64,000 nucleotides of DNA from a virus. The position numbers and the translations under genes were made by a program. Where the stretch lies: IMG/VR virus record IMGVR_UViG_3300042806_000062, positions 1 through 64,000 of that record, one strand, 5' to 3'. Numbering within the stretch: the first letter of the stretch is position 1; every line of letters begins with the position of its first letter. Shown piece after piece: positions 1 to 64,000 of the stretch. The notes beneath the pieces are model-generated. The model did not search any database and was not told the origin of the DNA. It saw only the letters and a program-made list of their open reading frames with translations.

Positions 1-27
1 GCCTTAACCTACTTGGCTATGCTCCCT

Positions 28-103
28 TGGCTCTTCCACCTGGACTCGAACCAGGAACCTGCCGATTAACAGTCGGACGTTCTGCCAATTGAACTATGGA
101 AGA
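28..103 (-). tRNA. tRNA-Asn (anticodon GTT)
   Basis: A complete cloverleaf can be folded on the minus strand. The acceptor stem is TCTTCCA with TGGAAGA (7 bp), the D stem GTTC with GAAC, and the anticodon loop CTGTTAA gives anticodon GTT. The anticodon stem has one mismatch at its base, and the T arm is CCTGG with CCAGG around TTCGAGT. The discriminator is G at 31 and the 3' CCA is encoded at 30-28. The 5' end abuts the stop codon of the gene at 104-289, so the tRNA probably sits at the end of that transcript and is released by processing. Confidence 0.95.
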
Positions 104-289
104 TTAAGGCTTAATATCGTCTCCATCTATACTATCTTCATCTATCAACAGATAGTCTATATAGGCTTGCATGTCATTCATAACAGTATTAACTGCCTTT
201 ATATAATGCCTTACAGATGGATCACTATTATATTCTAATTCTTTTTCATATTCTTTCATAGCCATTAAGACAGTATAAAATTCAGACAT
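104..289 (-). CDS. Small acidic hypothetical protein (61 aa)
   Basis: Not recognised. The product is acidic, mostly helical in appearance, and ends in an Asp-rich tail. It overlaps the upstream gene (282-557) by 8 nt and has a GAGGG-type ribosome binding site about 9 nt before the ATG, so it is translated as part of the 1028-to-104 operon. Its stop codon touches the tRNA-Asn gene. Confidence 0.7.
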   Translation of the reverse strand: MSEFYTVLMAMKEYEKELEYNSDPSVRHYIKAVNTVMNDMQAYIDYLLIDEDSIDGDDIKP

Positions 290-557
290 TGTCTCTACCC
301 TCGATTTGTTGTGAGTTGTATCCCCTTTGGGCTAACCCACCATCATCTTCTTGTTCTTCTTTCCATTTAAGCCAGTAAGGTATCCCTGTCTCGTCATAGT
401 CAGATCCAATGGCGGTAAGAATCTCATCATTGTCTTTTACGTATCTTTTAATATAGGATGCAAAGTCTTGGTCTGCTATATCTCTATCTACCCGATTTGT
501 TCTTAAAATGTCCTGGATATCTTCAGGGCTTTTGTCTGGTTGATGAAAATCTATCAT
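282..557 (-). CDS. Acidic hypothetical protein (91 aa)
   Basis: Not recognised. The protein is strongly acidic with no membrane segment or signal peptide. It has a 4-nt ATGA overlap with the upstream gene (554-745) and an 8-nt overlap with the downstream gene, which is the usual coupling in this operon. Function unknown. Confidence 0.7.
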   Translation of the reverse strand: MIDFHQPDKSPEDIQDILRTNRVDRDIADQDFASYIKRYVKDNDEILTAIGSDYDETGIPYWLKWKEEQEDDGGLAQRGYNSQQIEGRDNV

Positions 558-745
558 TGGTTATCAAGTTCTTTTTGACAGGACTCACAAGGATCTACTC
601 CTGATAAACAAAGCGTATTCTCATCAATAATCTTCTGTGCCATCATAATCTCTCTACGATGAGAGGACTCTCTTACGATCCTATCTAGATTGGCATCTTG
701 TTGATCTCTATCTTGACGAATCAACTTATCAAAATCTCTTGACAT
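554..745 (-). CDS. Small hypothetical protein with C-terminal CxxC (63 aa)
   Basis: Not recognised. A charged helical N-terminus is followed by a Cys cluster near the C-terminus (C48, then CESC at about 55-58) that could bind a metal or form a disulfide. A GGGAG ribosome binding site precedes the ATG. The start codon overlaps the stop of the 29-aa gene at 745-834 as TAATG. Confidence 0.65.
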   Translation of the reverse strand: MSRDFDKLIRQDRDQQDANLDRIVRESSHRREIMMAQKIIDENTLCLSGVDPCESCQKELDNQ

Positions 746-834
746 TAATTTCTCCCTAACATTGCTATACCAAACAAGAATATGCTCATAACTACCAAAT
801 ATATAGGTAAGAAGTTTGATGTCTCATACCACAT
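745..834 (-). CDS. Membrane microprotein (29 aa)
   Basis: A short open frame fills the gap between the genes at 837 and 745. It begins with ATG at 834, preceded by GAGGG about 7 nt upstream, and its TAA overlaps the next ATG as TAATG. The product starts MWYETSN and continues as one hydrophobic stretch of about 18 residues ending GRN, consistent with a single transmembrane helix. The ribosome binding site, perfect packing and coupling support a real gene. Function unknown; single-helix phage microproteins often act at the membrane, but nothing here specifies a role. Confidence 0.65.
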   Translation of the reverse strand: MWYETSNFLPIYLVVMSIFLFGIAMLGRN

Positions 835-836
835 AA

Positions 837-1028
837 TTAACCCTCAATCCCAGTGTTTCGTCCACCATCTATATAGTTCATATTGTTGTTTATGATGTCT
901 ACAATACTTTTGCGTATCTTCTTAAACACAACACTATCTTCATCTTGTGCTTCTAGACTGCGGAATACACCATTAATCTCTTGAATCATATTGACTACAT
1001 CTTCTCGATCTAATACTTCTTTGCCCAC
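837..1028 (-). CDS. Small hypothetical protein, start corrected to GTG (63 aa)
   Basis: Not recognised; charged and helical with no motifs. The open frame extends up to a TTG at 1076, but that TTG overlaps the -10 box of a near-consensus promoter (1076-1104), so it cannot lie on the transcript. The first good start downstream is GTG at 1028, with AAAGGTGG 4-5 nt before it, giving a leader of about 40 nt. This is the first gene of the terminal operon running to the tRNA. Confidence 0.7.
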   Translation of the reverse strand: MGKEVLDREDVVNMIQEINGVFRSLEAQDEDSVVFKKIRKSIVDIINNNMNYIDGGRNTGIEG

Positions 1029-1075
1029 ACTACCACCTTTTTCTATTGATATGTTTTCCTTTATTTCTATATTCA

Positions 1076-1104
1076 AGTATAGTATAGAGGCAAGAAATTG
1101 TCAA
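1076..1104 (-). promoter_or_regulatory. Near-consensus sigma70/SigA-type promoter
   Basis: On the minus strand TTGACA (1104-1099), a 17-nt spacer and TATACT (1081-1076) form a near-perfect housekeeping promoter. Transcription would start near 1069 and read the operon 1028-104 and the tRNA. Confidence 0.8.
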
Positions 1105-1150
1105 TAGGCTAAAAGATAGTAAAGCAAGGCTTATTTCTAAGGGACTTAGA

Positions 1151-1450
1151 TTAGGAAGCATTTGTACTGTTTTCGCCGAACTTTAAATCGTCAAGTTTTA
1201 ATAATTTAATAAAGCCAGCCTTAGCCTTTGCTCCAACTACAAAACTAACTATTTCTCCACCTTCTTTAAGCAAGATATAAGTAGGAACACTTGTAATATT
1301 ATATTGTTGTACCATCGCGGAATCTTCATCTACATTTATTCTTTGTACTTTAAGATTATAATCTTTCTCTATCTCATCTATTATTGGGTTCATCAACTTA
1401 CAAGGACTGCACCAAGGTGCCCAGAAGTCTAATAATAAATATTTATCCAT
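1151..1450 (-). CDS. Thioredoxin-like protein (99 aa)
   Basis: Single-domain thioredoxin fold. The active site reads WCSPC at residues 13-17 rather than the usual WCGPC, preceded by the family's DFWAPW strand, and the cis-proline loop appears as SVPT. The length matches ordinary thioredoxins and no signal peptide is present, so it should act in the cytoplasm as a protein disulfide reductant. A natural partner here is the class II ribonucleotide reductase (63073-64000), whose C-terminal Cys pair needs re-reduction; that pairing is inferred. The start overlaps the upstream gene's end by one base. Confidence 0.92.
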   Translation of the reverse strand: MDKYLLLDFWAPWCSPCKLMNPIIDEIEKDYNLKVQRINVDEDSAMVQQYNITSVPTYILLKEGGEIVSFVVGAKAKAGFIKLLKLDDLKFGENSTNAS

Positions 1451-2154
1451 TAGTTATAATCCTTTTTAGACCAGTATCTATTTTTATACGAACCAATAAA
1501 ATTTTTTCTTAAATCTTGTATACCTTTTCTTACTTTATCTCGACTAAAGTTTTCTGATTCACTATCCCAAGAATCTCTTTTAAATGGTATCATCTGATAC
1601 ATTGGAGTTCCTGACGGAATAAGGCCACTAAAACCCTTTTTAATATAAAATGGAACCCTTGGGTTATTTGAATAATGTAACTTATCAGCATCAACTATTG
1701 CAGATATTGTAGTAAAGGGAAGATCTATTCTTCCAAGTGGGTGTGTTAATAGATAACTGTATCCATCTGGTAATTTTGGAATCCATGGTTGACGCCAAAC
1801 AAACTCATGTTCGTAGTAAAAATCATTTTTAGGATAACTATTTTTTTCTCTATGCCCTATTGGAGTTGGGTTAGGCTTGCTTGCAGTATGATACTCAATG
1901 TCTCCATCACTTTCTTTTATAAAAATATCAGTCCAAGTTTCTTGAATGTAACCAGAAGTTAGTCCGTCTAGAAATGGTATACAATTTTTTATGTTACGAT
2001 TAGGATTCCCAAGATCATTTATTTCCATATTTTTTAAGTTGATTCCTGGTATTGCTTTAAACCAATCTGGAATATAAAACTTTGAGGGTTTTGGTGCTGG
2101 AACTACTAAGTCTGCATCTTCTATTGTTGGTGTAAATACTATTTTTTTATTCAT
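1450..2154 (-). CDS. Conserved phage protein, DUF6065-like (234 aa)
   Basis: No enzyme motif is recognised. The sequence has the look of a family common in aquatic phages: an N-terminal IPDWF segment, a central THPLGRIDLPF motif, and a later segment with IPSGTPMYQMIPF and a DxW. The DUF6065 assignment is from memory and tentative. It lies in an apparent operon after speD and the 95-aa gene, overlapping the latter by one base. Confidence 0.6.
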   Translation of the reverse strand: MNKKIVFTPTIEDADLVVPAPKPSKFYIPDWFKAIPGINLKNMEINDLGNPNRNIKNCIPFLDGLTSGYIQETWTDIFIKESDGDIEYHTASKPNPTPIGHREKNSYPKNDFYYEHEFVWRQPWIPKLPDGYSYLLTHPLGRIDLPFTTISAIVDADKLHYSNNPRVPFYIKKGFSGLIPSGTPMYQMIPFKRDSWDSESENFSRDKVRKGIQDLRKNFIGSYKNRYWSKKDYN

Positions 2155-2441
2155 TATTCTTCATCAAATATACTTTGTTGATAACCATCTGTTTCTATTT
2201 TATCTTCCCAAATTCTAAACACCATCATACATGGATCTTCTCCATTTTCCCATGCTAATTCTTCTTCATCTGTCATGTAACCAGAATCATGTGTGTCGCA
2301 AAATGGTTTTGATATCCACCCATTAGAAATTCCAAGGTCACGCCAATCAAAGTAATCCATCTTTGCTTTTAATTCTGATTCAACTAAAAGTTTATGTTGT
2401 TCTAAATTTGACCAATCTGGTGCTGTGTAGTCTTTTTCCAT
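2154..2441 (-). CDS. Acidic hypothetical protein downstream of speD (95 aa)
   Basis: Not recognised; acidic, Trp-rich, no signal or membrane segment. The open frame extends to a TTG at 2459, but GGAAGG lies inside that extension and is placed to serve the ATG at 2441, which forms a TAATG overlap with the stop of speD. Translation is therefore probably coupled to speD. Function unknown. Confidence 0.65.
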   Translation of the reverse strand: MEKDYTAPDWSNLEQHKLLVESELKAKMDYFDWRDLGISNGWISKPFCDTHDSGYMTDEEELAWENGEDPCMMVFRIWEDKIETDGYQQSIFDEE

Positions 2442-2833
2442 TAACCGACTACCTTCCAATCTTCTTTAGCGATAACTTTAAATCCAGAACTTCTTTCTAA
2501 TACCATACTTTGATAATTATGTAATCCAAATGTATCTTCTAAGTTTTTTAATACTCTATCTACTGGTAATGTAGAGCATGTATATAAATCAAATTGAACA
2601 AATGCTGGATCTTCTTCGTCCCATACGTGCATTGCAATATGAGAAGTTTCAATCATTACAATTGCTGTCAAGCCACGATTACCTTCTTTTGAAACATAAG
2701 AAGCAAATGGTCCTTGTATAATTTTCATATCAATTGATTCAACTAAATTTTTCATCCATTCAATTGTTTTACCCTCGTCTGTTGGGGGTATAAGTGAATA
2801 GCCATTAACTAGTAAGTGATTATGAAGTGCCAT
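2441..2833 (-). CDS. speD: S-adenosylmethionine decarboxylase-like protein
   Basis: A 130-aa protein matching the length of the short bacterial/archaeal AdoMet decarboxylases, pyruvoyl enzymes that supply decarboxylated AdoMet for spermidine synthesis. The self-cleavage region reads IETSHIAMHVW: Ser64 corresponds to the pyruvoyl-forming Ser, His69 to the processing His, and Cys86 (in DLYTC) to the catalytic Cys. The residue before Ser64 is Thr where the bacterial family normally has Glu, so self-processing may differ. No spermidine synthase is visible in the window. The gene has its own promoter (2858-2886). Confidence 0.85.
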   Translation of the reverse strand: MALHNHLLVNGYSLIPPTDEGKTIEWMKNLVESIDMKIIQGPFASYVSKEGNRGLTAIVMIETSHIAMHVWDEEDPAFVQFDLYTCSTLPVDRVLKNLEDTFGLHNYQSMVLERSSGFKVIAKEDWKVVG

Positions 2834-2857
2834 ATATATCCAATCTATGAGATATCT

Positions 2858-2886
2858 ATAATATCAAAAAGCGGGACTGTTGTCAA
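2858..2886 (-). promoter_or_regulatory. speD promoter nested in a terminator
   Basis: On the minus strand TTGACA (2886-2881), a 17-nt spacer and TATTAT (2863-2858) precede speD. The -35 box lies exactly in the loop of the hairpin terminating the Hsp20 transcript, and the spacer contains the hairpin's 3' arm and U tract. The predicted start leaves a leader of about 20 nt with a weak GGAT ribosome binding site. Confidence 0.7.
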
Positions 2887-2893
2887 TCCCGCT
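2866..2893 (-). terminator. Rho-independent terminator after Hsp20
   Basis: On the minus strand AGCGGGA pairs with TCCCGCT (7 bp) around a 10-nt loop and is followed directly by TTTTT. It lies 36 nt past the Hsp20 stop codon. Its loop carries the -35 element of the speD promoter. Confidence 0.85.
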
Positions 2894-2928
2894 CCTTGTC
2901 TTTTCCCTACTAAGGAAAGTCTGTACTA

Positions 2929-3357
2929 CTATCTTACTACAATTTCTTTAGGTTGTAAATGCTTTGGTAGATATTTTTTTAGACGTACTTTTAATAGTCC
3001 GTTTTCTACCTCGGCTGATTCAACTTCAACGTGTTCTCCTAGAGCAAATGTAGATGAGAATGATCGTGTAGCAATTCCTTTATGTAGGAATTCTGTACCG
3101 TCTTCTCTTTCTCCAATTGTTCCAGAAACACGTAGTTTGCCCATATCCATTATAACCTTAACATCTTTTTTGTCAAAACCAGCAACAGCGAATTCTAATT
3201 CAAATTCGTTGTCATCAATTTTTTTGATGTTGTAAGGTGGATAATTTGAGATATGTTTGTTGAGGTCATTTTTTAATCCCATCAACTGATTGAATGCATC
3301 ATCAAAACCTAAGAAAAAAGGTTCTAGTTGCATTTGTCGCATTAGTGAACTTACCAT
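2929..3357 (-). CDS. Hsp20 family small heat-shock protein
   Basis: A 142-aa alpha-crystallin-domain chaperone. The N-terminal arm begins with the FDDAFNQL region, the central domain (about 42-130) includes the AVAGFDKKDV segment and the ENGLLKVRLKK strand typical of the IbpA branch, and the C-terminus has an I-x-V anchor in place of IxI. Such proteins hold unfolding proteins; related genes are frequent in cyanophages. A strong AAGGAGG site precedes the ATG, with a promoter-bearing repeat (3398-3441) upstream. Its last 13 codons are duplicated in diverged form at 3446-3488. Confidence 0.93.
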   Translation of the reverse strand: MVSSLMRQMQLEPFFLGFDDAFNQLMGLKNDLNKHISNYPPYNIKKIDDNEFELEFAVAGFDKKDVKVIMDMGKLRVSGTIGEREDGTEFLHKGIATRSFSSTFALGEHVEVESAEVENGLLKVRLKKYLPKHLQPKEIVVR

Positions 3358-3397
3358 GTTTTTTCCTCCTTTTCAGCGAGTATTTTTGCTACCCCCC

Positions 3398-3441
3398 ATT
3401 TGGCAGGGTAACTATAATATTATACCAGAGGTGTATGCTTT
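3398..3441 (-). repeat. Promoter-bearing repeat, copy A (upstream of Hsp20)
   Basis: A segment of about 44 bp recurs at 4895-4936. On the minus strand both copies share CCTCTG, RTATAAY, ATTATARTTACCC and TGCCAAAT in order. Copy A contains TGGTATAAT (an extended -10; hexamer at 3424-3419) about 60 nt upstream of the Hsp20 start. The shared TTACCCTGCCAAAT just past the -10 would lie around or after the start site and could be an operator. Confidence 0.6.
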
Positions 3442-3445
3442 ATAG

Positions 3446-3488
3446 TAGTATCTTACTACAACTTCTTTAGATTGTAAATGCTTTGGCA
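3446..3488 (-). pseudogene. Remnant of a second Hsp20 C-terminus
   Basis: Over about 40 nt this segment matches the 3' end of the Hsp20 gene (2924-2967 region) with three mismatches. Translated, it gives LPKHLQSKEVVVR, against LPKHLQPKEIVVR at the end of Hsp20; the stop codon has become TAC and the frame runs on for 11 more codons. The changes (one silent, P to S, I to V) look like those of a once-functional paralogue. No upstream part of the gene remains; the 60-aa gene at 3492-3674 abuts it. Confidence 0.75.
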
Positions 3489-3491
3489 GCA

Positions 3492-3674
3492 CTAGCATCC
3501 ACATATAACACAAATACATTGATTTCTTAAATTATTAACCCAAATTTCATATTCTTCATCTGTTATATTAAAGGGGGGATATGATTTTGATGAAATTTGA
3601 TTATGTATAAAACATTTTATTTCAATAGGTTCTCTATTTATACCCCTATTTATTTCAGCAGATGCACTAGTCAT
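3492..3674 (-). CDS. Small hypothetical protein with C-terminal Cys cluster (60 aa)
   Basis: Not recognised. The C-terminus ends CICVICGC. An AGGAG ribosome binding site lies 7 nt before the ATG, and TATAAT overlapping the previous stop codon could be a -10. The stop codon lies immediately before the Hsp20 remnant, so the gene may have been created or truncated by the same rearrangement. Confidence 0.5.
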   Translation of the reverse strand: MTSASAEINRGINREPIEIKCFIHNQISSKSYPPFNITDEEYEIWVNNLRNQCICVICGC

Positions 3675-3685
3675 ATATTCTCCTA

Positions 3686-4303
3686 TTATACTGGTTGATA
3701 TGTAAATTGTCCATAATACCTTTTAAACGTTCCACCACATGGATCTCCATAATTATCGTTATTTGCACCTATGCTTATACTTGTAGTTGGCATTCCTACT
3801 CCAACATTAGCATGACATCCACCATAACTAAAAGCACCACAACTGCCATTTGGTGTTCCATAACTTGAAAAATCTACTCTAGTAAATATAAAACCACTTG
3901 GTGCTGTAACTGTACCACCTTGATTTTCACTCATAGTCAAACAACTATATCCAACGTTTATGGATCTAACTATTAAAGAAAAGGCTCTAAATGATCCGCC
4001 GCCAGTTCCTATTGCTCCTACTGTAAAATTATATGTAGTACCAGCGTTATAGTCTGCTATTCCAGTAGGGGTACCACTTATTGTTCCATTTGCTGCGTTT
4101 AGGGATACCCCAGTTGGTAATGCTCCTTCGGAAATATAATAAGATGCTGCACCATCTGCTTGGACACTTGTGCTAAAAGATCTTGTTGTATATAGGGTTG
4201 TTCCACTTAATAATTGACCAGCATTAGTAACCCAAGATGGTATTGTTCCAGCAGATTTTCCGATTGTACCAAAATTTCCTGATAAAGTTGTAGTAAATGG
4301 CAT
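3686..4303 (-). CDS. Distal virion protein with Ig-like and SUEL-type lectin domains
   Basis: A 205-aa protein. Residues about 50-92 contain a putative-Ig (He_PIG) module with GALPTGVSL and GTISGTP. Residues about 115-203 resemble the SUEL/galactose-binding lectin domain: SSYGTPNGSCGAFSYGGCHA, later DNYGDPCGGTFKR, with the conserved Cys and Gly pattern. Such domains bind rhamnose or galactose, so a receptor-binding or particle-decorating role is likely. It follows another fibre-like gene (4311-4856) by 7 nt, with an AGGAG site. No signal peptide is seen, which fits a virion rather than a secreted protein. That it is in the virion is inferred. Confidence 0.75.
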   Translation of the reverse strand: MPFTTTLSGNFGTIGKSAGTIPSWVTNAGQLLSGTTLYTTRSFSTSVQADGAASYYISEGALPTGVSLNAANGTISGTPTGIADYNAGTTYNFTVGAIGTGGGSFRAFSLIVRSINVGYSCLTMSENQGGTVTAPSGFIFTRVDFSSYGTPNGSCGAFSYGGCHANVGVGMPTTSISIGANNDNYGDPCGGTFKRYYGQFTYQPV

Positions 4304-4310
4304 ATATCTC

Positions 4311-4856
4311 CTAAATATTTAAATTAGAGTTTGCAATTATTAATGTTGAACTGCTTGTTCTAAATACTGTAAAGTTAAATATATCTAATTTTCCAGCAGA
4401 ACTTGTTGGCGTTGGCGCACTTCCTCCAAGCCATCTAATTGTTTGAGAAACTCCATCTAACATAAAAATATTAGGAATCCGTCCTGTTGCACCTTGTGTC
4501 ACTACAACTGATACTGTTTGACTTCTTAAGTTTACATTTGGAACATTTGTTAAATTTAATGTAAAGTTTGCAGAAGGTGCAGTTGCTATATAAAATAATC
4601 CACCATCATTAAAATTTGCTGTTGCTGATCCAGATACTATAGATAGTTCCACTATCTTTTCTCTTATTTCTTGAGCATCCAATATTCCACTAATTTGAGT
4701 ATTTTCAAATAATGATGTTCCAGTGAAAGTTGGACTTGATATGGTTGAATATGTTGTAGAAGCACTTGATTGGGTTAAAAATACGCTTGTATCTGACGAT
4801 AAACGTGCACCATTAAAAGTAACGGTATTTGTGGAAGTGTCTACTATATAGGACAT
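4311..4856 (-). CDS. Tail-fibre-like virion protein (181 aa)
   Basis: A Ser/Thr/Asn-rich beta-type protein with the modular look of distal fibre proteins of aquatic phages: a PTFTGTSLF segment, an AQEIREKIV helix, then beta-strand-rich C-terminal repeats. No catalytic motif is present. There is no ribosome binding site; instead TATAAT ends exactly 6 nt before the ATG, so a leaderless mRNA is predicted. Adjacent to the lectin protein, it probably forms part of the same appendage. Confidence 0.65.
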   Translation of the reverse strand: MSYIVDTSTNTVTFNGARLSSDTSVFLTQSSASTTYSTISSPTFTGTSLFENTQISGILDAQEIREKIVELSIVSGSATANFNDGGLFYIATAPSANFTLNLTNVPNVNLRSQTVSVVVTQGATGRIPNIFMLDGVSQTIRWLGGSAPTPTSSAGKLDIFNFTVFRTSSSTLIIANSNLNI

Positions 4857-4862
4857 ATCTAA

Positions 4863-4871
4863 ATTATATCA
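4863..4871 (-). promoter_or_regulatory. Leaderless extended -10 promoter before 4311-4856
   Basis: On the minus strand TGATATAAT (hexamer 4868-4863) is followed by 6 nt and then ATG, placing the A of the start codon at +1. No -35 is evident and there is no ribosome binding site. Confidence 0.6.
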
Positions 4872-4894
4872 CTTATTCTAGCATAGATCCCTTT

Positions 4895-4936
4895 ATTTGG
4901 CAGGGTAATTATAATGTTATATCAGAGGTATTCTTT
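4895..4936 (-). repeat. Promoter-bearing repeat, copy B
   Basis: Second copy of the repeat described at 3398-3441. On the minus strand it reads CCTCTGATATAAC (extended -10; hexamer 4921-4916), preceded at 17 bp by TTGCAA, and followed by ATTATAATTACCCTGCCAAAT. Its CCTCTGA supplies the stop codon of the upstream methyltransferase gene. The leaderless promoter at 4863 lies just downstream, so the fibre genes may have two start sites. Confidence 0.6.
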
Positions 4937-5527
4937 ATTTGCAATTATGACTGCCATAGACTCTGGCTTAGCCCTATCTCCACGCCAGTAAACCTCAACA
5001 ACCATAGCATTATTACTTATATAAGCCTTTTCTTTTTCTGTTGCGTACTTAGATGTCCATCCAGCAGTCTTTATTTTATCTATCAATTCAATACTTGGCC
5101 TATCATCATTTATAATAAACTCTTCGCCATACCATGGGGCATGTAAATCTTCTATTATATACATTTTACTATGTTTAAATAATAAAGAAAAACTTGTCTC
5201 TATCATCTCAGTAGTATGACCACCGTCATCTAAGATAACATCATATAAACCAGTAACATTTTTTATCATTTGTTCTCTATTGGTTTGATCAACTATTCTT
5301 AAATCACATCCATTTACAATATCAAAATGTTTTATATCCCACCCTTCAACTACAGTATCTTTATTAAACCACTCTCTCCACGTTTTAATAGAATAGCCAG
5401 CCTGTATTCCTATCTCTAAAAATCTTTTAACTTTATCTTTATCTATATGTTTTTCATAAAAATCTAAATATTTATGATAGGTAGCCTTATCTGTATTATA
5501 TTTTAATCCTATGTCTTGTAATTTCAT
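4922..5527 (-). CDS. SAM-dependent methyltransferase (glycan O-methyltransferase type)
   Basis: A 201-aa class I methyltransferase. The SAM-binding motif I is LEIGIQAGYS (about 37-46), followed by the acidic loop GWDIKHFD and a DVILDDGGH motif at about 98-106 typical of the cephalosporin-hydroxylase/rhamnosyl O-methyltransferase group. Members of that group methylate sugars on antibiotics or surface polysaccharides. It is the last of six glycan-type genes (9495 to 4922) that overlap or abut, so sugar O-methylation is the likely role; the substrate is unknown. Confidence 0.75.
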   Translation of the reverse strand: MKLQDIGLKYNTDKATYHKYLDFYEKHIDKDKVKRFLEIGIQAGYSIKTWREWFNKDTVVEGWDIKHFDIVNGCDLRIVDQTNREQMIKNVTGLYDVILDDGGHTTEMIETSFSLLFKHSKMYIIEDLHAPWYGEEFIINDDRPSIELIDKIKTAGWTSKYATEKEKAYISNNAMVVEVYWRGDRAKPESMAVIIANKEYL

Positions 5528-6321
5528 ATATTTCTATCTTTAATTTGTCTAGACTCTACTGGTATTAACTGTCCTTTGTGTGAAGCATTAATATCTTTTC
5601 TTACCCAAGTCATACCAAATGGCTCAGATAGATTATTTTGTGCATCTCTTTGTGGAAGTCTTTCCGCTAAGGACTGAAAAGTTGGGTCATCGCTTAAGTT
5701 AAGATAAGCATTATGATACCAAGGTAGATCGTAGAAGGCTGGAGAGTTTACTAAAAGCATTCCAGCAGTTGTCCAATGCTCTTGAATCGGTGGATCTTGA
5801 CTTACAACCTTACCAGACAAACCATAATCTGGGACATTAACTCCAACCAGTGGCCTATCTACTTCTAACAATTTTTCTACAATATCAACATTTAAAGTTG
5901 TATCTGAGTCAACATATAATACTGCTTGATAGTTTACTACTCCTTGATTTAATTCTGTACAGTCTTCTCCCCAGTGGTGACCTGAAGTTATTCTTGATCT
6001 TTGAGCAAATTCTCTGATAAGGTTACGACCTGTTTCAATTCTTATCCATCTATTGTGTGAGGTTACCTTTGACTGCATATCGTTTATTGTATATGTCCAA
6101 TAGTCTCCATTAACTTCCTTTAATGCTGCAATTACAGAGTGAAATGGTTCTAATCCTCTTTCATCTAATTCAAATGCAGCAAACCATTTAGCATTAGGAA
6201 ACTTTTCTATAATTCTAACTCTATCTTCTATCCAAGTCATATGCTCTAATCTGTCACATTTCCAAGCAACAAGAGGAGTTCCTATTACAAAATGCTTTTC
6301 ATAATCAATTGGTTTTAACAT
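5524..6321 (-). CDS. Putative glycosyltransferase, GT-A-like (265 aa)
   Basis: The protein has a central VLYVDSDT segment (about 143-150), a DxD motif of the kind that binds the metal and nucleotide-sugar in GT-A enzymes, followed by a PLVGVNVPDYG strand and a TTAGMLLVNS segment resembling the acceptor side of the fold. There is no membrane helix, so it should be cytosolic. An AAAGGAT site lies before the ATG, and it overlaps its neighbours by 4 and 17 nt. Donor and acceptor are unknown. Confidence 0.65.
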   Translation of the reverse strand: MLKPIDYEKHFVIGTPLVAWKCDRLEHMTWIEDRVRIIEKFPNAKWFAAFELDERGLEPFHSVIAALKEVNGDYWTYTINDMQSKVTSHNRWIRIETGRNLIREFAQRSRITSGHHWGEDCTELNQGVVNYQAVLYVDSDTTLNVDIVEKLLEVDRPLVGVNVPDYGLSGKVVSQDPPIQEHWTTAGMLLVNSPAFYDLPWYHNAYLNLSDDPTFQSLAERLPQRDAQNNLSEPFGMTWVRKDINASHKGQLIPVESRQIKDRNI

Positions 6322-6772
6322 AGTTATCCTTTATTTCTTCTATATAGTCTGAACATATACCAAAGTATCCTAGATCTTTAATATACTTTGTACCCTGATT
6401 TTTTTCTGGTAATACAAGTATAGAGCAGTCAGAAATTTTTGGAGTTCCAGGGTATCCCCAAACAAATCCCTTGCTAGTCATAGTATAGTCATCCATATTA
6501 TGAAAGAAACAATGTAAATCATTTTCTACACAAGTTTCTAAAGACTTATAATCTTTACAGTGTATCCAAAGATTATCTTTTCTTTCTTTTAACCATTCTA
6601 AATCTATAAAATGATCTGGATCATCATGTCCTAAATATAATTGTCCAAGGTTAGTTCTTAAATCTATTTCTACTTCATACCCCGCAAAAATGGCTGCATC
6701 AATGTAGAAGGGGTTATTTTCATTTCTTGACACTGGACCATTTAAATTGCCACGATGGGATATGTATTTCAT
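6305..6772 (-). CDS. Glycerophosphodiester phosphodiesterase-like protein (155 aa)
   Basis: The N-terminus has the hallmark sequence of the GDPD/PLC-like barrel: ISHRGN at 4-9, ENNP at 18-21, YEVEIDLR at about 33-40 and LGHDDP at about 47-52, containing the catalytic His pair and acidic metal ligands. At 155 aa it is shorter than typical GDPDs (about 240), so the barrel may be minimal or incomplete. Within the glycan block it could hydrolyse or transfer a phosphodiester on a surface polymer; that is inference. Confidence 0.65.
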   Translation of the reverse strand: MKYISHRGNLNGPVSRNENNPFYIDAAIFAGYEVEIDLRTNLGQLYLGHDDPDHFIDLEWLKERKDNLWIHCKDYKSLETCVENDLHCFFHNMDDYTMTSKGFVWGYPGTPKISDCSILVLPEKNQGTKYIKDLGYFGICSDYIEEIKDNYVKTN

Positions 6773-7476
6773 TTTTCAGTCTGAACCCAAATCCATTGAC
6801 GATGGTTGTCTCCAGGACCAGTTGGTCTAATATCAGATTTATAATTTTTAAACCCTATCTTATTAATCAAATCATCTTTTAACTCTTCTTCATCAGTAAT
6901 GCTTACATCTGCATGACCATTTGTGCTTGCTGCTTCATAAACATTATCATAATATTTTGCAGTAGGAATTCCTTCTTTACCACCGTATCCCATTTGAAAA
7001 CAAAGTTTTCCACCTGGCTTTAAGACTCTATATGCTTCTTTTAATATATTAAATCTAATTTCATGTACACAAATATGTTGAAAGCAAATAACTGCAAACA
7101 TAACGTCATAAACATTATCTTCAATCATTGATAGATTATCTCCAGAGGTATGATATAAATTAGGAATATCAATATTGTTATATTCTAAATTTACCCTTGA
7201 CTTTTCTAGATTAATGTTAGATATATCTACTCCATCAATTCTTTTAAATCTATTATGAAACTTAACTAAATTTCTTCCTGGACCACACCCATAATCAAGG
7301 GCAATCATATCGGTTGTATCAAAGTCTTTAAAAAGGTATGTATCGTAATCTTTCCAGTCATTATGAGCGTCATAAGATCCAACAACTGGATCTTTAAATT
7401 GTAAACTCCATACAGCAGCATATTGATCATAATATTTATTTTGCATATTTAAATAATCTTGTTTATTTCTATTCAT
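6769..7476 (-). CDS. SAM-dependent methyltransferase (235 aa)
   Basis: Class I methyltransferase of the Methyltransf_11/25 type. Motif I is ALDYGCGPGRN (about 58-68), followed by DGVDIS for the SAM ribose, DVMFAVICFQHI as motif IV and an AYRVLKPGGKLCF motif typical of small-molecule methyltransferases. It overlaps both neighbours by 4 nt and probably acts on a sugar or lipid intermediate of the same pathway. A GGAG site lies 8 nt before the ATG. Confidence 0.8.
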   Translation of the reverse strand: MNRNKQDYLNMQNKYYDQYAAVWSLQFKDPVVGSYDAHNDWKDYDTYLFKDFDTTDMIALDYGCGPGRNLVKFHNRFKRIDGVDISNINLEKSRVNLEYNNIDIPNLYHTSGDNLSMIEDNVYDVMFAVICFQHICVHEIRFNILKEAYRVLKPGGKLCFQMGYGGKEGIPTAKYYDNVYEAASTNGHADVSITDEEELKDDLINKIGFKNYKSDIRPTGPGDNHRQWIWVQTEK

Positions 7477-8846
7477 TTGTTATTCTCCAAGTAGTAGTTT
7501 AAATCTTCAGGGGTTCCTATACCCCACATTTTTTCTATTTCTTTTACCCTTATCCTCTTACCATCTTCAATCGCTTGATTAAAAACAGGACAAACGTAAA
7601 ATTCATTATTAGTTCTTATATCTTTTTGTATCATATCTTCAGCATATTTTACATAATCTGATCCATGCTTCCAGTAATAAATTCCTACTGTTGCATTATC
7701 TGATATAGGATTCTTTTCTGCTACCTTTGATACAAAGCCGTTATCACCAATTTTGGCATAAGACCATTTAGGATGTGTAGCCTTAAAGGTTAGAATCCCA
7801 CCATCTATCTCGTCAGCATCAAAGGCGTAAAGACACTCATTACTATTCCATTCTACAATTTGATCAGAGTTTGCAATCAATAAAGGTTCATTGCTATTTA
7901 TATATTCTTTTGCCAATAAGGTTGTTACTGCAGCACCTTCTGTTATTCCATTTATTGTTACAATGTCGCATCCTGGCTTGATTAAGTTTAAGACTTGCTT
8001 TAAGTTATATTTATGAAAATGTTCTTCTTGAACTATAAACACATAATGAGCATCTATATTTAAATTATCTACTACGACTTGAATCATTGGCTTACCGTTG
8101 ACTTCAATTAATGGCTTAGGGAATGTATATCCTGCTTGTGCAAATCTAGATCCAGCACCAGCCATAGGAATTAAAACATTCATCTTTTCATTTTTCCAAG
8201 GCACTTCTTTTTTCCCTTTCATTTGTAACCTATCTATCATATCAAAGAACTTGTCCTTAAGTAGATCATCTGCGTCCTTAATGCCGTATAGGTGCCCTCC
8301 AGAGGCTATAGCGCCCTGTCTGCCAATATGGGAGTCTTCTACTATTACTGTATTTTGAGGCAAGGCATTTAATGCTGTCATACATTTCCAGTACATTTCA
8401 GGGTATGGTTTATGATGCTTTACATCTTCATTACTAACTATATATTCTATATATCCTAATACTCCAATGGCATTTAATGCTGTTATGATAGTTTCTCTAA
8501 TAGAATTACTTGCTACCGCAATTTTCCATCCATCTTTCTTTAACTGCTTTATTATAGATATTGCTGTTTTATTTTCTGGAAGTTTTTGTAATATATCTAT
8601 GGTCTGTCTTTGTTTTTCTTTCCATACCTGATCGTGATACTCTACTGGAAGTCCTTTTAATTCTGTTAACATTTTTAATTTCATAGTAGTTCCAAGACCA
8701 TCATATTTTGACAAATGTTCTTCTCTAGTAACAACAAACTTAGGGTTAATCTTTATAAGAGCACTATTTAGTGCGTCATAGTGAACATCTCTAGAGTCAA
8801 TTAGAACTCCATCAAGATCGAATATAACTAATTTATTATCGTACAT
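7473..8846 (-). CDS. HAD phosphatase fused to sugar nucleotidyltransferase
   Basis: A two-domain 457-aa protein. Residues about 4-200 form a HAD-superfamily hydrolase: FDLDGVLIDS carries the nucleophile Asp and acid/base Asp, then VASNS, KPYPEMY and VIVEDSHIG give motifs II-IV. Residues about 222-457 form a GT-A-fold nucleotidyltransferase: the signature is LIPMAGAGSRF, with the substrate Lys in TFPKPLIEV and metal-binding LIANSDQ. The fusion could dephosphorylate and then nucleotidylate a sugar, yielding a donor for the neighbouring glycosyltransferases. ATG at 8846 is chosen because the HAD motif begins 3 residues later; the longer frame to 8906 would overlap the upstream gene by 71 nt. Confidence 0.85.
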   Translation of the reverse strand: MYDNKLVIFDLDGVLIDSRDVHYDALNSALIKINPKFVVTREEHLSKYDGLGTTMKLKMLTELKGLPVEYHDQVWKEKQRQTIDILQKLPENKTAISIIKQLKKDGWKIAVASNSIRETIITALNAIGVLGYIEYIVSNEDVKHHKPYPEMYWKCMTALNALPQNTVIVEDSHIGRQGAIASGGHLYGIKDADDLLKDKFFDMIDRLQMKGKKEVPWKNEKMNVLIPMAGAGSRFAQAGYTFPKPLIEVNGKPMIQVVVDNLNIDAHYVFIVQEEHFHKYNLKQVLNLIKPGCDIVTINGITEGAAVTTLLAKEYINSNEPLLIANSDQIVEWNSNECLYAFDADEIDGGILTFKATHPKWSYAKIGDNGFVSKVAEKNPISDNATVGIYYWKHGSDYVKYAEDMIQKDIRTNNEFYVCPVFNQAIEDGKRIRVKEIEKMWGIGTPEDLNYYLENNK

Positions 8847-9495
8847 TGGCTGGCTTCGGTCCCGCATGTCTATGCCATTTGTTATGTCTAACAATAGCAC
8901 CTCCATTGCATTTCATTACATACTTATTACGAACCCTCATTGACCACTCAACATCTTCTTCTTCGTCCCAACCACGACTTTCATCAAGAGGCTCTTCAAT
9001 CATTACGTGTTTTTTAACAATAAAGAATCCACCTGAGATATACATATACTCTGTTTGAGACCAATCGTCATAATTCAAAGACCAGGCTCTTCCATAACCA
9101 GGCTTGTCCCACAAAGACCAATCCATAGGATTACGCATCCCTGTAATTAGAAACTGAGGACAGGAACATATATCCCAATCAGTTCCAAATTTTTTAAAAC
9201 TTTCATACCAATTTTGATCAAAAACGTGGTAGTCATGCATTAAAACTATATTTTCATACTTAGATTCTTTAACTAAAACATTCTTCTTTCTTGTGATCCA
9301 CATTGGTTTTTGACTTTCATCAAAGTCTACCTTACGAATATCTGGTCCATCTATACCTTCACTATCTCCACCACCAACAAATAGTATTTCATATTCTGGA
9401 ATACTTAAATCACGAATGCTTTTTATAATGTGCAATAGTCTATCTTTATCTTGATATGTTGTTATTATTCCAAATGTCCATTGGATATCATTCAT
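8836..9495 (-). CDS. Glycosyltransferase family 2-like protein (219 aa)
   Basis: The protein starts with the GT2-like strand FGIITTYQDKDRL, then IPEYEILFVGGG. The usual DxD is represented by MHDYHVFD, followed by GGFFIVKK and the late acidic motif DEEEDVEWSMR, matching the ED motif of the catalytic base. It is the first gene of the glycan block, starting inside the end of ftsZ with an AGGA site before ATG at 9495; a TTG two codons upstream is less likely. Substrate unknown. Confidence 0.8.
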   Translation of the reverse strand: MNDIQWTFGIITTYQDKDRLLHIIKSIRDLSIPEYEILFVGGGDSEGIDGPDIRKVDFDESQKPMWITRKKNVLVKESKYENIVLMHDYHVFDQNWYESFKKFGTDWDICSCPQFLITGMRNPMDWSLWDKPGYGRAWSLNYDDWSQTEYMYISGGFFIVKKHVMIEEPLDESRGWDEEEDVEWSMRVRNKYVMKCNGGAIVRHNKWHRHAGPKPANVR

Positions 9496-10417
9496 TGTCA
9501 AATCCTGTTGCTATAACTGTTACACGAATTTGATCTTCTAAAGTTTCATCTACTACTGTACCAAAAATTATATTTGCATCTTCATGAGCATTATCAGATA
9601 CTGCAGTTGTTATTGTTGAAACTTCAGCCATTGTGATATTAGAGGATGATGCAATTGAAAGAAGAATACCTTTTGCACCCTTTAAATTAACATCTAAAAT
9701 AGGGCTAGTCGTTGCTGATTCTGCTGCTTGATCTGCTCTATTCTTTCCTTCTCCAAATCCAAGACCCATGAATGCTGTTCCTGCGTTCTCCATTACACGT
9801 CTTACGTCTGCAAAGTCCACGTTAATAAACCCAGGGGTAGTAATTAAATCAGTAATAGAGGCAATACCTTTTAATAAAATAGTATCTACTTCTTCAAATG
9901 CTTCTGTCATGGTTACTTTTGGATCTAATAATGTTAATAAGTTTTCATTTGGTATTACTATAATAGTATCTACATTTTCTTTTAATTTTTCTATACCCGC
10001 CAAGGCTTTATTCATTCTTTGTTTGCCCTCAAAAAAGAATGGAGTAGTAACAATACCTATTGTTAATGCACCAACATCTTTTGCTGCTCTTGCAACTACT
10101 GGAGCACTTCCAGTACCAGTTCCCCCACCCATTCCTGCTGTAATAAATACCATGTCTGAACCAAAGACTATATCTTTTATATCTTCTACATTTTCTTCTG
10201 CTGCAAGTCTTCCTTGTTCTGGATCAGCGCCTGCACCAAGTCCTTTAGTAACATTACGACCAATGTCTAATTTTATATTTGCTGTACTTGTAACTAATGC
10301 TTGAGCATCTGTATTTAATGCAACAAACTCAACTCCAGATAGTCCCATATCTGACATACGATTGACAGCGTTAACACCACCACCACCGCATCCTATGATT
10401 TTAATATCTGCTAACAT
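9488..10417 (-). CDS. ftsZ: FtsZ-family tubulin-like GTPase
   Basis: A 309-aa protein clearly of the bacterial FtsZ family rather than the divergent phage tubulin PhuZ. It has the N-terminal IKIIGCGGGGVNAVNRM strand, the tubulin signature GGGTGTGSAP at 97-106, and the catalytic T7 loop NVDFADV (199-205) needed for GTP hydrolysis upon polymerisation. It ends at RVTVIATGFD, where the FtsZ core normally ends, so the flexible linker and C-terminal peptide that bind FtsA, SepF and ZipA are absent. It should therefore polymerise or co-polymerise but not anchor to the host divisome. An AAAAGG site precedes the ATG. The role (blocking host division, or a phage filament) is inference. Confidence 0.97.
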   Translation of the reverse strand: MLADIKIIGCGGGGVNAVNRMSDMGLSGVEFVALNTDAQALVTSTANIKLDIGRNVTKGLGAGADPEQGRLAAEENVEDIKDIVFGSDMVFITAGMGGGTGTGSAPVVARAAKDVGALTIGIVTTPFFFEGKQRMNKALAGIEKLKENVDTIIVIPNENLLTLLDPKVTMTEAFEEVDTILLKGIASITDLITTPGFINVDFADVRRVMENAGTAFMGLGFGEGKNRADQAAESATTSPILDVNLKGAKGILLSIASSSNITMAEVSTITTAVSDNAHEDANIIFGTVVDETLEDQIRVTVIATGFDNE

Positions 10418-10420
10418 GTA

Positions 10421-10819
10421 TTAAACCTTTTTATTTCTTTTTGCTAGCAGTTGGTCAAAATCTTTAACTTTTGTATCGCCAAGATATCCCCAAGCATATC
10501 CTTGATCAATCATTGCAAGGTTTAGGTTTACATCATCAACAAATAACCATCCAAGAATTCTTCCATATTTTTCTGATGAATCCATTTTTTCAGTTTTGAT
10601 AATTACAGTTTTTGCATGTGCCAATGCTTTTTTAAGCCATTCTTTTGATTCTAATCCAAGTTTCTTTTCATATAGATCTTTAGTTCTAGATTCTGGGGTA
10701 TCTATGCCAGCCAGTCTAACTCTTGATGAAAATGATATATCAAACCCAAGATCAATTTCAACATCAATCGTATCTCCATCTACTACGGCTGTTACTTTTT
10801 TTACATGATATTCATACAT
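10421..10819 (-). CDS. Thermonuclease (SNase-like, 132 aa)
   Basis: Staphylococcal nuclease domain: VVDGDTID with the calcium-binding Asp, RLAGIDTPES with catalytic Arg and Asp, and EKYGRILGWLF with the second Arg. There is no signal peptide, so it acts inside the cell, perhaps on host DNA or RNA. The open frame extends to a GTG at 10843, but TATAAT lies exactly 6 nt before the ATG at 10819, which also begins the domain properly (MYEYHVKK); a leaderless start at 10819 is preferred. Confidence 0.88.
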   Translation of the reverse strand: MYEYHVKKVTAVVDGDTIDVEIDLGFDISFSSRVRLAGIDTPESRTKDLYEKKLGLESKEWLKKALAHAKTVIIKTEKMDSSEKYGRILGWLFVDDVNLNLAMIDQGYAWGYLGDTKVKDFDQLLAKRNKKV

Positions 10820-10825
10820 GTTATT

Positions 10826-10831
10826 ATTATA
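10826..10831 (-). promoter_or_regulatory. -10 box of a probable leaderless promoter (thermonuclease)
   Basis: TATAAT (10831-10826, minus strand) overlaps the stop codon of the protease gene and is followed by AATAAC and ATG. No -35 is evident; AAGG lies 13 nt before the ATG, too far for a normal ribosome binding site. Confidence 0.5.
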
Positions 10832-11333
10832 CCTTACTTCCACAGGGTATATTCCTAATATTTACTAGGTCTTCTTCTGTTAATACCTGATTTTTTGACT
10901 CGTAAGGATACATCAAGGAGTTTGGATCATCGCTATGATCAAGTCCTATTCCATGCAATATTTCATGAAGCAGAACATTTTTATTTTTCGTAAACATAGA
11001 TATATAAACATTGTCTATTCTTGCTTCATTATAACTATCCATTAATATAGTTCTTCCTAATATATTAGAATCCTTAGATCCTAAATAATATATTTCCATA
11101 TGAGGTTGCTTTTTCATAGACTTTTTCCACTTTCTAAAAGTAAAATTAGATATAGTCTCTATGTATCTAATGGTAGGGATTATTTCATCTTTTTTATAGT
11201 CATCATAGACATAAAATAGTTTACAATCTCTCCATGTTATTTTACCGTGCTTATTTTCTATATATGTGTCAGCAAAAGATATTGAGGGTAGAAATGATAT
11301 TACTAACGATAGTATTATTATTTTAAGTTTCAC
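10827..11333 (-). CDS. Secreted matrixin-like zinc metalloprotease
   Basis: A 168-aa preprotein. Residues 1-21 form a signal peptide (Lys-containing start, hydrophobic core, cleavage likely after SFA). The zinc site HEILHGIGLDH (123-133) matches the metzincin HExxHxxGxxH, and SLMYP (139-143) is the Met-turn, so all catalytic features are present. The domain is about 145 aa, close to a minimal matrixin core without a propeptide. It should cleave proteins outside the cytoplasm; envelope proteins of the host or of neighbouring cells are possible targets. The start is GTG with GGGG about 7 nt before it. Confidence 0.88.
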   Translation of the reverse strand: MKLKIIILSLVISFLPSISFADTYIENKHGKITWRDCKLFYVYDDYKKDEIIPTIRYIETISNFTFRKWKKSMKKQPHMEIYYLGSKDSNILGRTILMDSYNEARIDNVYISMFTKNKNVLLHEILHGIGLDHSDDPNSLMYPYESKNQVLTEEDLVNIRNIPCGSKV

Positions 11334-11533
11334 TAGTTACCCCTATATTGTCTTTCTTCATTTAAATGTTTTAACATTTTTTGAGCATATTCTTTACCTC
11401 TTAAATCATCCATAAATAATACTATTTCTTCTGCCATTTCAAATGGTTTTATATGATACTTAACATCTTGTAAATGTTCTATAAATTCTGCAAGTTCATT
11501 AACACGATAGTCTTTATGTTTACGAATCTGCAC
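11333..11533 (-). CDS. Small helical hypothetical protein (66 aa)
   Basis: Not recognised. Charged and fully helical in appearance, with no signal or membrane segment. It overlaps the 88-aa basic gene by 14 nt and the protease gene by one base, so it is co-transcribed with the protease. Confidence 0.6.
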   Translation of the reverse strand: MQIRKHKDYRVNELAEFIEHLQDVKYHIKPFEMAEEIVLFMDDLRGKEYAQKMLKHLNEERQYRGN

Positions 11534-11786
11534 TCGCTGTTGATTTCTTTAATTGACCAGTTCTAATGCCATGTTTATATGCAAGGTTTGCTGCTTTTCT
11601 ACGAGCCTTTCTAGCAGCACGTTTTTTTGCAGGATCCCATGAAGCGGCCTTGTCTGGTCTTTTGATTAAATTATAACCACCACGACTTCTTCCAGTTGCT
11701 CCAATGTTTGGTTCTTTTGGATTTTGCTTTATTGCCTTACCATTTGCTCTGTTAGTATTTCTATCAGATGTTTTCTTTTGTGCCAT
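11520..11786 (-). CDS. Very basic Lys/Arg/Ala-rich protein (88 aa)
   Basis: Not recognised by family. The protein is strongly basic throughout, with a flexible N-terminal half (GRSRGGYN) and an Ala/Lys/Arg-rich helix after DPAKKR. The composition suggests nucleic-acid binding, for example DNA compaction or RNA binding; this is inferred from composition only. A GGAG site lies 8 nt before the ATG. Confidence 0.6.
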   Translation of the reverse strand: MAQKKTSDRNTNRANGKAIKQNPKEPNIGATGRSRGGYNLIKRPDKAASWDPAKKRAARKARRKAANLAYKHGIRTGQLKKSTASADS

Positions 11787-11801
11787 TACATTTCTCCATT
11801 C

Positions 11802-12086
11802 TCATACCTTTATACCCTTTTTTAATAATTTATATTTACTGTATGTCATAACACTAACCTTTATAATATCACTATTTTTATCTAAATAAAATTTTGAATC
11901 AGTTGTTAAAAGCACAATAGAACTTTTATCTTTTAATAAAATAACTATTGCATATTTTTCTTTTTCTTCTTGTAATTTATTTAAAGAATTTGTTTTTAAG
12001 TCTTTGTCTAAGTATAAACTGTTTTCTTGTGCAAATGATGGAAAACTAATTAAAGATAAAAAAAGTGTTAATGCTATTTTTTTCAT
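11802..12086 (-). CDS. Small secreted protein (94 aa)
   Basis: The first 19 residues are a classical signal peptide (MKKIALTLFLSLISF then PSFAQ, cleavage likely after SFA). The mature part is about 75 residues, Lys/Ser/Leu-rich, with no recognised motif and no Cys. It lies close to the second secreted protein (10827-11333), so the two may act together outside the membrane. Confidence 0.65.
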   Translation of the reverse strand: MKKIALTLFLSLISFPSFAQENSLYLDKDLKTNSLNKLQEEKEKYAIVILLKDKSSIVLLTTDSKFYLDKNSDIIKVSVMTYSKYKLLKKGIKV

Positions 12087-12265
12087 ACGTTTTCTCTATC
12101 TAATGGAGTTGGAGCAGTAACCAAAGTACCACACTCTGCACATTCTGAGTCTAGTAAATATTGCTCTATATTATATTCTTCATCAAATGTAACTAAAACT
12201 TTAAATATATTAGTACCACAAATAGGGCATACGCTTGTTGGTATTCCTCTTGCGTTTAATGACAT
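12083..12265 (-). CDS. Zinc-ribbon protein (60 aa)
   Basis: Two CxxC knuckles, CPIC (13-16) and CAEC (42-45), about 26 residues apart, form a rubredoxin-type zinc ribbon. It overlaps the secreted-protein gene by 4 nt. Target unknown. Confidence 0.7.
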   Translation of the reverse strand: MSLNARGIPTSVCPICGTNIFKVLVTFDEEYNIEQYLLDSECAECGTLVTAPTPLDRENV

Positions 12266-12359
12266 ACTTCTTCTTTCTTAAATGCTCGTAAATTCCTGGT
12301 TCTGTAAATACCATCATACCTGAAAATATTCCTATTGTCAACAAAAATTCCCAAATCAA
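12210..12359 (-). CDS. Possible small membrane protein (49 aa)
   Basis: An open frame starting with TTG at 12359, with AGAGG 6 nt upstream and only one base after the stop of the preceding gene. The product has one hydrophobic helix (WEFLLTIGIFSGMMVF), then TEPG and a Lys/Arg-rich tail, as expected of an N-out single-pass protein. It overlaps the zinc-ribbon gene by 56 nt, so only the membrane part may be under selection. Confidence 0.5.
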   Translation of the reverse strand: MIWEFLLTIGIFSGMMVFTEPGIYEHLRKKKYVIKRKRNTNKRMPYLWY

Positions 12360-12360
12360 T

Positions 12361-12495
12361 TTAACCTCTAGTGTCAGACCAAGATGCCCAGTTTAAATTA
12401 GATGTCCTAACCTTTTCTGCAAATGACATTCCACAAGTACAGGCAATATCTTTAAGCCTTTTACAATCTTGACAGTAATTTGATTCTTCACTCAT
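12361..12495 (-). CDS. Small Cys-rich protein, probably zinc-binding (44 aa)
   Basis: The 44-aa product has CQDC at 8-11 and CTCG at 19-22, giving four Cys within 14 residues and a probable zinc or structural metal site; the C-terminus ends WASWSDTRG. TATAAT lies exactly 6 nt before the ATG with a -35-like TTGCCT 17 nt further up, so the message is probably leaderless. Family not recognised. Confidence 0.65.
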   Translation of the reverse strand: MSEESNYCQDCKRLKDIACTCGMSFAEKVRTSNLNWASWSDTRG

Positions 12496-12501
12496 ATATA
12501 A

Positions 12502-12530
12502 ATTATACCTCTTTAAGGTGTTTTAGGCAA
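12502..12530 (-). promoter_or_regulatory. Promoter for leaderless small gene 12361-12495
   Basis: On the minus strand TTGCCT (12530-12525), a 17-nt spacer and TATAAT (12507-12502) are followed by 6 nt and the ATG, so the predicted start site coincides with the start codon. Confidence 0.65.
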
Positions 12531-12582
12531 CCCACCAGCCAAAAACCTCCAGCCCTAGATCCCCTAAGCCAGATTCCCCTCA
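12531..12582 (-). other. G-rich intergenic segment, possible G-quadruplex
   Basis: Between the holin-like gene and the 12502 promoter the minus strand is rich in G runs (GGGG, GGGG, GGG, GGG plus several GG) with few C, unlike the AT-rich surroundings. No hairpin with a U tract pairs these runs. A G-quadruplex in the nascent RNA is possible. Confidence 0.35.
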
Positions 12583-12585
12583 GTA

Positions 12586-12870
12586 TTAATTTGCTTTCTT
12601 ATCTACTGAGTTAAATGCATTATTGATTTCATCGATGCTTAGTCTTCCATCATCAATGAATCCTCGTGCTAGTTTTTCAACTACTGTAGCAACACCTAGA
12701 GTTCCTGCAAGAATTATTGCACTCATAGTATCTATACCAATAATTGCACCAGCACCAATAACTCCAAGTCCATTGGCTGCAAATACAGCGATTATTCTAA
12801 GTAGAATATTTTTAATACCGCTAACTGCTCCCATTGCCTTTTCGTCATCTAGTTTTGTTTCTTTTGCCAT
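12586..12870 (-). CDS. Holin-like membrane protein (94 aa)
   Basis: Two hydrophobic helices (about 21-46 and 51-70) rich in Gly and Ala are followed by a charged C-terminal tail (DDGRLSIDEINNAF), matching small phage membrane proteins usually called holins in actinophages. The start is ATG at 12870, preceded by GGAG and just after the upstream stop; an earlier in-frame start at 12909 lies inside that gene and is unlikely. Its location two genes past the endolysin supports a role in timing lysis. Confidence 0.7.
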   Translation of the reverse strand: MAKETKLDDEKAMGAVSGIKNILLRIIAVFAANGLGVIGAGAIIGIDTMSAIILAGTLGVATVVEKLARGFIDDGRLSIDEINNAFNSVDKKAN

Positions 12871-12872
12871 TA

Positions 12873-13355
12873 TTATTCTCCTTCCCTTATTCGTATAGTT
12901 ATTAGCCATACAAACAAGACAGTTATAATTGCATACCCTACGATAGTTTTTGCACTACCCTCGAGTACTAGCCATGCTGCGAACATACCTAGTAATGTCC
13001 ACAATTGGTTTAATGTTTCTACAAATGCTTCTACTAGCCATGCCCATATAAATTTAACTACTGTCCATACTTTATTTAGTATCCATAGAATTAATTTCCA
13101 GGTATTAATAAATACCCATTTAATTGCATTCCAGATACTTGTAATAATCCAGGTAATAACTTGAGTACCTTCATTAACTACCCCAACTATTCCTTTATAT
13201 ATACCTTTAAGTATCTTCCAAATAAGATTAAGAACATATTTAATTACCGCCATAACCTTGATTAGAATAAACTTAACTAGGTTTATGGGTAACATAACTA
13301 CGAACTTAACTGCTTTGAAGATAAACTTAAAAGGTTTTAGTATTGCCTTTATCAT
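12873..13355 (-). CDS. Trp/Lys-rich membrane-active protein (160 aa)
   Basis: Family not recognised. Residues 1-130 consist of repeated short hydrophobic or amphipathic segments spaced by Lys and rich in Trp ([35 protein letters not shown]), followed by a clear transmembrane helix near 138-153 and a charged C-terminus (RIREGE). The pattern resembles in-plane amphipathic helices that disrupt membranes. Between the endolysin side and the holin-like gene, with a GGAGG site, it may be a second holin or lysis effector. Confidence 0.7.
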
Positions 13356-14752
13356 GTTATCCTCCTTATTTCTGCTCTTGCATTCATCTGCACTATGCTT
13401 GAAGACATTGCTACAGATCCTATTAATTGACCCACAATAACTGTTGCAACAACAACTGTTTGTGATTCCTCTCTTTCTTCTTCTGTCATATCAGCACCCA
13501 ATTGTCCAAGTGCTTCTAACACTTGTCCTGGATCTGATACAAACTCTCCTAATAAGGCCCCAGGGTCTGACAGTTGCTCAAATACAACTGCAACACCTGC
13601 TTCTAATTCAACACCTTCACGGTATTCAATTATTTGATTTTCATCTAATTGTTCTAAAAATTCTAAAGTTTGCTCATCATTTAATCCTTCAATTAAATCT
13701 GCTACTGGCATTGCTTCATCTACTTCATAATTTTCAATTAATAATTCTGCAATGTTTTCTAGTTGTTCATCTGTAATTTCTTCTTCATTAACCAATAGTT
13801 CTTCAATTGCATTATCCATTTCTTCTTCAACTGCTATAATTTCTTCTATAGGAGTTGGTTCTGGTGAAGGTTCTAAAATTATTTCTATTTCCTCTTGCAC
13901 TTCTTCTGGCACTTCTATTTCTGGTTCGTCAGTTGGTATCACAACAGGTTCTTCAGTTGGACCTAGATCAATTGGATCAGGATTTGGAATCTGAGTTTCT
14001 GTAGGACTTGGCTCTGGACTAGGCTCTACTGTTTCTGTAGGCGTAGGAGTAGGGCTAGGGCTTTCTGTAGGTGTCTCTGTAGGTGTTGGTGTAGGACTTG
14101 GAGTTTCGGTAGGTGTTGGGGTAGGGCTTGGTGTAGCACCACCAGTTGACTCATAGATATATCTTGTATATTCATTTGAACCATTTAATCCAAATACAGT
14201 TCCTACTCTCCATCCACCGCAAATATTTCCAGTTCCACAATGACCAGTATGCCAAGATAAACGAAGTGAGCCATCATCTAAATTTCCACCCCATGCAGCA
14301 TAAACATCTGCAGAATTTTGGTTAATAGTGCTATTAGGAGCAAATCCTAAAGAACCCATGCCTGTATTAAAATACCAATAGGAAGCGTTTTCTAATATAG
14401 TTTGATTAGACATATTTGGTTGAATGGTAAATACCATTTCTCTTTTACCAGCAGCAAGGAGCATTAAGTTTGAGTTGTTAGTTAGTCCACCAGCGTATAG
14501 AATATATTCTTGATCACAAGCAGTGGTTATATTTGATAATAAATCAGTACCTCCATAAGTTCCAGACCAACACAGAGCCCATCCACCAGATTCAACTACA
14601 GATTTATCAACATTCTGTTGTGGTCCAGATGGATAGTAAGATGGTGGGTCTTGAATAGAACTTGCGGGGGTAAAAGAAAAGAACAATGCTAATAACATTG
14701 GTGTCAAAAGCATTGCTCTTATTTTAAGTCTTTTGTTTTTAACCTTTCTCAC
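13352..14752 (-). CDS. Secreted/anchored Pro-Thr-rich surface protein (466 aa)
   Basis: A signal peptide (residues about 1-31, basic start then [18 protein letters not shown]) leads into an uncharacterised Cys-containing domain (about 50-205, four Cys, Gly/Asn/Trp-rich), then a PSPTPTPTE-type repeat linker (about 208-262), a long acidic region (about 263-400) and a hydrophobic helix near 425-450 with a basic end, suggesting an anchored protein with an extracellular domain. The product should sit on the host surface or in its envelope. It lies between the endolysin and two membrane proteins. The start codon is GTG. Function unknown. Confidence 0.75.
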
Positions 14753-14777
14753 TCCAAGGCAATATATGCCTAGTTAC

Positions 14778-14783
14778 ATTATA
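14778..14783 (-). promoter_or_regulatory. Possible -10 box before the surface-protein gene
   Basis: TATAAT (14783-14778, minus strand) lies 26 nt before the GTG at 14752. No convincing -35 is present. GGCA and TGCC flank TATAT between it and the start codon, a short inverted repeat. Confidence 0.35.
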
Positions 14784-14808
14784 CTTTACTATTAAATAAA
14801 GTTATGTA

Positions 14809-15198
14809 TTATGAGTTAAGAATTGTTGTTGGATCTATATCTTTTCCTGCTGACCAACGAATGTTGTCACGCATTTCAAAATGTAAGTGTGGACCAGAAG
14901 AGTTTCCTGTATTTCCACTTAGTCCAATTGCTTGTCCTTTAGTTACCTTGTCTCCAGGCTTTACATCTAGTTTAGAAAGATGTGCATAAATTACCCATCC
15001 ACCTTCAACTTTTTGTACTGCTTGAGTTCCGTATGATTTGCCCCAGTTGGCAGGTTCAATTTTTCCGTCTGCAACAGCAAGAACAGGTGTTCCTGTTTTT
15101 ACAGCAAAATCAACTCCTGTGTGATAACCCTTGGACCACATCTTGCCAAGTTTTTTGTAAGGTGTTGTAATTTTTCCATCTTTGATTGGTAATCCCAT
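14809..15198 (-). CDS. Endolysin, M23 zinc metallopeptidase (129 aa)
   Basis: A compact LytM-type domain: HTGVD (26-30) gives the first zinc His and Asp, and GPHLHFE near 101-107 the HxH pair, with the intervening AVADGKI strand of the fold. It cleaves peptide cross-links of peptidoglycan. There is no separate cell-wall-binding domain and no signal peptide, so a holin is required for access. An AGGAG site precedes the ATG, and a terminator/promoter junction lies upstream (15211-15248). Confidence 0.92.
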   Translation of the reverse strand: MGLPIKDGKITTPYKKLGKMWSKGYHTGVDFAVKTGTPVLAVADGKIEPANWGKSYGTQAVQKVEGGWVIYAHLSKLDVKPGDKVTKGQAIGLSGNTGNSSGPHLHFEMRDNIRWSAGKDIDPTTILNS

Positions 15199-15210
15199 TT
15201 ATATCTCCTA

Positions 15211-15248
15211 ATAAATAAAATAGAGGGGAAGATTTCTCAACCCCTCTA
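15211..15248 (-). terminator. Terminator after SSB, with -35-like sequence in the loop
   Basis: On the minus strand TAGAGGGG pairs with CCCCTCTA (8 bp) around a 12-nt loop and is followed by TTTTATTTAT. The loop begins TTGAGA, and TATTTA lies 17 nt downstream, a weak -10, so this could be another nested promoter as at speD. Confidence 0.75.
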
Positions 15249-15265
15249 ATTATTATACTATCTAA

Positions 15266-15688
15266 TTACAACCAAGGATCTGGTTCATTAGAGGTATTTA
15301 CTGTTGTTGTATTTGAAGATGTTTCCCAAGGATTGTTAGATCCATCTTTTTTTGCTGTTTTAGAATAAAGTGCAAGACCAACGTCACTTGCTTCAATTTC
15401 ATAAGCATGTCCATTAGTACCATCACTCTTTTTAAATTCATGGTATTTAATTTTACCTTGAACGATAACCTTATCACCCTTTTTAAGTGAGGAAGCCATA
15501 TATTTTCCTAGACTTCTCCATGCAGATACATTATAAAATGCTGTATCTCCGTCTTTCCAACCGCCCTTGCCATCTGGCATACGGTCTGTACATGCAACAC
15601 GAATATTTGTTACATTTTTATCTGGTCCAAACTCTTTTGACTCTGGATCTCTTACTAGATTACCCACAATAGTTGTTACTGCTGGCAT
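15266..15688 (-). CDS. ssb: Single-stranded DNA-binding protein (OB fold, 140 aa)
   Basis: Bacterial-type SSB: the OB-fold N-terminus has TTIVGNLVRDPE, the core NVSAWRSLGKYMASSLKKGD typical of the family, then KVIVQGKIK. A disordered Asn/Ser/Thr-rich linker leads to an acidic tip ending EPDPWL, comparable to the host-type DDIPF tail that recruits replication partners. It coats ssDNA during replication or recombination. A second, unrelated-looking ssDNA-binding protein is encoded at 28319-28969. It lies just after the WhiB and 81-aa genes and is followed by a terminator. Confidence 0.92.
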   Translation of the reverse strand: MPAVTTIVGNLVRDPESKEFGPDKNVTNIRVACTDRMPDGKGGWKDGDTAFYNVSAWRSLGKYMASSLKKGDKVIVQGKIKYHEFKKSDGTNGHAYEIEASDVGLALYSKTAKKDGSNNPWETSSNTTTVNTSNEPDPWL

Positions 15689-15711
15689 ATCTTACCTTCT
15701 CTCTTCTCTGA

Positions 15712-15957
15712 TTATTTATCTTTGTATGTTACATCTAGAATAGGGTCTAAAGAAACCCTTGCTCCTAGTTTTTCCAAAGCACCCTTTACCTTTTGTAGGT
15801 ATTGAATGCACTGAAATCTTTCTGCGTCAGTGTAATGTCTCCACTGGCTCTCATAGAATTGTATCGTAAGAAAGGCATCATAGTCAAGTATGTCTATTTT
15901 AAATTCTTTTGGAATCTTGAATGTTCTTACTGCTCTTTTCATTTGATCTGTATACAT
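15712..15957 (-). CDS. Hypothetical protein downstream of WhiB (81 aa)
   Basis: Not recognised; helical, soluble. It starts one base inside the WhiB stop region and ends 24 nt before ssb, so the three genes form one unit. Confidence 0.65.
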   Translation of the reverse strand: MYTDQMKRAVRTFKIPKEFKIDILDYDAFLTIQFYESQWRHYTDAERFQCIQYLQKVKGALEKLGARVSLDPILDVTYKDK

Positions 15958-16238
15958 TATGAACTCTCTATTACTGCACCAGACCAGGTATTAAACCAGT
16001 CTTCTTTTGTTTTATGTGAGTTAAATTCTTTAGATATTTTGCCACCTTCAAAATATATGCCTCCCCATACACCCCACTCTTGATTACTAACAGCATAAGC
16101 CAAACACTGTCTTTGTGCTGGACATGTAACACATAAAGAGTCAACAGTTTTTGCAATATTTTTATTTTCTTCATACTTATCAAAAAATAAATTTGTATCC
16201 ATATTTAGGCATAAAGCCTTATCGTTAAACTTGTACAT
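15957..16238 (-). CDS. WhiB-family iron-sulfur transcription regulator (93 aa)
   Basis: Four Cys with WhiB spacing: C10, then CVTC (36-39) and C45, which would hold a [4Fe-4S] cluster, followed by the diagnostic WGVWGG turn at 55-60. The C-terminal basic stretch that follows the turn in many WhiB proteins is weak here. WhiB proteins are confined to actinobacteria and their phages and bind the primary sigma factor to redirect transcription, so this protein is the best host indicator in the window. It overlaps the upstream 73-aa gene by 14 nt. Confidence 0.93.
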   Translation of the reverse strand: MYKFNDKALCLNMDTNLFFDKYEENKNIAKTVDSLCVTCPAQRQCLAYAVSNQEWGVWGGIYFEGGKISKEFNSHKTKEDWFNTWSGAVIESS

Positions 16239-16446
16239 GTGCTATAAACCTATCTGGAATATTCCATACACCGTGATCTATCATTTCAAACTTATATTTA
16301 GTCATCCATCTATCATTTTTGAATATACCATTTTTAGTATAGTACCCATCATCATCTGTATAAATTATAACTGTCCAATTATCCCATTCAAAATTAGGAT
16401 TAGACTTTACTATTGATTCCATTTTATCAAAACTATTCACTATCAT
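16225..16446 (-). CDS. Hypothetical protein (73 aa)
   Basis: Not recognised. Small, aromatic-rich, soluble, with a DDDGYY acidic loop. Overlaps both neighbours by 14 nt. Confidence 0.6.
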   Translation of the reverse strand: MIVNSFDKMESIVKSNPNFEWDNWTVIIYTDDDGYYTKNGIFKNDRWMTKYKFEMIDHGVWNIPDRFIAHVQV

Positions 16447-16741
16447 ATTCTATTTCCTCCATTAATTCTACACTTGAATTATTTATATATATGTATGTAA
16501 TCATAACTAAAAATATTTGATATATAGGTATTAATACAAATCCTAATTGCTTTGTAACAAGTCCATATGCAAATAGTGTTATTTGACTAAGTATGAATGA
16601 TGTTACTATAGAAGAAAATAGTAGTATATTCCCTCTACCCCCAAAAACTGCTAGGCTCATACAGGTAAAAAAAATAATTTGTGTGAACAATATTATTATT
16701 GACCAAGTATTAAGACTAATATCTAAAAATTCCAACTTCAC
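16433..16741 (-). CDS. Membrane protein with three predicted helices (102 aa)
   Basis: Three hydrophobic segments (about 13-33, 40-62 and 66-88) with short loops and an acidic C-terminal tail (VELMEEIEYDSE). Family not recognised. The start is GTG at 16741 inside the end of the upstream gene; the 26-nt overlap there is larger than usual. Function unknown. Confidence 0.65.
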   Translation of the reverse strand: MKLEFLDISLNTWSIIILFTQIIFFTCMSLAVFGGRGNILLFSSIVTSFILSQITLFAYGLVTKQLGFVLIPIYQIFLVMITYIYINNSSVELMEEIEYDSE

Positions 16742-17063
16742 AACTTTCTACTAGTTCTGCTTGTTTGGCAAGTCTTGACAAAGATTCTTTAGGTGCACTA
16801 AAAAAAGCAAAGTAATTAACGTAAGATAAATTATCTGCTACCCAAAATGTTGGTGCTTTTGAAAACTTAATCTTAAACCCTTTTTGTTTTAAAAAATTTT
16901 CTGATGAATTACAAAAGGCAGCGGTAAAACTATTTATAGTATGTGGTCCAGCAGACCATATTGTTATTTCAGATTCAGTATTATTAGTTAAAGCAACTCC
17001 CATTGCTCTCATAAATATATCATAATCAGAAAAGGACTTAGTCCCTTCTACGGCAATAATCAT
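16716..17063 (-). CDS. Rossmann-like (SLOG/YspA-type) protein (115 aa)
   Basis: The start MIIAVEGTKSFSDYDIF and the following ITIWSAGPHTINSF resemble the nucleotide-binding SLOG fold seen in YspA/DUF2493 proteins, where a strand, Gly-Thr and a DY motif precede the first helix. The SLOG link is tentative. Related proteins bind nucleotides or nucleotide-derived signals. Surrounded by small unknown genes in one operon. Confidence 0.45.
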   Translation of the reverse strand: MIIAVEGTKSFSDYDIFMRAMGVALTNNTESEITIWSAGPHTINSFTAAFCNSSENFLKQKGFKIKFSKAPTFWVADNLSYVNYFAFFSAPKESLSRLAKQAELVESCEVGIFRY

Positions 17064-17070
17064 TTTAGTT

Positions 17071-17283
17071 TTACTTTCTTTCTGTAAGTGAATCTAAGAT
17101 CTTTAATAAATTCTTTGCTTCTTTATTTGACAATGAAAATACATCTATCTTTTTTGCATTATCGGTATCTATCTCGCCTGACTCGTTTATCTCTGCTACA
17201 TAAAAAGTATTATCATGTACCCAATAAGCATTTTTATCAACGATAGCAACATTAACACTATCTTTATTTAAAAATTTGTGCAT
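17071..17283 (-). CDS. Hypothetical protein, start corrected (70 aa)
   Basis: Not recognised; a mixed alpha/beta product starting MHKFLNKDSVNV with a conserved-looking VDKNAYWVHDNTFYVAE core. The open frame extends upstream to 17451, but that part overlaps, out of frame, a better-supported 51-aa gene (17303-17458), so ATG at 17283 is chosen. The AAAGG upstream is about 16 nt away, longer than ideal. Confidence 0.55.
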   Translation of the reverse strand: MHKFLNKDSVNVAIVDKNAYWVHDNTFYVAEINESGEIDTDNAKKIDVFSLSNKEAKNLLKILDSLTERK

Positions 17284-17302
17284 TTGGGAAAACTTTTTAC
17301 CT

Positions 17303-17458
17303 TTATTTATTTTTTGAAATAGACTCTTCTCTAAATTTTGAAAGTTCTCTTTCTGATATGATCTTGTATGATAAAAATTCATATTCAAGTTGAGAGCATT
17401 TAGAGCGATAATACTGAAGCAAAGATTGTAAAATTTCAGGAGATTCTTCACTATTCAT
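17303..17458 (-). CDS. Small coiled-coil-like protein (51 aa)
   Basis: The frame starts at ATG 17458 with AAAGGGA 5-6 nt upstream, directly after the stop of the 308-aa gene, and ends at 17303. The product is Ser/Glu/Lys-rich and helical (SLLQYYRSKCSQLEYEFLSY), a pattern seen in short phage coiled-coil proteins. The good ribosome binding site favours it over the longer competing frame. Function unknown. Confidence 0.6.
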   Translation of the reverse strand: MNSEESPEILQSLLQYYRSKCSQLEYEFLSYKIISERELSKFREESISKNK

Positions 17459-17484
17459 CACTGTCCCTTTCTATTATATATATT

Positions 17485-18411
17485 CTACAGGTCGTAGTCT
17501 GTTTTGTCAATATATTTTTGTAAACTAAATGGAGAATCTATCCATACCCCATCAGATTTTTGTGATCTAATATTCATAATTGCATTTCTTTTTGATTTAG
17601 CCCATGCATATCCTGAATCTCCACCCCATAGAAGCCATGCAATTTTTCCATTAGATGGTCTTTCTGAATTGTTAAAATCTTTACCTTGTTTGTCTACTTC
17701 GTGACGAGAAAAGAAAGAATACATTCTTAGTACTGTACTTGGACTTAATTTATTTCTATTCATAAGATCACGAGCACGAGCAACTCCAACTGCTGTACCA
17801 CCACGACCAAATTTTCTTCTTAATTCTAAACCTCTACGAGCATTATTTGCCATCGACTCTGTTGGTCTTAAATCTAAATCTTCTAAAGATCTTTTAGACA
17901 TTTCGTCTTCCATGTCCATAGAACTTTCCATATCATCCATGTTAATATCTGAGTCATCGTTTCCTACGGTTACATACCCATCTGGTATTACTGCAAATCT
18001 GCAAGCACCCTCTTCTTCAATTGGCATATCTAATATGAGACATGCTACAGATGATTTATGCAATGCACAGTTTCCACAGTTTACTCCTATAGAATTATTT
18101 TCATTATTTGCACCATCTACATACCCAACCCAAATTCCTTCTGCTTTATCAAGGGGTCCTGCCTCTTGTGCTAATTTTATTAATGAATCTGCAAGCATTC
18201 TTTCTGCGTCTGACAATTCATCGTATAGTGGCTTTCCTTCCCACTCTTGTACTTCATCTACTTTTTTACTATTTGCTTCTGCTGCATACAATGCACGTTG
18301 TTGATTAATAGCAGAACTTCTAGTTTTGTGACAACCTATGGCGCCTGATGGTCCAACTACGGCATAGCCGCCATTGCATCCTGGACCGTTTCTTATAATA
18401 TCGTAAGGCAT
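17485..18411 (-). CDS. Conserved multi-motif phage protein downstream of terminase (308 aa)
   Basis: Three blocks typical of a widespread but uncharacterised phage protein are visible. The N-terminus has GGYAVVGPSG, then GCHKTRSSAINQQRALYA; the centre has a Cys-rich block with CGNC, SVAC and GACRF; the C-terminal half has ARRGLELRRKFGRGG, RARDLMNRNKLSPSTV and IAWLLWGGDSGYAWA. An acidic Met/Asp-rich linker lies between. Position next to terL suggests packaging or head assembly. It has no ribosome binding site but a leaderless-type -10 exactly 6 nt before its ATG. Confidence 0.7.
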   Translation of the reverse strand: MPYDIIRNGPGCNGGYAVVGPSGAIGCHKTRSSAINQQRALYAAEANSKKVDEVQEWEGKPLYDELSDAERMLADSLIKLAQEAGPLDKAEGIWVGYVDGANNENNSIGVNCGNCALHKSSVACLILDMPIEEEGACRFAVIPDGYVTVGNDDSDINMDDMESSMDMEDEMSKRSLEDLDLRPTESMANNARRGLELRRKFGRGGTAVGVARARDLMNRNKLSPSTVLRMYSFFSRHEVDKQGKDFNNSERPSNGKIAWLLWGGDSGYAWAKSKRNAIMNIRSQKSDGVWIDSPFSLQKYIDKTDYDL

Positions 18412-18417
18412 AATAAA

Positions 18418-18426
18418 ATTATATCA
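18418..18426 (-). promoter_or_regulatory. Leaderless extended -10 promoter before 17485-18411
   Basis: On the minus strand TGATATAAT (hexamer 18423-18418) directly follows the upstream TAG stop and is followed by TTTATT and ATG, a 6-nt gap. No ribosome binding site is present. Confidence 0.6.
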
Positions 18427-18792
18427 CTACTCTTTCATATCTTTTTCACGTTTTTGTAACAGATTTTCTAAAAAGAATCTTTCTTCTTCAGGCAGGGTAT
18501 ACATAACAGACCTTGTATATTCTATATCTTTAGGCATAACCATTGGAGTACCGTCTTTATCAAAGGTCAAGTCTATTATGTCTTTTGACCATAGTCTAAA
18601 TGCTAATTCATTGATCATCTTAAAATGCTCTTCAAATAAGTCTGGCATTATTTCTTGGCACTTAGGTGTTAGGTTATATATAAATTGATTGCTAATAGAG
18701 TCATACCCTCTAATTTCTAATGCTCCCATCTCTATTAACTGCAAAATAATGTTTGAGAGATCTTCTTCATTTACATACTCTTCATCAGACAA
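18427..18792 (-). CDS. Hypothetical protein adjacent to large terminase (121 aa)
   Basis: Not recognised; acidic and helical, with a winged-helix-like N-terminal half (LSNIILQLIEMGALEIRGYD). It overlaps the end of terL by 8 nt, implying coupled translation and a possible packaging-related role, by position only. Confidence 0.6.
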   Translation of the reverse strand: MSDEEYVNEEDLSNIILQLIEMGALEIRGYDSISNQFIYNLTPKCQEIMPDLFEEHFKMINELAFRLWSKDIIDLTFDKDGTPMVMPKDIEYTRSVMYTLPEEERFFLENLLQKREKDMKE

Positions 18793-20560
18793 GTCGGTAC
18801 CCTCCGTTCCAATTTAGGGAACTACCTTTAATCTTGTCTGGGAAAAAATCATCTGCATTGTCTGAGTCAGTTCCGCCCTGAGACCAAGTATGTATATCTA
18901 TTTCTTTAACTCTATTTCTTTCGGTATTTGATATAGAGTTATAAACTGATCCACACATAGCGTCAGCCAAATCTTTAGACTTCTTTCTAGGATGGTCTAC
19001 ACGATTTCCTATAATTCTAAGTTCTAATAGTTCTTCTAATAATATATCTATATGAGGTGCTATCAGTCTTTCTTCATAAAAAAGCATAGTTAAGTCTTCA
19101 TAATGTTTCTTTGCTACTGATAAGGTTTCAGTCTTTATTCCTACCTGTTTTAATTCTTGTTGTATATCAAAAGATTGCCACCTATCAAAAGTAACTAATC
19201 CTAAATTAAAACCCTGCCTTCTTAAATCAATAATCCAATTTTTTACCTCACTAAGATCAACTGGTCCTTCTCTAAGTGGCTCCCACCAAGCAATTGCGTC
19301 TACAACAACAAATGGAACAATTTGTTCATAATCATTAAATGATTGAACACTTACCCACTTGTCTACGTGACTAATTGCAACTGCACATTTATCATGCTTT
19401 TGTGCAAGATCTGCATGAACGTAATAAACTGTATCTGGGTTTGGTTTAAAGTTTATATCGAATCTTCTGGCATTATCTAAAGGATTTCTATTTGACAAAC
19501 CTTTTTCTATTTTTTCTCTAGACTTAAAAAAAGCATCTGATGAAGTTGTTGGCATACAAGCAAAACGCATAAGTGCATCTGCTGGATCTGTAAAAAATGC
19601 TAACTTAAAATCTTCTATCTTTCTGGTTGGATTCATTTCCCATGTTGGCCTACGTAAGGCAAATACTCCAGGGTACTTATAAGACTCAATGTGATCTTCT
19701 TCCCACTCTACCTCAAACTTATTGTTTATATCTTCTTCACTTAGTGTTGGATTAATTGTAAATTGATGCTTTCTAATTATTGTTTGTTTGTCTGCAACAA
19801 CATCTTCATATCTTTTAGAAATAAAGTCACCTTTAAATCTTGGAAACGACAGTAGTATAACTTTACCAAAGTCTGGAAAGCGTGAGTCTACAGACCCTCT
19901 AAAGGCCTTGTAAAGGTTATCTGAGGTCTTTCCTTGATCATTACCACCAGCACTCTCCATTGCAAAACCTGAAATTTCATCAAGAACTGCAAGCATTAAG
20001 TTTAATCCTTCAGCAGACTCTCTTTCGGAATGTCCAGAATAAACTGTAATAGATTTATTAAACTCTATGTTATCTACTTTTGCTTCATACTTTCCAGCAA
20101 ACCAAGGAGATCCTTCAATCTTTGATTTAAAACCTTTAAAGAATACGTTCTTTGCTTGCTGAGCGTTTACCGCCACGTTAATTAAATCTATAGCATCGTT
20201 AGATGGTTTACCAAAATATCTTGATGGATCTTTTAAACATAATAGTTTATATACAATATAAGCACAACCAATAGTGGAAGTATGATCTTTACCACTACCC
20301 TTTCCACACATAAGAATAACTTCTTGCTTAGTATATTTTTTGTAATGTTCTTTTCCTTCTTCTTTACCCAACCATCTTTGAACATCTTCTTCTTTATATA
20401 TCTGACTCATACACTCTACGAGGGTATATTGATAGTCTGATAACTCTGGTTGATTTAAATAGTCTTTACTCATAACAAATGTTTTAACATCTACTGGTAG
20501 TTCTAAAAAAGGACTTTCATCTAGTGCTTCTATAAAGTCACTAAAATCAATCGTTGTCAA
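18785..20560 (-). CDS. terL: Terminase large subunit
   Basis: A 591-aa packaging ATPase/nuclease. The ATPase domain has a Walker A-like CGKGSGKD at 85-92 and Walker B LMLAVLDEIS at 188-197 with catalytic Glu. The C-terminal RNase H-like nuclease region begins with VYYVHADLAQKHDKCAVA, whose Asp is the first metal ligand, and continues with VTFDRWQS and a late KDLADAMCG Asp. It docks on the portal (57501-59060) to pump and cut DNA. It overlaps the 173-aa upstream gene by 14 nt. Confidence 0.92.
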   Translation of the reverse strand: MTTIDFSDFIEALDESPFLELPVDVKTFVMSKDYLNQPELSDYQYTLVECMSQIYKEEDVQRWLGKEEGKEHYKKYTKQEVILMCGKGSGKDHTSTIGCAYIVYKLLCLKDPSRYFGKPSNDAIDLINVAVNAQQAKNVFFKGFKSKIEGSPWFAGKYEAKVDNIEFNKSITVYSGHSERESAEGLNLMLAVLDEISGFAMESAGGNDQGKTSDNLYKAFRGSVDSRFPDFGKVILLSFPRFKGDFISKRYEDVVADKQTIIRKHQFTINPTLSEEDINNKFEVEWEEDHIESYKYPGVFALRRPTWEMNPTRKIEDFKLAFFTDPADALMRFACMPTTSSDAFFKSREKIEKGLSNRNPLDNARRFDINFKPNPDTVYYVHADLAQKHDKCAVAISHVDKWVSVQSFNDYEQIVPFVVVDAIAWWEPLREGPVDLSEVKNWIIDLRRQGFNLGLVTFDRWQSFDIQQELKQVGIKTETLSVAKKHYEDLTMLFYEERLIAPHIDILLEELLELRIIGNRVDHPRKKSKDLADAMCGSVYNSISNTERNRVKEIDIHTWSQGGTDSDNADDFFPDKIKGSSLNWNGGYRLV

Positions 20561-21068
20561 TTACAATCACCTCAGTTTGAATTTCAGAAAGACGTTTCAT
20601 TATCTCTTCCCTAATTTCTGGATGGCTTGAAGCAATATCCTTTAATATCTTTATTAATATGTCATGCTTTCTTTCCATTTCAATAATTTGTTCTGCTATT
20701 TCTTTATTATCTAACAACCCCGCTTTTTGCAGCATCTCAAGTCTCTTGCTTTCAATGTCTGCTATCAGTTTGATAGCGGTTGTTTTTGCTGTTAGGTTTG
20801 CACTAGAATCTGCAGCATCTATAACCTCATATGTTTTTCTAATTAAAGATGAGTAGTGTTGATCTGCTCCAGCAAGTGCTTCTTTTGCTCTTGCGTGAAT
20901 TGCTTGATTGTTTGAAACCATAGAGCGCCAGTCATTAAGTAATGCCATAACTCTTGGACGTGGAATGTCTAAAGTGTTTGAAATTTGAGAAGCATCAAAG
21001 CCTTTTAGGTACTCAGAAGCAACTTGGTTTACAAGGTCTAAGTGTTTTACTAAATCATCTGTTGTCAT
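20547..21068 (-). CDS. Probable terminase small subunit (173 aa)
   Basis: The N-terminal region (about 17-45: YLKGFDASQISNTLDIPRPR) fits a helix-turn-helix, followed by long helices (about 60-150) that could oligomerise and an acidic/hydrophobic C-terminal tail (EVIVIDND). DNA-binding head plus helical body immediately before terL is the classic TerS arrangement. Family membership is not certain from sequence alone. Confidence 0.65.
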   Translation of the reverse strand: MTTDDLVKHLDLVNQVASEYLKGFDASQISNTLDIPRPRVMALLNDWRSMVSNNQAIHARAKEALAGADQHYSSLIRKTYEVIDAADSSANLTAKTTAIKLIADIESKRLEMLQKAGLLDNKEIAEQIIEMERKHDILIKILKDIASSHPEIREEIMKRLSEIQTEVIVIDND

Positions 21069-21390
21069 CTAATGTCCTTAATAATACGAGGTATCCAATA
21101 AGATCTAAAATAGTATCCTCTGATGCATATTCTTTACCTTTATGTATTCTATTAAGTTTATCATCAATACGAATATATAATTGCTCTTTAGGATCAGATT
21201 TACTAAATATATTAATAGGATGGCTATATGAACTACCATATGATTTATTCTTAGTTATTAATAACTCTGCTATATCAAGACATTCTTCTAATATTTTTCT
21301 ACCCGCAGGTGCTTGAGTTGAGACATCACGAATGAATTTCATTCTATCTTCAAGTTCTTTTTCAAAGTTTGGAGTTTTATATTCTGCCAT
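21055..21390 (-). CDS. DUF1599-like / nucleotide-modification-associated protein (111 aa)
   Basis: The KNKSYGSSYSHPINIFS segment and RIDDKLNRIHKG, then EDTILDLIGYLVLL, match the MazG-like DUF1599 (nucleotide modification associated domain 1) family common in phages. The acidic residues in the helices would bind a metal and nucleotide as in MazG-type folds. Role in nucleotide pool or base modification is inferred from family context; no base-modifying enzyme is visible nearby. Confidence 0.75.
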   Translation of the reverse strand: MAEYKTPNFEKELEDRMKFIRDVSTQAPAGRKILEECLDIAELLITKNKSYGSSYSHPINIFSKSDPKEQLYIRIDDKLNRIHKGKEYASEDTILDLIGYLVLLRTLDDNR

Positions 21391-21392
21391 AA

Positions 21393-21542
21393 TTACCTCT
21401 TTGACTTTCTAAGACCAAACTTGGCAAGATACACATATATTGTTTCAACAGACGCCCCACATTCTTTTGCAATTTGCTCTGGTGTTTTTTTATCAACTTG
21501 ATACCTTTTCGTTAGCCAAGCCTTACTTGTATACAGTTTCAT
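21393..21542 (-). CDS. Small helix-turn-helix protein (49 aa)
   Basis: A frame of 49 codons fills the gap between the DUF1599 and RuvC-like genes. It starts at ATG 21542 with AGGGAT about 10 nt upstream and stops 2 nt before the next ATG. The product contains KTPEQIAKECGASVETIYVY, a clear helix-turn-helix of the Fis/resolvase type, then a basic tail ending RKSKR. It is likely a small DNA-binding regulator or the HTH of a homing-type protein. Confidence 0.7.
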   Translation of the reverse strand: MKLYTSKAWLTKRYQVDKKTPEQIAKECGASVETIYVYLAKFGLRKSKR

Positions 21543-21549
21543 TTTATCA

Positions 21550-22161
21550 TTATCCCTGAGACTTGTCAACATTTTTAGGTTCTTCTGCTAACTTAAACCA
21601 ATTGTTACTTGAATACCAACCCATTGCGACTGCGTCAGCAACATCGTCATCATCTATATCTGTATCAAAATTTATGTTTACCCATTTAATAGTTCTTTCT
21701 TTTCTAAACTCTCTTTCTTTTTGCTTATACCAAGAAAATGAGTGATCTCCTGGGTTATCTTCTCTGATTTTTAATTTTTCATCTTTAGTAAGTTTTTTAT
21801 TACCAATCCAATTTTGCCAAGCAACTGGAGAACAAGAAACTACTGGTCTAGATTCATACATTTGAACTGAACCAATAATAGCACCTTGAACCAATGCTAA
21901 GTTCATAGCAGTTTTTTGAGAGTTAGTATATATTGCTGACTCAATAACAACAGCATCAATGTTAAAATCTTTAAGAAATGGTATTAATTTTTTACAAGCG
22001 TCTCCTGCTTTTTCGTACACATGCTTTCCACTAAAATTAATTTTTCCATACTTATGTAATTTTTTATCTACAAATATAGAAAAAGCCATAGAATTGGTTG
22101 AAGCATCTATCGCTAAAATTTTACTTGGAAGTCCTATGCTTAATAATCTATTCTTTTTCAT
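21550..22161 (-). CDS. RuvC-like Holliday junction resolvase (203 aa)
   Basis: RNase H-fold nuclease with the RuvC acidic residues: Asp in ILAIDASTNS near the N-terminus, Glu in AVVIESA, and the Asp pair in DDDVADAVAMG near 180. An insertion between the second and third motifs (about 125-165) is longer than in cellular RuvC. It would resolve branched DNA before packaging. ATG at 22161 is chosen because AAGGAT lies about 10 nt upstream. Confidence 0.82.
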   Translation of the reverse strand: MKKNRLLSIGLPSKILAIDASTNSMAFSIFVDKKLHKYGKINFSGKHVYEKAGDACKKLIPFLKDFNIDAVVIESAIYTNSQKTAMNLALVQGAIIGSVQMYESRPVVSCSPVAWQNWIGNKKLTKDEKLKIREDNPGDHSFSWYKQKEREFRKERTIKWVNINFDTDIDDDDVADAVAMGWYSSNNWFKLAEEPKNVDKSQG

Positions 22162-22441
22162 AATCAAAATAATCCTTAATATCTTTAATAAATTTGTCTA
22201 CTTTTTTGTTATTAACCAAACAAGAATTACAAAATGTTGCATCGTTATAGGCACTTAACAAGGTTCCGCATCCTCCAGCACATCTTCTTTCTTTTCCAAA
22301 TCTACTTTTAAATTTAGACATCTGGTATCTTTGTGTAATTTTTTGTTTTGTAGCATTAGTTCTACAATCAACAGAGCAATATATTTGATTCTTACTTTTT
22401 GTAAAAAAATCTTTTTCGCACCACTGACATATTTTGTTCAT
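22148..22441 (-). CDS. Double zinc-finger protein (97 aa)
   Basis: Two Cys-4 modules: CQWC with CSVDC at about 5-26, and CAGGC with CNSC at about 54-74, followed by a Lys-rich helix. Such phage proteins are widespread and uncharacterised. It overlaps the Cas4-like gene by 4 nt (ATGA) and the RuvC-like gene by 14 nt, so it may help these nucleases bind DNA. Confidence 0.75.
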   Translation of the reverse strand: MNKICQWCEKDFFTKSKNQIYCSVDCRTNATKQKITQRYQMSKFKSRFGKERRCAGGCGTLLSAYNDATFCNSCLVNNKKVDKFIKDIKDYFDYEKE

Positions 22442-23217
22442 TCAAGATTTTTCCTAGCCTCGATCTTAATGTCCCCAACTGGCTTAGTTTGACACACTTT
22501 GAAAAAATCACAACTTTTACATACTTTATTTTCAAACTTATTTCTATATGGATTTTCTGGAAGTTGTTTATCATCAAAAGCCTTTTGGACCCTTCTCATC
22601 CAATCAAAGAAATAGTTTATAAAGTCCTTATACTTTTGATTTAAGTTTACAGGAAAGAACTTTAATTCGTGAGTATTTTTATTTTCATATATCAAAAAGG
22701 CAAATGACTTCTTTAATATCTTCATATAGATTAATAGTTGTTCTATATTATAGTTTCTTGGTTTAGTAGTTCTATGAAAGGATTCTTCATTAGATGTTTT
22801 TATTTCAGTAAGTATTTCCATACCGTCCCAATTAATAATTGCATCTGTTTTTGCAGATATAATGGGATCTTCATTCTTAATGGATAATTCTTTATGTACT
22901 AATATTCCAGCATCTTCCATTGCTTGTTCGATTCTAGTATGTCTATCAGTACCAGAATCCATATTAGCAACTGAATACCAATCGTTAGTATTTTCTGCTT
23001 CGTTTCCCTCAAACCATAAATACCAAAATCTTGGACAATGTCCAGCACCATATGTTAATCCAGATGGCGTGAATCCCACTCTTTTTTTAAAGGTCATTCC
23101 CTTTTTATGCTCATAGCCATCTTGTATTTTTTTAATTATTGCCTTGGTATCAATCTTAGTTTCTTCTTTAGAAACCTCTTTAACTGGAACAATCTTTTTC
23201 ATTAATCTTTTAGTCAC
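22438..23217 (-). CDS. Cas4/RecB-like exonuclease with Fe-S cluster motif (259 aa)
   Basis: PD-(D/E)XK nuclease. The core has ISAKTDAIINW (catalytic Asp) and ILTEIKTS (E-x-K), then NIEQLLIYM as the QxxxY helix. One Cys at 61 (HCPRF) and a C-terminal CKSCDFFKVC supply the four ligands of an iron-sulfur cluster as in Cas4 and AddB. It would process DNA ends for RecA-mediated recombination. There is no CRISPR array or other cas gene in the window, so the name reflects fold only. Confidence 0.85.
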   Translation of the reverse strand: MTKRLMKKIVPVKEVSKEETKIDTKAIIKKIQDGYEHKKGMTFKKRVGFTPSGLTYGAGHCPRFWYLWFEGNEAENTNDWYSVANMDSGTDRHTRIEQAMEDAGILVHKELSIKNEDPIISAKTDAIINWDGMEILTEIKTSNEESFHRTTKPRNYNIEQLLIYMKILKKSFAFLIYENKNTHELKFFPVNLNQKYKDFINYFFDWMRRVQKAFDDKQLPENPYRNKFENKVCKSCDFFKVCQTKPVGDIKIEARKNLE

Positions 23218-23528
23218 TAGGAATTCCTTACATTATATTTAAGGGCATCCACTAATTTGTCTACCGCTTCTCTTGCTGTATAGTAAATATTTTTCTTTGC
23301 TCTTTCATCTTTTTTTACATGTGAATACCAAGCGGCAAGCATTGCAAACTTTGCTGAGTATGCTTGTAACTGAGTAATAGACAGTGTTGCTTTTGCTGGG
23401 GGTATGTCTGGATTAGCAATTAACTTAGCAATCATAACTAACGCTTTAGTTAATTCTTCATCTTGCATATACTCTGATATTTCATTAAACTTTGTTACAT
23501 TATTTAATAGATCTACCGTATTATCCAT
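23217..23528 (-). CDS. Hypothetical helical protein (103 aa)
   Basis: Not recognised; all-helical, soluble, Ala/Lys-rich. Overlaps the Cas4-like gene by one base and the following gene by 8 nt. By position it may take part in recombination. Confidence 0.6.
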   Translation of the reverse strand: MDNTVDLLNNVTKFNEISEYMQDEELTKALVMIAKLIANPDIPPAKATLSITQLQAYSAKFAMLAAWYSHVKKDERAKKNIYYTAREAVDKLVDALKYNVRNS

Positions 23529-23814
23529 TATTCTCTCTTAACTGTTCGAATACTTCCCACTCAATTATAGCAAGTCTAACTTTTTTATTTCCTTCTCCAA
23601 GTACAACCATAAGTACTGGATCTTTTTTTCTATCTACCTGCATTGTGTCTGACACAATCTTTGCCCAAGAGTCTCGGCTAACGGAGTAGGATTTAGAATA
23701 TTCTTTGACATCTACAACGAAGTCATCCAACGATCCGTCAGCCTTGACTGGTCCCCTGCCTGAATTAATGTGTGGCTTGGCACCAATGCGTTTTAGTTCT
23801 CCACGCTCACTCAT
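23521..23814 (-). CDS. Putative Hjc-like/PD-(D/E)XK nuclease-type protein (97 aa)
   Basis: The pattern GAKPHINSGRGPVKADG, then DFVVDVKEYSKSYSVSRDSW with a D-x-K core, and VLMVVLGEGNKKVRLAII as the next strand resemble short restriction-fold nucleases such as archaeal Hjc resolvases. Hjc identity is tentative, and the 97-aa length is close to minimal for the fold. The start is ATG 23814, sharing TGATG with the upstream stop, with AAGGGG as ribosome binding site. Confidence 0.5.
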   Translation of the reverse strand: MSERGELKRIGAKPHINSGRGPVKADGSLDDFVVDVKEYSKSYSVSRDSWAKIVSDTMQVDRKKDPVLMVVLGEGNKKVRLAIIEWEVFEQLRENNG

Positions 23815-23984
23815 CAATATCCCCTTACATTAAAATTAACTTTAGATAAATGCTTGTTAGCACACATCCAAGTCAAGTCTTGATTTTCTTTATACATTCT
23901 TGCTGTCTGTACTGTTTCTTTACATGTTTGACAAATAAATTTGCCATTATATAAAGTATATTTAGGAGTTAAGTTTTGATTCAA
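23814..23984 (-). CDS. Small zinc-ribbon protein after recA (56 aa)
   Basis: A frame starting at TTG 23984, within the end of recA, and ending at 23814. The product has YNGKFICQTCKE and LTWMCANKHLSKV, with CxxC and a later C plus H as likely zinc ligands, matching a short zinc-ribbon type common in actinophages. The TTG start has only a weak upstream AAAGAA, but no ATG is available before the motif. It overlaps recA by 23 nt. Confidence 0.65.
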   Translation of the reverse strand: MNQNLTPKYTLYNGKFICQTCKETVQTARMYKENQDLTWMCANKHLSKVNFNVRGY

Positions 23985-24996
23985 GTTCTTTTAACTTATC
24001 TGGGTTTTGTTTTAAGTATTCAATTACTTTTGCTCTACCTTGAAGTCTTTCTTCAAATACTGTATACCATGCTCCACCTTTTTCAATAACTCCAACCAAT
24101 TCTGCTGTATCTACTAAGTCGGCAACTTTATCAATACCAACTTCTTCAGAGTCAAAATAAAAATCATAAGATCCACTAATAAATGCTGGACCAGTCTTAT
24201 TAAAATCTACATGCCAATTTACAATGCGGCCAATTTTAGATTCAATTAACTTATCTCCAACAGCAATCTTACCTTTAATTGCTTGATTTTCTGATTCACT
24301 TGACCATAGTTTAATTACAGTGCTTGAGAAGAACTTGACTGCTTGTCCACCTGTAGGCATGTGAGAAGCATACATTGCACCAATGTTATTTCTTTGTTGT
24401 GATATCAATACCAATAGTGTTTTGGCTTCTTGGTTATTAGCGTAGTTAAGCATCTTAACTGCATTAGTCATATCTTTAGCCTCTGCACCTATCTGTTTAG
24501 TATTTTCTAGTTGTTTTAATTCTGCTGAATCTTTTTCAAAATAAATAGCAGGTAGTAATGCAGATATAGAATCAACAATTAGTATATCTACTTTTGCTTT
24601 CATTAGTTGAGTAGCGACATCAACCATATCATTAATAGTTCTTGCTTCAGAGTAAATTAATTTATCTGTATCTACCCCAAGTTTTTGTGCCCAAATAGGA
24701 TCAAAAGATTGTTCAGCATCTATCCACGCACATAACTTTCCCTCTTTTTGTGCTTCTCCAATCATCTGTAAACAAAATGATGATTTACCAGCAGACTTGT
24801 TGCCCCAAACTAAAACTTGTCTTCCGTATGCAAAGCCACCTCTAAGTGCGTTATTTAAACTAGGACTTGGAGTTTTTTGTTTTGTAATTTCTACATCAGT
24901 AGCATTACTTAATCTTTTTCTTAGACTTGGTTCTAGTTGTGAAAGAAACTCTTCTGTTGATATTCCTTGTATTTTATTATCCATCTTATTAACCAT
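23962..24996 (-). CDS. recA: RecA recombinase (344 aa)
   Basis: Phage RecA: Walker A GNKSAGKSS (65-73), AWIDAEQSFD, Walker B VDILIVDSISAL and the L2 loop region MPTGGQAVKFFSS are present. At 344 aa it is about full length, with a shorter C-terminal domain than E. coli RecA and without a strongly acidic tail. It performs strand exchange for recombination-dependent replication, supported by nearby Cas4-like, RuvC-like and SSB genes. AGAGG lies 7 nt before the ATG, within the end of dnaE. Confidence 0.95.
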   Translation of the reverse strand: MVNKMDNKIQGISTEEFLSQLEPSLRKRLSNATDVEITKQKTPSPSLNNALRGGFAYGRQVLVWGNKSAGKSSFCLQMIGEAQKEGKLCAWIDAEQSFDPIWAQKLGVDTDKLIYSEARTINDMVDVATQLMKAKVDILIVDSISALLPAIYFEKDSAELKQLENTKQIGAEAKDMTNAVKMLNYANNQEAKTLLVLISQQRNNIGAMYASHMPTGGQAVKFFSSTVIKLWSSESENQAIKGKIAVGDKLIESKIGRIVNWHVDFNKTGPAFISGSYDFYFDSEEVGIDKVADLVDTAELVGVIEKGGAWYTVFEERLQGRAKVIEYLKQNPDKLKELESKLNS

Positions 24997-27900
24997 TTAC
25001 TACCTCTCTGAGTATTTCTGTTCCATCTTTTGTTACTTCAAAAGTCATTTTCTTTGCCTTACCTGGCTCGCACTTCATAAATCCCTCTGAAAATTTAGTT
25101 GGGAATATTACAATAGGTTTCATATCTCTACTTGCATCGGCAACAATCATGTTAGCCATCTTCTTTCCTGTTTTTGTTGTTCTAGGTTTAAATGATAGCA
25201 CATAATACTCATCATTTCCATAGGGTAAAGTTTTATAATTTAAAAACTTAATTAATGGATTATTTAAAGAATCTTTTATATCTTCTACTGGAACTGCTTC
25301 CATAATTCTGTTACTTGCTACCGCCATAACATATGTCTTACCTGGCTCTATCTTGGTCTCTTCATCATCAAATATTCCAACCATGCCAGTAGAATCCATT
25401 AACTCAACACGAGACCATCCTTTGCCGCGTTTAATGTTTTTAATTACACCCATAAGAATAAACACTCCAGTTTCTTCAAAGTCTTCAACATCATCTATAT
25501 AGGCATAATAATGTTGAGGAACACTTGTTTTAAATTCTGGTAAATTTAAATACTCATAAAGGTTTTCTTTTACTGTTACATCATTTCTAGGATTATCGGG
25601 AAAAGTTAAGGCACCAACAGCATCTAATGCAGAAAGCGCTCTTGAGTTTACCCCACTACCTTTTTTGAAAACAAAATCATAAAACTCTTGATATGTTTTA
25701 AATGGTCTTTTATTTATAATCTTAGAAGCAATTCCATCAGAGATCCATTTAATAGCAGATAGCCCTATTCTTATTCCTTTACCCTCGATCTTAAAATCAC
25801 TATCAGATTCATTTATGTGAGGAAGTTTAAGTGCTATACCCATACGCTTTGCTTCAATAAGATATTCTGTTCTAGCATCTTTATCTTGTTCATTCTTTAA
25901 CAATGAATAGATGAATTCAATAGGATAGTAATACTTTAACCATGCTGTCCAGTATGAAAGCATAGAGTAAGCAACTGCGTGTGACTTATTAAATGAGTAC
26001 CCTGCGTGAGCCTCAAAATCGTGCCATAGGCCTTCTGCTTTGAACTGGGTAATATGTTTTGATGCACCAATAACAAACCTCTCTTTAAACACGTCAAATT
26101 CTTTTGCATCTTTTTTCTTACCAATAATTTTACGAACCTTATCTGACTCTGCCATACTCATTCCGCCAAGATAAACACAGGCTTGCATCACCTGTTCTTG
26201 ATACAGAACGCATCCATAAGTATCTTTTGTAAACTGTTGCATAATGGGATGAATATATTCCGTGATTGCTCTTCCATGTTTTCTTGCTAAGTAAGTTTTA
26301 CCAATTGTATTCATAGCGCCAGGTCTTACTAATGCATTTGATGCAGCAAGTTCATCTAAGTTGCTAACACCCATCTTTACCAACAAGTTTGTATAAGGTG
26401 CTGCCTCACATTGAAACACTCCCTTAGTTCTTCCATCTGAAAGCATTTCGTAAACCTTTTTATCATTAAGATCTATTTCTTTTAACTTAATATCTATCTT
26501 ATGTCTTTCTTTAATAATTTTTATTGTGTCATCAATAACTGTTAAAGTTTTTAGTCCAAGAACATCTAGTTTAATAAGTCCAATATCTGCTGCTTCGTTC
26601 ATGTCCACGGCAACTACTGGAATTCTTTCCTTAGTTCCTGGAGCAGTACGAGTTTCCATTGGTGCATATTTAAAAATAGGTTCTTTAGAAGTTACTACTC
26701 CAGCAGCGTGAATTCCTGTACCACGAATGCGACCACGAAGTTGCTCTCCGTACTTTACTACATCTGGATATTTTAATCTAAACCATTGAGCAGTTTTACT
26801 TGATGTAAAGTCGTCCCAATCATCTACTGTTTTTAAAACCTTGTTTACTTCTGACAAAGGTATATTAAATGCTCTTGATACATCTCTAACAATACCCTTT
26901 CCTCTAAACTCTAAGAAGGTAGCAATAGAAGCAACGTTTTCATACTCTTGTTCTAAGTATGTTTTTAACTCGTCACGTCTTGAATCTGCAATGTCTGAAT
27001 CAATATCTGGAAAGTCATTACGGTCTGGGTTTACGAATCTAAAAAATAGAAGTCCATATTTAATTGGATCAACATCAGTTATTCCTAAAGCATAACAAAC
27101 TAGTGATCCAGCGGCAGATCCTCTACCAGGACCTACCAATATGCCTTGCTCCTTAGCCCAATTTAACATATTACTTACAATCAAAAAGTATGGAGAAAAG
27201 TTTTTATCTCTAATAATATCTAGTTCTTCTTGCATTCTTTCTTTATATTCTGGAATATCATATAATTCTTTTTCTACCATGCCCTTTAAAACTAAATCAA
27301 CAAGTCCTTGATGAGGATCATCTGTTTTTGTGGGTAGCAAATCTAATCCTGATTTAATATCATAATCTTCTATCTTATCTACTATGTCTAAAGTATTAGT
27401 ATATATATCTTCTCTAGTTATACCCTGCATATTCATGGCTTGTTTCATTTCTTCATATGATAATAAATGTATATCAAATGTTCTAAATGACATTTGACGA
27501 TCTTCACCATATAGGTAATCGAGTTTCTTCATAGGGTCACTTATCTTTTGTGACTTTTCAAACTTAGCGTCTTTATCTAACTTGGCATGTGTGTTTAAAA
27601 GAAGCATAATTTCTTGAACTACCTTTTGGTCAGGGTGTGAATGGTGGCAATCTGGAGTAACAATTACCTTTATGTCCATGCTATCTGCTAGACTTAGAAG
27701 TTCATGATTCATCTCACGACTATTGTGTGGCATTATCTCCACATAAAAATCATCACCGAAGGTGTTCTTAAACCAAGTCAAGTGCTTTTTGGCAACAGCA
27801 TATTCATTAAACTCAAGAGCCTTATTGATCATGCCACTAGGGCAAGCGGTAGAAACAATTAACCCCTCTTTATACTTTTCTAGTATTTCAAAATCTATTC

Positions 27901-28270
27901 TAGGTTTTCTGTAAAATCCTTCTGTCCATGCTAATTCATTTAATTTATTTAAATTTTCTAAACCCTTTTGATTCTTTGCAAGAATAACTATATGATTATA
28001 AACTAAATCTAAAGGATCTCCTGTTCTTTCTAACTTATCTCTTTTATCAAATCTATCTAATGTTATATATCCTTCTATACCAAGGATTGGTTTTATACCC
28101 TGCTCTTTTGCAGCACGATACATTGGACGATGTCCAGATAGTGCACCGTGATCTGTAATTGCAATAGCGGGCATACCCAAAGACTTTGCACGTTTACAAT
28201 ATTCTTCTGGTGTCGCTACTCCGTCCATAAGTGAATAATGAGTATGAACGTGAAGAGGTGCGTAATTCAA
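24989..28270 (-). CDS. dnaE: DNA polymerase III alpha subunit, DnaE type (1093 aa)
   Basis: Complete C-family replicative polymerase. The PHP domain (1-270) keeps HVHTHYS, TDHG, CPSG and DCHHS, the metal ligands of an active site. The palm has PGRGSAAGS (381-389) and PDIDSD (421-426), where Ile replaces the usual Phe between the Asp pair, and a later VIDDTI segment. A C-terminal helix-hairpin-helix and OB-like region follow. No separate DnaQ exonuclease or clamp gene is seen in the window; the intact PHP domain could supply proofreading. Followed 7 nt inside by recA. Confidence 0.95.
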   Translation of the reverse strand: MNYAPLHVHTHYSLMDGVATPEEYCKRAKSLGMPAIAITDHGALSGHRPMYRAAKEQGIKPILGIEGYITLDRFDKRDKLERTGDPLDLVYNHIVILAKNQKGLENLNKLNELAWTEGFYRKPRIDFEILEKYKEGLIVSTACPSGMINKALEFNEYAVAKKHLTWFKNTFGDDFYVEIMPHNSREMNHELLSLADSMDIKVIVTPDCHHSHPDQKVVQEIMLLLNTHAKLDKDAKFEKSQKISDPMKKLDYLYGEDRQMSFRTFDIHLLSYEEMKQAMNMQGITREDIYTNTLDIVDKIEDYDIKSGLDLLPTKTDDPHQGLVDLVLKGMVEKELYDIPEYKERMQEELDIIRDKNFSPYFLIVSNMLNWAKEQGILVGPGRGSAAGSLVCYALGITDVDPIKYGLLFFRFVNPDRNDFPDIDSDIADSRRDELKTYLEQEYENVASIATFLEFRGKGIVRDVSRAFNIPLSEVNKVLKTVDDWDDFTSSKTAQWFRLKYPDVVKYGEQLRGRIRGTGIHAAGVVTSKEPIFKYAPMETRTAPGTKERIPVVAVDMNEAADIGLIKLDVLGLKTLTVIDDTIKIIKERHKIDIKLKEIDLNDKKVYEMLSDGRTKGVFQCEAAPYTNLLVKMGVSNLDELAASNALVRPGAMNTIGKTYLARKHGRAITEYIHPIMQQFTKDTYGCVLYQEQVMQACVYLGGMSMAESDKVRKIIGKKKDAKEFDVFKERFVIGASKHITQFKAEGLWHDFEAHAGYSFNKSHAVAYSMLSYWTAWLKYYYPIEFIYSLLKNEQDKDARTEYLIEAKRMGIALKLPHINESDSDFKIEGKGIRIGLSAIKWISDGIASKIINKRPFKTYQEFYDFVFKKGSGVNSRALSALDAVGALTFPDNPRNDVTVKENLYEYLNLPEFKTSVPQHYYAYIDDVEDFEETGVFILMGVIKNIKRGKGWSRVELMDSTGMVGIFDDEETKIEPGKTYVMAVASNRIMEAVPVEDIKDSLNNPLIKFLNYKTLPYGNDEYYVLSFKPRTTKTGKKMANMIVADASRDMKPIVIFPTKFSEGFMKCEPGKAKKMTFEVTKDGTEILREVVNG

Positions 28271-28289
28271 ATTTAATCCTTAATGTGAT

Positions 28290-28311
28290 GGGGGAGATAT
28301 TTCGCTCCCCC
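28290..28311 (-). terminator. GC-rich hairpin after the ssDNA-binding protein gene, no U tract
   Basis: On the minus strand GGGGGAG pairs with CTCCCCC (7 bp) around CGAAATAT. It is not followed by a U run (ATCACATT), so it may attenuate, protect the 3' end or act as an RNA processing site rather than terminate fully. Confidence 0.5.
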
Positions 28312-28318
28312 AAATTGT

Positions 28319-28969
28319 TTACCAGTCAACAGATGTTGAGGTTGCTTGGTTACTAAAACCAATGTAAAAATTTTCTTGATCTGCATAAGGTACTTCTCTA
28401 ACAACCTTTTCTAAGTTAGGGTATTCATAAGTACCCCAATTAAATGGATCTGAGTCTTGCTTTTGTGGAAGCAATACGTAGTTAGTTTCTGTTCCCTTGC
28501 CATTACGTTTTAATTTCCAAGTCATATTTGAAATACTTGGAGAATCTGACGCGTATTCTCTAATTGTGTTGAAAGTAGCAGCCTTGCTTACTCCCATGCT
28601 CCATACTGCAACATGTGGTGCATCAATTCCGTTATCAACTAATACGTTGCAATAGAATCTTAAACGTGCTCTCCATCCACTCTTTGGATCTTTTCTAAAC
28701 ATTTCACAACCAAAGCAACGACCTTGTGTGTCTGTTGTACAAACAGACTTACGCTTATAGTCATCTGGGTTTGAGTGTTCACTTACAACAATTGCAAGAC
28801 CACGCTTTTCGTCATACGTTGGTGAGTCTGCATCTAATTCACTAATGAATCTTATTTGGGTACTTTGACCATCATCTAATTTTAGCCAACTTACCTTTTC
28901 TCCTGAAACATTTGATTTTGGCTTATCAATAATTGCTTCAATGTTTTTTAGACCTTTTATAATTGACAT
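28319..28969 (-). CDS. Putative phage ssDNA-binding protein with zinc motif (216 aa)
   Basis: Located between primase and polymerase. The core contains SWLKLDDGQSTQIRFI (OB-like first strand) and CTTDTQGRCFGC, a Cys cluster that may bind zinc as in T4 gp32-type proteins, then ARLRFYCNVLVDNG. The C-terminus is not clearly acidic but ends TSVDW. Function is by analogy with replication-module SSBs; it differs from the bacterial-type SSB at 15266. TGCTAAAAT upstream could be a -10. Confidence 0.65.
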   Translation of the reverse strand: MSIIKGLKNIEAIIDKPKSNVSGEKVSWLKLDDGQSTQIRFISELDADSPTYDEKRGLAIVVSEHSNPDDYKRKSVCTTDTQGRCFGCEMFRKDPKSGWRARLRFYCNVLVDNGIDAPHVAVWSMGVSKAATFNTIREYASDSPSISNMTWKLKRNGKGTETNYVLLPQKQDSDPFNWGTYEYPNLEKVVREVPYADQENFYIGFSNQATSTSVDW

Positions 28970-29012
28970 ACTTTTTTCTCCTTAATGTTTGCTCTGTAAA
29001 TGAGCCTTGTAT

Positions 29013-29966
29013 CTATTTTAGCATAGAGGATAGCATGTCGTCAAATCTATCTACAAAGTTTTTTAAGTCTTCATTAGACAAATCGGACACATCCTTTATA
29101 CCCTCTGGAAGTGGTGGAGCCATACAACCTGTTCCAAAATATGCAATCATTTTCTTTGACATATTTTGACCAGCCTCATCGTTATCTCCTAAAACTATAA
29201 CTTGATTAAAGTATTGCTTTAGAAGTTTTCTTTGTTCTTTTGAAATAGTAGCACCCAAGGTTGCAACAGCATGAACACCCACCTGCTCTAGCCTTATTGC
29301 ATCAAAGGATGATTCTACAACAAAAACTTTGTCATATCTCTTTGCTCTTTGTAAATTAAATAAAGTTTTGCTTTTAGGTAAGCCAGGTGTGTTTTTAAAT
29401 ACCTTGCCTTCTGTTGATCTGCCAACAAATCCTAAGCACATGCCATCTGGTGAATAAACTGGAATGGTTACCATGTCCTGTTTTTCGGAGTATCCAAGTT
29501 TATACTTAACTACACTATCTTTATCTATCTTTCTATCCTGATAATACTTAATAGCCTTTGGATTTGTAAATACACTTTGATGTAATCTTTCTATCACTTC
29601 TAGGTCATACTCTTTAAATTCTACTTTTTTATCTAATGTTTCTTGTAATACTTCTACTAAATTTCTATCATCTGATTTAGAGTCAATAAGTCTTGCTGCT
29701 TCAAAGTATGATCTGCCAGAGGCTTGCATAATAACTTCTGTAAGTTCTTTTGTTTCTTGACAAGCAAAGCAGTAAAACATTCCATTTGTTTTGTGTATTT
29801 CTGCAGCAGGTGTTCTTGAGTTATTATGAAATGGGCAGTAAATAATAAAATCTATATCTACTTCTGATACTATGTCTATGCCAGAGGCTAAAAGACTTCT
29901 TCTGATTTGGTTTTCTGAGTAGTAAGAGATTGAACGATTGTGTTCTTGTCTATTCCTAGTATACAT
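29013..29966 (-). CDS. DNA primase, DnaG type (317 aa)
   Basis: An N-terminal CHC2-type zinc finger (C44, H47, C66, C69) is followed by the RNA-polymerase core and a TOPRIM domain: VFVVESSFDAIRL (catalytic Glu) and VIVLGDNDEAGQ (DxD-like). At 317 aa it lacks the DnaB-binding C-terminal domain of cellular DnaG. It synthesises primers with the adjacent helicase (30223-31449). AAAGG lies 8 nt before the start, inside the 104-aa upstream gene (overlap 79 nt). Confidence 0.9.
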   Translation of the reverse strand: MYTRNRQEHNRSISYYSENQIRRSLLASGIDIVSEVDIDFIIYCPFHNNSRTPAAEIHKTNGMFYCFACQETKELTEVIMQASGRSYFEAARLIDSKSDDRNLVEVLQETLDKKVEFKEYDLEVIERLHQSVFTNPKAIKYYQDRKIDKDSVVKYKLGYSEKQDMVTIPVYSPDGMCLGFVGRSTEGKVFKNTPGLPKSKTLFNLQRAKRYDKVFVVESSFDAIRLEQVGVHAVATLGATISKEQRKLLKQYFNQVIVLGDNDEAGQNMSKKMIAYFGTGCMAPPLPEGIKDVSDLSNEDLKNFVDRFDDMLSSMLK

Positions 29967-30202
29967 TTTGCTTTACCTTTTCCAACATGCACTCCGTAAA
30001 CCGATAATTTAAAATCAAATGTCTTACCATTATAACTTATAGTAAAGTCTGTGTCAATGTCGTATCTAGGAACGTAACCTTGATTTCTCATTCCATTAAC
30101 GACCATAAAAATATATTGATCTTTTAATCTTGAGATATGAGAGTCGTCAAAGATCTCACCCTCTAGGGAAAACTTCTCTATTCTTTTGTGGCTGTAAGTC
30201 AT
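29888..30202 (-). CDS. Hypothetical protein before primase (104 aa)
   Basis: Not recognised; beta-rich with a basic GKGKAKC segment. It has no ribosome binding site: TATAAT sits exactly 6 nt before the ATG, consistent with a leaderless message. The gene overlaps primase and starts 20 nt after the helicase stop. Confidence 0.55.
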   Translation of the reverse strand: MTYSHKRIEKFSLEGEIFDDSHISRLKDQYIFMVVNGMRNQGYVPRYDIDTDFTISYNGKTFDFKLSVYGVHVGKGKAKCILGIDKNTIVQSLTTQKTKSEEVF

Positions 30203-30208
30203 ACTTAA

Positions 30209-30214
30209 ATTATA
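30209..30214 (-). promoter_or_regulatory. -10 box of a probable leaderless promoter (29888-30202)
   Basis: TATAAT (30214-30209, minus strand) is followed by TTAAGT and ATG, a 6-nt gap; it lies between the helicase and the 104-aa gene. No extended TG or -35 is obvious. Confidence 0.45.
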
Positions 30215-30222
30215 TCTTGTAT

Positions 30223-31449
30223 TTAAGCAATTCCCTCAGTATCCTTATACATAAACCTTCCAGAGTCAAAATCTATATCTATCATAAATTCTCCACAAAA
30301 TCCATGACGGTTTTTTCTAAAGACACACTCTAAAATACTACTTCCCTGTGCACGACCTAATGCCAATACCCAATCTGCATCATAAGCCAATTGTCTTGAC
30401 CATGCTACCTGTCCAAGTGATGGAACGGTATACATGTCAGTTGCATCATCTGGTGTTGCTGATGCAATTGCTACAATAGGAACTTGTTCAGATATAGCAA
30501 GGATCTTTAATTCTCTAGATATATTTTTAATCTTTACTACTTCATTATCAGTATAGTTATTTGATTGCATTAATTGAATATAGTCAACAAATACTATGTC
30601 TGGTTTATATTGATCTATCTTACCCCGCAAAATTGATGGAGACACTTCTCCTAGTCCATCATTAGAAACTATATGAAAAGACGGCATTCTTTCTAAGTGA
30701 GTCTTACCCCAATTCTTAAATGACTCTGTATCGATAATTCCAGAACTTAGTTTTCTGTGTGACCACATTCCTTGCCCCATAATTGTATATGCACGATTAC
30801 GAACTTCTGACTCTGTCATTTCTAAAGAAACGAAAAGTGGTTTTCTTCCATTCTTCCATGCTTGAACAGCCACAAAAAGTGCGAGCCAAGACTTACCAAT
30901 AGCAGGATAAGCAAGAAGAATACCAAACTGACCAGCAGTAATACCCGCAGGAAGATAGTTGTCAAAACCTGCAAGACCTGTTTGAATACCGTGAATGCCT
31001 TGATCATGCATCTCCTTTACGTGTTCATAGTATGCTACAGCATCGTCTATATCTACAGCATCAATATCTCTAATCTCTGCAGTAATTCTTTTTAGATCAG
31101 CAGTCTTAGAAATAATACTGTTTAGTGCTTCTACTGGTTGATTTAATTTTAATTTACTTGCTGTATCCATAAGAACATTGCTTAAACTACTTTGTAAATG
31201 TTCTGTTCTTAATTCTTCTAAATGATGTTTTGTTCCACCAATTTCTCCAACTGGATCAAAGTCTCTAAATTTTTCTATTACTAAATTAATTGGTGGTACT
31301 GAACTATTTTGTTCTTGATATGTTCTAATAAAATCCCATACATCTTTATGAGTCTTAAATAAAGAATCTGGATTCGCTTGTAATAATATATGTATTTGTT
31401 TATCTTTTAATACAGCAGATAATACTTTACCCTCTAGATCTGCTGACAT
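30223..31449 (-). CDS. Replicative DNA helicase, DnaB-like (408 aa)
   Basis: DnaB family. An N-terminal helical domain (1-150) is followed by a RecA-fold motor with Walker A-like AYPAIGKSWL, PLFVSLEM as the strand after it, Walker B DIVFVDYIQLM and a C-terminal ILECVFRKNRHG motif. Length is near 400, slightly shorter than cellular DnaB. It unwinds DNA at the fork with the primase. ATG at 31449 forms a TAATG overlap with the upstream stop; the earlier TTG at 31464 is not needed. Confidence 0.9.
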   Translation of the reverse strand: MSADLEGKVLSAVLKDKQIHILLQANPDSLFKTHKDVWDFIRTYQEQNSSVPPINLVIEKFRDFDPVGEIGGTKHHLEELRTEHLQSSLSNVLMDTASKLKLNQPVEALNSIISKTADLKRITAEIRDIDAVDIDDAVAYYEHVKEMHDQGIHGIQTGLAGFDNYLPAGITAGQFGILLAYPAIGKSWLALFVAVQAWKNGRKPLFVSLEMTESEVRNRAYTIMGQGMWSHRKLSSGIIDTESFKNWGKTHLERMPSFHIVSNDGLGEVSPSILRGKIDQYKPDIVFVDYIQLMQSNNYTDNEVVKIKNISRELKILAISEQVPIVAIASATPDDATDMYTVPSLGQVAWSRQLAYDADWVLALGRAQGSSILECVFRKNRHGFCGEFMIDIDFDSGRFMYKDTEGIA

Positions 31450-31754
31450 TATTTGTTTAACCAATCTTTTGCTTGTTGTTTCATTAAGCCTCTAATTCTA
31501 TCATCTTCTTTTTTACCTTGCAAGTTTTTATAAAGTTTGTCTGCATTATTTGCAAACCATTTCCAAGAAGGGGTTTCACATATTCTAAAATAATAATCTA
31601 ATAATTCATAACACATATCTAAACCATAAGATTCTATCAAAGAATCTGCAGCCCACTGTTCTACATGAATATTAATATTAATATCAATACTATTAGAAAT
31701 AGCCAGTTTTTTATATCTCGTAAGTAATGCATGACGTAATTGCTTTTCTGCCAC
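31449..31754 (-). CDS. Hypothetical protein upstream of helicase (101 aa)
   Basis: Not recognised with certainty. Helical, with a conserved-looking PSWKWFANNADKLY and a Lys-rich C-terminus. Translational coupling to the helicase suggests a helicase loader or accessory role; this rests on position only. Confidence 0.6.
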   Translation of the reverse strand: MAEKQLRHALLTRYKKLAISNSIDININIHVEQWAADSLIESYGLDMCYELLDYYFRICETPSWKWFANNADKLYKNLQGKKEDDRIRGLMKQQAKDWLNK

Positions 31755-31954
31755 TACTCTATTTCTTTCTTGGCTTCCTCAATTTTAGCAACAACCTTTG
31801 ATTCAATAAACTCATATATTCTTTCCATTGCTGCATCTTTGTCTTCGCCTTCTCGAACAAAATCTGTACATCCTAGATCTAGTCTAAGACTTTGAAAATT
31901 GCCTAAATTTAATGTATACCCTAGTGTTACGGATACTGTTGTTTTGTCAGACAT
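31754..31954 (-). CDS. Hypothetical protein (66 aa)
   Basis: Not recognised. Starts MSDKTTVSVTLGYTLN, then a charged helix ending KIEEAKKEIE. ATG 31954 is chosen because it follows the upstream stop at once; the longer frame to 31978 lies inside that gene. Coupled to the helicase operon. Confidence 0.55.
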   Translation of the reverse strand: MSDKTTVSVTLGYTLNLGNFQSLRLDLGCTDFVREGEDKDAAMERIYEFIESKVVAKIEEAKKEIE

Positions 31955-31956
31955 AA

Positions 31957-32502
31957 TTACCACGTTTCTTCTGCCCAAACAGGGATATATTCCCCATCCT
32001 TAGTTCTTGTATATAACATAATAGCATCTCCAATCAAAGAACGCAACTCTTTTTCAGTAGGAATATTTTTTGATGCATTAACCCTACCGTCTTTTCTTGG
32101 TCTACCTATACTTATTGTAGCAATAGTTGACCTAATTGTAAATAGGTCCTCTTCTGAGTAATAAGCATATTCTCCAAATATTCTTTTACCCCCAGCAACT
32201 GCCCCAGTTGGTGGATCTACTAACCCTTTTGTAATCCATCTTTCTAGTTGTATTCTAGATCTTCCAAATATTTTTATAGTATTTTTAACTGTATATGCTC
32301 TTTTTCTATGTTTTTTAAAGTCTGAATATAATAGGGTTTGCTCTTTATCTTTTATAAAATTATAAATTTCACATATATCATTGGCACGATTAAAATGAAT
32401 TAATCTTACTAGTTCTTTATTAAAAAAGAATATTCTAGAACTTGGTTTTATAGATTGCTTCCAAGTATCTTGGCTCTGGTCTTTTCTGCTTTCATTATCC
32501 AC
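31957..32502 (-). CDS. MerR-like helix-turn-helix protein (181 aa)
   Basis: Residues about 70-120 contain TVKNTIKIFGRSRIQLERWITKGLV-type sequence, a MerR-like winged helix with the arginine-rich wing, followed by an EDLFTIRSTI helix. N- and C-terminal flanks lack recognised domains and there is no metal-sensing Cys. It is placed at the head of the replication operon, suggesting a regulator or origin-binding protein; no binding site was identified. Confidence 0.6.
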   Translation of the reverse strand: MDNESRKDQSQDTWKQSIKPSSRIFFFNKELVRLIHFNRANDICEIYNFIKDKEQTLLYSDFKKHRKRAYTVKNTIKIFGRSRIQLERWITKGLVDPPTGAVAGGKRIFGEYAYYSEEDLFTIRSTIATISIGRPRKDGRVNASKNIPTEKELRSLIGDAIMLYTRTKDGEYIPVWAEETW

Positions 32503-32666
32503 TGGGCAACTTCTCCGTGTCTATCTGGATGGTTATACATTTCTCTTTTCCCACAAACTAAGCAATATAGTTCTAAGTGATCGTAGGAAGAAAAAACTCT
32601 ATCTACTAACATTCTTCCTTCACACTTGCTGCACTCAATGTGCGTATTGTTAATTATTTTTGCCAT
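32448..32666 (-). CDS. Zinc-ribbon protein (72 aa)
   Basis: CSKC (13-16) and CLVC (35-38) form a zinc ribbon, followed by a basic helix. It overlaps the HTH gene by 55 nt and begins the replication operon. A TGATATACT box lies 9 nt before the ATG, leaving almost no leader. Confidence 0.65.
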   Translation of the reverse strand: MAKIINNTHIECSKCEGRMLVDRVFSSYDHLELYCLVCGKREMYNHPDRHGEVAQWIMKAEKTRAKILGSNL

Positions 32667-32675
32667 AGTTGAAAA

Positions 32676-32684
32676 AGTATATCA
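32676..32684 (-). promoter_or_regulatory. Extended -10 promoter of the replication operon
   Basis: On the minus strand TGATATACT (hexamer 32681-32676) lies 9 nt before the ATG of 32448-32666, giving a leader of about 3 nt. It immediately follows the 32689-33111 stop. No ribosome binding site is visible. Confidence 0.5.
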
Positions 32685-32688
32685 TATC

Positions 32689-33111
32689 TTAAGGCGCTAT
32701 GCCGATTGCTATTACACTTACTGACAAATTTACAGCACCAGAGGTATTAAATCTTACTACCCCTTCTGCTCTGGATGTTCCAACATTTCTTAATGTACAT
32801 ATTACATCGTCTCCAGTAGTAGAGCCAGTATTGTTTATAATTGTTGCTGTTACAACTGGGGTAAACTTAAACTCTGGGTATGTAAAGAAAAATGACTCAG
32901 TTGTATTTCCTGATGCGTTTGTTGTACTTAAAGTTTTAGTTGCTGAAAACATCTTTAAATTACTGGTAGTATCTGTGTTTTCATTAACCTTTGATGTAGA
33001 GGTAGCCCTAATAGCAATTGTGTTAGCAATTGAATTAATCTGACTTACCATATCATAGATATAGTTTACGTCTAGTGGTTGCCCACGTTCTGGTAAGGGT
33101 ATGGCTGCCAT
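32689..33111 (-). CDS. Virion-associated protein downstream of tail spike (140 aa)
   Basis: Not recognised by family. The protein has the low-Cys, Ser/Thr/Asn/Val-rich beta composition of phage fibre or decoration proteins, with a helical N-terminal part (YIYDMVSQINSIANTI) that could trimerise. It ends the virion module next to the spike gene. Preceded by an extended -10 and an AGGAG site. Confidence 0.6.
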   Translation of the reverse strand: MAAIPLPERGQPLDVNYIYDMVSQINSIANTIAIRATSTSKVNENTDTTSNLKMFSATKTLSTTNASGNTTESFFFTYPEFKFTPVVTATIINNTGSTTGDDVICTLRNVGTSRAEGVVRFNTSGAVNLSVSVIAIGIAP

Positions 33112-33126
33112 TTTATCTCCTAGTTA

Positions 33127-33135
33127 ATTATATCA
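33127..33135 (-). promoter_or_regulatory. Extended -10 promoter before 32689-33111
   Basis: On the minus strand TGATATAAT (hexamer 33132-33127) lies 15 nt before the ATG; the predicted start would leave a very short leader beginning at the GGAG ribosome binding site. Confidence 0.5.
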
Positions 33136-33136
33136 G

Positions 33137-35263
33137 TTAAGCGTTTGTAGTAGATGTGTAGATTGAAGTAGAACTATTTAAATATGGAGTCGTAGCAGCA
33201 GTGCCAGCATAATTTCCAAAAGTTGTCATACCACTACCTCCAGTAATTCTTAAACCGTAAAGTGCTATATTGCCTGATGAAGTACCTTTGTACATCCTAT
33301 TACCTATTATAGAGCATCTGGTAGAAACAAGATCTATAAATATAAAACTATAAGTGTTGCTTGTTTCAGTAGACACATTCTTTATCATATTATTAGTTAT
33401 CATACAATCATCAGAATTTTCTAAAATAATACCGTGTCTCATTACCCACTCAATTCGATTAGAGGTAACCAAGGCTTCTACGCAATCTGCAAGATATATT
33501 GCATGTCTTCCAGTTGTAACTGCAGGGGATGGTCTAAAATGATTTCCAGATATAACTAAGCCGTCTATGTTTCTAGCAGTTATACAATCTCTTCCTGTAG
33601 ATTGACTTTGTTGGAATATGTTATTTTGAATACTTATATTAAAAGATGTATGCCATGAATCTGAAGTAGAGGTTGTTCTAAAACCTAGTCCAACTCCGCC
33701 AGCACATTCAGAAAAATTATTACCTTGAATAATTGCTTCTCTCCAAACAGCATCTGATCTAACAGCATATTCTGTCATCCCATCAAATGTGTTATTAATT
33801 ACTTTAATTTCTTCGTGATATCTTTCTGCTAAAACTGTTGATCCACTTGTATCTGCAGAGTGACTTCCAACACCAGTTGGCCATGCTACTGTACCAGCAA
33901 ATCCAGAAGATCCAAAATAACAGCCTTCTACGGTTACATCTTTACAAGTTGTTTTATCGTAAGATCCAAATTCTCCAAATACCGTAGACCTAAATGCACC
34001 ATCTATTTGTATAGCCTCTGAATAACTCCTTCCTCCAGTATCAACAAACCCAATAAATTTACAATCTTTAATTCTTACTGTCTTAGAACTATTTATTTCT
34101 ATAGCATGAAATCCACCAACATTTCTAAATGTTGATTGTTCTACAACTATATTGTCTCCATGTGCAAAACTAAATATATTAGATGGATTAAAAGGATATG
34201 CGGTTGCTCTACAATCCCAGTCTCCACCTATAACTTTAATATTAGACTGTCCAGAATATTCAGAATAAGATGCACCAGTATCTCCATTCCACAACATACT
34301 ACCACCAGAGTATTCTTTTCTCATGTAAGCAAATTTTGACATTAAAAGAGTTGTATAAGAATAAATTCTAAGTCCAGAACTTAAATTCCATAGCCCACTT
34401 GGAATGTATACCGTTCCCCCACCAGCATCTCTTGCTGCATTTAATGCATTTTGAATTTTTGATCTTGAATCTGCTTCATTTGAAACTGCTCCAAAGTCCC
34501 TAACAATATCATAAAAATTAGTTATTGGTGCAGCGCTTCCAGATCCACTAGCAGCCGAACCATTTAAAAGAATTCTATTATTAGCGTCATCGTAGGTTGC
34601 TGTTATGTTAGTGTGAAAATTATGGTTTAACAATGGTGCTGCTGCATCTTGTATTTCTTCTGTTGTAACAATTACTGAAGCAGAAGAGGCTGATGCAGAT
34701 AAAAGAATTCTATTATTAGCGTCATCATATGTTGCTGTTATGTTTGTGTGAAATGCGTGATTTAAAAGAGGGGCTGCTGCATCTTGTATTTCTTCTGTTG
34801 TAGGCGAGGCTGAGGCAGAAAGTAATACTCTATTGCTGTCGTCATCGTAGGTTGCTGTTATGTTTGTATGAAAAGCATGATTAAATAAAGGTGCTGCTGC
34901 ATCTTGAATTTGTTCTGTAGTAACTGTTGCAGATGGAGATGATCCTGTAATTAAAACACCGTTTACGGTTAAACTACTTCCAACAACGAGGTTTCCATTA
35001 ATATTTGCATTGTTTATTACCGAAGCACTATTTAAATTAGCAACTCCAGATGTAGTTAGGGTAGAAGTAGAAATATTTTTATTAGACAACAAATTTTCTA
35101 TAGAACTATTAACAAATGCTGCAGAGGGAGTATTATAAATCAATATATCATTGGCAGAAGCGCTTACTATGTTTACCCCGCCAATTGCGTTTATATTTAC
35201 TGCTTCTTGAAAAAGACTTGTCCACTGCCCAGTAGAAGAATCAAATACTTTTGGATATGTCAT
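33137..35263 (-). CDS. Tail spike with parallel beta-helix domain (708 aa)
   Basis: The N-terminal 110 residues look like a fibre shaft; residues about 115-238 hold three tandem repeats of 40-45 aa (TEEIQDAAAPL, then HTNITATYDD). From about 250 the sequence changes to FYDIVRDFGAV, GGGTVYIPSG and many NxF/I-type rungs, a pectate-lyase-3-type right-handed beta helix used by phage spikes to bind or cut surface polysaccharide. A catalytic acidic cluster cannot be assigned by eye, so enzymatic activity is not claimed. It is the last large gene of the tail module. Confidence 0.85.
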   Translation of the reverse strand: MTYPKVFDSSTGQWTSLFQEAVNINAIGGVNIVSASANDILIYNTPSAAFVNSSIENLLSNKNISTSTLTTSGVANLNSASVINNANINGNLVVGSSLTVNGVLITGSSPSATVTTEQIQDAAAPLFNHAFHTNITATYDDDSNRVLLSASASPTTEEIQDAAAPLLNHAFHTNITATYDDANNRILLSASASSASVIVTTEEIQDAAAPLLNHNFHTNITATYDDANNRILLNGSAASGSGSAAPITNFYDIVRDFGAVSNEADSRSKIQNALNAARDAGGGTVYIPSGLWNLSSGLRIYSYTTLLMSKFAYMRKEYSGGSMLWNGDTGASYSEYSGQSNIKVIGGDWDCRATAYPFNPSNIFSFAHGDNIVVEQSTFRNVGGFHAIEINSSKTVRIKDCKFIGFVDTGGRSYSEAIQIDGAFRSTVFGEFGSYDKTTCKDVTVEGCYFGSSGFAGTVAWPTGVGSHSADTSGSTVLAERYHEEIKVINNTFDGMTEYAVRSDAVWREAIIQGNNFSECAGGVGLGFRTTSTSDSWHTSFNISIQNNIFQQSQSTGRDCITARNIDGLVISGNHFRPSPAVTTGRHAIYLADCVEALVTSNRIEWVMRHGIILENSDDCMITNNMIKNVSTETSNTYSFIFIDLVSTRCSIIGNRMYKGTSSGNIALYGLRITGGSGMTTFGNYAGTAATTPYLNSSTSIYTSTTNA
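34550..34921 (-). repeat. Three tandem repeats in the tail-spike gene
   Basis: Three units of about 120-135 bp encode the EIQDAAAP-HTNITATYDD module. Units 2 and 3 are the most similar at the DNA level (shared AATTCTATTATTAGCGTC-type stretch on the plus strand), suggesting recent duplication. Confidence 0.85.
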
Positions 35264-35733
35264 AACTCTATTACACCTGTATCAAAAACTTGAATACTTT
35301 CTATTTTTTCTGGTGGGAAAGGATAACTTGGAAGTTGTCCTACAACTCTTAAAGATGTTGGACTTTCTCCTTCTTCTGAAAATATCACTGTACTATTATT
35401 TGCAATTCTTCCATAAAACTCAAAATCTGCATAATAGTCCCACTTTATAAAAAGATCATATTCAGAAATTTTTCTTCTTACAACACTTCCAGAAGGTAGG
35501 TCTATTGTTATTTCTTCTTTCCAATTTAATTCGTAAGGACCACCTTCTTTAAGTGCTACAACTCTTGCATCTACTTGATTTGGGCTAATTTGACCAATGC
35601 TTGTTAAACTAAAAATTTTAGACCATTCTGAAATACTGTTTCTATCTTCTGAGGATATTCTAAATCTAATAGAATGTTTTCCATTTTTATAAGGTGGAGG
35701 CAATTTTTCTAAAGGAATTCTAAACTTTGCCAC
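35260..35733 (-). CDS. Minor tail/structural protein (157 aa)
   Basis: No family recognised with confidence. Beta-rich, with fibronectin-like features (IRFRISSEDRNSISEWSKIF) and overlapping ends with both neighbours. Position between minor tail protein and spike suggests a tail-tip component. Confidence 0.65.
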   Translation of the reverse strand: MAKFRIPLEKLPPPYKNGKHSIRFRISSEDRNSISEWSKIFSLTSIGQISPNQVDARVVALKEGGPYELNWKEEITIDLPSGSVVRRKISEYDLFIKWDYYADFEFYGRIANNSTVIFSEEGESPTSLRVVGQLPSYPFPPEKIESIQVFDTGVIEL

Positions 35734-36860
35734 TATCCATCAACGCCCAACCCAAACCTATACTCAATATAGTTATTAGTATTTTCTGATTTTAAAATAG
35801 GTAAAGCGTTCTGTGTAGATATTAAATTGTATCCTACTAGTGAATAAAGAGGGTTTAGAGTAGATATATTTTCTATTCTCATACCGTCATAAATAATAAA
35901 GTAATTGTTTGTAGGTACCCCCGAACTTAATACAGAAGTAAATATCTTGATGTAGTTAATGTTTGCAAAAGAAAAATTATCATCTTTAATTAATTGTGAT
36001 ATATCTCTTGTGATTACAAGATATCTGTTTGCTGAACCGTCTTGTGTAAAATCAGCAGAGGTTAGTCCTATATTCAACGTTGCCTTTGGACGTTCTGAAT
36101 CAATATTAGAAACGTTATTTATAAACTGAATTACTATTCTAACATTATCTGGGTTTGTATTTTGACTAAAAGTTCTACTTACTAGGCTTAGTGCTATTTT
36201 AATTTTATCTGTAGGGTTATTTCTACTTAGATCAAAGTTTAATGTAGAATTTTCTAAATATGCTGCACCCTCTGGTATAGTATAGGATGAGTTTATGTAA
36301 GAACTACTTCCACTTACCATCAATGCTTTGCTTAGTAGTCTTGGGGGCTCTTGTCTTATCTTTCTTGTATTGTTATTAAAGATATCTGAGTCAGAGTTAA
36401 CAAATTGTGCTGATAAAGATGTTGTGATATTGCCGTTATTGTCTCCGCTGTCAATTGCACCGTTTGGCTGTAATAAAACTGGTGATGCTGCTCCTGTTAC
36501 AACATAAGACCATTGTTCAATAGGGCTAAAGGTAACTATCAGTTTGCTATCATACTTTCCAGCAACAGAGTTTGCTCCTGCTGGGTATAGTCCAACCTCT
36601 GATATAAGGTATCTTTGGCTTGTTGGCATTTCTGCTTTAAATACAATTTTTTCTACATTGTCCTCTTTAACAAAACCTTTGGCTATAATTGGAACCCTAA
36701 AAACCTCAAAATCAAGGGATTGTACGGAGGCTGATACTAATGATGCCTCTCCTGTTTCTAGTGGCTTAGGACCGCTTCCAGCGGCTATATGGGTGGCAAA
36801 AGCAGGTGCTTGTCCAAGTAGGAACTTTGCAATAATCTGTTTTCCGTTATTTGTTATCAT
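35733..36860 (-). CDS. Tail-fibre or tail-tip protein (375 aa)
   Basis: The N-terminus MITNNGKQIIAKFLLGQ, then HIAAGSGPKP, resembles N-terminal parts of actinophage tail-fibre-like proteins. The rest is beta-rich with many Ser/Asn and no catalytic motifs. It overlaps the LysM gene by 4 nt and the 157-aa gene by one base. Confidence 0.7.
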   Translation of the reverse strand: MITNNGKQIIAKFLLGQAPAFATHIAAGSGPKPLETGEASLVSASVQSLDFEVFRVPIIAKGFVKEDNVEKIVFKAEMPTSQRYLISEVGLYPAGANSVAGKYDSKLIVTFSPIEQWSYVVTGAASPVLLQPNGAIDSGDNNGNITTSLSAQFVNSDSDIFNNNTRKIRQEPPRLLSKALMVSGSSSYINSSYTIPEGAAYLENSTLNFDLSRNNPTDKIKIALSLVSRTFSQNTNPDNVRIVIQFINNVSNIDSERPKATLNIGLTSADFTQDGSANRYLVITRDISQLIKDDNFSFANINYIKIFTSVLSSGVPTNNYFIIYDGMRIENISTLNPLYSLVGYNLISTQNALPILKSENTNNYIEYRFGLGVDG

Positions 36861-37600
36861 AATTGATCCACTTCAAATATTGTACCACTTGTGTCTATCT
36901 CAATTTCTACAATTTCAGAATCTTTTAAATTAACAACTTCAATAACTAAATCTCCATTAGTATCTATATAAAGATAATCAGTTAAATTATTTTCTAAAAG
37001 GTATGTGTCAGAAGGGATTTTATCTTGTAGTTTAATAGGGAATATATCAAAAAATGAAGAGTCTGTTTTTTGAAGAGATATAAGGCTAGAAGGGTCAAAT
37101 TTTCTTTTAATATCTGATAGGTTAGATATAACATCATAGTATGGATTTATACCCTCGACTGTATCGTGTCTAACAAACTTAGTTAATTCATTGGCCCCAA
37201 CGTTTTCAAATAATAGATTAGTTATTGTTTCTGCACTTACGGTTTCTTGTGCAAGACTTACTACGTCTCTTTCTGGAACCCTAACCATTTGTGGTGGTGG
37301 TGGAGGAAGTTGGACTACTGGCTCTGAATTACTATAGTTTGTATCTGGCGGCGGTGGATTATTGCTTGACTGTTGTTGTTTAACAATTCCAGAATTAAAC
37401 TTAAAATTTGTACCAGAAAACAAAACAGTTGTTCCTGCTTTTTGTCTAGCAGCCAAAGTTTTATTTTGTGTTATTGCTTGTTGAACTTGTTTTGTAGTTA
37501 CTTGTTGTTTAAGTTGTGCAGAAAGATCTTTTGCAATTTTTGCAGGAGTATCTCCTTTTTGAACAGTTACCTTTCCAGTATTTTTATCTATTTTTGCCAT
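36857..37600 (-). CDS. LysM-like tail protein (247 aa)
   Basis: Residues about 11-66 look like a LysM module (VTVQKGDTPAKIAKDLS, then NKTLAARQKAGTTV), a fold that binds peptidoglycan or holds tail proteins together. A Gln/Pro-rich linker (about 74-108) follows, then an acidic region. In the tail-tip block it probably forms part of the baseplate hub; cell-wall contact is possible. Confidence 0.7.
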   Translation of the reverse strand: MAKIDKNTGKVTVQKGDTPAKIAKDLSAQLKQQVTTKQVQQAITQNKTLAARQKAGTTVLFSGTNFKFNSGIVKQQQSSNNPPPPDTNYSNSEPVVQLPPPPPQMVRVPERDVVSLAQETVSAETITNLLFENVGANELTKFVRHDTVEGINPYYDVISNLSDIKRKFDPSSLISLQKTDSSFFDIFPIKLQDKIPSDTYLLENNLTDYLYIDTNGDLVIEVVNLKDSEIVEIEIDTSGTIFEVDQL

Positions 37601-40600
37601 TATACTTCCACGACCTTAAGTCTATTAGAAACTCCTCCAGAAGATCTAGAGTATGATATTTCTGATATAACAAATTTTTTATCTGGATCTACAAACAGGT
37701 CGTCATCTGGAAGGGTATAGTTAATTTTTACAATATCCCCTAATTGTAAGTGTGGGGTTCCAAAGGTTTGAATAGACATAGTCTTTCTTGGCTTAACTGT
37801 TTTTTTAACCATCCATTCCATTATATCTCTTGCTAAATCACTACTTTGAATATATGCAGAGTCTAAAGAAAAAGATCTATCTCCATATTTAGATCTACTT
37901 AACTTAACATCTTGATATATTTTATCTGCCCTTTGAGGAGACCTAATGGTATTATTAACAACAATAGGGTCTGAAAAATTAGATATGTCTCTATAGTAGT
38001 CATCAACAGTTAATACATTAGAAGTATTTTGAGTAAATGTTACTCCTACTATTCTTAAATAACTACCCGAAGTTTCATCTAGCACAATTGCCTTATCTGT
38101 ATTATTGAATATTAAGAACTCTGCTCCGTATGAGCCAGCCCTAAAACCAGACACGGTATAGGTTTTCTCGCTGTTAAAAGTTGGGGCAAGGAAAGCAAGA
38201 AATGCTGGGAATGCTTTGTCATACTTAATATTAAAATAAGCACACTCTCTTAGTATAGTTCCAAACTCTTCAAAGTATATAGAGTATTTTGGAGCATTGT
38301 TCGAACTAATTCCAGAAAGATATGTTGACTGGACCAAGCCAGATACAGCATACTTTCTTATAGCGTCAGAAGAAGATATATCTCTATTTGAAAATACATT
38401 TGATACACTGTTTACTACAGATACACTACTTTCTTTACTTTGTAAATTCTTTAATGCATATACATTTTCAAACATACATTTTGATGAGCCGCGGGTAAAC
38501 AAAGCAATATTATTATATGCTGGCAAAGGATCTGTATCATCTACTGTAGATATTAATATGTTATTTAGATATAGATAGAATCTTCTAGTTGTACCTATGT
38601 TTTCATATTCAATGGCTAAATCGTATACCGTTGGATTTTTTTGATTTAGTAGTCTATCTTGTCCAACAAACTTTCCTTCATCAACAAGTATCTGGGTTAG
38701 TCCTCCGTACAACTTATACGGAACTGCTACTGTAGCACCATTTACGGTTCCTGGCTGAACTTTATAAAATACAATATTGTGCAATACGCTAGTTGTCTGG
38801 TTAGTAACAGCATCTGCTAGTGTATATTTTTGTAAATTATCTCCAGTTAAAGATATAATTTCAAAAAAGTATCCATAGTTATTATCTGGGTTTACCATTG
38901 CTGCAATACCACCAGACCCACCTACTACTGTTGAAGGTTCGTTTGCTGTTTGAGGATCTACGGAATAATAATCTGAAGCATTTTGTGCTGTTAGTATTTT
39001 CTCGCTTGCTTCTGGTTTTCCAATAATTCTCATTCTTGTTCCAAAGTGTTTATAGTCTTGATCCATTGCTTTGTATACATAAGTTACAAAATCTGTTTTA
39101 TTAATTGTTGCTGGCATTGGGGTTGGTCCTGTAAAAATAAAAGCAGAAGATTGAACCGTTCCGCTTGCAGTTGTTTTAAGTGATTTAACAAAGTCATCAT
39201 CTGGAACATTTTGTCTCATAAAGTTTGCTAAAATTCCTGTTCTAGAAGAAGTAATTGCCGTAGTTGTGTCTGCTCCAACTGTTGGACCAAGTGCTACTTT
39301 TGTAGGAAAAGGAATAGACGCTGTTGGTGTAGTTGTAAATAAAAATTGAGATGCCATTTTTATGCCACGAACATACGAATTGTCTGACCAGTAACTTGAT
39401 AGACCAGCGTTATGCTCAACTGCGGTTGTTCCAAATTGTGCACGTCCATGTGATTTTACAACACCATTTTTGTAAGTAACTCCTGGCTCTAATCCAACTA
39501 CTGCTGCAGAGTCTAACTCTTCATAGAATGGTTCTGTATAAATTCTTATATTGCCAGTAGCGTACATTTTTCCATTAAAGGGAAGTGTTGAAAAATATTT
39601 TTGATACTCTTGATTACTTGTAAGAAAGAATGTTCCTTGTCCTGGAATTGTATACTCTACTGCATCGTATCTAATAACTTCTCCATTAGCGTAAAGGTAT
39701 CCTTGAAATCTTGGTAGCCAGTATACGTTTTCTCCAATGTCTATAATGTTATTTCTAATTATATTGTTTTCAACATATGGTACAGATGCTGATAGTGTTG
39801 TATTTAATGCTACCGCTCCCAAAGCGTATCCACCAGATTTTGACTGCTCGTTTACTGTTTTAGTCTCTTGTTGGTCTGCTATCTCCCATAGCAATACTGG
39901 TTTATAAACATAAGTTCTATCTTGATCTACTTTTATTGCTTGATTTAATGATGATACAGATCTTTGTATATATCTTGTAACATAGTTAATTCTTCCATTA
40001 TTAATAATTTTTGTTTCTACCCCATCAATACTTATAATGTTAGGTAGTACTGATCCGCTAGATACTGCAGTTTTTTCTGCATACAATACATAATCTTCTT
40101 CTCTTTGATAAGTTTCAGGTAGTAGGTATTCTTTTGACATTACTACAAAGTTATTGTATTCGTCAAAGAACATTGCTGTTTGAGTTGCTATTGCTAGTCT
40201 TTCTAATACCTCTGCTACTGAAGCGTCTGGCTCAACAAAGAAATATGGAATGATTGGATCGTTTGTATTAGTTATATTTTTAAATACATAGTTACTAAAT
40301 CCTATATAGTCTAAAAGCACTGCAACTGCTTTTGTTAAGGTCGTGTTATTAAGCATGATGCTTGGGGCTGTCATTGTTTCTAGCCTAAAGAAGTTATCTC
40401 TTAGTGGTATGGATAGATTTGAAAGTCCACCTACAACAGATGGGAACTCTTCGGAAAAGAAAGTTTTTAAAGGAATAAATTTATCATAGCCATTAACATT
40501 TAATATTGCTTCATAGAAGTCAAACTTTACATTTGGTTTTAATAGTCCATATACAAGGCTGTCAGTATTATTTTCATTGAATGCCCCGTCATAATTTAAT

Positions 40601-41985
40601 AATTCAACCTGTCCGTTTGAGGCTACTAAGCCACCTACTGGCAAGCCATAGTCAGATTTAGATATAGTTTTATTAGTTTCAAAACTTAATACATATGAAG
40701 ATATGTCTGCTTTTAATCTAGGAGATAGTTCTATTAAATCAAAGGTAGTATTAGGTCCATACATAGTTTCTACTACTAGTCTTAATCCTTTTAGATATAC
40801 TACATCTCTATATACCCTTTGATTATTTATTGTATAAAATAAGGGGTCAGATAAATCTTTAACCATACCGATTCTTTTAGTATCGTCATCTTCTAATAAG
40901 GAGAATCCGTATTCGGGAATTGACACGTCCCATTCTCCAGAGTCGTAATTCCAAATATACAGAGTTCCAGGACTTGATGTGGTTGCTCCAACAATGTAGG
41001 ATTCTCCGTTAGTTAGTCCAAACGAAAGTTGGGTACTGGCACTAAGGTATTCAACAAAATTAAATGAGTCTTTATATTCATCTGGAACTTTTATTCCATA
41101 ATATATTTCTGTATATCCATCCCATGAAACTATATTTGTATTATCTCTTCTTAAACTATTTTCATCAAATGATATTGCTTCTACCCAATTATTATTTTCA
41201 TCTAGGTATTGTATCTTCCATCTTTTAGGAATACTAGACTTAGTTATATCTCCAAGAGGATCTACTATTGTTTGACCGTCAGAGGTTCTTATATTTGCAA
41301 TAGGATCTTCTGCAAGATTAGTTTGCATTTTTACAACTATTCTATTTGACGGAAGTGCTGTCTCGTATGTTACAAAAGGTGCAACATCGTCAATCTTGTG
41401 TCCAATTCCAGCAAAAACTATATCTCCACCTGAGTCTCTAACTACAGTTGAGTCTACAGCAGAAGATATACCAAATTCAAAAGTGCTAGTATTATCATTA
41501 GATGTTACAGATTCTTTACGATACGAATTCCAGTATTTAAATTTATCATATCTAGAAGCCATATAATATCTTGGTCTTCTACCTGATCTTATGTTGTCTA
41601 CATATTTATTATTAAACCATAAGGCTTTGTTTATACCTGAGCGTGGGCGAAAGGGTTGAAAACATTCTTTAAGTGAAAAATATAATTCTCTATCTACTTC
41701 ATTTGTAGTAAACAATAAAGAAGCATCGTTGTCATCTACAGCATACTCTGAAACTGTCTTAGATTCTAAAGCATCTAAATAATAGTTCGCGGTATCGTTA
41801 GAATCATATGAATTAATTAAATTAACATATATAGATGATGCTGCATTGCCTGGTCTATATCTATAGTTTCCATAATTAGAAATATTCTCTAAATCATTTA
41901 AATTCCATTCAGCAGTTACTAATGATTCTATTTGTAATGTATTTTTAGTTTTTATATGATCTAAAAGTTCTTCATCATTGAACAT
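37600..41985 (-). CDS. Minor tail protein (1461 aa)
   Basis: The largest tail protein after the tape measure. The sequence is beta-rich throughout with several apparent domains; the C-terminus (HLQLGDIVKINYTLPDDD, then FVISEISYSRSSGG) is of a type seen in long actinophage minor tail proteins. A region near residues 1160-1230 has a LamG-like look (YLYLNNILIST). It probably forms the tail-tip hub with the 200-aa protein upstream. It overlaps both neighbours by one base. Confidence 0.75.
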   Translation of the reverse strand: MFNDEELLDHIKTKNTLQIESLVTAEWNLNDLENISNYGNYRYRPGNAASSIYVNLINSYDSNDTANYYLDALESKTVSEYAVDDNDASLLFTTNEVDRELYFSLKECFQPFRPRSGINKALWFNNKYVDNIRSGRRPRYYMASRYDKFKYWNSYRKESVTSNDNTSTFEFGISSAVDSTVVRDSGGDIVFAGIGHKIDDVAPFVTYETALPSNRIVVKMQTNLAEDPIANIRTSDGQTIVDPLGDITKSSIPKRWKIQYLDENNNWVEAISFDENSLRRDNTNIVSWDGYTEIYYGIKVPDEYKDSFNFVEYLSASTQLSFGLTNGESYIVGATTSSPGTLYIWNYDSGEWDVSIPEYGFSLLEDDDTKRIGMVKDLSDPLFYTINNQRVYRDVVYLKGLRLVVETMYGPNTTFDLIELSPRLKADISSYVLSFETNKTISKSDYGLPVGGLVASNGQVELLNYDGAFNENNTDSLVYGLLKPNVKFDFYEAILNVNGYDKFIPLKTFFSEEFPSVVGGLSNLSIPLRDNFFRLETMTAPSIMLNNTTLTKAVAVLLDYIGFSNYVFKNITNTNDPIIPYFFVEPDASVAEVLERLAIATQTAMFFDEYNNFVVMSKEYLLPETYQREEDYVLYAEKTAVSSGSVLPNIISIDGVETKIINNGRINYVTRYIQRSVSSLNQAIKVDQDRTYVYKPVLLWEIADQQETKTVNEQSKSGGYALGAVALNTTLSASVPYVENNIIRNNIIDIGENVYWLPRFQGYLYANGEVIRYDAVEYTIPGQGTFFLTSNQEYQKYFSTLPFNGKMYATGNIRIYTEPFYEELDSAAVVGLEPGVTYKNGVVKSHGRAQFGTTAVEHNAGLSSYWSDNSYVRGIKMASQFLFTTTPTASIPFPTKVALGPTVGADTTTAITSSRTGILANFMRQNVPDDDFVKSLKTTASGTVQSSAFIFTGPTPMPATINKTDFVTYVYKAMDQDYKHFGTRMRIIGKPEASEKILTAQNASDYYSVDPQTANEPSTVVGGSGGIAAMVNPDNNYGYFFEIISLTGDNLQKYTLADAVTNQTTSVLHNIVFYKVQPGTVNGATVAVPYKLYGGLTQILVDEGKFVGQDRLLNQKNPTVYDLAIEYENIGTTRRFYLYLNNILISTVDDTDPLPAYNNIALFTRGSSKCMFENVYALKNLQSKESSVSVVNSVSNVFSNRDISSSDAIRKYAVSGLVQSTYLSGISSNNAPKYSIYFEEFGTILRECAYFNIKYDKAFPAFLAFLAPTFNSEKTYTVSGFRAGSYGAEFLIFNNTDKAIVLDETSGSYLRIVGVTFTQNTSNVLTVDDYYRDISNFSDPIVVNNTIRSPQRADKIYQDVKLSRSKYGDRSFSLDSAYIQSSDLARDIMEWMVKKTVKPRKTMSIQTFGTPHLQLGDIVKINYTLPDDDLFVDPDKKFVISEISYSRSSGGVSNRLKVVEV

Positions 41986-42587
41986 TATACTTCCTCAAGG
42001 GTAACAGATATGTTCCAGAAGTCGTGTGTTTCTCCGCCTCGTTTAACAACAGAATAATCAAACCCTGCAAACAAAACCTCTATAACCTCGTTATACTGAC
42101 CAAACCTTGAATACTCACTAGTAGTAAAATTATCAAATCTATCGTATGCTAAAAACATATAAAATGAACCTGGATGGTTATCGTACCACTTTACGATATC
42201 TACTCCACCAGCACCGTTATCTACAGTGTATGGGGTAAGACCGTTGGCAGTTACTACTCCTGTGTTACTATATGCTGGGTCTCCGCTATAGGCTCTTGAT
42301 GGAAGCATGTCCCATGACCAAGATACGCCTGTCTTATCTGCGATATGATATGAACGCATAGAACCAGAAATCATTCTTTGTCTATTTTCAAGTCTTTGTT
42401 TAGTAAAGTTTATTTCACTTCTATTATGGTCAGAAAGAATTAAAAAGTCTTCTCCTTCTTCTACCCCGCCTGGAACTAATAGTCCAGCATCTGATATTGA
42501 AAATGTGTCAGCCCATGCAACAGCCTGTGGTCTTTTTCTTAAACCACTTAAATTCCATCTATTATTTATATAAGTTTGATTAGGCAT
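41985..42587 (-). CDS. Minor tail protein, distal-tail type (200 aa)
   Basis: Located directly after the tape measure, where siphoviruses encode the distal tail protein. The sequence (NRWNLSGLRKRPQAVAWADTF and later WSWDMLPSRAYSG) is beta-rich and lacks catalytic motifs. Assigned by position and composition. Confidence 0.65.
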   Translation of the reverse strand: MPNQTYINNRWNLSGLRKRPQAVAWADTFSISDAGLLVPGGVEEGEDFLILSDHNRSEINFTKQRLENRQRMISGSMRSYHIADKTGVSWSWDMLPSRAYSGDPAYSNTGVVTANGLTPYTVDNGAGGVDIVKWYDNHPGSFYMFLAYDRFDNFTTSEYSRFGQYNEVIEVLFAGFDYSVVKRGGETHDFWNISVTLEEV

Positions 42588-45500
42588 CAGTATCTATTGC
42601 TCCTTATATTTGTGTCCATAGATCTTTTAATTCTTGAAACAACTACATTTGCAATTTCATCTGGTGATGCAGTTGTATTTGGAACATTTACACTTATACT
42701 ATAATTATACACTGGCGTGTTGTTAAGAATTGTGCTTGTTGAAGATGTAACTGTTGGGGCAACTTCTGGGCTATTCAAAGACATACTTGGGAATACATCA
42801 CTATTTAATGCTTTTAATAAAGGCATATTTGCTTGAGCAACTGATTTTCTTACTACAAATTCTCCAGGTGTTAATAGTGCTGGAACTCTATCTGTGTTTC
42901 CAAGTCCAGGAACTAAACTTCCTCTAGCCATTTTTAATCTTGGTGGCGCTTCTTTTGATCCTTTATATCCAACATTTCCACCATAAGCATATTTCTTTAT
43001 CATGCCACCAAATGCAAGACCTAGCACATCTTTTCTATATTTTTCTAATCCAATACCCTTGCCTTTTCCTGTGTATGCAATATATGCAGCCCTAATAGCA
43101 TCTTCAGTTTGTTTTTTCTTTTCTGCTGTTATTCCTTTTTCATTTTTTAATTTGTCTAATGTTTTTTTAGTTAATGCATCTTCTTGTGCATCTAATACTT
43201 TATTTAACTGATCTTGTCTTTCTTTTTCTGTATTAATAGTTTGTTGCAATGCATATATAGCATCATTTGTTGTTCTTAAGTTTATACTTCTTTGATATAT
43301 AGTTTCTTCAATAGAATCTATCTCTGCTTGAATATCTTTCCTAGTCATTAATCTACCGTTTACAGACTCTGTTAATCCATCTAGTTCTGCTTGACGTTGT
43401 GCTTCAAGTGCTGTCTTAGTATCTTCAATTTGATTTTGTGCACCAGTTTGTGTCATTGATGCAGCAGCCTGTGCGGCACCAGCAATATCTCCAGATGTTA
43501 AAGCACTTGCAAGATCAATCTGTTGTCTTTGTCTTTCTGCGACTCTATCATTAGCATTAGCAACCTTATCTAAGGCCTTAATTCTTTCATCATATTGATC
43601 ATTAACATTTTTTTCTTTCTTTGATAAATTATCTAAAGCCTTATTTCTATCTTCTATCTTTCTTCTATCTAATTCATCAGCACGATTTGATTTTTCTATA
43701 GTCTTATTTAATTCTTTAATTTGATCGTCATAACCTTCTACCGCTTTTTTACTATCTTCTAATGCTTTTTTAACAGGGTTTTCTTCTAATGCTAGTTGTT
43801 CTAATACAAGTCTATTAATTTTAATACTTTCTGCTTGCTCATTAAATAGTTTAATATTATCTCTTAATTGTTTACCGCTTTGTTTTCCTAGTTCTATAAT
43901 GGCTTCTGGACTTAATCCTTCTAATGCTTCTAATGATATACCTGCAGCAAGAAGTTTTGATTGTGCTGCTATAGATTGTTTTGTTTGAAGTGCTGCATCT
44001 TTTGCTGACTGCAAAGCACTTTTTGCTCCATCGTTACTTCCACTACCTCCTGCTCCAATACTTGATGCAGTTTTACCACCTAAAATTTCATATGCCTTTA
44101 CAAGTGCTGCTATTCCAACATTAGCACCTTTTTTAGCCTGTTCTATAACTGCTAATGCACTTGCTATGTCTGGATTTGAAACGCTCATTGTTATAATTGC
44201 ATTTAAGTCTAAATCTTTAAATTTATTTCCAGTAGATAGATAGTGTTCTAATAATTTTTTTGCTGTTGCATTTTCACCCATATATGTTGTAATAACATTC
44301 ATAGCGACTTCTTTAGTAATATTTTTTTGTAAAGATAGTGCATCTAAAGCACTTTGTGCTACACTTGCTTGTTTTGTAAATTCACTAAGTTTATCTGGAT
44401 TTAATAGTAATTCTGTTATATCTATACCAGTTTTAAATTTTTCTTGTACTCCAGCAAGTCTATCTAACTCTGTTTTGTAACTACTCATTTCCGTAGTTGA
44501 CTTACTCATAAAATCTGCTACTTGACCACCTGCTGTTACATAATCTTGCATTGTTGCAACCAATGTAGGATCTATTGCAAACATATCCTCAAGTTTTTGA
44601 TTTACATTTATATCTTCAATTTTTGATAAAGCAAGTAATATATTTGGATCTGTTATTTGTCTAAGAATATCTGCTTGATTTTCATTTACCTTTGTAGCGT
44701 TATATGATGTACCACTTTTACCTACCTGAACAGTTTGTGGAGGGGCACCAGCAGTTTCAAATGTATTAACAAATTTTCTAACTTTTGCAGCATCTGCTTT
44801 ACCCATTCCAGATAATTTTAATTCAAAACCTTTATTTACTTCTGCTCTAAATGTTTTAATTGCATCTGTGGCTTTAGACATGTCGCCATCAAATTCTCTA
44901 ATAATAGTTGCTAAGGCTTCACCTGTTGATGCTACACTTGCCTTTGTCAAACTTTCTTTTTGTAAAATAAATTCTTGATATGTTATAGAACCTTGCTCTA
45001 GTTCATATTTAAGCAAGTCTAGTTGTTCTGTTGTAACCTGTGCTGCCTGTTGTGCTTGAGTAGCAATTGTTTTAGCAAGCATGTCGTCTGTACCACGACC
45101 AGTAATAATCATTGCAAATTTAGATAATAATCCAGTGTTTTGCCATTGTTCATTTACAATTTTTTGTGCTTCTTGTGCATCAATTTTAGGAGTAATTATT
45201 GCACTTATATTTAATAAATTATCTGATAATTTTTCTCCATTAGGACCAACTAATTTATTTAATTTAGCACCAATATTAATTCCTATTGTTTGATCATTAA
45301 GTTTGGTTCCTATATCTATTGCAATTGCCCTTGCTTCTTCAGCGGTAATAGACTGAGTCACTACCCCTCTTAATAATTGATTTAATATTGCTTGATCTCT
45401 TCCCTTTACTCCTCGAGTTTTTGCAACAGTTGAAGCATTTTCTAATAATTCTTTGCCTCCAGCGGTTTCTAAAAATTGTGAACTGGATTGTTTTGATTCC

Positions 45501-48500
45501 TGACTTATTACTCCGCCACCAGCAACCTCTGCTCTTTTAGTTGTAAGTTGTTGTTGTATGTTTTCTTTACCCATAGATTTAGCAAATTCAGCCATTGTAT
45601 TTGCTGAACCATACGTTGCGTTAACAAATTCAGATCCTGCTTGAGTTGTTTTTTTAGCCATATTATTTAATGCAATTCCTAATGTTATTGCAGCACCACC
45701 AATTCCTAATGTTCCAGTTAATCCTGGACCAAGTTTAGTAATTATATTTCCAAGGAACTTAAACTCACCTGCTACATTTGCTGCTCTTCCTGTTAATAAT
45801 TTCATTGCTACGCCAGTTGCTTTTGATGCTACTGACATACTTATAATACTTGCAACCATTGACTGCATTGGTCCCATATTTCCAAGCATTAAAGGCAACA
45901 TGCCACCAACCATTCCTGCTGCACCTCTTGCTTGCGTATATCCTTTAGGATTTGCTGCTTTAACAACTCTTTGTTCATTTTCTTCTGCAAAATATTGAAT
46001 ACCAGAGGCAACGCCTCCTTTATTATATTTATTCATCTTTCCATTATTAATAGCAGTTAATAAATCATAATTTTGCTTAGTAGATTTTTTATTTACTACA
46101 AATTCTCCTGGGGTCAACATTGCTGGAACGGTATCAGTATTTCCAGTACCTGGAACTATACTTCCTTTATTTGCTTTAAATGGACCGCTTACATTTGAAC
46201 CAGTATATTCGTTTCTATTATAAATTGATGCCCGCATATTTGGATCAACATCTATTGGATCAAATTGACGAGTTTGTGTTCCTATTCCACTTCCAACATT
46301 ATATTTTCCATGTCTTTGTAATCTAGGCTTTCCATTAAAATAATACAGAGAAGCCTCATATGCTTTGCCACCTTCTGGTTGAACTAAATATATTCCTTCT
46401 TTAAATTCTTTATGTTCAAATATTTCTTTCATTGTTAAGTTTTTAGGTATTTTAGTTTTACCGCCACTTCTTACTGATGGTTTAAGTAACCCAAAAGCGC
46501 CTAGTGCATCATCTGCGTTTAGGCCCATTGCTTTACCAATCATCTTTCCTATGTTTGCATATTCTATACCTGGAACTTTTCCACCCTTGTTAAGGCCAAG
46601 TGCTAAAGTTTTAGAATGAACACCAAATCTTTCTAACAAAGTCTTTGTAAGACTTTCTGGTTTTGCGTTACCTATTTTTGTTTCTTTAAATTGATTTTTT
46701 AGTCTTTTACTTGCAAATTTTGCATCTTTTAGTAATGGATTTTTAATATTAAAAACAGTATTTAAAATATCGTCAGCAGTATAATTCTTAGGAAGATTAC
46801 TTAGTAAACTATCTATATCTCTTGATTTTCCACCAGCATTTACATGTGCTGCTTTCATTCTTCTTTTAATAAATGAAAGATATTTATCGCTTGATAATTC
46901 AGATCTTTTTGTTAATGATTGTTGTATTCTTGAAATATCTGCTGCTTCTTTACTTCCCTTTGGCAAATTTTTTAATATTTGTCCATACATTTCTGCGGCC
47001 TTTGCTGAATGTTGTGGAGTTAATGGCAATGATCCTTCTAGCATGTAAGAATATTCTGGAGTATCTAACAATTTTGCAATTCTAACTAATTCATCTGGAG
47101 GTATTTTTGAAAGTCCAGAACTATTTTGTGTTTTTAATTTTTGTATAGAACTTTGAGTAATACCATATTTAGCAATTTGTCTAAATCTTTCCTGCATTAA
47201 ATTATATGGGCCAGAGGCAACTGCGGAGGCTCCTCCGCCAAAACCTGGAGTATACAGTCCAATATCTTTTAATTTTTTTGTTGCATTTTCTAAAGTACCT
47301 CTTGATAAAGTTTCTGCTTTTTTAGGATCTATTCCTAATTTTATAAGATCTCTTTTTCTTTGATAATGATCTTTATTTTGAAAAATACTAGATAACATTC
47401 TATTTTTTTGTTGACCAGTTGGCCTTGTTAAGTGTGATAAATGAGCAAAAATTGATGTTCTATTTTTGTAGACATCTTTTACAATTTCTTGCATTCCACC
47501 CAGTCTGTAGCCTTTAACTTTTCCACCCATGTTATACATATGAGCACCGTGTCGGCCAGCAGGTCTTTTTGCTCCTCTCCAATTTTCTTGTATTTTTGTA
47601 TAAGATTCCATGCCAGCAATTCCTTCATAGGTATCTTTAACTGAAGTAGTTCCTCTACTTTTACTAGTTCTTAATTTTTTGCTTACTTGCGTAGCCTCTG
47701 TCATTAAACTTTGTAGATGATCAGGAGTTAAATTATTTAATAATTCTTTATTTTGTAAGTCTTTTACGGAAACAAATTGAACGTTTTGATACTCTGGTTT
47801 TCCAAGTAGTGGTTGAACTCTTTCTAGTCCTGCTGAGTCTAAAAATCTTATTTCTTTACCTGGATATTTAGCAGCAATGTTAGCAAAATTATTTTCAAGA
47901 GTTGATTTATATGCATCTTTTTTCCAATTACCTTTTGCTAATGCATCTATCATCCATAAACCTTCTTCTGAAACCATATCTTGTTTTAATACATCTAAAG
48001 GAACTCCTCTTTTATCAAATTCTTTCATTGTTCTTACACCAGTAAGTTGTTGATTATTTGAAGGATTTAAAAGATAAACAAAGTTATTTTTTAATTGTTC
48101 TGCTTTATTAGAAGTTTTAGCAGCGGTACCTCTAGTTCTAGTGGCTTGACCTGCTCCTGCTAACTTTGCTGCTACAGCATTTGTTGCTGCAGAATATCCT
48201 GGTATATTACCAATTCTAAATCCAGACATAGCATACTGAATTCCATTTTTAACTTTACCACCAACGTTTAACCTTTGAGCATTTATTGAATGAAGTAATC
48301 CAAGATTATTTTTAGTTGATTCTTTATTAACTACAAACTCTCCTGGGGTAAGCATTGCTGGAACTTTGTCTGTGTTTCCCACTCCAGGAACAGTGTTGCT
48401 GTTGTCTGGTGTAAATACTGTTCCACCTTTATTTAAACCTATTGACTTAATTCTAGACTTACCTCTAGTAGCAACTGTTGCTGCAGCACCTTTACCTAAA

Positions 48501-50500
48501 TTACTTGCGGCTTGACCTGTTCCAAATAAAAATGATTGTGCTTGTGATGCTCTAGTTTGTTCAGATATTAATACTCTATATGAATTAGTTAAATTTTTAA
48601 TTGCTACGTCTGCACTGTTTGCAGAACCTACTTGACTTAATAAAGCAGCGTTTGCTAATTCAGTTGCTGATCCTAACTGTCTTGCTGCATTTGCGGCATC
48701 TATTTCTGAAAGGCTTAAATAGTTTGCAGACTGGGTCAATGTTTTTATTGCTGCTAATGGACCCTTTCTAAGTAAAGTAACTCCAAACATTCCCATAGAG
48801 TGTGTAAATTTAGCAAATGTACCAATTAAGTTAGCAAACAAACCAAATATCATAGTAGCGGCTGGAAGTAATACGCCACCTAATACTGTTGCTAATGCTG
48901 CAACATTTTTTACACCTTCTGGAAGTCTGTTAAAAGCATCAACTATTTTTGTAACCATGTTTACAAGAGGTATGGCCATTTTAACAAAGATTTCACCTAA
49001 AGGTGCTATTGCAATTTTTAGTCTTTCTATTGCTCCAGTAAGTTGAACACTAAATGCCTGTTCTACTGTTGATAATTCTTTTTCTGCACTCTTAGCAAGT
49101 TGTTCTGTTGAATATCCTAGAGTAGATATTACTTGTTGTGCTTGTGATCCCTCTCTAGAAATGTTTTCAAATAGTGCACCTAATCTTGCATATTGAAATT
49201 TTCCAAATATACTTTCTAGTGCTTGTTGTCTTGAGAATTCGTCTAATGTAGATAAGGCATCGCTAAAGGCCATAACAGTACCCATTAAATCTCCTCTATT
49301 AGTTTGAATAATAGAGTCAAGATTTATTTTAAACCCTGCTAATACATCTGTTGCTGCTTTTGTTGGATTAATTAAAGATCCAAGACCAGACTTTAATGCG
49401 TTAGCACCTTGCTCAGCAGATACGCCACCTTCTTGCATTGCTGCAAGAAATACTGTTAAATCTTTAACGTCTCCACCTAAGCCTTTAATAACTGGAGCAA
49501 CACGAGGTATTGCTGCAGAAATGTCTTGTAAACTTACTACTGTTTGGTTTTCAACCATGTTTAAAAAGTTAATAGTGTCTGCTAGTTCTTGTCCAGATAA
49601 CCTAAAAGCACTTTGAAGTGATATTGTTGTTTCAAGAGCAGCATTTTGATCCATCTGACCAAGTGTTGCTAATCTTGTTGACTCCCTAACTGCATCAGTT
49701 AAATCTGTGTTTTGTCTACCTGCTGCTGCAGCCTGTGCTGCTAAAGATAAAGTATCTTTTGCTGCAATTCCATACTTTGTAAATTCTCTACTTAGTCCTT
49801 GAACTGCTTTAAAGTTTTCTTGTAATTCTGCTGGTGTAGTAAATATATCACCATATACTTTTTTAAATGCTACTGCTTGTTTTTCTAAATCTGAAAATAC
49901 CCGACCTGCTGTTGTTCCAAATATTGTTAATGGTATTGTAAAACCAACCATAAGTTGGCGACCAGTCCATTGTACGTTTTTACCAAAATTAATTAACCCA
50001 GTTGTGCCTTGCTTAAACATTGAGTTTAATATTTGCATTCTTTGAGCAGACACTGCTGCATCAGCGGAAAATGCTGTAAGTGGTCTAACTGCAAGGGCCT
50101 CTTGCATACCTTTTGATGCTTTTGCTGTAGCAATAAATTGAGTTTGCATTGTTCTTGCACGTTCTGCTGCAAGGGCAAATACTTCTGCGGCCATTCCGCC
50201 TTTTTTATTAAAAGACGCACTAAAGAACTGACCTAATGTTCCTTGACCTTTTCTTAAAGTGGAATCAAGTGCTCCAGCAGCAGTTTGCATTTTAACAAGT
50301 TCTGCTCTAAAAAAGCCACCTGTATTTATTGAATTTTTAAGTCCTTCTGCAAAAACTCTTGAGGCTTGGCCTTGTTCTAATTGACCTTTATTTAATGTAA
50401 GATTGAAAGCATTTATCTGCTGTTGTAAACTTCTTAATTCGGCTGCGGCACCACTGGTATTGATGTCAACATCAATTACCGTTTTAATAATCTCTGCCAC
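42587..50500 (-). CDS. Tape measure protein (2637 aa)
   Basis: Sets tail length and lines the tail tube. Residues about 190-390 form a TP901-type core (KQAVAFKKVYGDIFTTP, later AAMQEGGVSAEQGANALKSG). A motif of about 27 residues, PGxGNTDxVPAxLTPGEFVVxK, occurs three times (DNA about 48320-48388, 46084-46156 and 42839-42910) with GG-x-V linkers around it. Between copies 1 and 2 lie two uncharacterised soluble-looking regions rich in Lys. The middle has hydrophobic helices (LPLMLGNMGPMQSM), and near the C-terminus a charged coiled-coil. At the usual 0.15 nm per residue the length implies a tail near 400 nm if uncleaved. The C-terminus ends in IKRSMDTNIR. Confidence 0.95.
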   Translation of the reverse strand: MAEIIKTVIDVDINTSGAAAELRSLQQQINAFNLTLNKGQLEQGQASRVFAEGLKNSINTGGFFRAELVKMQTAAGALDSTLRKGQGTLGQFFSASFNKKGGMAAEVFALAAERARTMQTQFIATAKASKGMQEALAVRPLTAFSADAAVSAQRMQILNSMFKQGTTGLINFGKNVQWTGRQLMVGFTIPLTIFGTTAGRVFSDLEKQAVAFKKVYGDIFTTPAELQENFKAVQGLSREFTKYGIAAKDTLSLAAQAAAAGRQNTDLTDAVRESTRLATLGQMDQNAALETTISLQSAFRLSGQELADTINFLNMVENQTVVSLQDISAAIPRVAPVIKGLGGDVKDLTVFLAAMQEGGVSAEQGANALKSGLGSLINPTKAATDVLAGFKINLDSIIQTNRGDLMGTVMAFSDALSTLDEFSRQQALESIFGKFQYARLGALFENISREGSQAQQVISTLGYSTEQLAKSAEKELSTVEQAFSVQLTGAIERLKIAIAPLGEIFVKMAIPLVNMVTKIVDAFNRLPEGVKNVAALATVLGGVLLPAATMIFGLFANLIGTFAKFTHSMGMFGVTLLRKGPLAAIKTLTQSANYLSLSEIDAANAARQLGSATELANAALLSQVGSANSADVAIKNLTNSYRVLISEQTRASQAQSFLFGTGQAASNLGKGAAATVATRGKSRIKSIGLNKGGTVFTPDNSNTVPGVGNTDKVPAMLTPGEFVVNKESTKNNLGLLHSINAQRLNVGGKVKNGIQYAMSGFRIGNIPGYSAATNAVAAKLAGAGQATRTRGTAAKTSNKAEQLKNNFVYLLNPSNNQQLTGVRTMKEFDKRGVPLDVLKQDMVSEEGLWMIDALAKGNWKKDAYKSTLENNFANIAAKYPGKEIRFLDSAGLERVQPLLGKPEYQNVQFVSVKDLQNKELLNNLTPDHLQSLMTEATQVSKKLRTSKSRGTTSVKDTYEGIAGMESYTKIQENWRGAKRPAGRHGAHMYNMGGKVKGYRLGGMQEIVKDVYKNRTSIFAHLSHLTRPTGQQKNRMLSSIFQNKDHYQRKRDLIKLGIDPKKAETLSRGTLENATKKLKDIGLYTPGFGGGASAVASGPYNLMQERFRQIAKYGITQSSIQKLKTQNSSGLSKIPPDELVRIAKLLDTPEYSYMLEGSLPLTPQHSAKAAEMYGQILKNLPKGSKEAADISRIQQSLTKRSELSSDKYLSFIKRRMKAAHVNAGGKSRDIDSLLSNLPKNYTADDILNTVFNIKNPLLKDAKFASKRLKNQFKETKIGNAKPESLTKTLLERFGVHSKTLALGLNKGGKVPGIEYANIGKMIGKAMGLNADDALGAFGLLKPSVRSGGKTKIPKNLTMKEIFEHKEFKEGIYLVQPEGGKAYEASLYYFNGKPRLQRHGKYNVGSGIGTQTRQFDPIDVDPNMRASIYNRNEYTGSNVSGPFKANKGSIVPGTGNTDTVPAMLTPGEFVVNKKSTKQNYDLLTAINNGKMNKYNKGGVASGIQYFAEENEQRVVKAANPKGYTQARGAAGMVGGMLPLMLGNMGPMQSMVASIISMSVASKATGVAMKLLTGRAANVAGEFKFLGNIITKLGPGLTGTLGIGGAAITLGIALNNMAKKTTQAGSEFVNATYGSANTMAEFAKSMGKENIQQQLTTKRAEVAGGGVISQESKQSSSQFLETAGGKELLENASTVAKTRGVKGRDQAILNQLLRGVVTQSITAEEARAIAIDIGTKLNDQTIGINIGAKLNKLVGPNGEKLSDNLLNISAIITPKIDAQEAQKIVNEQWQNTGLLSKFAMIITGRGTDDMLAKTIATQAQQAAQVTTEQLDLLKYELEQGSITYQEFILQKESLTKASVASTGEALATIIREFDGDMSKATDAIKTFRAEVNKGFELKLSGMGKADAAKVRKFVNTFETAGAPPQTVQVGKSGTSYNATKVNENQADILRQITDPNILLALSKIEDINVNQKLEDMFAIDPTLVATMQDYVTAGGQVADFMSKSTTEMSSYKTELDRLAGVQEKFKTGIDITELLLNPDKLSEFTKQASVAQSALDALSLQKNITKEVAMNVITTYMGENATAKKLLEHYLSTGNKFKDLDLNAIITMSVSNPDIASALAVIEQAKKGANVGIAALVKAYEILGGKTASSIGAGGSGSNDGAKSALQSAKDAALQTKQSIAAQSKLLAAGISLEALEGLSPEAIIELGKQSGKQLRDNIKLFNEQAESIKINRLVLEQLALEENPVKKALEDSKKAVEGYDDQIKELNKTIEKSNRADELDRRKIEDRNKALDNLSKKEKNVNDQYDERIKALDKVANANDRVAERQRQQIDLASALTSGDIAGAAQAAASMTQTGAQNQIEDTKTALEAQRQAELDGLTESVNGRLMTRKDIQAEIDSIEETIYQRSINLRTTNDAIYALQQTINTEKERQDQLNKVLDAQEDALTKKTLDKLKNEKGITAEKKKQTEDAIRAAYIAYTGKGKGIGLEKYRKDVLGLAFGGMIKKYAYGGNVGYKGSKEAPPRLKMARGSLVPGLGNTDRVPALLTPGEFVVRKSVAQANMPLLKALNSDVFPSMSLNSPEVAPTVTSSTSTILNNTPVYNYSISVNVPNTTASPDEIANVVVSRIKRSMDTNIRSNRY

Positions 50501-51167
50501 TATTCAATCACCTCGTAATCCAGACCTTGTCCAATACCAAAACCTGCTCTTTGAGCCGCAGATCCTTGTAGTGCAACAATATCTCTTGGATTATTTGTTT
50601 TGCCTTTACTGTAAACCTTTGCTTTGAGTTTCTCCCAAGCATCTTGGTCTCCAGAAGACTTATCAATGTCGACACCTTGTAACGCTGCAAAGAATTTTCT
50701 ATTTTCATTTTCTTCTTTATTCTTTGCTTCTAGTATCGCTACTAGTTCAGGCATTGATATTGATTCCTCCAGTTCTTGATAATTCTTCCAGAATCCTAGA
50801 AGAAATACCTTAGATTCTATCGTGGCGAGATCTAGTTCGCTCCAACTAGAGCCGCCGCTAGTGCGTTTGGGTCGTTCAACTTAATCCCTGCTGCTACTTC
50901 GATTATCTTATAAACTGTTGGTAAGTCAATAACATCTTCTAATTTTTCTTTAGATGCTAATTCTGGATTGTATTGCTTCATAGCAATTACTGCACAATCT
51001 AGTAAAAGATCCATTGACTTAAGATTATCTTCTGCGATTTTTTCGTCAGAAATTTTTTGGAACTCTTTCATGAAGTCCCTTAAGAATTTAATTTTTAAAG
51101 GCTTCATTTCTACCTTTGTACCGTCTTGTAACTCAACTTCAACAACTTCGTAAACACTGCTTGCCAT
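50500..51167 (-). CDS. Tail assembly chaperone GT (produced by -1 frameshift)
   Basis: The 84-aa frame beginning at ATG 50754 continues upstream without a stop to 50865 in the -1 frame of the G gene. After the slip, the sequence reads SSWSELDLATIES, LGFWKNYQELEESI, then MPELVAILEA. Ribosomes translate G from 51167 and slip back one base at CCCAAAC (50871-50865), then read to the stop at 50500, giving G fused to T, about 223 aa in all. The fusion chaperones the tape measure during tail assembly, as in lambda gpG/gpGT. No independent ribosome binding site for 50754 is needed. Confidence 0.88.
50832..51167 (-). CDS. Tail assembly chaperone G (111 aa)
   Basis: Short, acidic helical protein between the tail tube gene and the tape measure. 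It starts after an AGGAGG site and ends at TAG 50832. A C CCA AAC heptamer near its 3' end allows a fraction of ribosomes to make GT. Position and frameshift identify it. Confidence 0.85.
   Translation of the reverse strand: MASSVYEVVEVELQDGTKVEMKPLKIKFLRDFMKEFQKISDEKIAEDNLKSMDLLLDCAVIAMKQYNPELASKEKLEDVIDLPTVYKIIEVAAGIKLNDPNALAAALVGAN
50865..50871 (-). promoter_or_regulatory. -1 ribosomal frameshift heptamer CCCAAAC
   Basis: On the minus strand the G frame reads GAC CCA AAC GCA, so C CCA AAC fits the X XXY YYZ rule. The -1 frame is open from here to 50500. ACTAG and CTAGT flank a short GC-rich loop just downstream and may form a weak hairpin. Confidence 0.85.
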
Positions 51168-51192
51168 CTAATCCTCCTATGGATATAGTTAA

Positions 51193-51221
51193 ATTATAGC
51201 ACAAAACCCACCTCTTGAAAA
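51193..51221 (-). promoter_or_regulatory. Promoter before tail chaperone genes, overlapping a terminator
   Basis: On the minus strand TTTTCA (51221-51216), a 17-nt spacer and TATAAT (51198-51193) with TGC before it (extended -10). The -35 starts in the loop of the terminator hairpin after the tail tube gene. AGGAGG lies before the ATG at 51167. Confidence 0.6.
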
Positions 51222-51229
51222 GAAGTGGG
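51206..51229 (-). terminator. Terminator after the major tail protein gene
   Basis: On the minus strand CCCACTTCTT pairs with AAGAGGTGGG (10 bp, one G-U) around TTC, and is followed by TTTTGTG. The hairpin ends 26 nt past the tail tube stop codon. Confidence 0.8.
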
Positions 51230-51254
51230 CAATGTGTTTATTTAGTTGTTTTGG

Positions 51255-51929
51255 TTATGCACCGACTACACGATCTACGATTTTACCGTAAGAACCGTTT
51301 GATGCTGGAAGTAATCTGAAAGATACTTCGAACATTGATGGAGTATCACGTTTTGCAGATACTGTTACACTGTCGATTGACAATGCACGGTTTGCTACAT
51401 AAACTCTTTCTACTCTGGTTGCTCCTGTTGCTTCTGGATCTCCAGAACCTGGACCAACTGCAATAAGTGCGCGTTCTACTGGAACCGCTCCAAGTTCGCC
51501 TGAGTTTATAACTAAGACGTCTTGTGTTGCTGTACTTGTAAGATCTGCATCTTGACCTGCAATAGATACAAGAAGATTTTCAAGTGTGGCTTCAGCAAAT
51601 GCTGTAACCATATTAACTTGCATACCTTGCTTGTAAAGTTTTGCTACGTCAAGTAATTGATCTACTTGAACTTCACCGAAGTCTGGTTGGAATTGTAATT
51701 CCAAACCGTTCATGGTGTATCCTACGTTTCTCCAGTTTGCGTTTGCTTCTAGTGTATCTGCATATCTAGTTCCAGACACGAATGCTGGTACTGTTGAGAC
51801 AGATCCTGAACCGAAGTTGTAAACCGCTGCTGAACCAGAACCACTTGAGTATTCAAGTGCTCCTGAGTTAGAAACGAATAGTTGTGCTGCACCTACGATA
51901 ATTTGATTGCTATTACCTAAAGTTGCCAT
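51255..51929 (-). CDS. Major tail (tube) protein (224 aa)
   Basis: The gene lies just before the tail chaperones and has its own strong AAGGAGG site, as expected for an abundant tube protein. The sequence is Gly/Ser/Ala/Val-rich and beta-strand-like (LEYSSGSGSAAVYNFGSGS, later PSMFEVSFRLLP) with an EANANWRNVGYTMNG loop. ATG 51929 is chosen over the upstream GTG at 51941, which abuts the ribosome binding site. Confidence 0.82.
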   Translation of the reverse strand: MATLGNSNQIIVGAAQLFVSNSGALEYSSGSGSAAVYNFGSGSVSTVPAFVSGTRYADTLEANANWRNVGYTMNGLELQFQPDFGEVQVDQLLDVAKLYKQGMQVNMVTAFAEATLENLLVSIAGQDADLTSTATQDVLVINSGELGAVPVERALIAVGPGSGDPEATGATRVERVYVANRALSIDSVTVSAKRDTPSMFEVSFRLLPASNGSYGKIVDRVVGA

Positions 51930-51982
51930 ATATTTTTTCACCCTCCTTTTATAAGGAAAAGTGGGGCTGTTTCCTCAATACT

Positions 51983-51988
51983 ATTATA
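51983..51988 (-). promoter_or_regulatory. Possible -10 box before the major tail protein
   Basis: GATATAAT (hexamer 51988-51983, minus strand) lies after the upstream stop. AGGAAA and TTTCCT in the leader can form a hairpin ahead of the AAGGAGG site. Confidence 0.35.
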
Positions 51989-51996
51989 TCGTGCTT

Positions 51997-52596
51997 TTAG
52001 GACTCATTATATTGTCTAGAATGATAGTCGTATTTAATGATAAGATCCCTAGAAGGTCTATATTCCATTAAATTAGATACATCTTGTTGACTTTCTGCAT
52101 ACCCCGATTGAAAAACATTTATACATTGAAACCTATATTTATAATAATCATATACAGAAGCACTTGCAGAAACAGGATAATTATCATATAGTTCTTCTGC
52201 AAATTCATTTATATCATCTGCTGCAGCATCTTCTCTATCTAATACAAGGGTAATTAAAGAAGTAAGGTTAATAGTATTTCCATATCTATCTGCCCCGTTT
52301 GCTACGTCTCCATATAAAGAGCCACCATAAATGGTATATCGCATTTGTTCACTTTTAATAGGATAAAAATATTTATAAGAACCTGTTCTTACTTTAGTAA
52401 ATTTATCAAATACTATATAAGGTAAATCTCCATCTAATATTTCAGGAGGAACATTTCCTGCACCCGCTGGAAAAAATGGAATCAAACTATTGCCACCAAC
52501 TGTTTGTGGATACAGATTATAAAAGGCTGGGGCCTGTGTTCTAAACTGTTCCCACACATATCTATTGATTATATTCTCTGGTCTGTAAAGTGTCAT
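51997..52596 (-). CDS. Tail terminator-like protein (199 aa)
   Basis: No confident family match by eye. It lies just before the tail tube gene in the connector block, where siphoviruses place the tail terminator. Aromatic-rich N-terminus (IINRYVWEQFRTQAPAFYNL). Overlaps the next gene upstream by 4 nt. Confidence 0.6.
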   Translation of the reverse strand: MTLYRPENIINRYVWEQFRTQAPAFYNLYPQTVGGNSLIPFFPAGAGNVPPEILDGDLPYIVFDKFTKVRTGSYKYFYPIKSEQMRYTIYGGSLYGDVANGADRYGNTINLTSLITLVLDREDAAADDINEFAEELYDNYPVSASASVYDYYKYRFQCINVFQSGYAESQQDVSNLMEYRPSRDLIIKYDYHSRQYNES

Positions 52597-53285
52597 ACTC
52601 TTTCTCCTGGTGCATTGTTAATCCAAGATAGTGCTGCTGCTTTACCTATAGATGTAGCATTCTTACTCTTGGATGCAATCTTAACATTCTTTTCATATTC
52701 CTTAGAACCTCTAAAATGATCATAAAATCTAATAGAATTTAGATAGTCTTTAGTAAAATATATATTATAAAATTCATTATATGCCCTTACGAAAGATCCA
52801 CGAGTTGCTCCTCCTCCAGGATTTGCAATATAGATGGGTCCGTTTCTAAAAAACTCTTCTCCTTCTATTTCAAAAAATAATACTTCGGCATCTTTTTCTT
52901 CGATAACTAATGGTATTCCTTCCTCCATAATATTTGCTTTATCATAAAATGGTTCTTTACTTGTTGGAGAAGGGGTATCAGATTGTAAAAAGTCTGCACT
53001 AACTACTGCTGATTTTCCTTGCAATGATACAGAAAGTTCATATAGTCTTGCAAATGGATCTCCTACTTGACCCCATTCATAAACATGGTGCAGCATACCT
53101 GGATGGGATCTAGCAAGTCCATCTAAGTAATCATAGAATACATTAACAGAGGTACTGGCAATTTTCTCTGTTATTTTGTTTTGATTTCTTTTTACTTCAT
53201 CAATAAATCCTTGAGAATAATTTGTTACATTTGTAAGAGTATCTATAAAATTCTTTCCATTAAATTTAACTTTTATAGTACTCAT
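52593..53285 (-). CDS. Tail completion/HK97 gp10-like protein (230 aa)
   Basis: Begins MSTIKVKFNGKNFIDTL, with an N-terminal long helix (NQNKITEKIASTSVNVFYDYLD) resembling gp10-type neck proteins, and a Gly-rich loop (NPGGGATRG) near 150. ATG 53285 forms TAATG with the upstream stop. Assigned mainly by position. Confidence 0.6.
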   Translation of the reverse strand: MSTIKVKFNGKNFIDTLTNVTNYSQGFIDEVKRNQNKITEKIASTSVNVFYDYLDGLARSHPGMLHHVYEWGQVGDPFARLYELSVSLQGKSAVVSADFLQSDTPSPTSKEPFYDKANIMEEGIPLVIEEKDAEVLFFEIEGEEFFRNGPIYIANPGGGATRGSFVRAYNEFYNIYFTKDYLNSIRFYDHFRGSKEYEKNVKIASKSKNATSIGKAAALSWINNAPGERV

Positions 53286-53758
53286 TATTGATCCCACTTT
53301 TGTATTTGTGACTTGCTTATAAATAGTCTAAAATGTCTTAGTGTATGATCATAGTTAAATGTAGGAACTATAGTCTTTACTTCATACTTAGTTTTAATTG
53401 CACCCGCAGCATTAGAAAGGTTTTGTCCATTAATCCATACATCATTTCCTGCAGGGTCTTTAATGTTAGTAATGGCTATTGCGGTAATCGGCATATATGA
53501 ACCATTGCTTTTTTTTCTTAAATCTTCTTTAGTTCTAAAAAATGCATTTGAGTCATACACGAAGTCTTGTCCTTTGGTTTTTAATTCACCAGCAAAACCT
53601 CTATTGGACAGTTCACTTATTACTGAGCAGTATACTGTTCTATCAAATACCCAACTTTTTACTATATTACCATAATCATTTTGTGTGGTTTGAGAATAAT
53701 ATACTTCTGCTGTCATTGGAAACAGTATATCGTCTAAACTAGATGATGGAAGAAACAT
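53285..53758 (-). CDS. Head closure/connector protein (157 aa)
   Basis: Compact beta-type protein with the pattern MTAEVYYSQTTQNDYGNIVKSWVFDRT, similar to head-tail adaptor stoppers (gp16-type). It lies between the adaptor and gp10-like genes, as expected for a head-closure protein. Moderately confident by position. Confidence 0.6.
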   Translation of the reverse strand: MFLPSSSLDDILFPMTAEVYYSQTTQNDYGNIVKSWVFDRTVYCSVISELSNRGFAGELKTKGQDFVYDSNAFFRTKEDLRKKSNGSYMPITAIAITNIKDPAGNDVWINGQNLSNAAGAIKTKYEVKTIVPTFNYDHTLRHFRLFISKSQIQKWDQ

Positions 53759-54648
53759 TACAAAACCCCGATACGAAGCCTGTTTCTATACTTCTCCAAA
53801 ATTTTGTCAACAAACATGTTTCCTGTATTGGTAGTTGGGTTTTTAGAAAACTTAATTTTAAAGTCTTCATTATCAAATGATTCTATATACCTGCTTATGT
53901 ATTTTAGGTTATCCGACTTAATGTCTTGGATTAGCATCTCACATGCCTCTTGGATGTCCTGTGGTACCACTTTCCAGCCATAATCGGCATCTACTCTATA
54001 CTCTGACCCATCTGCAAAAGCAGGGTCCAAATATCGCTCGTGCCATACTGGTTTATAGTTAACCTTGTTTTCAGCGTCAGATTCATTTTCTACATTTGTA
54101 ATTGAAGATCCGTCTTTAGTAATTGCGTATGTTACAAGATTTACACTAGCACTAAGACTTGAATTATATATTAACTCTTCGTTTTTATATACCTTATATA
54201 TTTTATAAATCTTTTCATCAATAGGAAGATAGTCCATACCCATACCAATAATATCTTTTTCTTTTCTAACAAATGGAAAACCTTGTGTTTGAGAGTCTAT
54301 AATATATCTTGCTAATCTTTCATATCCTATTTCACTACCGTCAGTAATTGATAGTGCTGAAGCAACTGAATCTAAGTTGCAATATGGTCTAACAATTTCT
54401 ATGTTTGTCATTATTACAGTGTTGCCACTTGAGTCTTTAACGGATGCTGCTAGTGATCCTGTATAGTCTAAATATTTTGGTGCTAAAGTAAATGATACTG
54501 CTCCAGAAATTGTTGATGCAGATGCTGAAAATGATTCTCCTGTGTAAAGGTCTTCGTAATCTAATGTGTATGTTCCACTTGGAGAAATTGTAAAAGTGGC
54601 GGTAAGAGAAGTAACTTTTTTATATTGTCTTTGATTTAATATTTCCAT
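53758..54648 (-). CDS. Head-tail adaptor protein with Ig-like N-terminus (296 aa)
   Basis: The first 85 residues are beta-strand-rich (LTATFTISPSGTYTLDYEDL), like an Ig-type decoration, and the remainder carries a C-terminal helical region (IQEACEMLIQDIKSDNL) typical of gp15/gp6-type adaptors that bind the portal. First connector gene after the capsid gene. A GGAGG site lies 13 nt before the ATG, longer than usual. Confidence 0.65.
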   Translation of the reverse strand: MEILNQRQYKKVTSLTATFTISPSGTYTLDYEDLYTGESFSASASTISGAVSFTLAPKYLDYTGSLAASVKDSSGNTVIMTNIEIVRPYCNLDSVASALSITDGSEIGYERLARYIIDSQTQGFPFVRKEKDIIGMGMDYLPIDEKIYKIYKVYKNEELIYNSSLSASVNLVTYAITKDGSSITNVENESDAENKVNYKPVWHERYLDPAFADGSEYRVDADYGWKVVPQDIQEACEMLIQDIKSDNLKYISRYIESFDNEDFKIKFSKNPTTNTGNMFVDKILEKYRNRLRIGVL

Positions 54649-54672
54649 ATTTAAATAAAATCCTCCTTACTA

Positions 54673-54681
54673 ATTATATCA
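54673..54681 (-). promoter_or_regulatory. Extended -10 promoter before the connector genes
   Basis: On the minus strand TGATATAAT (hexamer 54678-54673) is followed by TAGTAAGGAGG and the ATG at 54648. It lies just past the capsid-gene hairpin. Confidence 0.55.
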
Positions 54682-54699
54682 TTTATATAAAATGTTGAA

Positions 54700-54724
54700 G
54701 GGGAGACATTTTTGGTGTCTCCCC
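54700..54724 (-). terminator. Hairpin after the major capsid gene
   Basis: On the minus strand GGGGAGACA pairs with TGTCTCCCC (9 bp) around CCAAAAA. The following TTCAACATTTT is only partly U-rich, so termination may be incomplete. Confidence 0.6.
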
Positions 54725-54748
54725 CTCTAATTCCCTAAATAATTTAGG

Positions 54749-55741
54749 TTATTGTTTTGCAAATGCTACTGCATCTGTTTCTTCGATTTGTGCTCCGAAA
54801 CGTAAGAAAGTAGTATATTCAATAGTATCTTTCTTAGGTTGGAACTCACGATGAACAGTAACGTCTCTTTGGAATCCCCAAATACGATTTTCTGGGAATG
54901 TCAAAGATACGAATCCTGCAGGCATCAATGGTACTTCTACCAAAGGAATACCTAGTACACGGTATTGGATTGGAGCACCTAATGTTTGTGGTGCTACACC
55001 GTCAATAACGCGTTCTACGATTCTTTCTGAAGGTAGGTTACCAGATGAGCCAAGACCATTAATGATATCGGCTACTGTTTCGCTAGAAGCATAGAACTTC
55101 ATGGCTGCTCTTGATGCACGATACTTACGTGGCATTGCTAGCACAATTGCTTGCAAGTCTTCAACGTCTGTACCAAATGCTCCACCAGCGTCATTACCAG
55201 TTTGTTCTTTTACATAGAAGCCTTCAAGGATGTTTAGGAATGTATTTGTTCCTGAACCTGTTCCGTTGATTGCTAAGTCTTCAAGATCATTAGCGAATGC
55301 ACGAGTCATTGTACGGACCAAGTGGTCTTCCAATCCTGCGCCTTCGATATTGTCTTCAAGTGCTTCTGATGATACTTCCCAGTCTAATCTAACTTTTTTA
55401 GTTGTGATTTCAACTTTTGTGAAAGTAACTCCAGCGTTAGTGTATGAAGCGTCTGCTTGTGCAGCAGCGCGAATTACACGTTCACCAACATTTAACTTCT
55501 CTAGTTCTGCTGTGTTGCCACGCATTGTTACACGGCGACCATCACGAGCAAGAACTTGTTGCTCGAAAATATATTCGATAAATTGGGCTGACTGTTCAGC
55601 GTTTAGGATACCACCACCATCTCCTGGTGTTGCGGTTCCTACTGGTCCAAGTTGTGATGCTGGAGTAGCAACTCCACCAATTCCTCCTGAAGCAATAACG
55701 CCTGTAACGGCTGCCTTTTCTAAAATTTGTTCTTCTGACAT
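54749..55741 (-). CDS. Major capsid protein (HK97 fold, 330 aa)
   Basis: Follows the protease-scaffold gene and precedes the connectors. Features include an Ala/Gly-rich N-terminal arm, the E-loop/spine region (EHLV-like GAGLEDHLVRTMTRAFANDLEDLAINGTGSG type, about 135-165), an APIQYRVLGIPLVEVP P-domain strand and TIEYTTFLRFGAQIEETDAVAF near the end. A strong GGGAGG site suits high expression, and a hairpin follows. The fold is assigned from family knowledge and position. Confidence 0.88.
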   Translation of the reverse strand: MSEEQILEKAAVTGVIASGGIGGVATPASQLGPVGTATPGDGGGILNAEQSAQFIEYIFEQQVLARDGRRVTMRGNTAELEKLNVGERVIRAAAQADASYTNAGVTFTKVEITTKKVRLDWEVSSEALEDNIEGAGLEDHLVRTMTRAFANDLEDLAINGTGSGTNTFLNILEGFYVKEQTGNDAGGAFGTDVEDLQAIVLAMPRKYRASRAAMKFYASSETVADIINGLGSSGNLPSERIVERVIDGVAPQTLGAPIQYRVLGIPLVEVPLMPAGFVSLTFPENRIWGFQRDVTVHREFQPKKDTIEYTTFLRFGAQIEETDAVAFAKQ

Positions 55742-55768
55742 AATTTTTCACCTCCCAGTGAATTTTGT

Positions 55769-57445
55769 TTAACGATAGAGGTCAGCGGTATTGAGGAAAC
55801 GCCCGCCCCACATCGATCCTTTTTTTATTTTATTTCCCTGCACGACCCCGCCGAGGTCGCCAGACTTACGGATAGCGGTGTCATCTTCAACTGCATCGAC
55901 ACGCTTTCCAAACTCTTCTACATTGCTTTTTACTGTTGTAACTTCCTCTGTTACTTTTGCAACGCTCTTTGTTAATTCGGCAAGTTGTTCATTAATTGAT
56001 TTTACAGTTGCCGCTAAATCTCCAACTGCTGCGGTAACGGACTTGCTAATTTCTTCTACAGAAACTTTAACTGTTTGTACAGCCTTTGCCAAGTCATCAT
56101 CTTTGCTTTCTACAGCAGGAGTTTCGGCTTTTTCAACATCTGCTGGTGCGTCTTCTGCTGGAGCATCTTCTGCAGGAGCAACTGGTGCTACTACTTCTTC
56201 TACTGGAGCATCTTCTGCTACTGCTTCTGCTGGTGCATCTGCTGGAGCATCTGAATCAGACTTAACGATTTCGTCTACAACGACTAATTCGTCTTCTACA
56301 ACTTCTGTTTTTTCAATTTGAACATCTTCTGCAACTACTGTTGCTTCTTGTTCTGTTTTTGCCATATCATTTACCTCCTTATTAGAATTATCAGAAACTT
56401 GTTCTGATTTCATTGTAACTCTTCTCAGAGTTTTCATTTTATGTCCTACAATTGTGTCAGTTGGTTTACCGTCACGGTAGAGCCTAATAGCAACTGCTGG
56501 ATCTTCTGGAGTTCCTGTAATAGTAAAAGAACTATTTGGAACTTTTATTTTTCCATTGCGAACGACCCTAGTTACTTTTCCTCTTGCAGTACCACCGCTT
56601 GAGTTCCATGAAACCATGTCGCCAACTTTAACATTTGACGCTTTGTCCATATCTTCTTCGTCATCTTTCTTTTTTTTCTTAGGTTTAATTGTTGTAGGAT
56701 TTTTAGTAGGAACATTTTCATTAGTCATAGTTCCATTGTATGCTTTAATTAAATTCTTAATTACTTCGTTTTTTTCGTTATCAGTTGTTTCTACAAAACC
56801 TATTAAGGTTTCTCCTGATCTAATATCTTCTTCTTTAGATAGTCTTACAATGTTATTTTCTTTAGACCAGTATACATTTTCAAGTGACATTTTTGTCATT
56901 ATACCGTCAAAAGTATTTTGTCCATCTTCTGCTTTTTGAATAGATACAATATTAGCAAATTGATTTGCAGGATTATCTACAAGCGATAATTCGTGGAGTT
57001 CGTAATCTTTAATAACCCTAATGGATTTATCCATTTCTGGGTCGTATTGGTCTTCCGTATCTTTGATGCTGCCACCAATAGAAAAACCAGAAAGAGTGCC
57101 ATCAAGAACTTTTTCCCAAGTATCTTGAGCACCTTTAGAAATATATGCATCTACGTACACCCCATTATAAAACTTATCTTTATCTTTATCATAAAATTTA
57201 TCTGACTTAAATGACATTACCCTACCCACAGCCACTGGCATGTGCATCTCACGTAAATTTCCACGGAACCTTTCAAAAGCCTTTATACTTACATCAGTAG
57301 GGACAATGTCTGACTGCTTGTCAACATTGTCAAGGGTGGCAAACCCAGAAACGGTTCGCTTCTCTTTATCGATTTTAGCAATTGGCATAGATAACTTAAT
57401 AGAGTTATCTTCTGAGTGCCAAAATGCTTTATGCAAATTAGTCAT
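55769..57445 (-). CDS. Prohead protease fused to scaffold (558 aa)
   Basis: Residues about 15-175 are an HK97-type prohead protease: LREMHMP (catalytic His), DGTLSGFSIGGS (nucleophile Ser) and YELHELSLVDNPAN. After a Lys/Asp-rich linker (about 240-270) and a small beta domain (about 270-340), residues about 365-480 are Ala/Glu/Pro-rich repeats (APAEDAPAED) and about 470-535 a coiled-coil, as in scaffolds. The protease should cleave the scaffold off during capsid maturation. The C-terminus is basic. Confidence 0.9.
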   Translation of the reverse strand: MTNLHKAFWHSEDNSIKLSMPIAKIDKEKRTVSGFATLDNVDKQSDIVPTDVSIKAFERFRGNLREMHMPVAVGRVMSFKSDKFYDKDKDKFYNGVYVDAYISKGAQDTWEKVLDGTLSGFSIGGSIKDTEDQYDPEMDKSIRVIKDYELHELSLVDNPANQFANIVSIQKAEDGQNTFDGIMTKMSLENVYWSKENNIVRLSKEEDIRSGETLIGFVETTDNEKNEVIKNLIKAYNGTMTNENVPTKNPTTIKPKKKKKDDEEDMDKASNVKVGDMVSWNSSGGTARGKVTRVVRNGKIKVPNSSFTITGTPEDPAVAIRLYRDGKPTDTIVGHKMKTLRRVTMKSEQVSDNSNKEVNDMAKTEQEATVVAEDVQIEKTEVVEDELVVVDEIVKSDSDAPADAPAEAVAEDAPVEEVVAPVAPAEDAPAEDAPADVEKAETPAVESKDDDLAKAVQTVKVSVEEISKSVTAAVGDLAATVKSINEQLAELTKSVAKVTEEVTTVKSNVEEFGKRVDAVEDDTAIRKSGDLGGVVQGNKIKKGSMWGGRFLNTADLYR

Positions 57446-57454
57446 ACTACTTCT

Positions 57455-57460
57455 ATTATA
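57455..57460 (-). promoter_or_regulatory. Possible -10 box before the protease-scaffold gene
   Basis: TATAAT (57460-57455, minus strand) lies 9 nt before the ATG with no ribosome binding site other than GAAGTAG, so a 3-nt leader is possible. Confidence 0.4.
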
Positions 57461-57500
57461 TAAGTGTTTATAAGAGATTTTAAAAACTTGTAACTATTTA

Positions 57501-59060
57501 TTATTCTACCGTTCTACCCTCGCCACCAGGACCTCGTCCTGTAGTGGTTGAAGTAGAATCGCTGTTGTTATCAGTTCTTTGTTGATCTCTCATTCTATTG
57601 CCAGTGGCTTGAGTTGTGATCTCTGCTCTTTGTTGAGCACCTAAGACGATAGGTTCTTGTCCACCCATTCTTGATGGGAATCCAAGTCTTTCACGAACCT
57701 CATTAGGAACAACTACCTGCATTCTTAAGTATCGCTCATCAATTTGACTTTGAGTAGTCTCATCGGTCAGGGTTAGTTCGTTAAGTTTAAAAGCAACCAT
57801 ATCGGTTTTTTCTTTTATGATTTTGTTTATAACCTTTTCTAGGTTTCTTTGTGCTGGTCTTGCAACCTGCTCTTTAAAGGTTCTATCAGAAGATATTGCT
57901 GAGGCTATTGAAACTCCAGCGCCTCCTCCTACTTTAGAGAATGGAACTTGATGAGCCATTAAGATATCGTCACGGTTTGATTTGCGATACTTTTCAAATG
58001 ATCCTTCTTGTATTCCATTTTCAATAGGTTCCATTTTAAAGTCTACCTTATTGTCTGTAGAGTCTCCTGGAAGTGGTATATATAGGGTTCTATGGTTTTG
58101 ACCACGAAGTCCTGATTGTAAGAATCTAAACAATTTATCTTCTGCATCAGACGATAGTTTTGCTCCTTTTAAAGTAACTATATATCTTGGCACTGCTTTG
58201 TTTTCAAAATAATCAATATTATATCTACCCGCTAAATTATCTCCAACCATAGCAACAGATGAGGCTACTGTGTCTGGAACTCCATAATAAGAAGTCTTTG
58301 GTGAGTATTTTTTAATGTGAATTAATTCGTTTGGTCTAGGATCGTTAGTTACTGGGTTTGATTCTTTACCTTGAAAGTTTCTAAAATAAACTACTCTTTG
58401 ATTTACTATCTGAATATAACCATCACGCAATCTTCTTACACGCACTGTAGTTGATGGAATATGGCCTACGTATCCGATTTCTCCGTTAACCTTTCTACCA
58501 ATTTCTATATATCCATTACCTGTTGATTCAGCATCAATATATACTTTTTCTAAAATATGGCTAAAGGTATCTTCATCGTTTAGTTCTTCTAGCCACTCGG
58601 TCATTTGAGCCTTTAGTCTTTGGATTTTTCTTTGTGCTCTAATCAATTGTTCATCTGATTCAGCATCTTCTAGTCTTGCTAAAGTTGAGTCTGTGTTGAT
58701 AAATGAATACCCTAAGCCAACAGTATTTGCTACTTTAGCATTTATAGCAGCATGGTTAGCAAATGAGTTTTCATAGAAGAATGCTAGTTCGTCTAAATTG
58801 TATGGTGGAACAACTACATCATAAAGTCCGTATGCTGTAACTATGTCTTGTTCTTGAAATAACTGTTTTGACCCTGTATTTTCTTGACCAGTAAATGCCT
58901 TACTTATTGATCTTGTTGCTCTACGTTTAAAATTTGAATCTAGTCCTGTATATGTTTTTGCTAATTCTGCATCGACCATAAAGTCATCGCTTTTTTCTGG
59001 TCTTTCCATTCTATCTAAATTATCTATTCTTGCAATAGATTCTAATTCTTCATTCTCCAT
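57501..59060 (-). CDS. Portal protein (519 aa)
   Basis: Dodecameric DNA gate between capsid and tail. The sequence has portal features: an early VVPPYNLDELAFFYENS helix, ESTGNGYIEIGRKVNGEIGYVGHIP and VRRLRDGYIQI strands, then PNELIHIKKYSPKTSYYGVPD (the conserved loop of HK97-like portals) and a long C-terminal helix region. It lies before the protease gene, as usual. Confidence 0.9.
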   Translation of the reverse strand: MENEELESIARIDNLDRMERPEKSDDFMVDAELAKTYTGLDSNFKRRATRSISKAFTGQENTGSKQLFQEQDIVTAYGLYDVVVPPYNLDELAFFYENSFANHAAINAKVANTVGLGYSFINTDSTLARLEDAESDEQLIRAQRKIQRLKAQMTEWLEELNDEDTFSHILEKVYIDAESTGNGYIEIGRKVNGEIGYVGHIPSTTVRVRRLRDGYIQIVNQRVVYFRNFQGKESNPVTNDPRPNELIHIKKYSPKTSYYGVPDTVASSVAMVGDNLAGRYNIDYFENKAVPRYIVTLKGAKLSSDAEDKLFRFLQSGLRGQNHRTLYIPLPGDSTDNKVDFKMEPIENGIQEGSFEKYRKSNRDDILMAHQVPFSKVGGGAGVSIASAISSDRTFKEQVARPAQRNLEKVINKIIKEKTDMVAFKLNELTLTDETTQSQIDERYLRMQVVVPNEVRERLGFPSRMGGQEPIVLGAQQRAEITTQATGNRMRDQQRTDNNSDSTSTTTGRGPGGEGRTVE

Positions 59061-59415
59061 TTTTGTTTATCCCTTTTTTAGCATCCATCCAGGCACCAAT
59101 GTCGGTTTCGCTGGCAATATATCCTTCTTTCATTCTTCCAATTTGTTCAGAGTATTCCATATCTGATACTCTTCTTACTCCTGGCATAAAAATTACTTTT
59201 CCTGCTGGGGCATTATAATATCTAGCGGCCTGTGCTACCTTGCTCATCTTATCTAAATCATACTGATTACCTGGAATATTCATTACGTTGCCACCTTTGT
59301 CTCCAAAAGCCTTTCCATTATGATCCATCTGCCACACATATAGGCCATATCTTTGTTGTTTATTAAGTACTTTTAACTTTGACTTACCATTTTTGTCAAT
59401 ATTATTATTATTCAT
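59050..59415 (-). CDS. Small conserved protein before portal (121 aa)
   Basis: Not recognised by function; carries LYVWQMDHNGKAFGDKGGNVMNIPG and a C-terminal helix. It overlaps portal by 11 nt. A head-assembly role is likely by position. There is no ribosome binding site; the -10 lies exactly 6 nt before the ATG. Confidence 0.6.
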   Translation of the reverse strand: MNNNNIDKNGKSKLKVLNKQQRYGLYVWQMDHNGKAFGDKGGNVMNIPGNQYDLDKMSKVAQAARYYNAPAGKVIFMPGVRRVSDMEYSEQIGRMKEGYIASETDIGAWMDAKKGINKNGE

Positions 59416-59421
59416 AACCCA

Positions 59422-59430
59422 ATTATATCA
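59422..59430 (-). promoter_or_regulatory. Leaderless extended -10 promoter before 59050-59415
   Basis: On the minus strand TGATATAAT (hexamer 59427-59422) is followed by TGGGTT and ATG, a 6-nt gap. Confidence 0.6.
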
Positions 59431-59432
59431 GA

Positions 59433-62400
59433 TTATACAGGTCTTCCGCTATACTCTTCCCAAATTGTTCCAGTAATTATTGTTATGCCGTCAGAATTAA
59501 TAGATAAGGTTGAATTATCTCTTCCAACTACACTAGAAACTCCAAAAGTAGAATCATAAATTGATTTTCCATCAACAATAAATGTTAAAGGCTCACTCTG
59601 TCCTTCTATTTCTTCCCAGATTCCAGCACCAGATTGATACCATGATCCCCATGTGGTATCTGATCTTAAGTCTCTCCACTCGTTATCAATGAATATAGAA
59701 CCAAGAACGTCTGAAAACTTTTTGTAAAATGCAATATTATTAACCATTAATCCTTCATATATTTCTAACTGCCCTACAGAACTTGGTAAATCTATAGACT
59801 CTTCAAAAGTAATTATTATTGTATTCCAAGATAAAGGTTGAATATATGGATTATCTACAATATTACCGTTTTGATAAAAAACTATACCAGTTGCTTCATT
59901 GTTAGTATCTTCGTCAAAAAGAACCATCTTAGCCCTAGTATAATTTGACTCTGGAACTAATTTAATATCATAAGATCTATTTCTAGTAGAAATCTTTCCT
60001 ACCTGTACCGTTTCTTCTATCGTTTCACCCTTGTTGTAAAAACTCCAAAACTGAACACCTCCAAGCAAATACTCTGTTGCTAACTGTTGATTAATTGGAA
60101 TGGTGATACCTCTAGTAGCAGTACTGTCGTATGGGAGAACGCTGATACCAGAATCTCCAGTATTATACATATAAGAAGTAGAGTCTTTATATATAGTAAA
60201 AGGGTTTTTTAGTTTATAAGCATATATATCTCCATATCTATTAAATGGAAATAGTTTATATCCATCAGGACTATTAATGGAATAAAAGGATGATTCATCA
60301 TATGCTAATGAAGATATAGACATTTTTCTAAGTTTGATAGGGTTTTTATTTATACCCTTTGAATTAATTTCTATATGAACTGTTATATAGTAATCTGCAA
60401 AGTCAACTAGTTGTTTAGGTGGAAATATAACTGTTCTATCTGTTACTTCAAACTTAGTATTATTTATTTGGGTAGTAGTATATTCATCTAAATCTAATAC
60501 TCTGTCTGCTCCTATTCTTACAGAATTTATATATTCTGTATAAGGAATATTTCCAACATCTGTATATTTTTGCAAAGTTATATATGTCTTAATGGTGTCA
60601 TTTTCTTTTAAAAATAATTTAGACAATATGTCTAATTGTTCATCTGTTAGATATTCAACAAATTCAACAGTTTCTGGATTTCCACCGTCAAAACTAAAAA
60701 TAAAACTAGAAGCAGAGGTTGTGGGCGATCCGCCATCAAAGTAAAATTTAAAATCTAATGAAGTAGACAGCCCTCCATCAAGAGCAGGTATTTGGTCTTT
60801 TTGTAATATTAATGATGATGGAGAATCTATATTAAATTGTAAAAGATCTAAATCGTAGTAAGGATTTTTATTTTTATCTTCTACAAATTTTCCAAAATAT
60901 GATAAAGGTATTGAGTCTTCCCAGTATCCAGAACTTCCAATATCTATAGTAAGGCTATTTGATAAAATCTGTGGATGAAAGGTGTAGTTTCCAATATAGT
61001 ATATTAAATTTTCTGTATCTATCTCTGGGTTAAAAAATCCATTGTCTAATTTGTATTCAACTAAATCTTTATCTGTAAACATTCTATTATTAAATGTAAA
61101 ATTAAATATTTTTCCACTAAACATTGATGATTGATTTCCACCCAAACTAAAAGATATGTTTTGGGGGTTGGAAAAGAAGTTATTTAAAGTACTTGAATAT
61201 TCTTGAGATATGGTGTCTAAGTCAAAACCAGCAACAAATATAGCATTTCCCACAATAGGGTGATCAAATATCTTAGTATCGTTATAGAAGTACTCTACTC
61301 CTGCGGTGCTTGTTTTAACTGTAAAGTTGTTATTATTGAAGTTGTTAGAGAAGTACATTAATACTTCTTTAGTAGCAGTCAGAGTAGATGGTGCTCTAAA
61401 TACCCCGAATATACTTTTAACTGGGGTACTCAAAACATTCAAACTATTAAAATTAATACTTGAAACTATGTTGTCATAATTTGCATTAGGCTTTAATTTG
61501 ATAAATGGATAGTCAGATCCTTGTATATTATAGTTATCTATTAAGAAATTATCTAAGTCTACCACTTCACTAAAAATAATTTGTGGAAGAGAGTATTCTA
61601 AATTTGTAAGATATTTAGAGGTGCTGTTAGAGTTATTAAAGAATCCTGAGTTCCAATCGTTCATGTCTGGGTAGTTTATAGTAGAGGTGTATTTAGCGTA
61701 GGGGAAGTCTACCTGGAAAGAGTCTCCTTTAAAATTAGACACAATGTTATTTGCTGACTCAACTCCTTGAGCGTAAACAAATCTTTTCTTTGCAATTTGC
61801 TCTGGAACTACGTATGGATAAATAGCAATAGCGTCTATTTCAAATGGGTATACATTTTCATTTCCATAAACTCCTACATAGTTATAATCTTTATCTGCCA
61901 ATGTAAATTTATTTTGATCTATGTCCATATCAATAACTAAATCTCCATTGATTAATAATGAAGCAGTATCTATGTTATATCTAAAGTCTAGTAGCATAGG
62001 TCTATACCATTTACCTATAAAATAAGACTTTTTATATGATCCTATTTTAATTGTTATAAAGTCTTTATCTATATAAATACCGTCAGTTTTTGTAAGTGGA
62101 CCAACAATTTTTATTGGAGTTGTTGCGTTTGTATGTGCTCTTAGCCAAAACTCTAATGTAGTTTCTTTGTATCTTCCAGATTCATTTAAAAATCCTTCTG
62201 CTGGAAAAACCATAGATGGAATATTTCCATAAAGAGGATATGTAATATTAGTTATATTTGTAGCACCAAAAGTAATTGGAAAGTTATCGCTATATGAAAG
62301 GGCTCTATTTTTTTCAACTATATAGTAACCGTTTTTAGATTCTGCTATTCCATAAGAGTCTGCTACTACCCCAGTTATTGCTGAGGCTGACAAAGAAGAT

Positions 62401-63041
62401 GATGCAGAAATGATGCTTAATATATTTGGGTCTATGCTTGCTGATAAAGTTCCAGTACTTTGATAATGGTGCAGTTCAGACCATTGACCAACCGATAAAG
62501 CATTTATAGAAAAGTTATAATCAGGTCCAGAGTTTCCTATTGAAGCGTTATCATATTTAACTTTAAAATATGGATATATATTGACATTGCCTGTAGGAAT
62601 ATTTAAAGTATGACTTACCTTTGTCCATACCTCTTCTCTTTCTGGGGTATAGGAAGTAAAAAAAGTAGAACCACTATGTATAAACCCTATATCAAAACTA
62701 GATACGTTGTTATAGTTGTAAGCAAAAGCATTTATAGACAATGTTTTTTTATCAGGATCTAAATCTGTAATAGAATTTATTGCTGTACCCGATGCTGATC
62801 CTTGATATCCAGATGATGCAGAAATTACAGTCAATACATCTGTTTGCTCATTTTCAAGTATTAATCCAACTGGGTCTGATGCTGAAGAAGAAACTATGTT
62901 GCTTAGGTCCCAATTAATAATGCTTTTATCTTGTATGCTTAATTTTGATATAAAAGAAAAATCATCGTCTAGGGCCCATAGTGCAAGTGGATGCTCTGCA
63001 AATATTCTTGCGGCATAAAGATTTGAGACTTGATTAGACAT
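59433..63041 (-). CDS. Large LamG-type virion protein (1202 aa)
   Basis: Concanavalin-like sequence: EHPLALWALDDD near the N-terminus and around residues 290-370 LEFWLRAHTN, FITIKIGSYKKS and LLINGDLVIDM, the strand pattern of LamG/laminin-G lectin domains; a second such domain is likely at 670-720. Otherwise beta-rich with many Asn/Ser. In actinophages such proteins are virion surface or minor tail components with possible carbohydrate binding. It lies upstream of portal, outside the main tail cluster. An AGAGG site lies before the ATG. Confidence 0.72.
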   Translation of the reverse strand: MSNQVSNLYAARIFAEHPLALWALDDDFSFISKLSIQDKSIINWDLSNIVSSSASDPVGLILENEQTDVLTVISASSGYQGSASGTAINSITDLDPDKKTLSINAFAYNYNNVSSFDIGFIHSGSTFFTSYTPEREEVWTKVSHTLNIPTGNVNIYPYFKVKYDNASIGNSGPDYNFSINALSVGQWSELHHYQSTGTLSASIDPNILSIISASSSLSASAITGVVADSYGIAESKNGYYIVEKNRALSYSDNFPITFGATNITNITYPLYGNIPSMVFPAEGFLNESGRYKETTLEFWLRAHTNATTPIKIVGPLTKTDGIYIDKDFITIKIGSYKKSYFIGKWYRPMLLDFRYNIDTASLLINGDLVIDMDIDQNKFTLADKDYNYVGVYGNENVYPFEIDAIAIYPYVVPEQIAKKRFVYAQGVESANNIVSNFKGDSFQVDFPYAKYTSTINYPDMNDWNSGFFNNSNSTSKYLTNLEYSLPQIIFSEVVDLDNFLIDNYNIQGSDYPFIKLKPNANYDNIVSSINFNSLNVLSTPVKSIFGVFRAPSTLTATKEVLMYFSNNFNNNNFTVKTSTAGVEYFYNDTKIFDHPIVGNAIFVAGFDLDTISQEYSSTLNNFFSNPQNISFSLGGNQSSMFSGKIFNFTFNNRMFTDKDLVEYKLDNGFFNPEIDTENLIYYIGNYTFHPQILSNSLTIDIGSSGYWEDSIPLSYFGKFVEDKNKNPYYDLDLLQFNIDSPSSLILQKDQIPALDGGLSTSLDFKFYFDGGSPTTSASSFIFSFDGGNPETVEFVEYLTDEQLDILSKLFLKENDTIKTYITLQKYTDVGNIPYTEYINSVRIGADRVLDLDEYTTTQINNTKFEVTDRTVIFPPKQLVDFADYYITVHIEINSKGINKNPIKLRKMSISSLAYDESSFYSINSPDGYKLFPFNRYGDIYAYKLKNPFTIYKDSTSYMYNTGDSGISVLPYDSTATRGITIPINQQLATEYLLGGVQFWSFYNKGETIEETVQVGKISTRNRSYDIKLVPESNYTRAKMVLFDEDTNNEATGIVFYQNGNIVDNPYIQPLSWNTIIITFEESIDLPSSVGQLEIYEGLMVNNIAFYKKFSDVLGSIFIDNEWRDLRSDTTWGSWYQSGAGIWEEIEGQSEPLTFIVDGKSIYDSTFGVSSVVGRDNSTLSINSDGITIITGTIWEEYSGRPV

Positions 63042-63072
63042 GAATACCTCTAATCTATTTTAGCACAAAAGG

Positions 63073-64000
63073 TTATTTTGAAATATCAACTATTTCGCAA
63101 ACTCCAGCAACGCAAGATAACTCTTGACTGCCTGTTGTTCCATCTTCTGTTTCATAAATAGTCATCATATCCCAACGAATTGATTCTGGCATTTTCTTTA
63201 CTGCCTCTTCATATTCCTCTTTTGTAATTTCTTGATATGGTGCTTGCTTGTATGAATGCTCTGAGGATGGTAAAAATGATACCCCACCAATTGAATCAAA
63301 GTTATCAAATACCCATGCCCCAACTCTCATCCATTCGTTCTCGTGGACGTTAATTGTTACACTTGGATTATGTTCTGTCCAGTGTGTTCTGTAAATTTTC
63401 CACATTTCTAAATGATCTATTGCTGTTAAATCTTTTGTAATAGTGGCATTCTTTGGAGCCTTTTGTGGAAAATAAAATACTGTTGTCTGATCTGGCTTCA
63501 TAACATCTGCTTCGTATGGAACTCCAGAGTCTTTTAAGAATTGGGTTAATGGATCTTTGTTATCTCCACGTACGCTTCTAATGTAATATTCTGAATACCA
63601 TGGATGAATTCCACTTGATACGCCAGTTAACTGACTTACTGTTCCAGATGGCTTAACACAAGTAATTGAAACAGATTGATTAATTCCTATTTTTTCTGCT
63701 TCTAATTTATTAGATTCAACTGAGTGCTCTCTTAGTCTAACAAGTAACTCTTTTAATTTATCTCCAGCAGTAGAAGTTAATTTATTTCCATATATACCAG
63801 TTAAAGATACTCCTAGTAATCTTTCTTCTTCACAATTATCTTTCCATGTCTTACGAAGATATTTAAAGTTAGTTAAAGTAGATTGCCAAGTTCCTAGAAT
63901 TGTGGCAAGTCTAATTTTTTCTAATAATTCTTTTTCAGTATCATCTGCAGAAATAACAACTTCTGTTAAATTGCAAAACTCATTTGATCTTAGTAAAATT
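63073..64000 (-). CDS. nrdJ: Class II (B12-dependent) ribonucleotide reductase, C-terminal part
   Basis: An open frame of 309 residues runs to the window edge; the N-terminal part lies beyond 64000. It contains LLRSNEFCNLTEVV (active-site Cys region), EEERLLGVSLTGI, ITCVKPSGTVSQLTG and GIHPWYSEYYIR, then HWTEHNPSVTINV and SFLPSSEHSYKQAPYQEIT, typical of RTPR-type class II reductases. The C-terminus has CVAGVC, the Cys pair that passes electrons from thioredoxin. It reduces ribonucleotides without oxygen using adenosylcobalamin. The frame has no internal stop, so the ATG at 63501 is not its start. Confidence 0.93.
   Translation of the reverse strand, partial: ILLRSNEFCNLTEVVISADDTEKELLEKIRLATILGTWQSTLTNFKYLRKTWKDNCEEERLLGVSLTGIYGNKLTSTAGDKLKELLVRLREHSVESNKLEAEKIGINQSVSITCVKPSGTVSQLTGVSSGIHPWYSEYYIRSVRGDNKDPLTQFLKDSGVPYEADVMKPDQTTVFYFPQKAPKNATITKDLTAIDHLEMWKIYRTHWTEHNPSVTINVHENEWMRVGAWVFDNFDSIGGVSFLPSSEHSYKQAPYQEITKEEYEEAVKKMPESIRWDMMTIYETEDGTTGSQELSCVAGVCEIVDISK

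Follow-up and report, generated by a model that had tools for sequence, protein, structure and literature searches.

Phage proteases are usually regarded as head-assembly enzymes. In a stretch of 64,000 nucleotides (hereafter the window), which covers a virus record of 65,938 bases almost completely, a preliminary description made from the letters alone had pointed to an exported zinc protease, which raises the question of whether this enzyme is genuine and what a phage would do with it.

The locus encodes a predicted exported matrixin-like metalloprotease

The protease gene, the motifs of its product and the surrounding genes are listed in Table 1. The open reading frame (ORF) starts with GTG in the window, ATG being the start codon in four of five relatives (described below), and its product begins with a Sec-type signal peptide, MKLKIIILSLVISFLPSISFA, which has a predicted cut before Asp22 and neither an anchor nor a lipobox. 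By a crude rule, such a hydrophobic N-terminal segment is found in 6 of the 75 minus-strand ORFs of the window, among which the protease ranks top. The consensus HExxHxxGxxH followed by S/T is present as HEILHGIGLDHS, together with SLMYP; both are kept in all relatives, and the zinc ligands and the glutamate are also invariant in an alignment of 28 viral matrixins. The Pfam Matrixin profile (PF00413) matched the protease with an E-value of 1.5e-8 and 35.1 bits, covering profile positions 104-156 of 159. Since this score exceeds the gathering cut-off of 24 bits and since all five relatives keep the motifs, these are not there by chance. The best sequence matches among solved structures were fragilysin and the catalytic domains of matrix metalloproteinases (MMPs). 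The ORF, signal peptide and two motifs from which an exported zinc protease had been predicted were thus all confirmed, and we conclude that the protein is, by prediction, a genuine exported matrixin-like enzyme of the M10A/PF00413 type, which would carry out zinc-dependent proteolysis.

Table 1. Coordinates of the protease gene, its motifs and the genes discussed in the text
Feature	Position	Strand	Basis
Predicted exported matrixin-like metalloprotease gene, 168 aa	10827..11333	-	PF00413 match, five relatives, dN/dS
Predicted signal peptide, residues 1-21, predicted cleavage between SFA and D	11271..11333	-	sequence; kept in all relatives
Zinc-binding motif HEILHGIGLDH, residues 123-133	10935..10967	-	sequence; ligands and Glu invariant in relatives
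Met-turn SLMYP, residues 139-143	10905..10919	-	sequence; invariant in relatives
SNase-like nuclease gene; overlaps protease end; right border of optional insertion	10421..10843	-	PF00565, 8e-17
66-aa upstream gene; stop overlaps protease start (TAGTG); left border of optional insertion	11333..11533	-	sequence
Second small ORF for an exported protein of 94 aa; lies in a variable slot of its own	11802..12086	-	predicted export
Holin-like small membrane protein (tentative)	12586..12909	-	phrog_443 holin, E 7e-4; phrog_26427 (labelled nuclease), 5e-23
Third protein that is probably exported or anchored; has a Pro/Thr-rich linker; candidate substrate	13352..14752	-	signal-like N-terminus
M23 metallo-endopeptidase, probable endolysin, no signal peptide	14809..15198	-	phrog_7767, 1.7e-30, and several endolysin families

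With the common PF00413 matrixins (MMP catalytic domains, karilysin), the protease shares the HExxHxxGxxHS motif, the Met-turn, the order of its elements and an active site that superposes. Compared with MMPs, however, it is shorter and its N-terminal half is diverged and aligns poorly. It has no counterpart of the structural-zinc histidines, which are a trait of animal MMPs rather than of PF00413 as a whole, there being a single histidine (H78) between Trp69 and HExxH. The cysteine-switch propeptide of animal MMPs is missing too: there is no PRCGxPD, and the stretch from the signal peptide to the domain leaves no room for it. Besides the catalytic domain, no binding or targeting domain was found in the protease.

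A structural model from six near-identical sequences had a pLDDT of 33, while the 28-sequence alignment gave a better model of the catalytic part only, reliable over about residues 115-162. This part superposes on MMP-7 (1.8 Å over 49 columns), and the elements of the model (helix 52-72, strands, helix 118-128, Met-turn, helix 153-161) follow the metzincin order. In this comparison with M10 peptidases, which had been proposed earlier, the fit is that of the active-site part; for the whole domain, the low-confidence model aligned more loosely with MMP domains, over 107-113 residues and with Z scores of 4-5, in a range (below 8) that can be unspecific.

The protease gene is optional cargo under purifying selection

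The protease was found in five further contigs (L002-L006), which judging by their names come from five other metagenomes, at 83-100% identity. The signal peptide, zinc ligands, Glu124 and Met-turn are kept in every copy, and the loss of HExxH in close relatives, which had been named as an observation that would speak against a protease, was seen in none of the five. Pairwise dN/dS values, with the window allele as reference, were about 0.12-0.17, showing that the gene is under purifying selection. In the L006 protease, residues 85-112 form a block far more diverged than the remainder, which may reflect recombination.

The protease is missing from L069 and L070, two closely related syntenic phages that were retrieved with the neighbouring FtsZ: at the empty site, the upstream gene is followed directly by the SNase gene. 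This clean absence indicates that the protease is optional cargo, which supports its placement in a phage accessory region. In the window, AAGGTATAA forms the end of the protease, but in L069 and L070 it ends the upstream gene, whose C-terminus differs between the protease-bearing and protease-less states. The protease has therefore been acquired or lost as one discrete unit.

The preliminary description had also linked the protease with a second exported protein encoded in the same cluster, and had suggested checking whether relatives always carry both genes. They do not. The 94-aa ORF is not adjacent to the protease and occupies a separate slot, flanked by a zinc-ribbon gene and a gene for a basic protein of 88 aa (11787-12083, minus strand). 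This slot is empty in L003, L004 and L005, which all bear the protease, and holds other genes in L069 and L070; the sole other copy of the ORF that we found is in the near-identical L002. There is therefore no constant pair, and we rejected the pairing on this independent occurrence. Database searches with the 94-aa protein gave no convincing match. The preliminary description had passed over a further protein that is probably exported or anchored, the product of 13352-14752.

Host and gene neighbourhood

The window encodes a portal, a head maturation protease, a tape measure, a tail spike-like protein and a DNA polymerase. The head maturation protease gene lies at 55769-57445, beside the portal and capsid genes, and its product resembles those of Streptomyces and Rhodococcus phages. 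A WhiB-like gene is found at 15957-16238, and whiB serves as an actinophage marker (PMC10202952). Based on this gene and on the likeness of the head protease, the host is probably an actinobacterium. A genome scan with the FtsZ of the window gave no host signal, and one genome scan, sensitive to close relatives only, revealed no bacterial relative of the protease. From the numbers of the source metagenomes, we take the setting to be, probably, a lake.

A tightly packed run of genes, overlapping or separated by less than about 90 bases, leads from the probable M23 endolysin gene via the holin-like gene past the protease, and no terminator-like site was found after the M23 gene on the coding strand; the protease may thus be co-transcribed with this run. 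As the run also includes FtsZ, nuclease and sugar genes, the neighbourhood is weak evidence for a role in lysis.

Several other observations were made in this region. The phage FtsZ (9488-10417, minus strand) matches the TIGR00065 equivalog with 390 bits and ends directly after the FtsZ_C domain, so that the C-terminal tail, to which partner proteins bind, is missing; without this tail, the phage FtsZ could disturb the division of the host. It is 93-97% identical in most related phages and 78% identical in L006, and its best database matches are bacterial-type FtsZ proteins (50-58%). Positions 3500-9500 hold a block of sugar-nucleotide, glycosyltransferase and methyltransferase-like genes, which in L003, L069 and L070 is swapped for a different set, partly on the opposite strand. 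Positions 1-914 of L004 match the gene at 18785-20560, which lies several kb off in the window, reflecting either a rearrangement or a misassembly.

Other viral contigs encode matrixin-like proteins

Scanning viral contigs with a strict motif (HExxHxxGxxHxxDxxxxMYP) yielded 58 stretches, of which five are the protease relatives described above; the others represent about 50 further viral contigs, some of them near-duplicates of one another. Many of these matrixins have a signal-like N-terminus, including a group of about 140-180 aa from GC-rich contigs, and 8 of the 10 that were scanned passed the Pfam Matrixin cut-off, with the other two just below it. Some of the contigs carry tape measure, endolysin, Sak4 or structural genes, showing that at least those are phages. 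An annotated matrixin of Maribacter phage Colly_1 was among the best matches in a viral structure library. Exported matrixins, as predicted from these sequences, are thus not unique to this phage. To call an exported phage metzincin unusual, as the preliminary description did, holds in part only, given these some 50 contigs and the published secreted metzincins of listerial prophages (PMC8235301).

The other viral matrixins share the motif in phage genomes, but likeness to the window protease is restricted to the catalytic part and their gene surroundings are different and varied. No bias towards lysis genes was seen near them, a weak result because gene calling is crude in GC-rich contigs. 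Twelve GC-rich contigs (L013, L016, L021, L029, L031, L032, L046, L048, L054, L056, L060 and L063) encode small matrixin-like proteins of about 140-210 aa, most with a signal-like N-terminus.

In INPHARED, no bona fide phage record matches the protease, and three other viral matrixins used as queries, two of them from the GC-rich set, gave no match. One apparent hit, L007 (CAKLQH020000026.1, 'Acinetobacter phage MD-2021a'), was rejected as a fragment of a bacterial chromosome with grpE, dnaK, purK and purE; this record is a trap for phage gene searches.

What the exported protease may do for the phage

The closest described counterpart is Mtz of Listeria (LMRG_00713), a phage-associated secreted metzincin encoded downstream of the holin and lysin genes in prophages. 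Together with its partner Tim, which it cleaves, Mtz raises sensitivity to phage-mediated lysis, including that of neighbouring cells (PMC8235301). Compared by description, both are accessory, phage-associated metzincins, secreted or predicted to be so, with an SPI signal peptide, encoded near a holin and a lysin; this setting is found in the window too, with a weak holin call. However, Mtz is always paired with Tim while the window protease has no constant partner, no adjacent and constant second secreted gene being found beside it among the relatives; the Met-turn is AIMLD in Mtz and SLMYP here (PMC8235301), and the window belongs to a probable actinophage rather than to Listeria.

By this analogy, we tentatively favour the reading that the protease is a late exported helper that would cut envelope proteins and ease lysis or release, and consider it a real possibility that falls short of probable. 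Made late, alongside the lysis genes, the protease would be exported by the host through Sec and lose its signal peptide; having no propeptide, it would be active upon release and would cut one or more host envelope or cell-surface proteins, so that lysis by the endolysin and the release of virions proceed more efficiently. Of these steps, the least certain are the target and the benefit to lysis. This reading is consistent with the matrixin profile, the kept motifs and signal peptide, the dN/dS values, the fit to MMP-7, the gene run, the empty site and the Mtz precedent; our confidence in it is modest because of the missing constant partner and of the missing lysis bias near other viral matrixins.

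The main rival, possible though doubtful, is that the protease strips the infected cell and its debris of receptor or other surface proteins, so that released virions are not trapped and superinfection is excluded. It draws on the same evidence about export and the enzyme as the lysis helper, and nothing in the data separates the two; that the gene is optional among close phages would fit a value that depends on the host strain and its surface, but the window shows no association of the protease with tail or receptor-binding genes. Next comes the idea that the protease trims the product of 13352-14752 in its Pro/Thr-rich linker. Both proteins are predicted to be exported from the same gene run and the cleavage of Tim by Mtz is a published analogue (PMC8235301), yet L069 and L070 keep a homologue of this gene without the protease, albeit one whose N-terminal part is different, the C-terminal part being about 91% identical; we hold such processing to be unlikely.

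Less likely still is a role outside the host, in which the protease, once released or after lysis, would act on cells nearby, on grazers or on extracellular protein. The signal peptide predicts a soluble secreted protein and the effects of Mtz-Tim do reach neighbouring cells (PMC8235301), but no domain besides the catalytic one would direct the protease to a target and, in our judgement, the benefit to a phage would be doubtful in dilute lake water. A virion or head assembly protease, although the commonest kind of phage protease, is highly improbable here: the window has a separate one beside its portal and capsid genes, while the matrixin bears a signal peptide, is missing in close relatives and lies far from the structural genes, thus showing none of the marks of a head maturation protease (a gene grouped with those for portal and capsid, conservation in relatives, no export).

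As some close phages carry the gene and others lack it, the effect of the protease could be tested by comparing them once a host is cultured. More broadly, small exported matrixins may be recurrent, repeatedly acquired extracellular effectors, present in this phage group and in many other viral contigs, which would alter the surface of infected cells and of their neighbours with no need of a partner protein, a speculative view of which we are rather doubtful. Still, an optional exported metzincin that is under selection in a probable actinophage, together with dozens of viral matrixins in unrelated contigs, suggests that phages have repeatedly recruited secreted proteases, which would act outside the cytoplasm.
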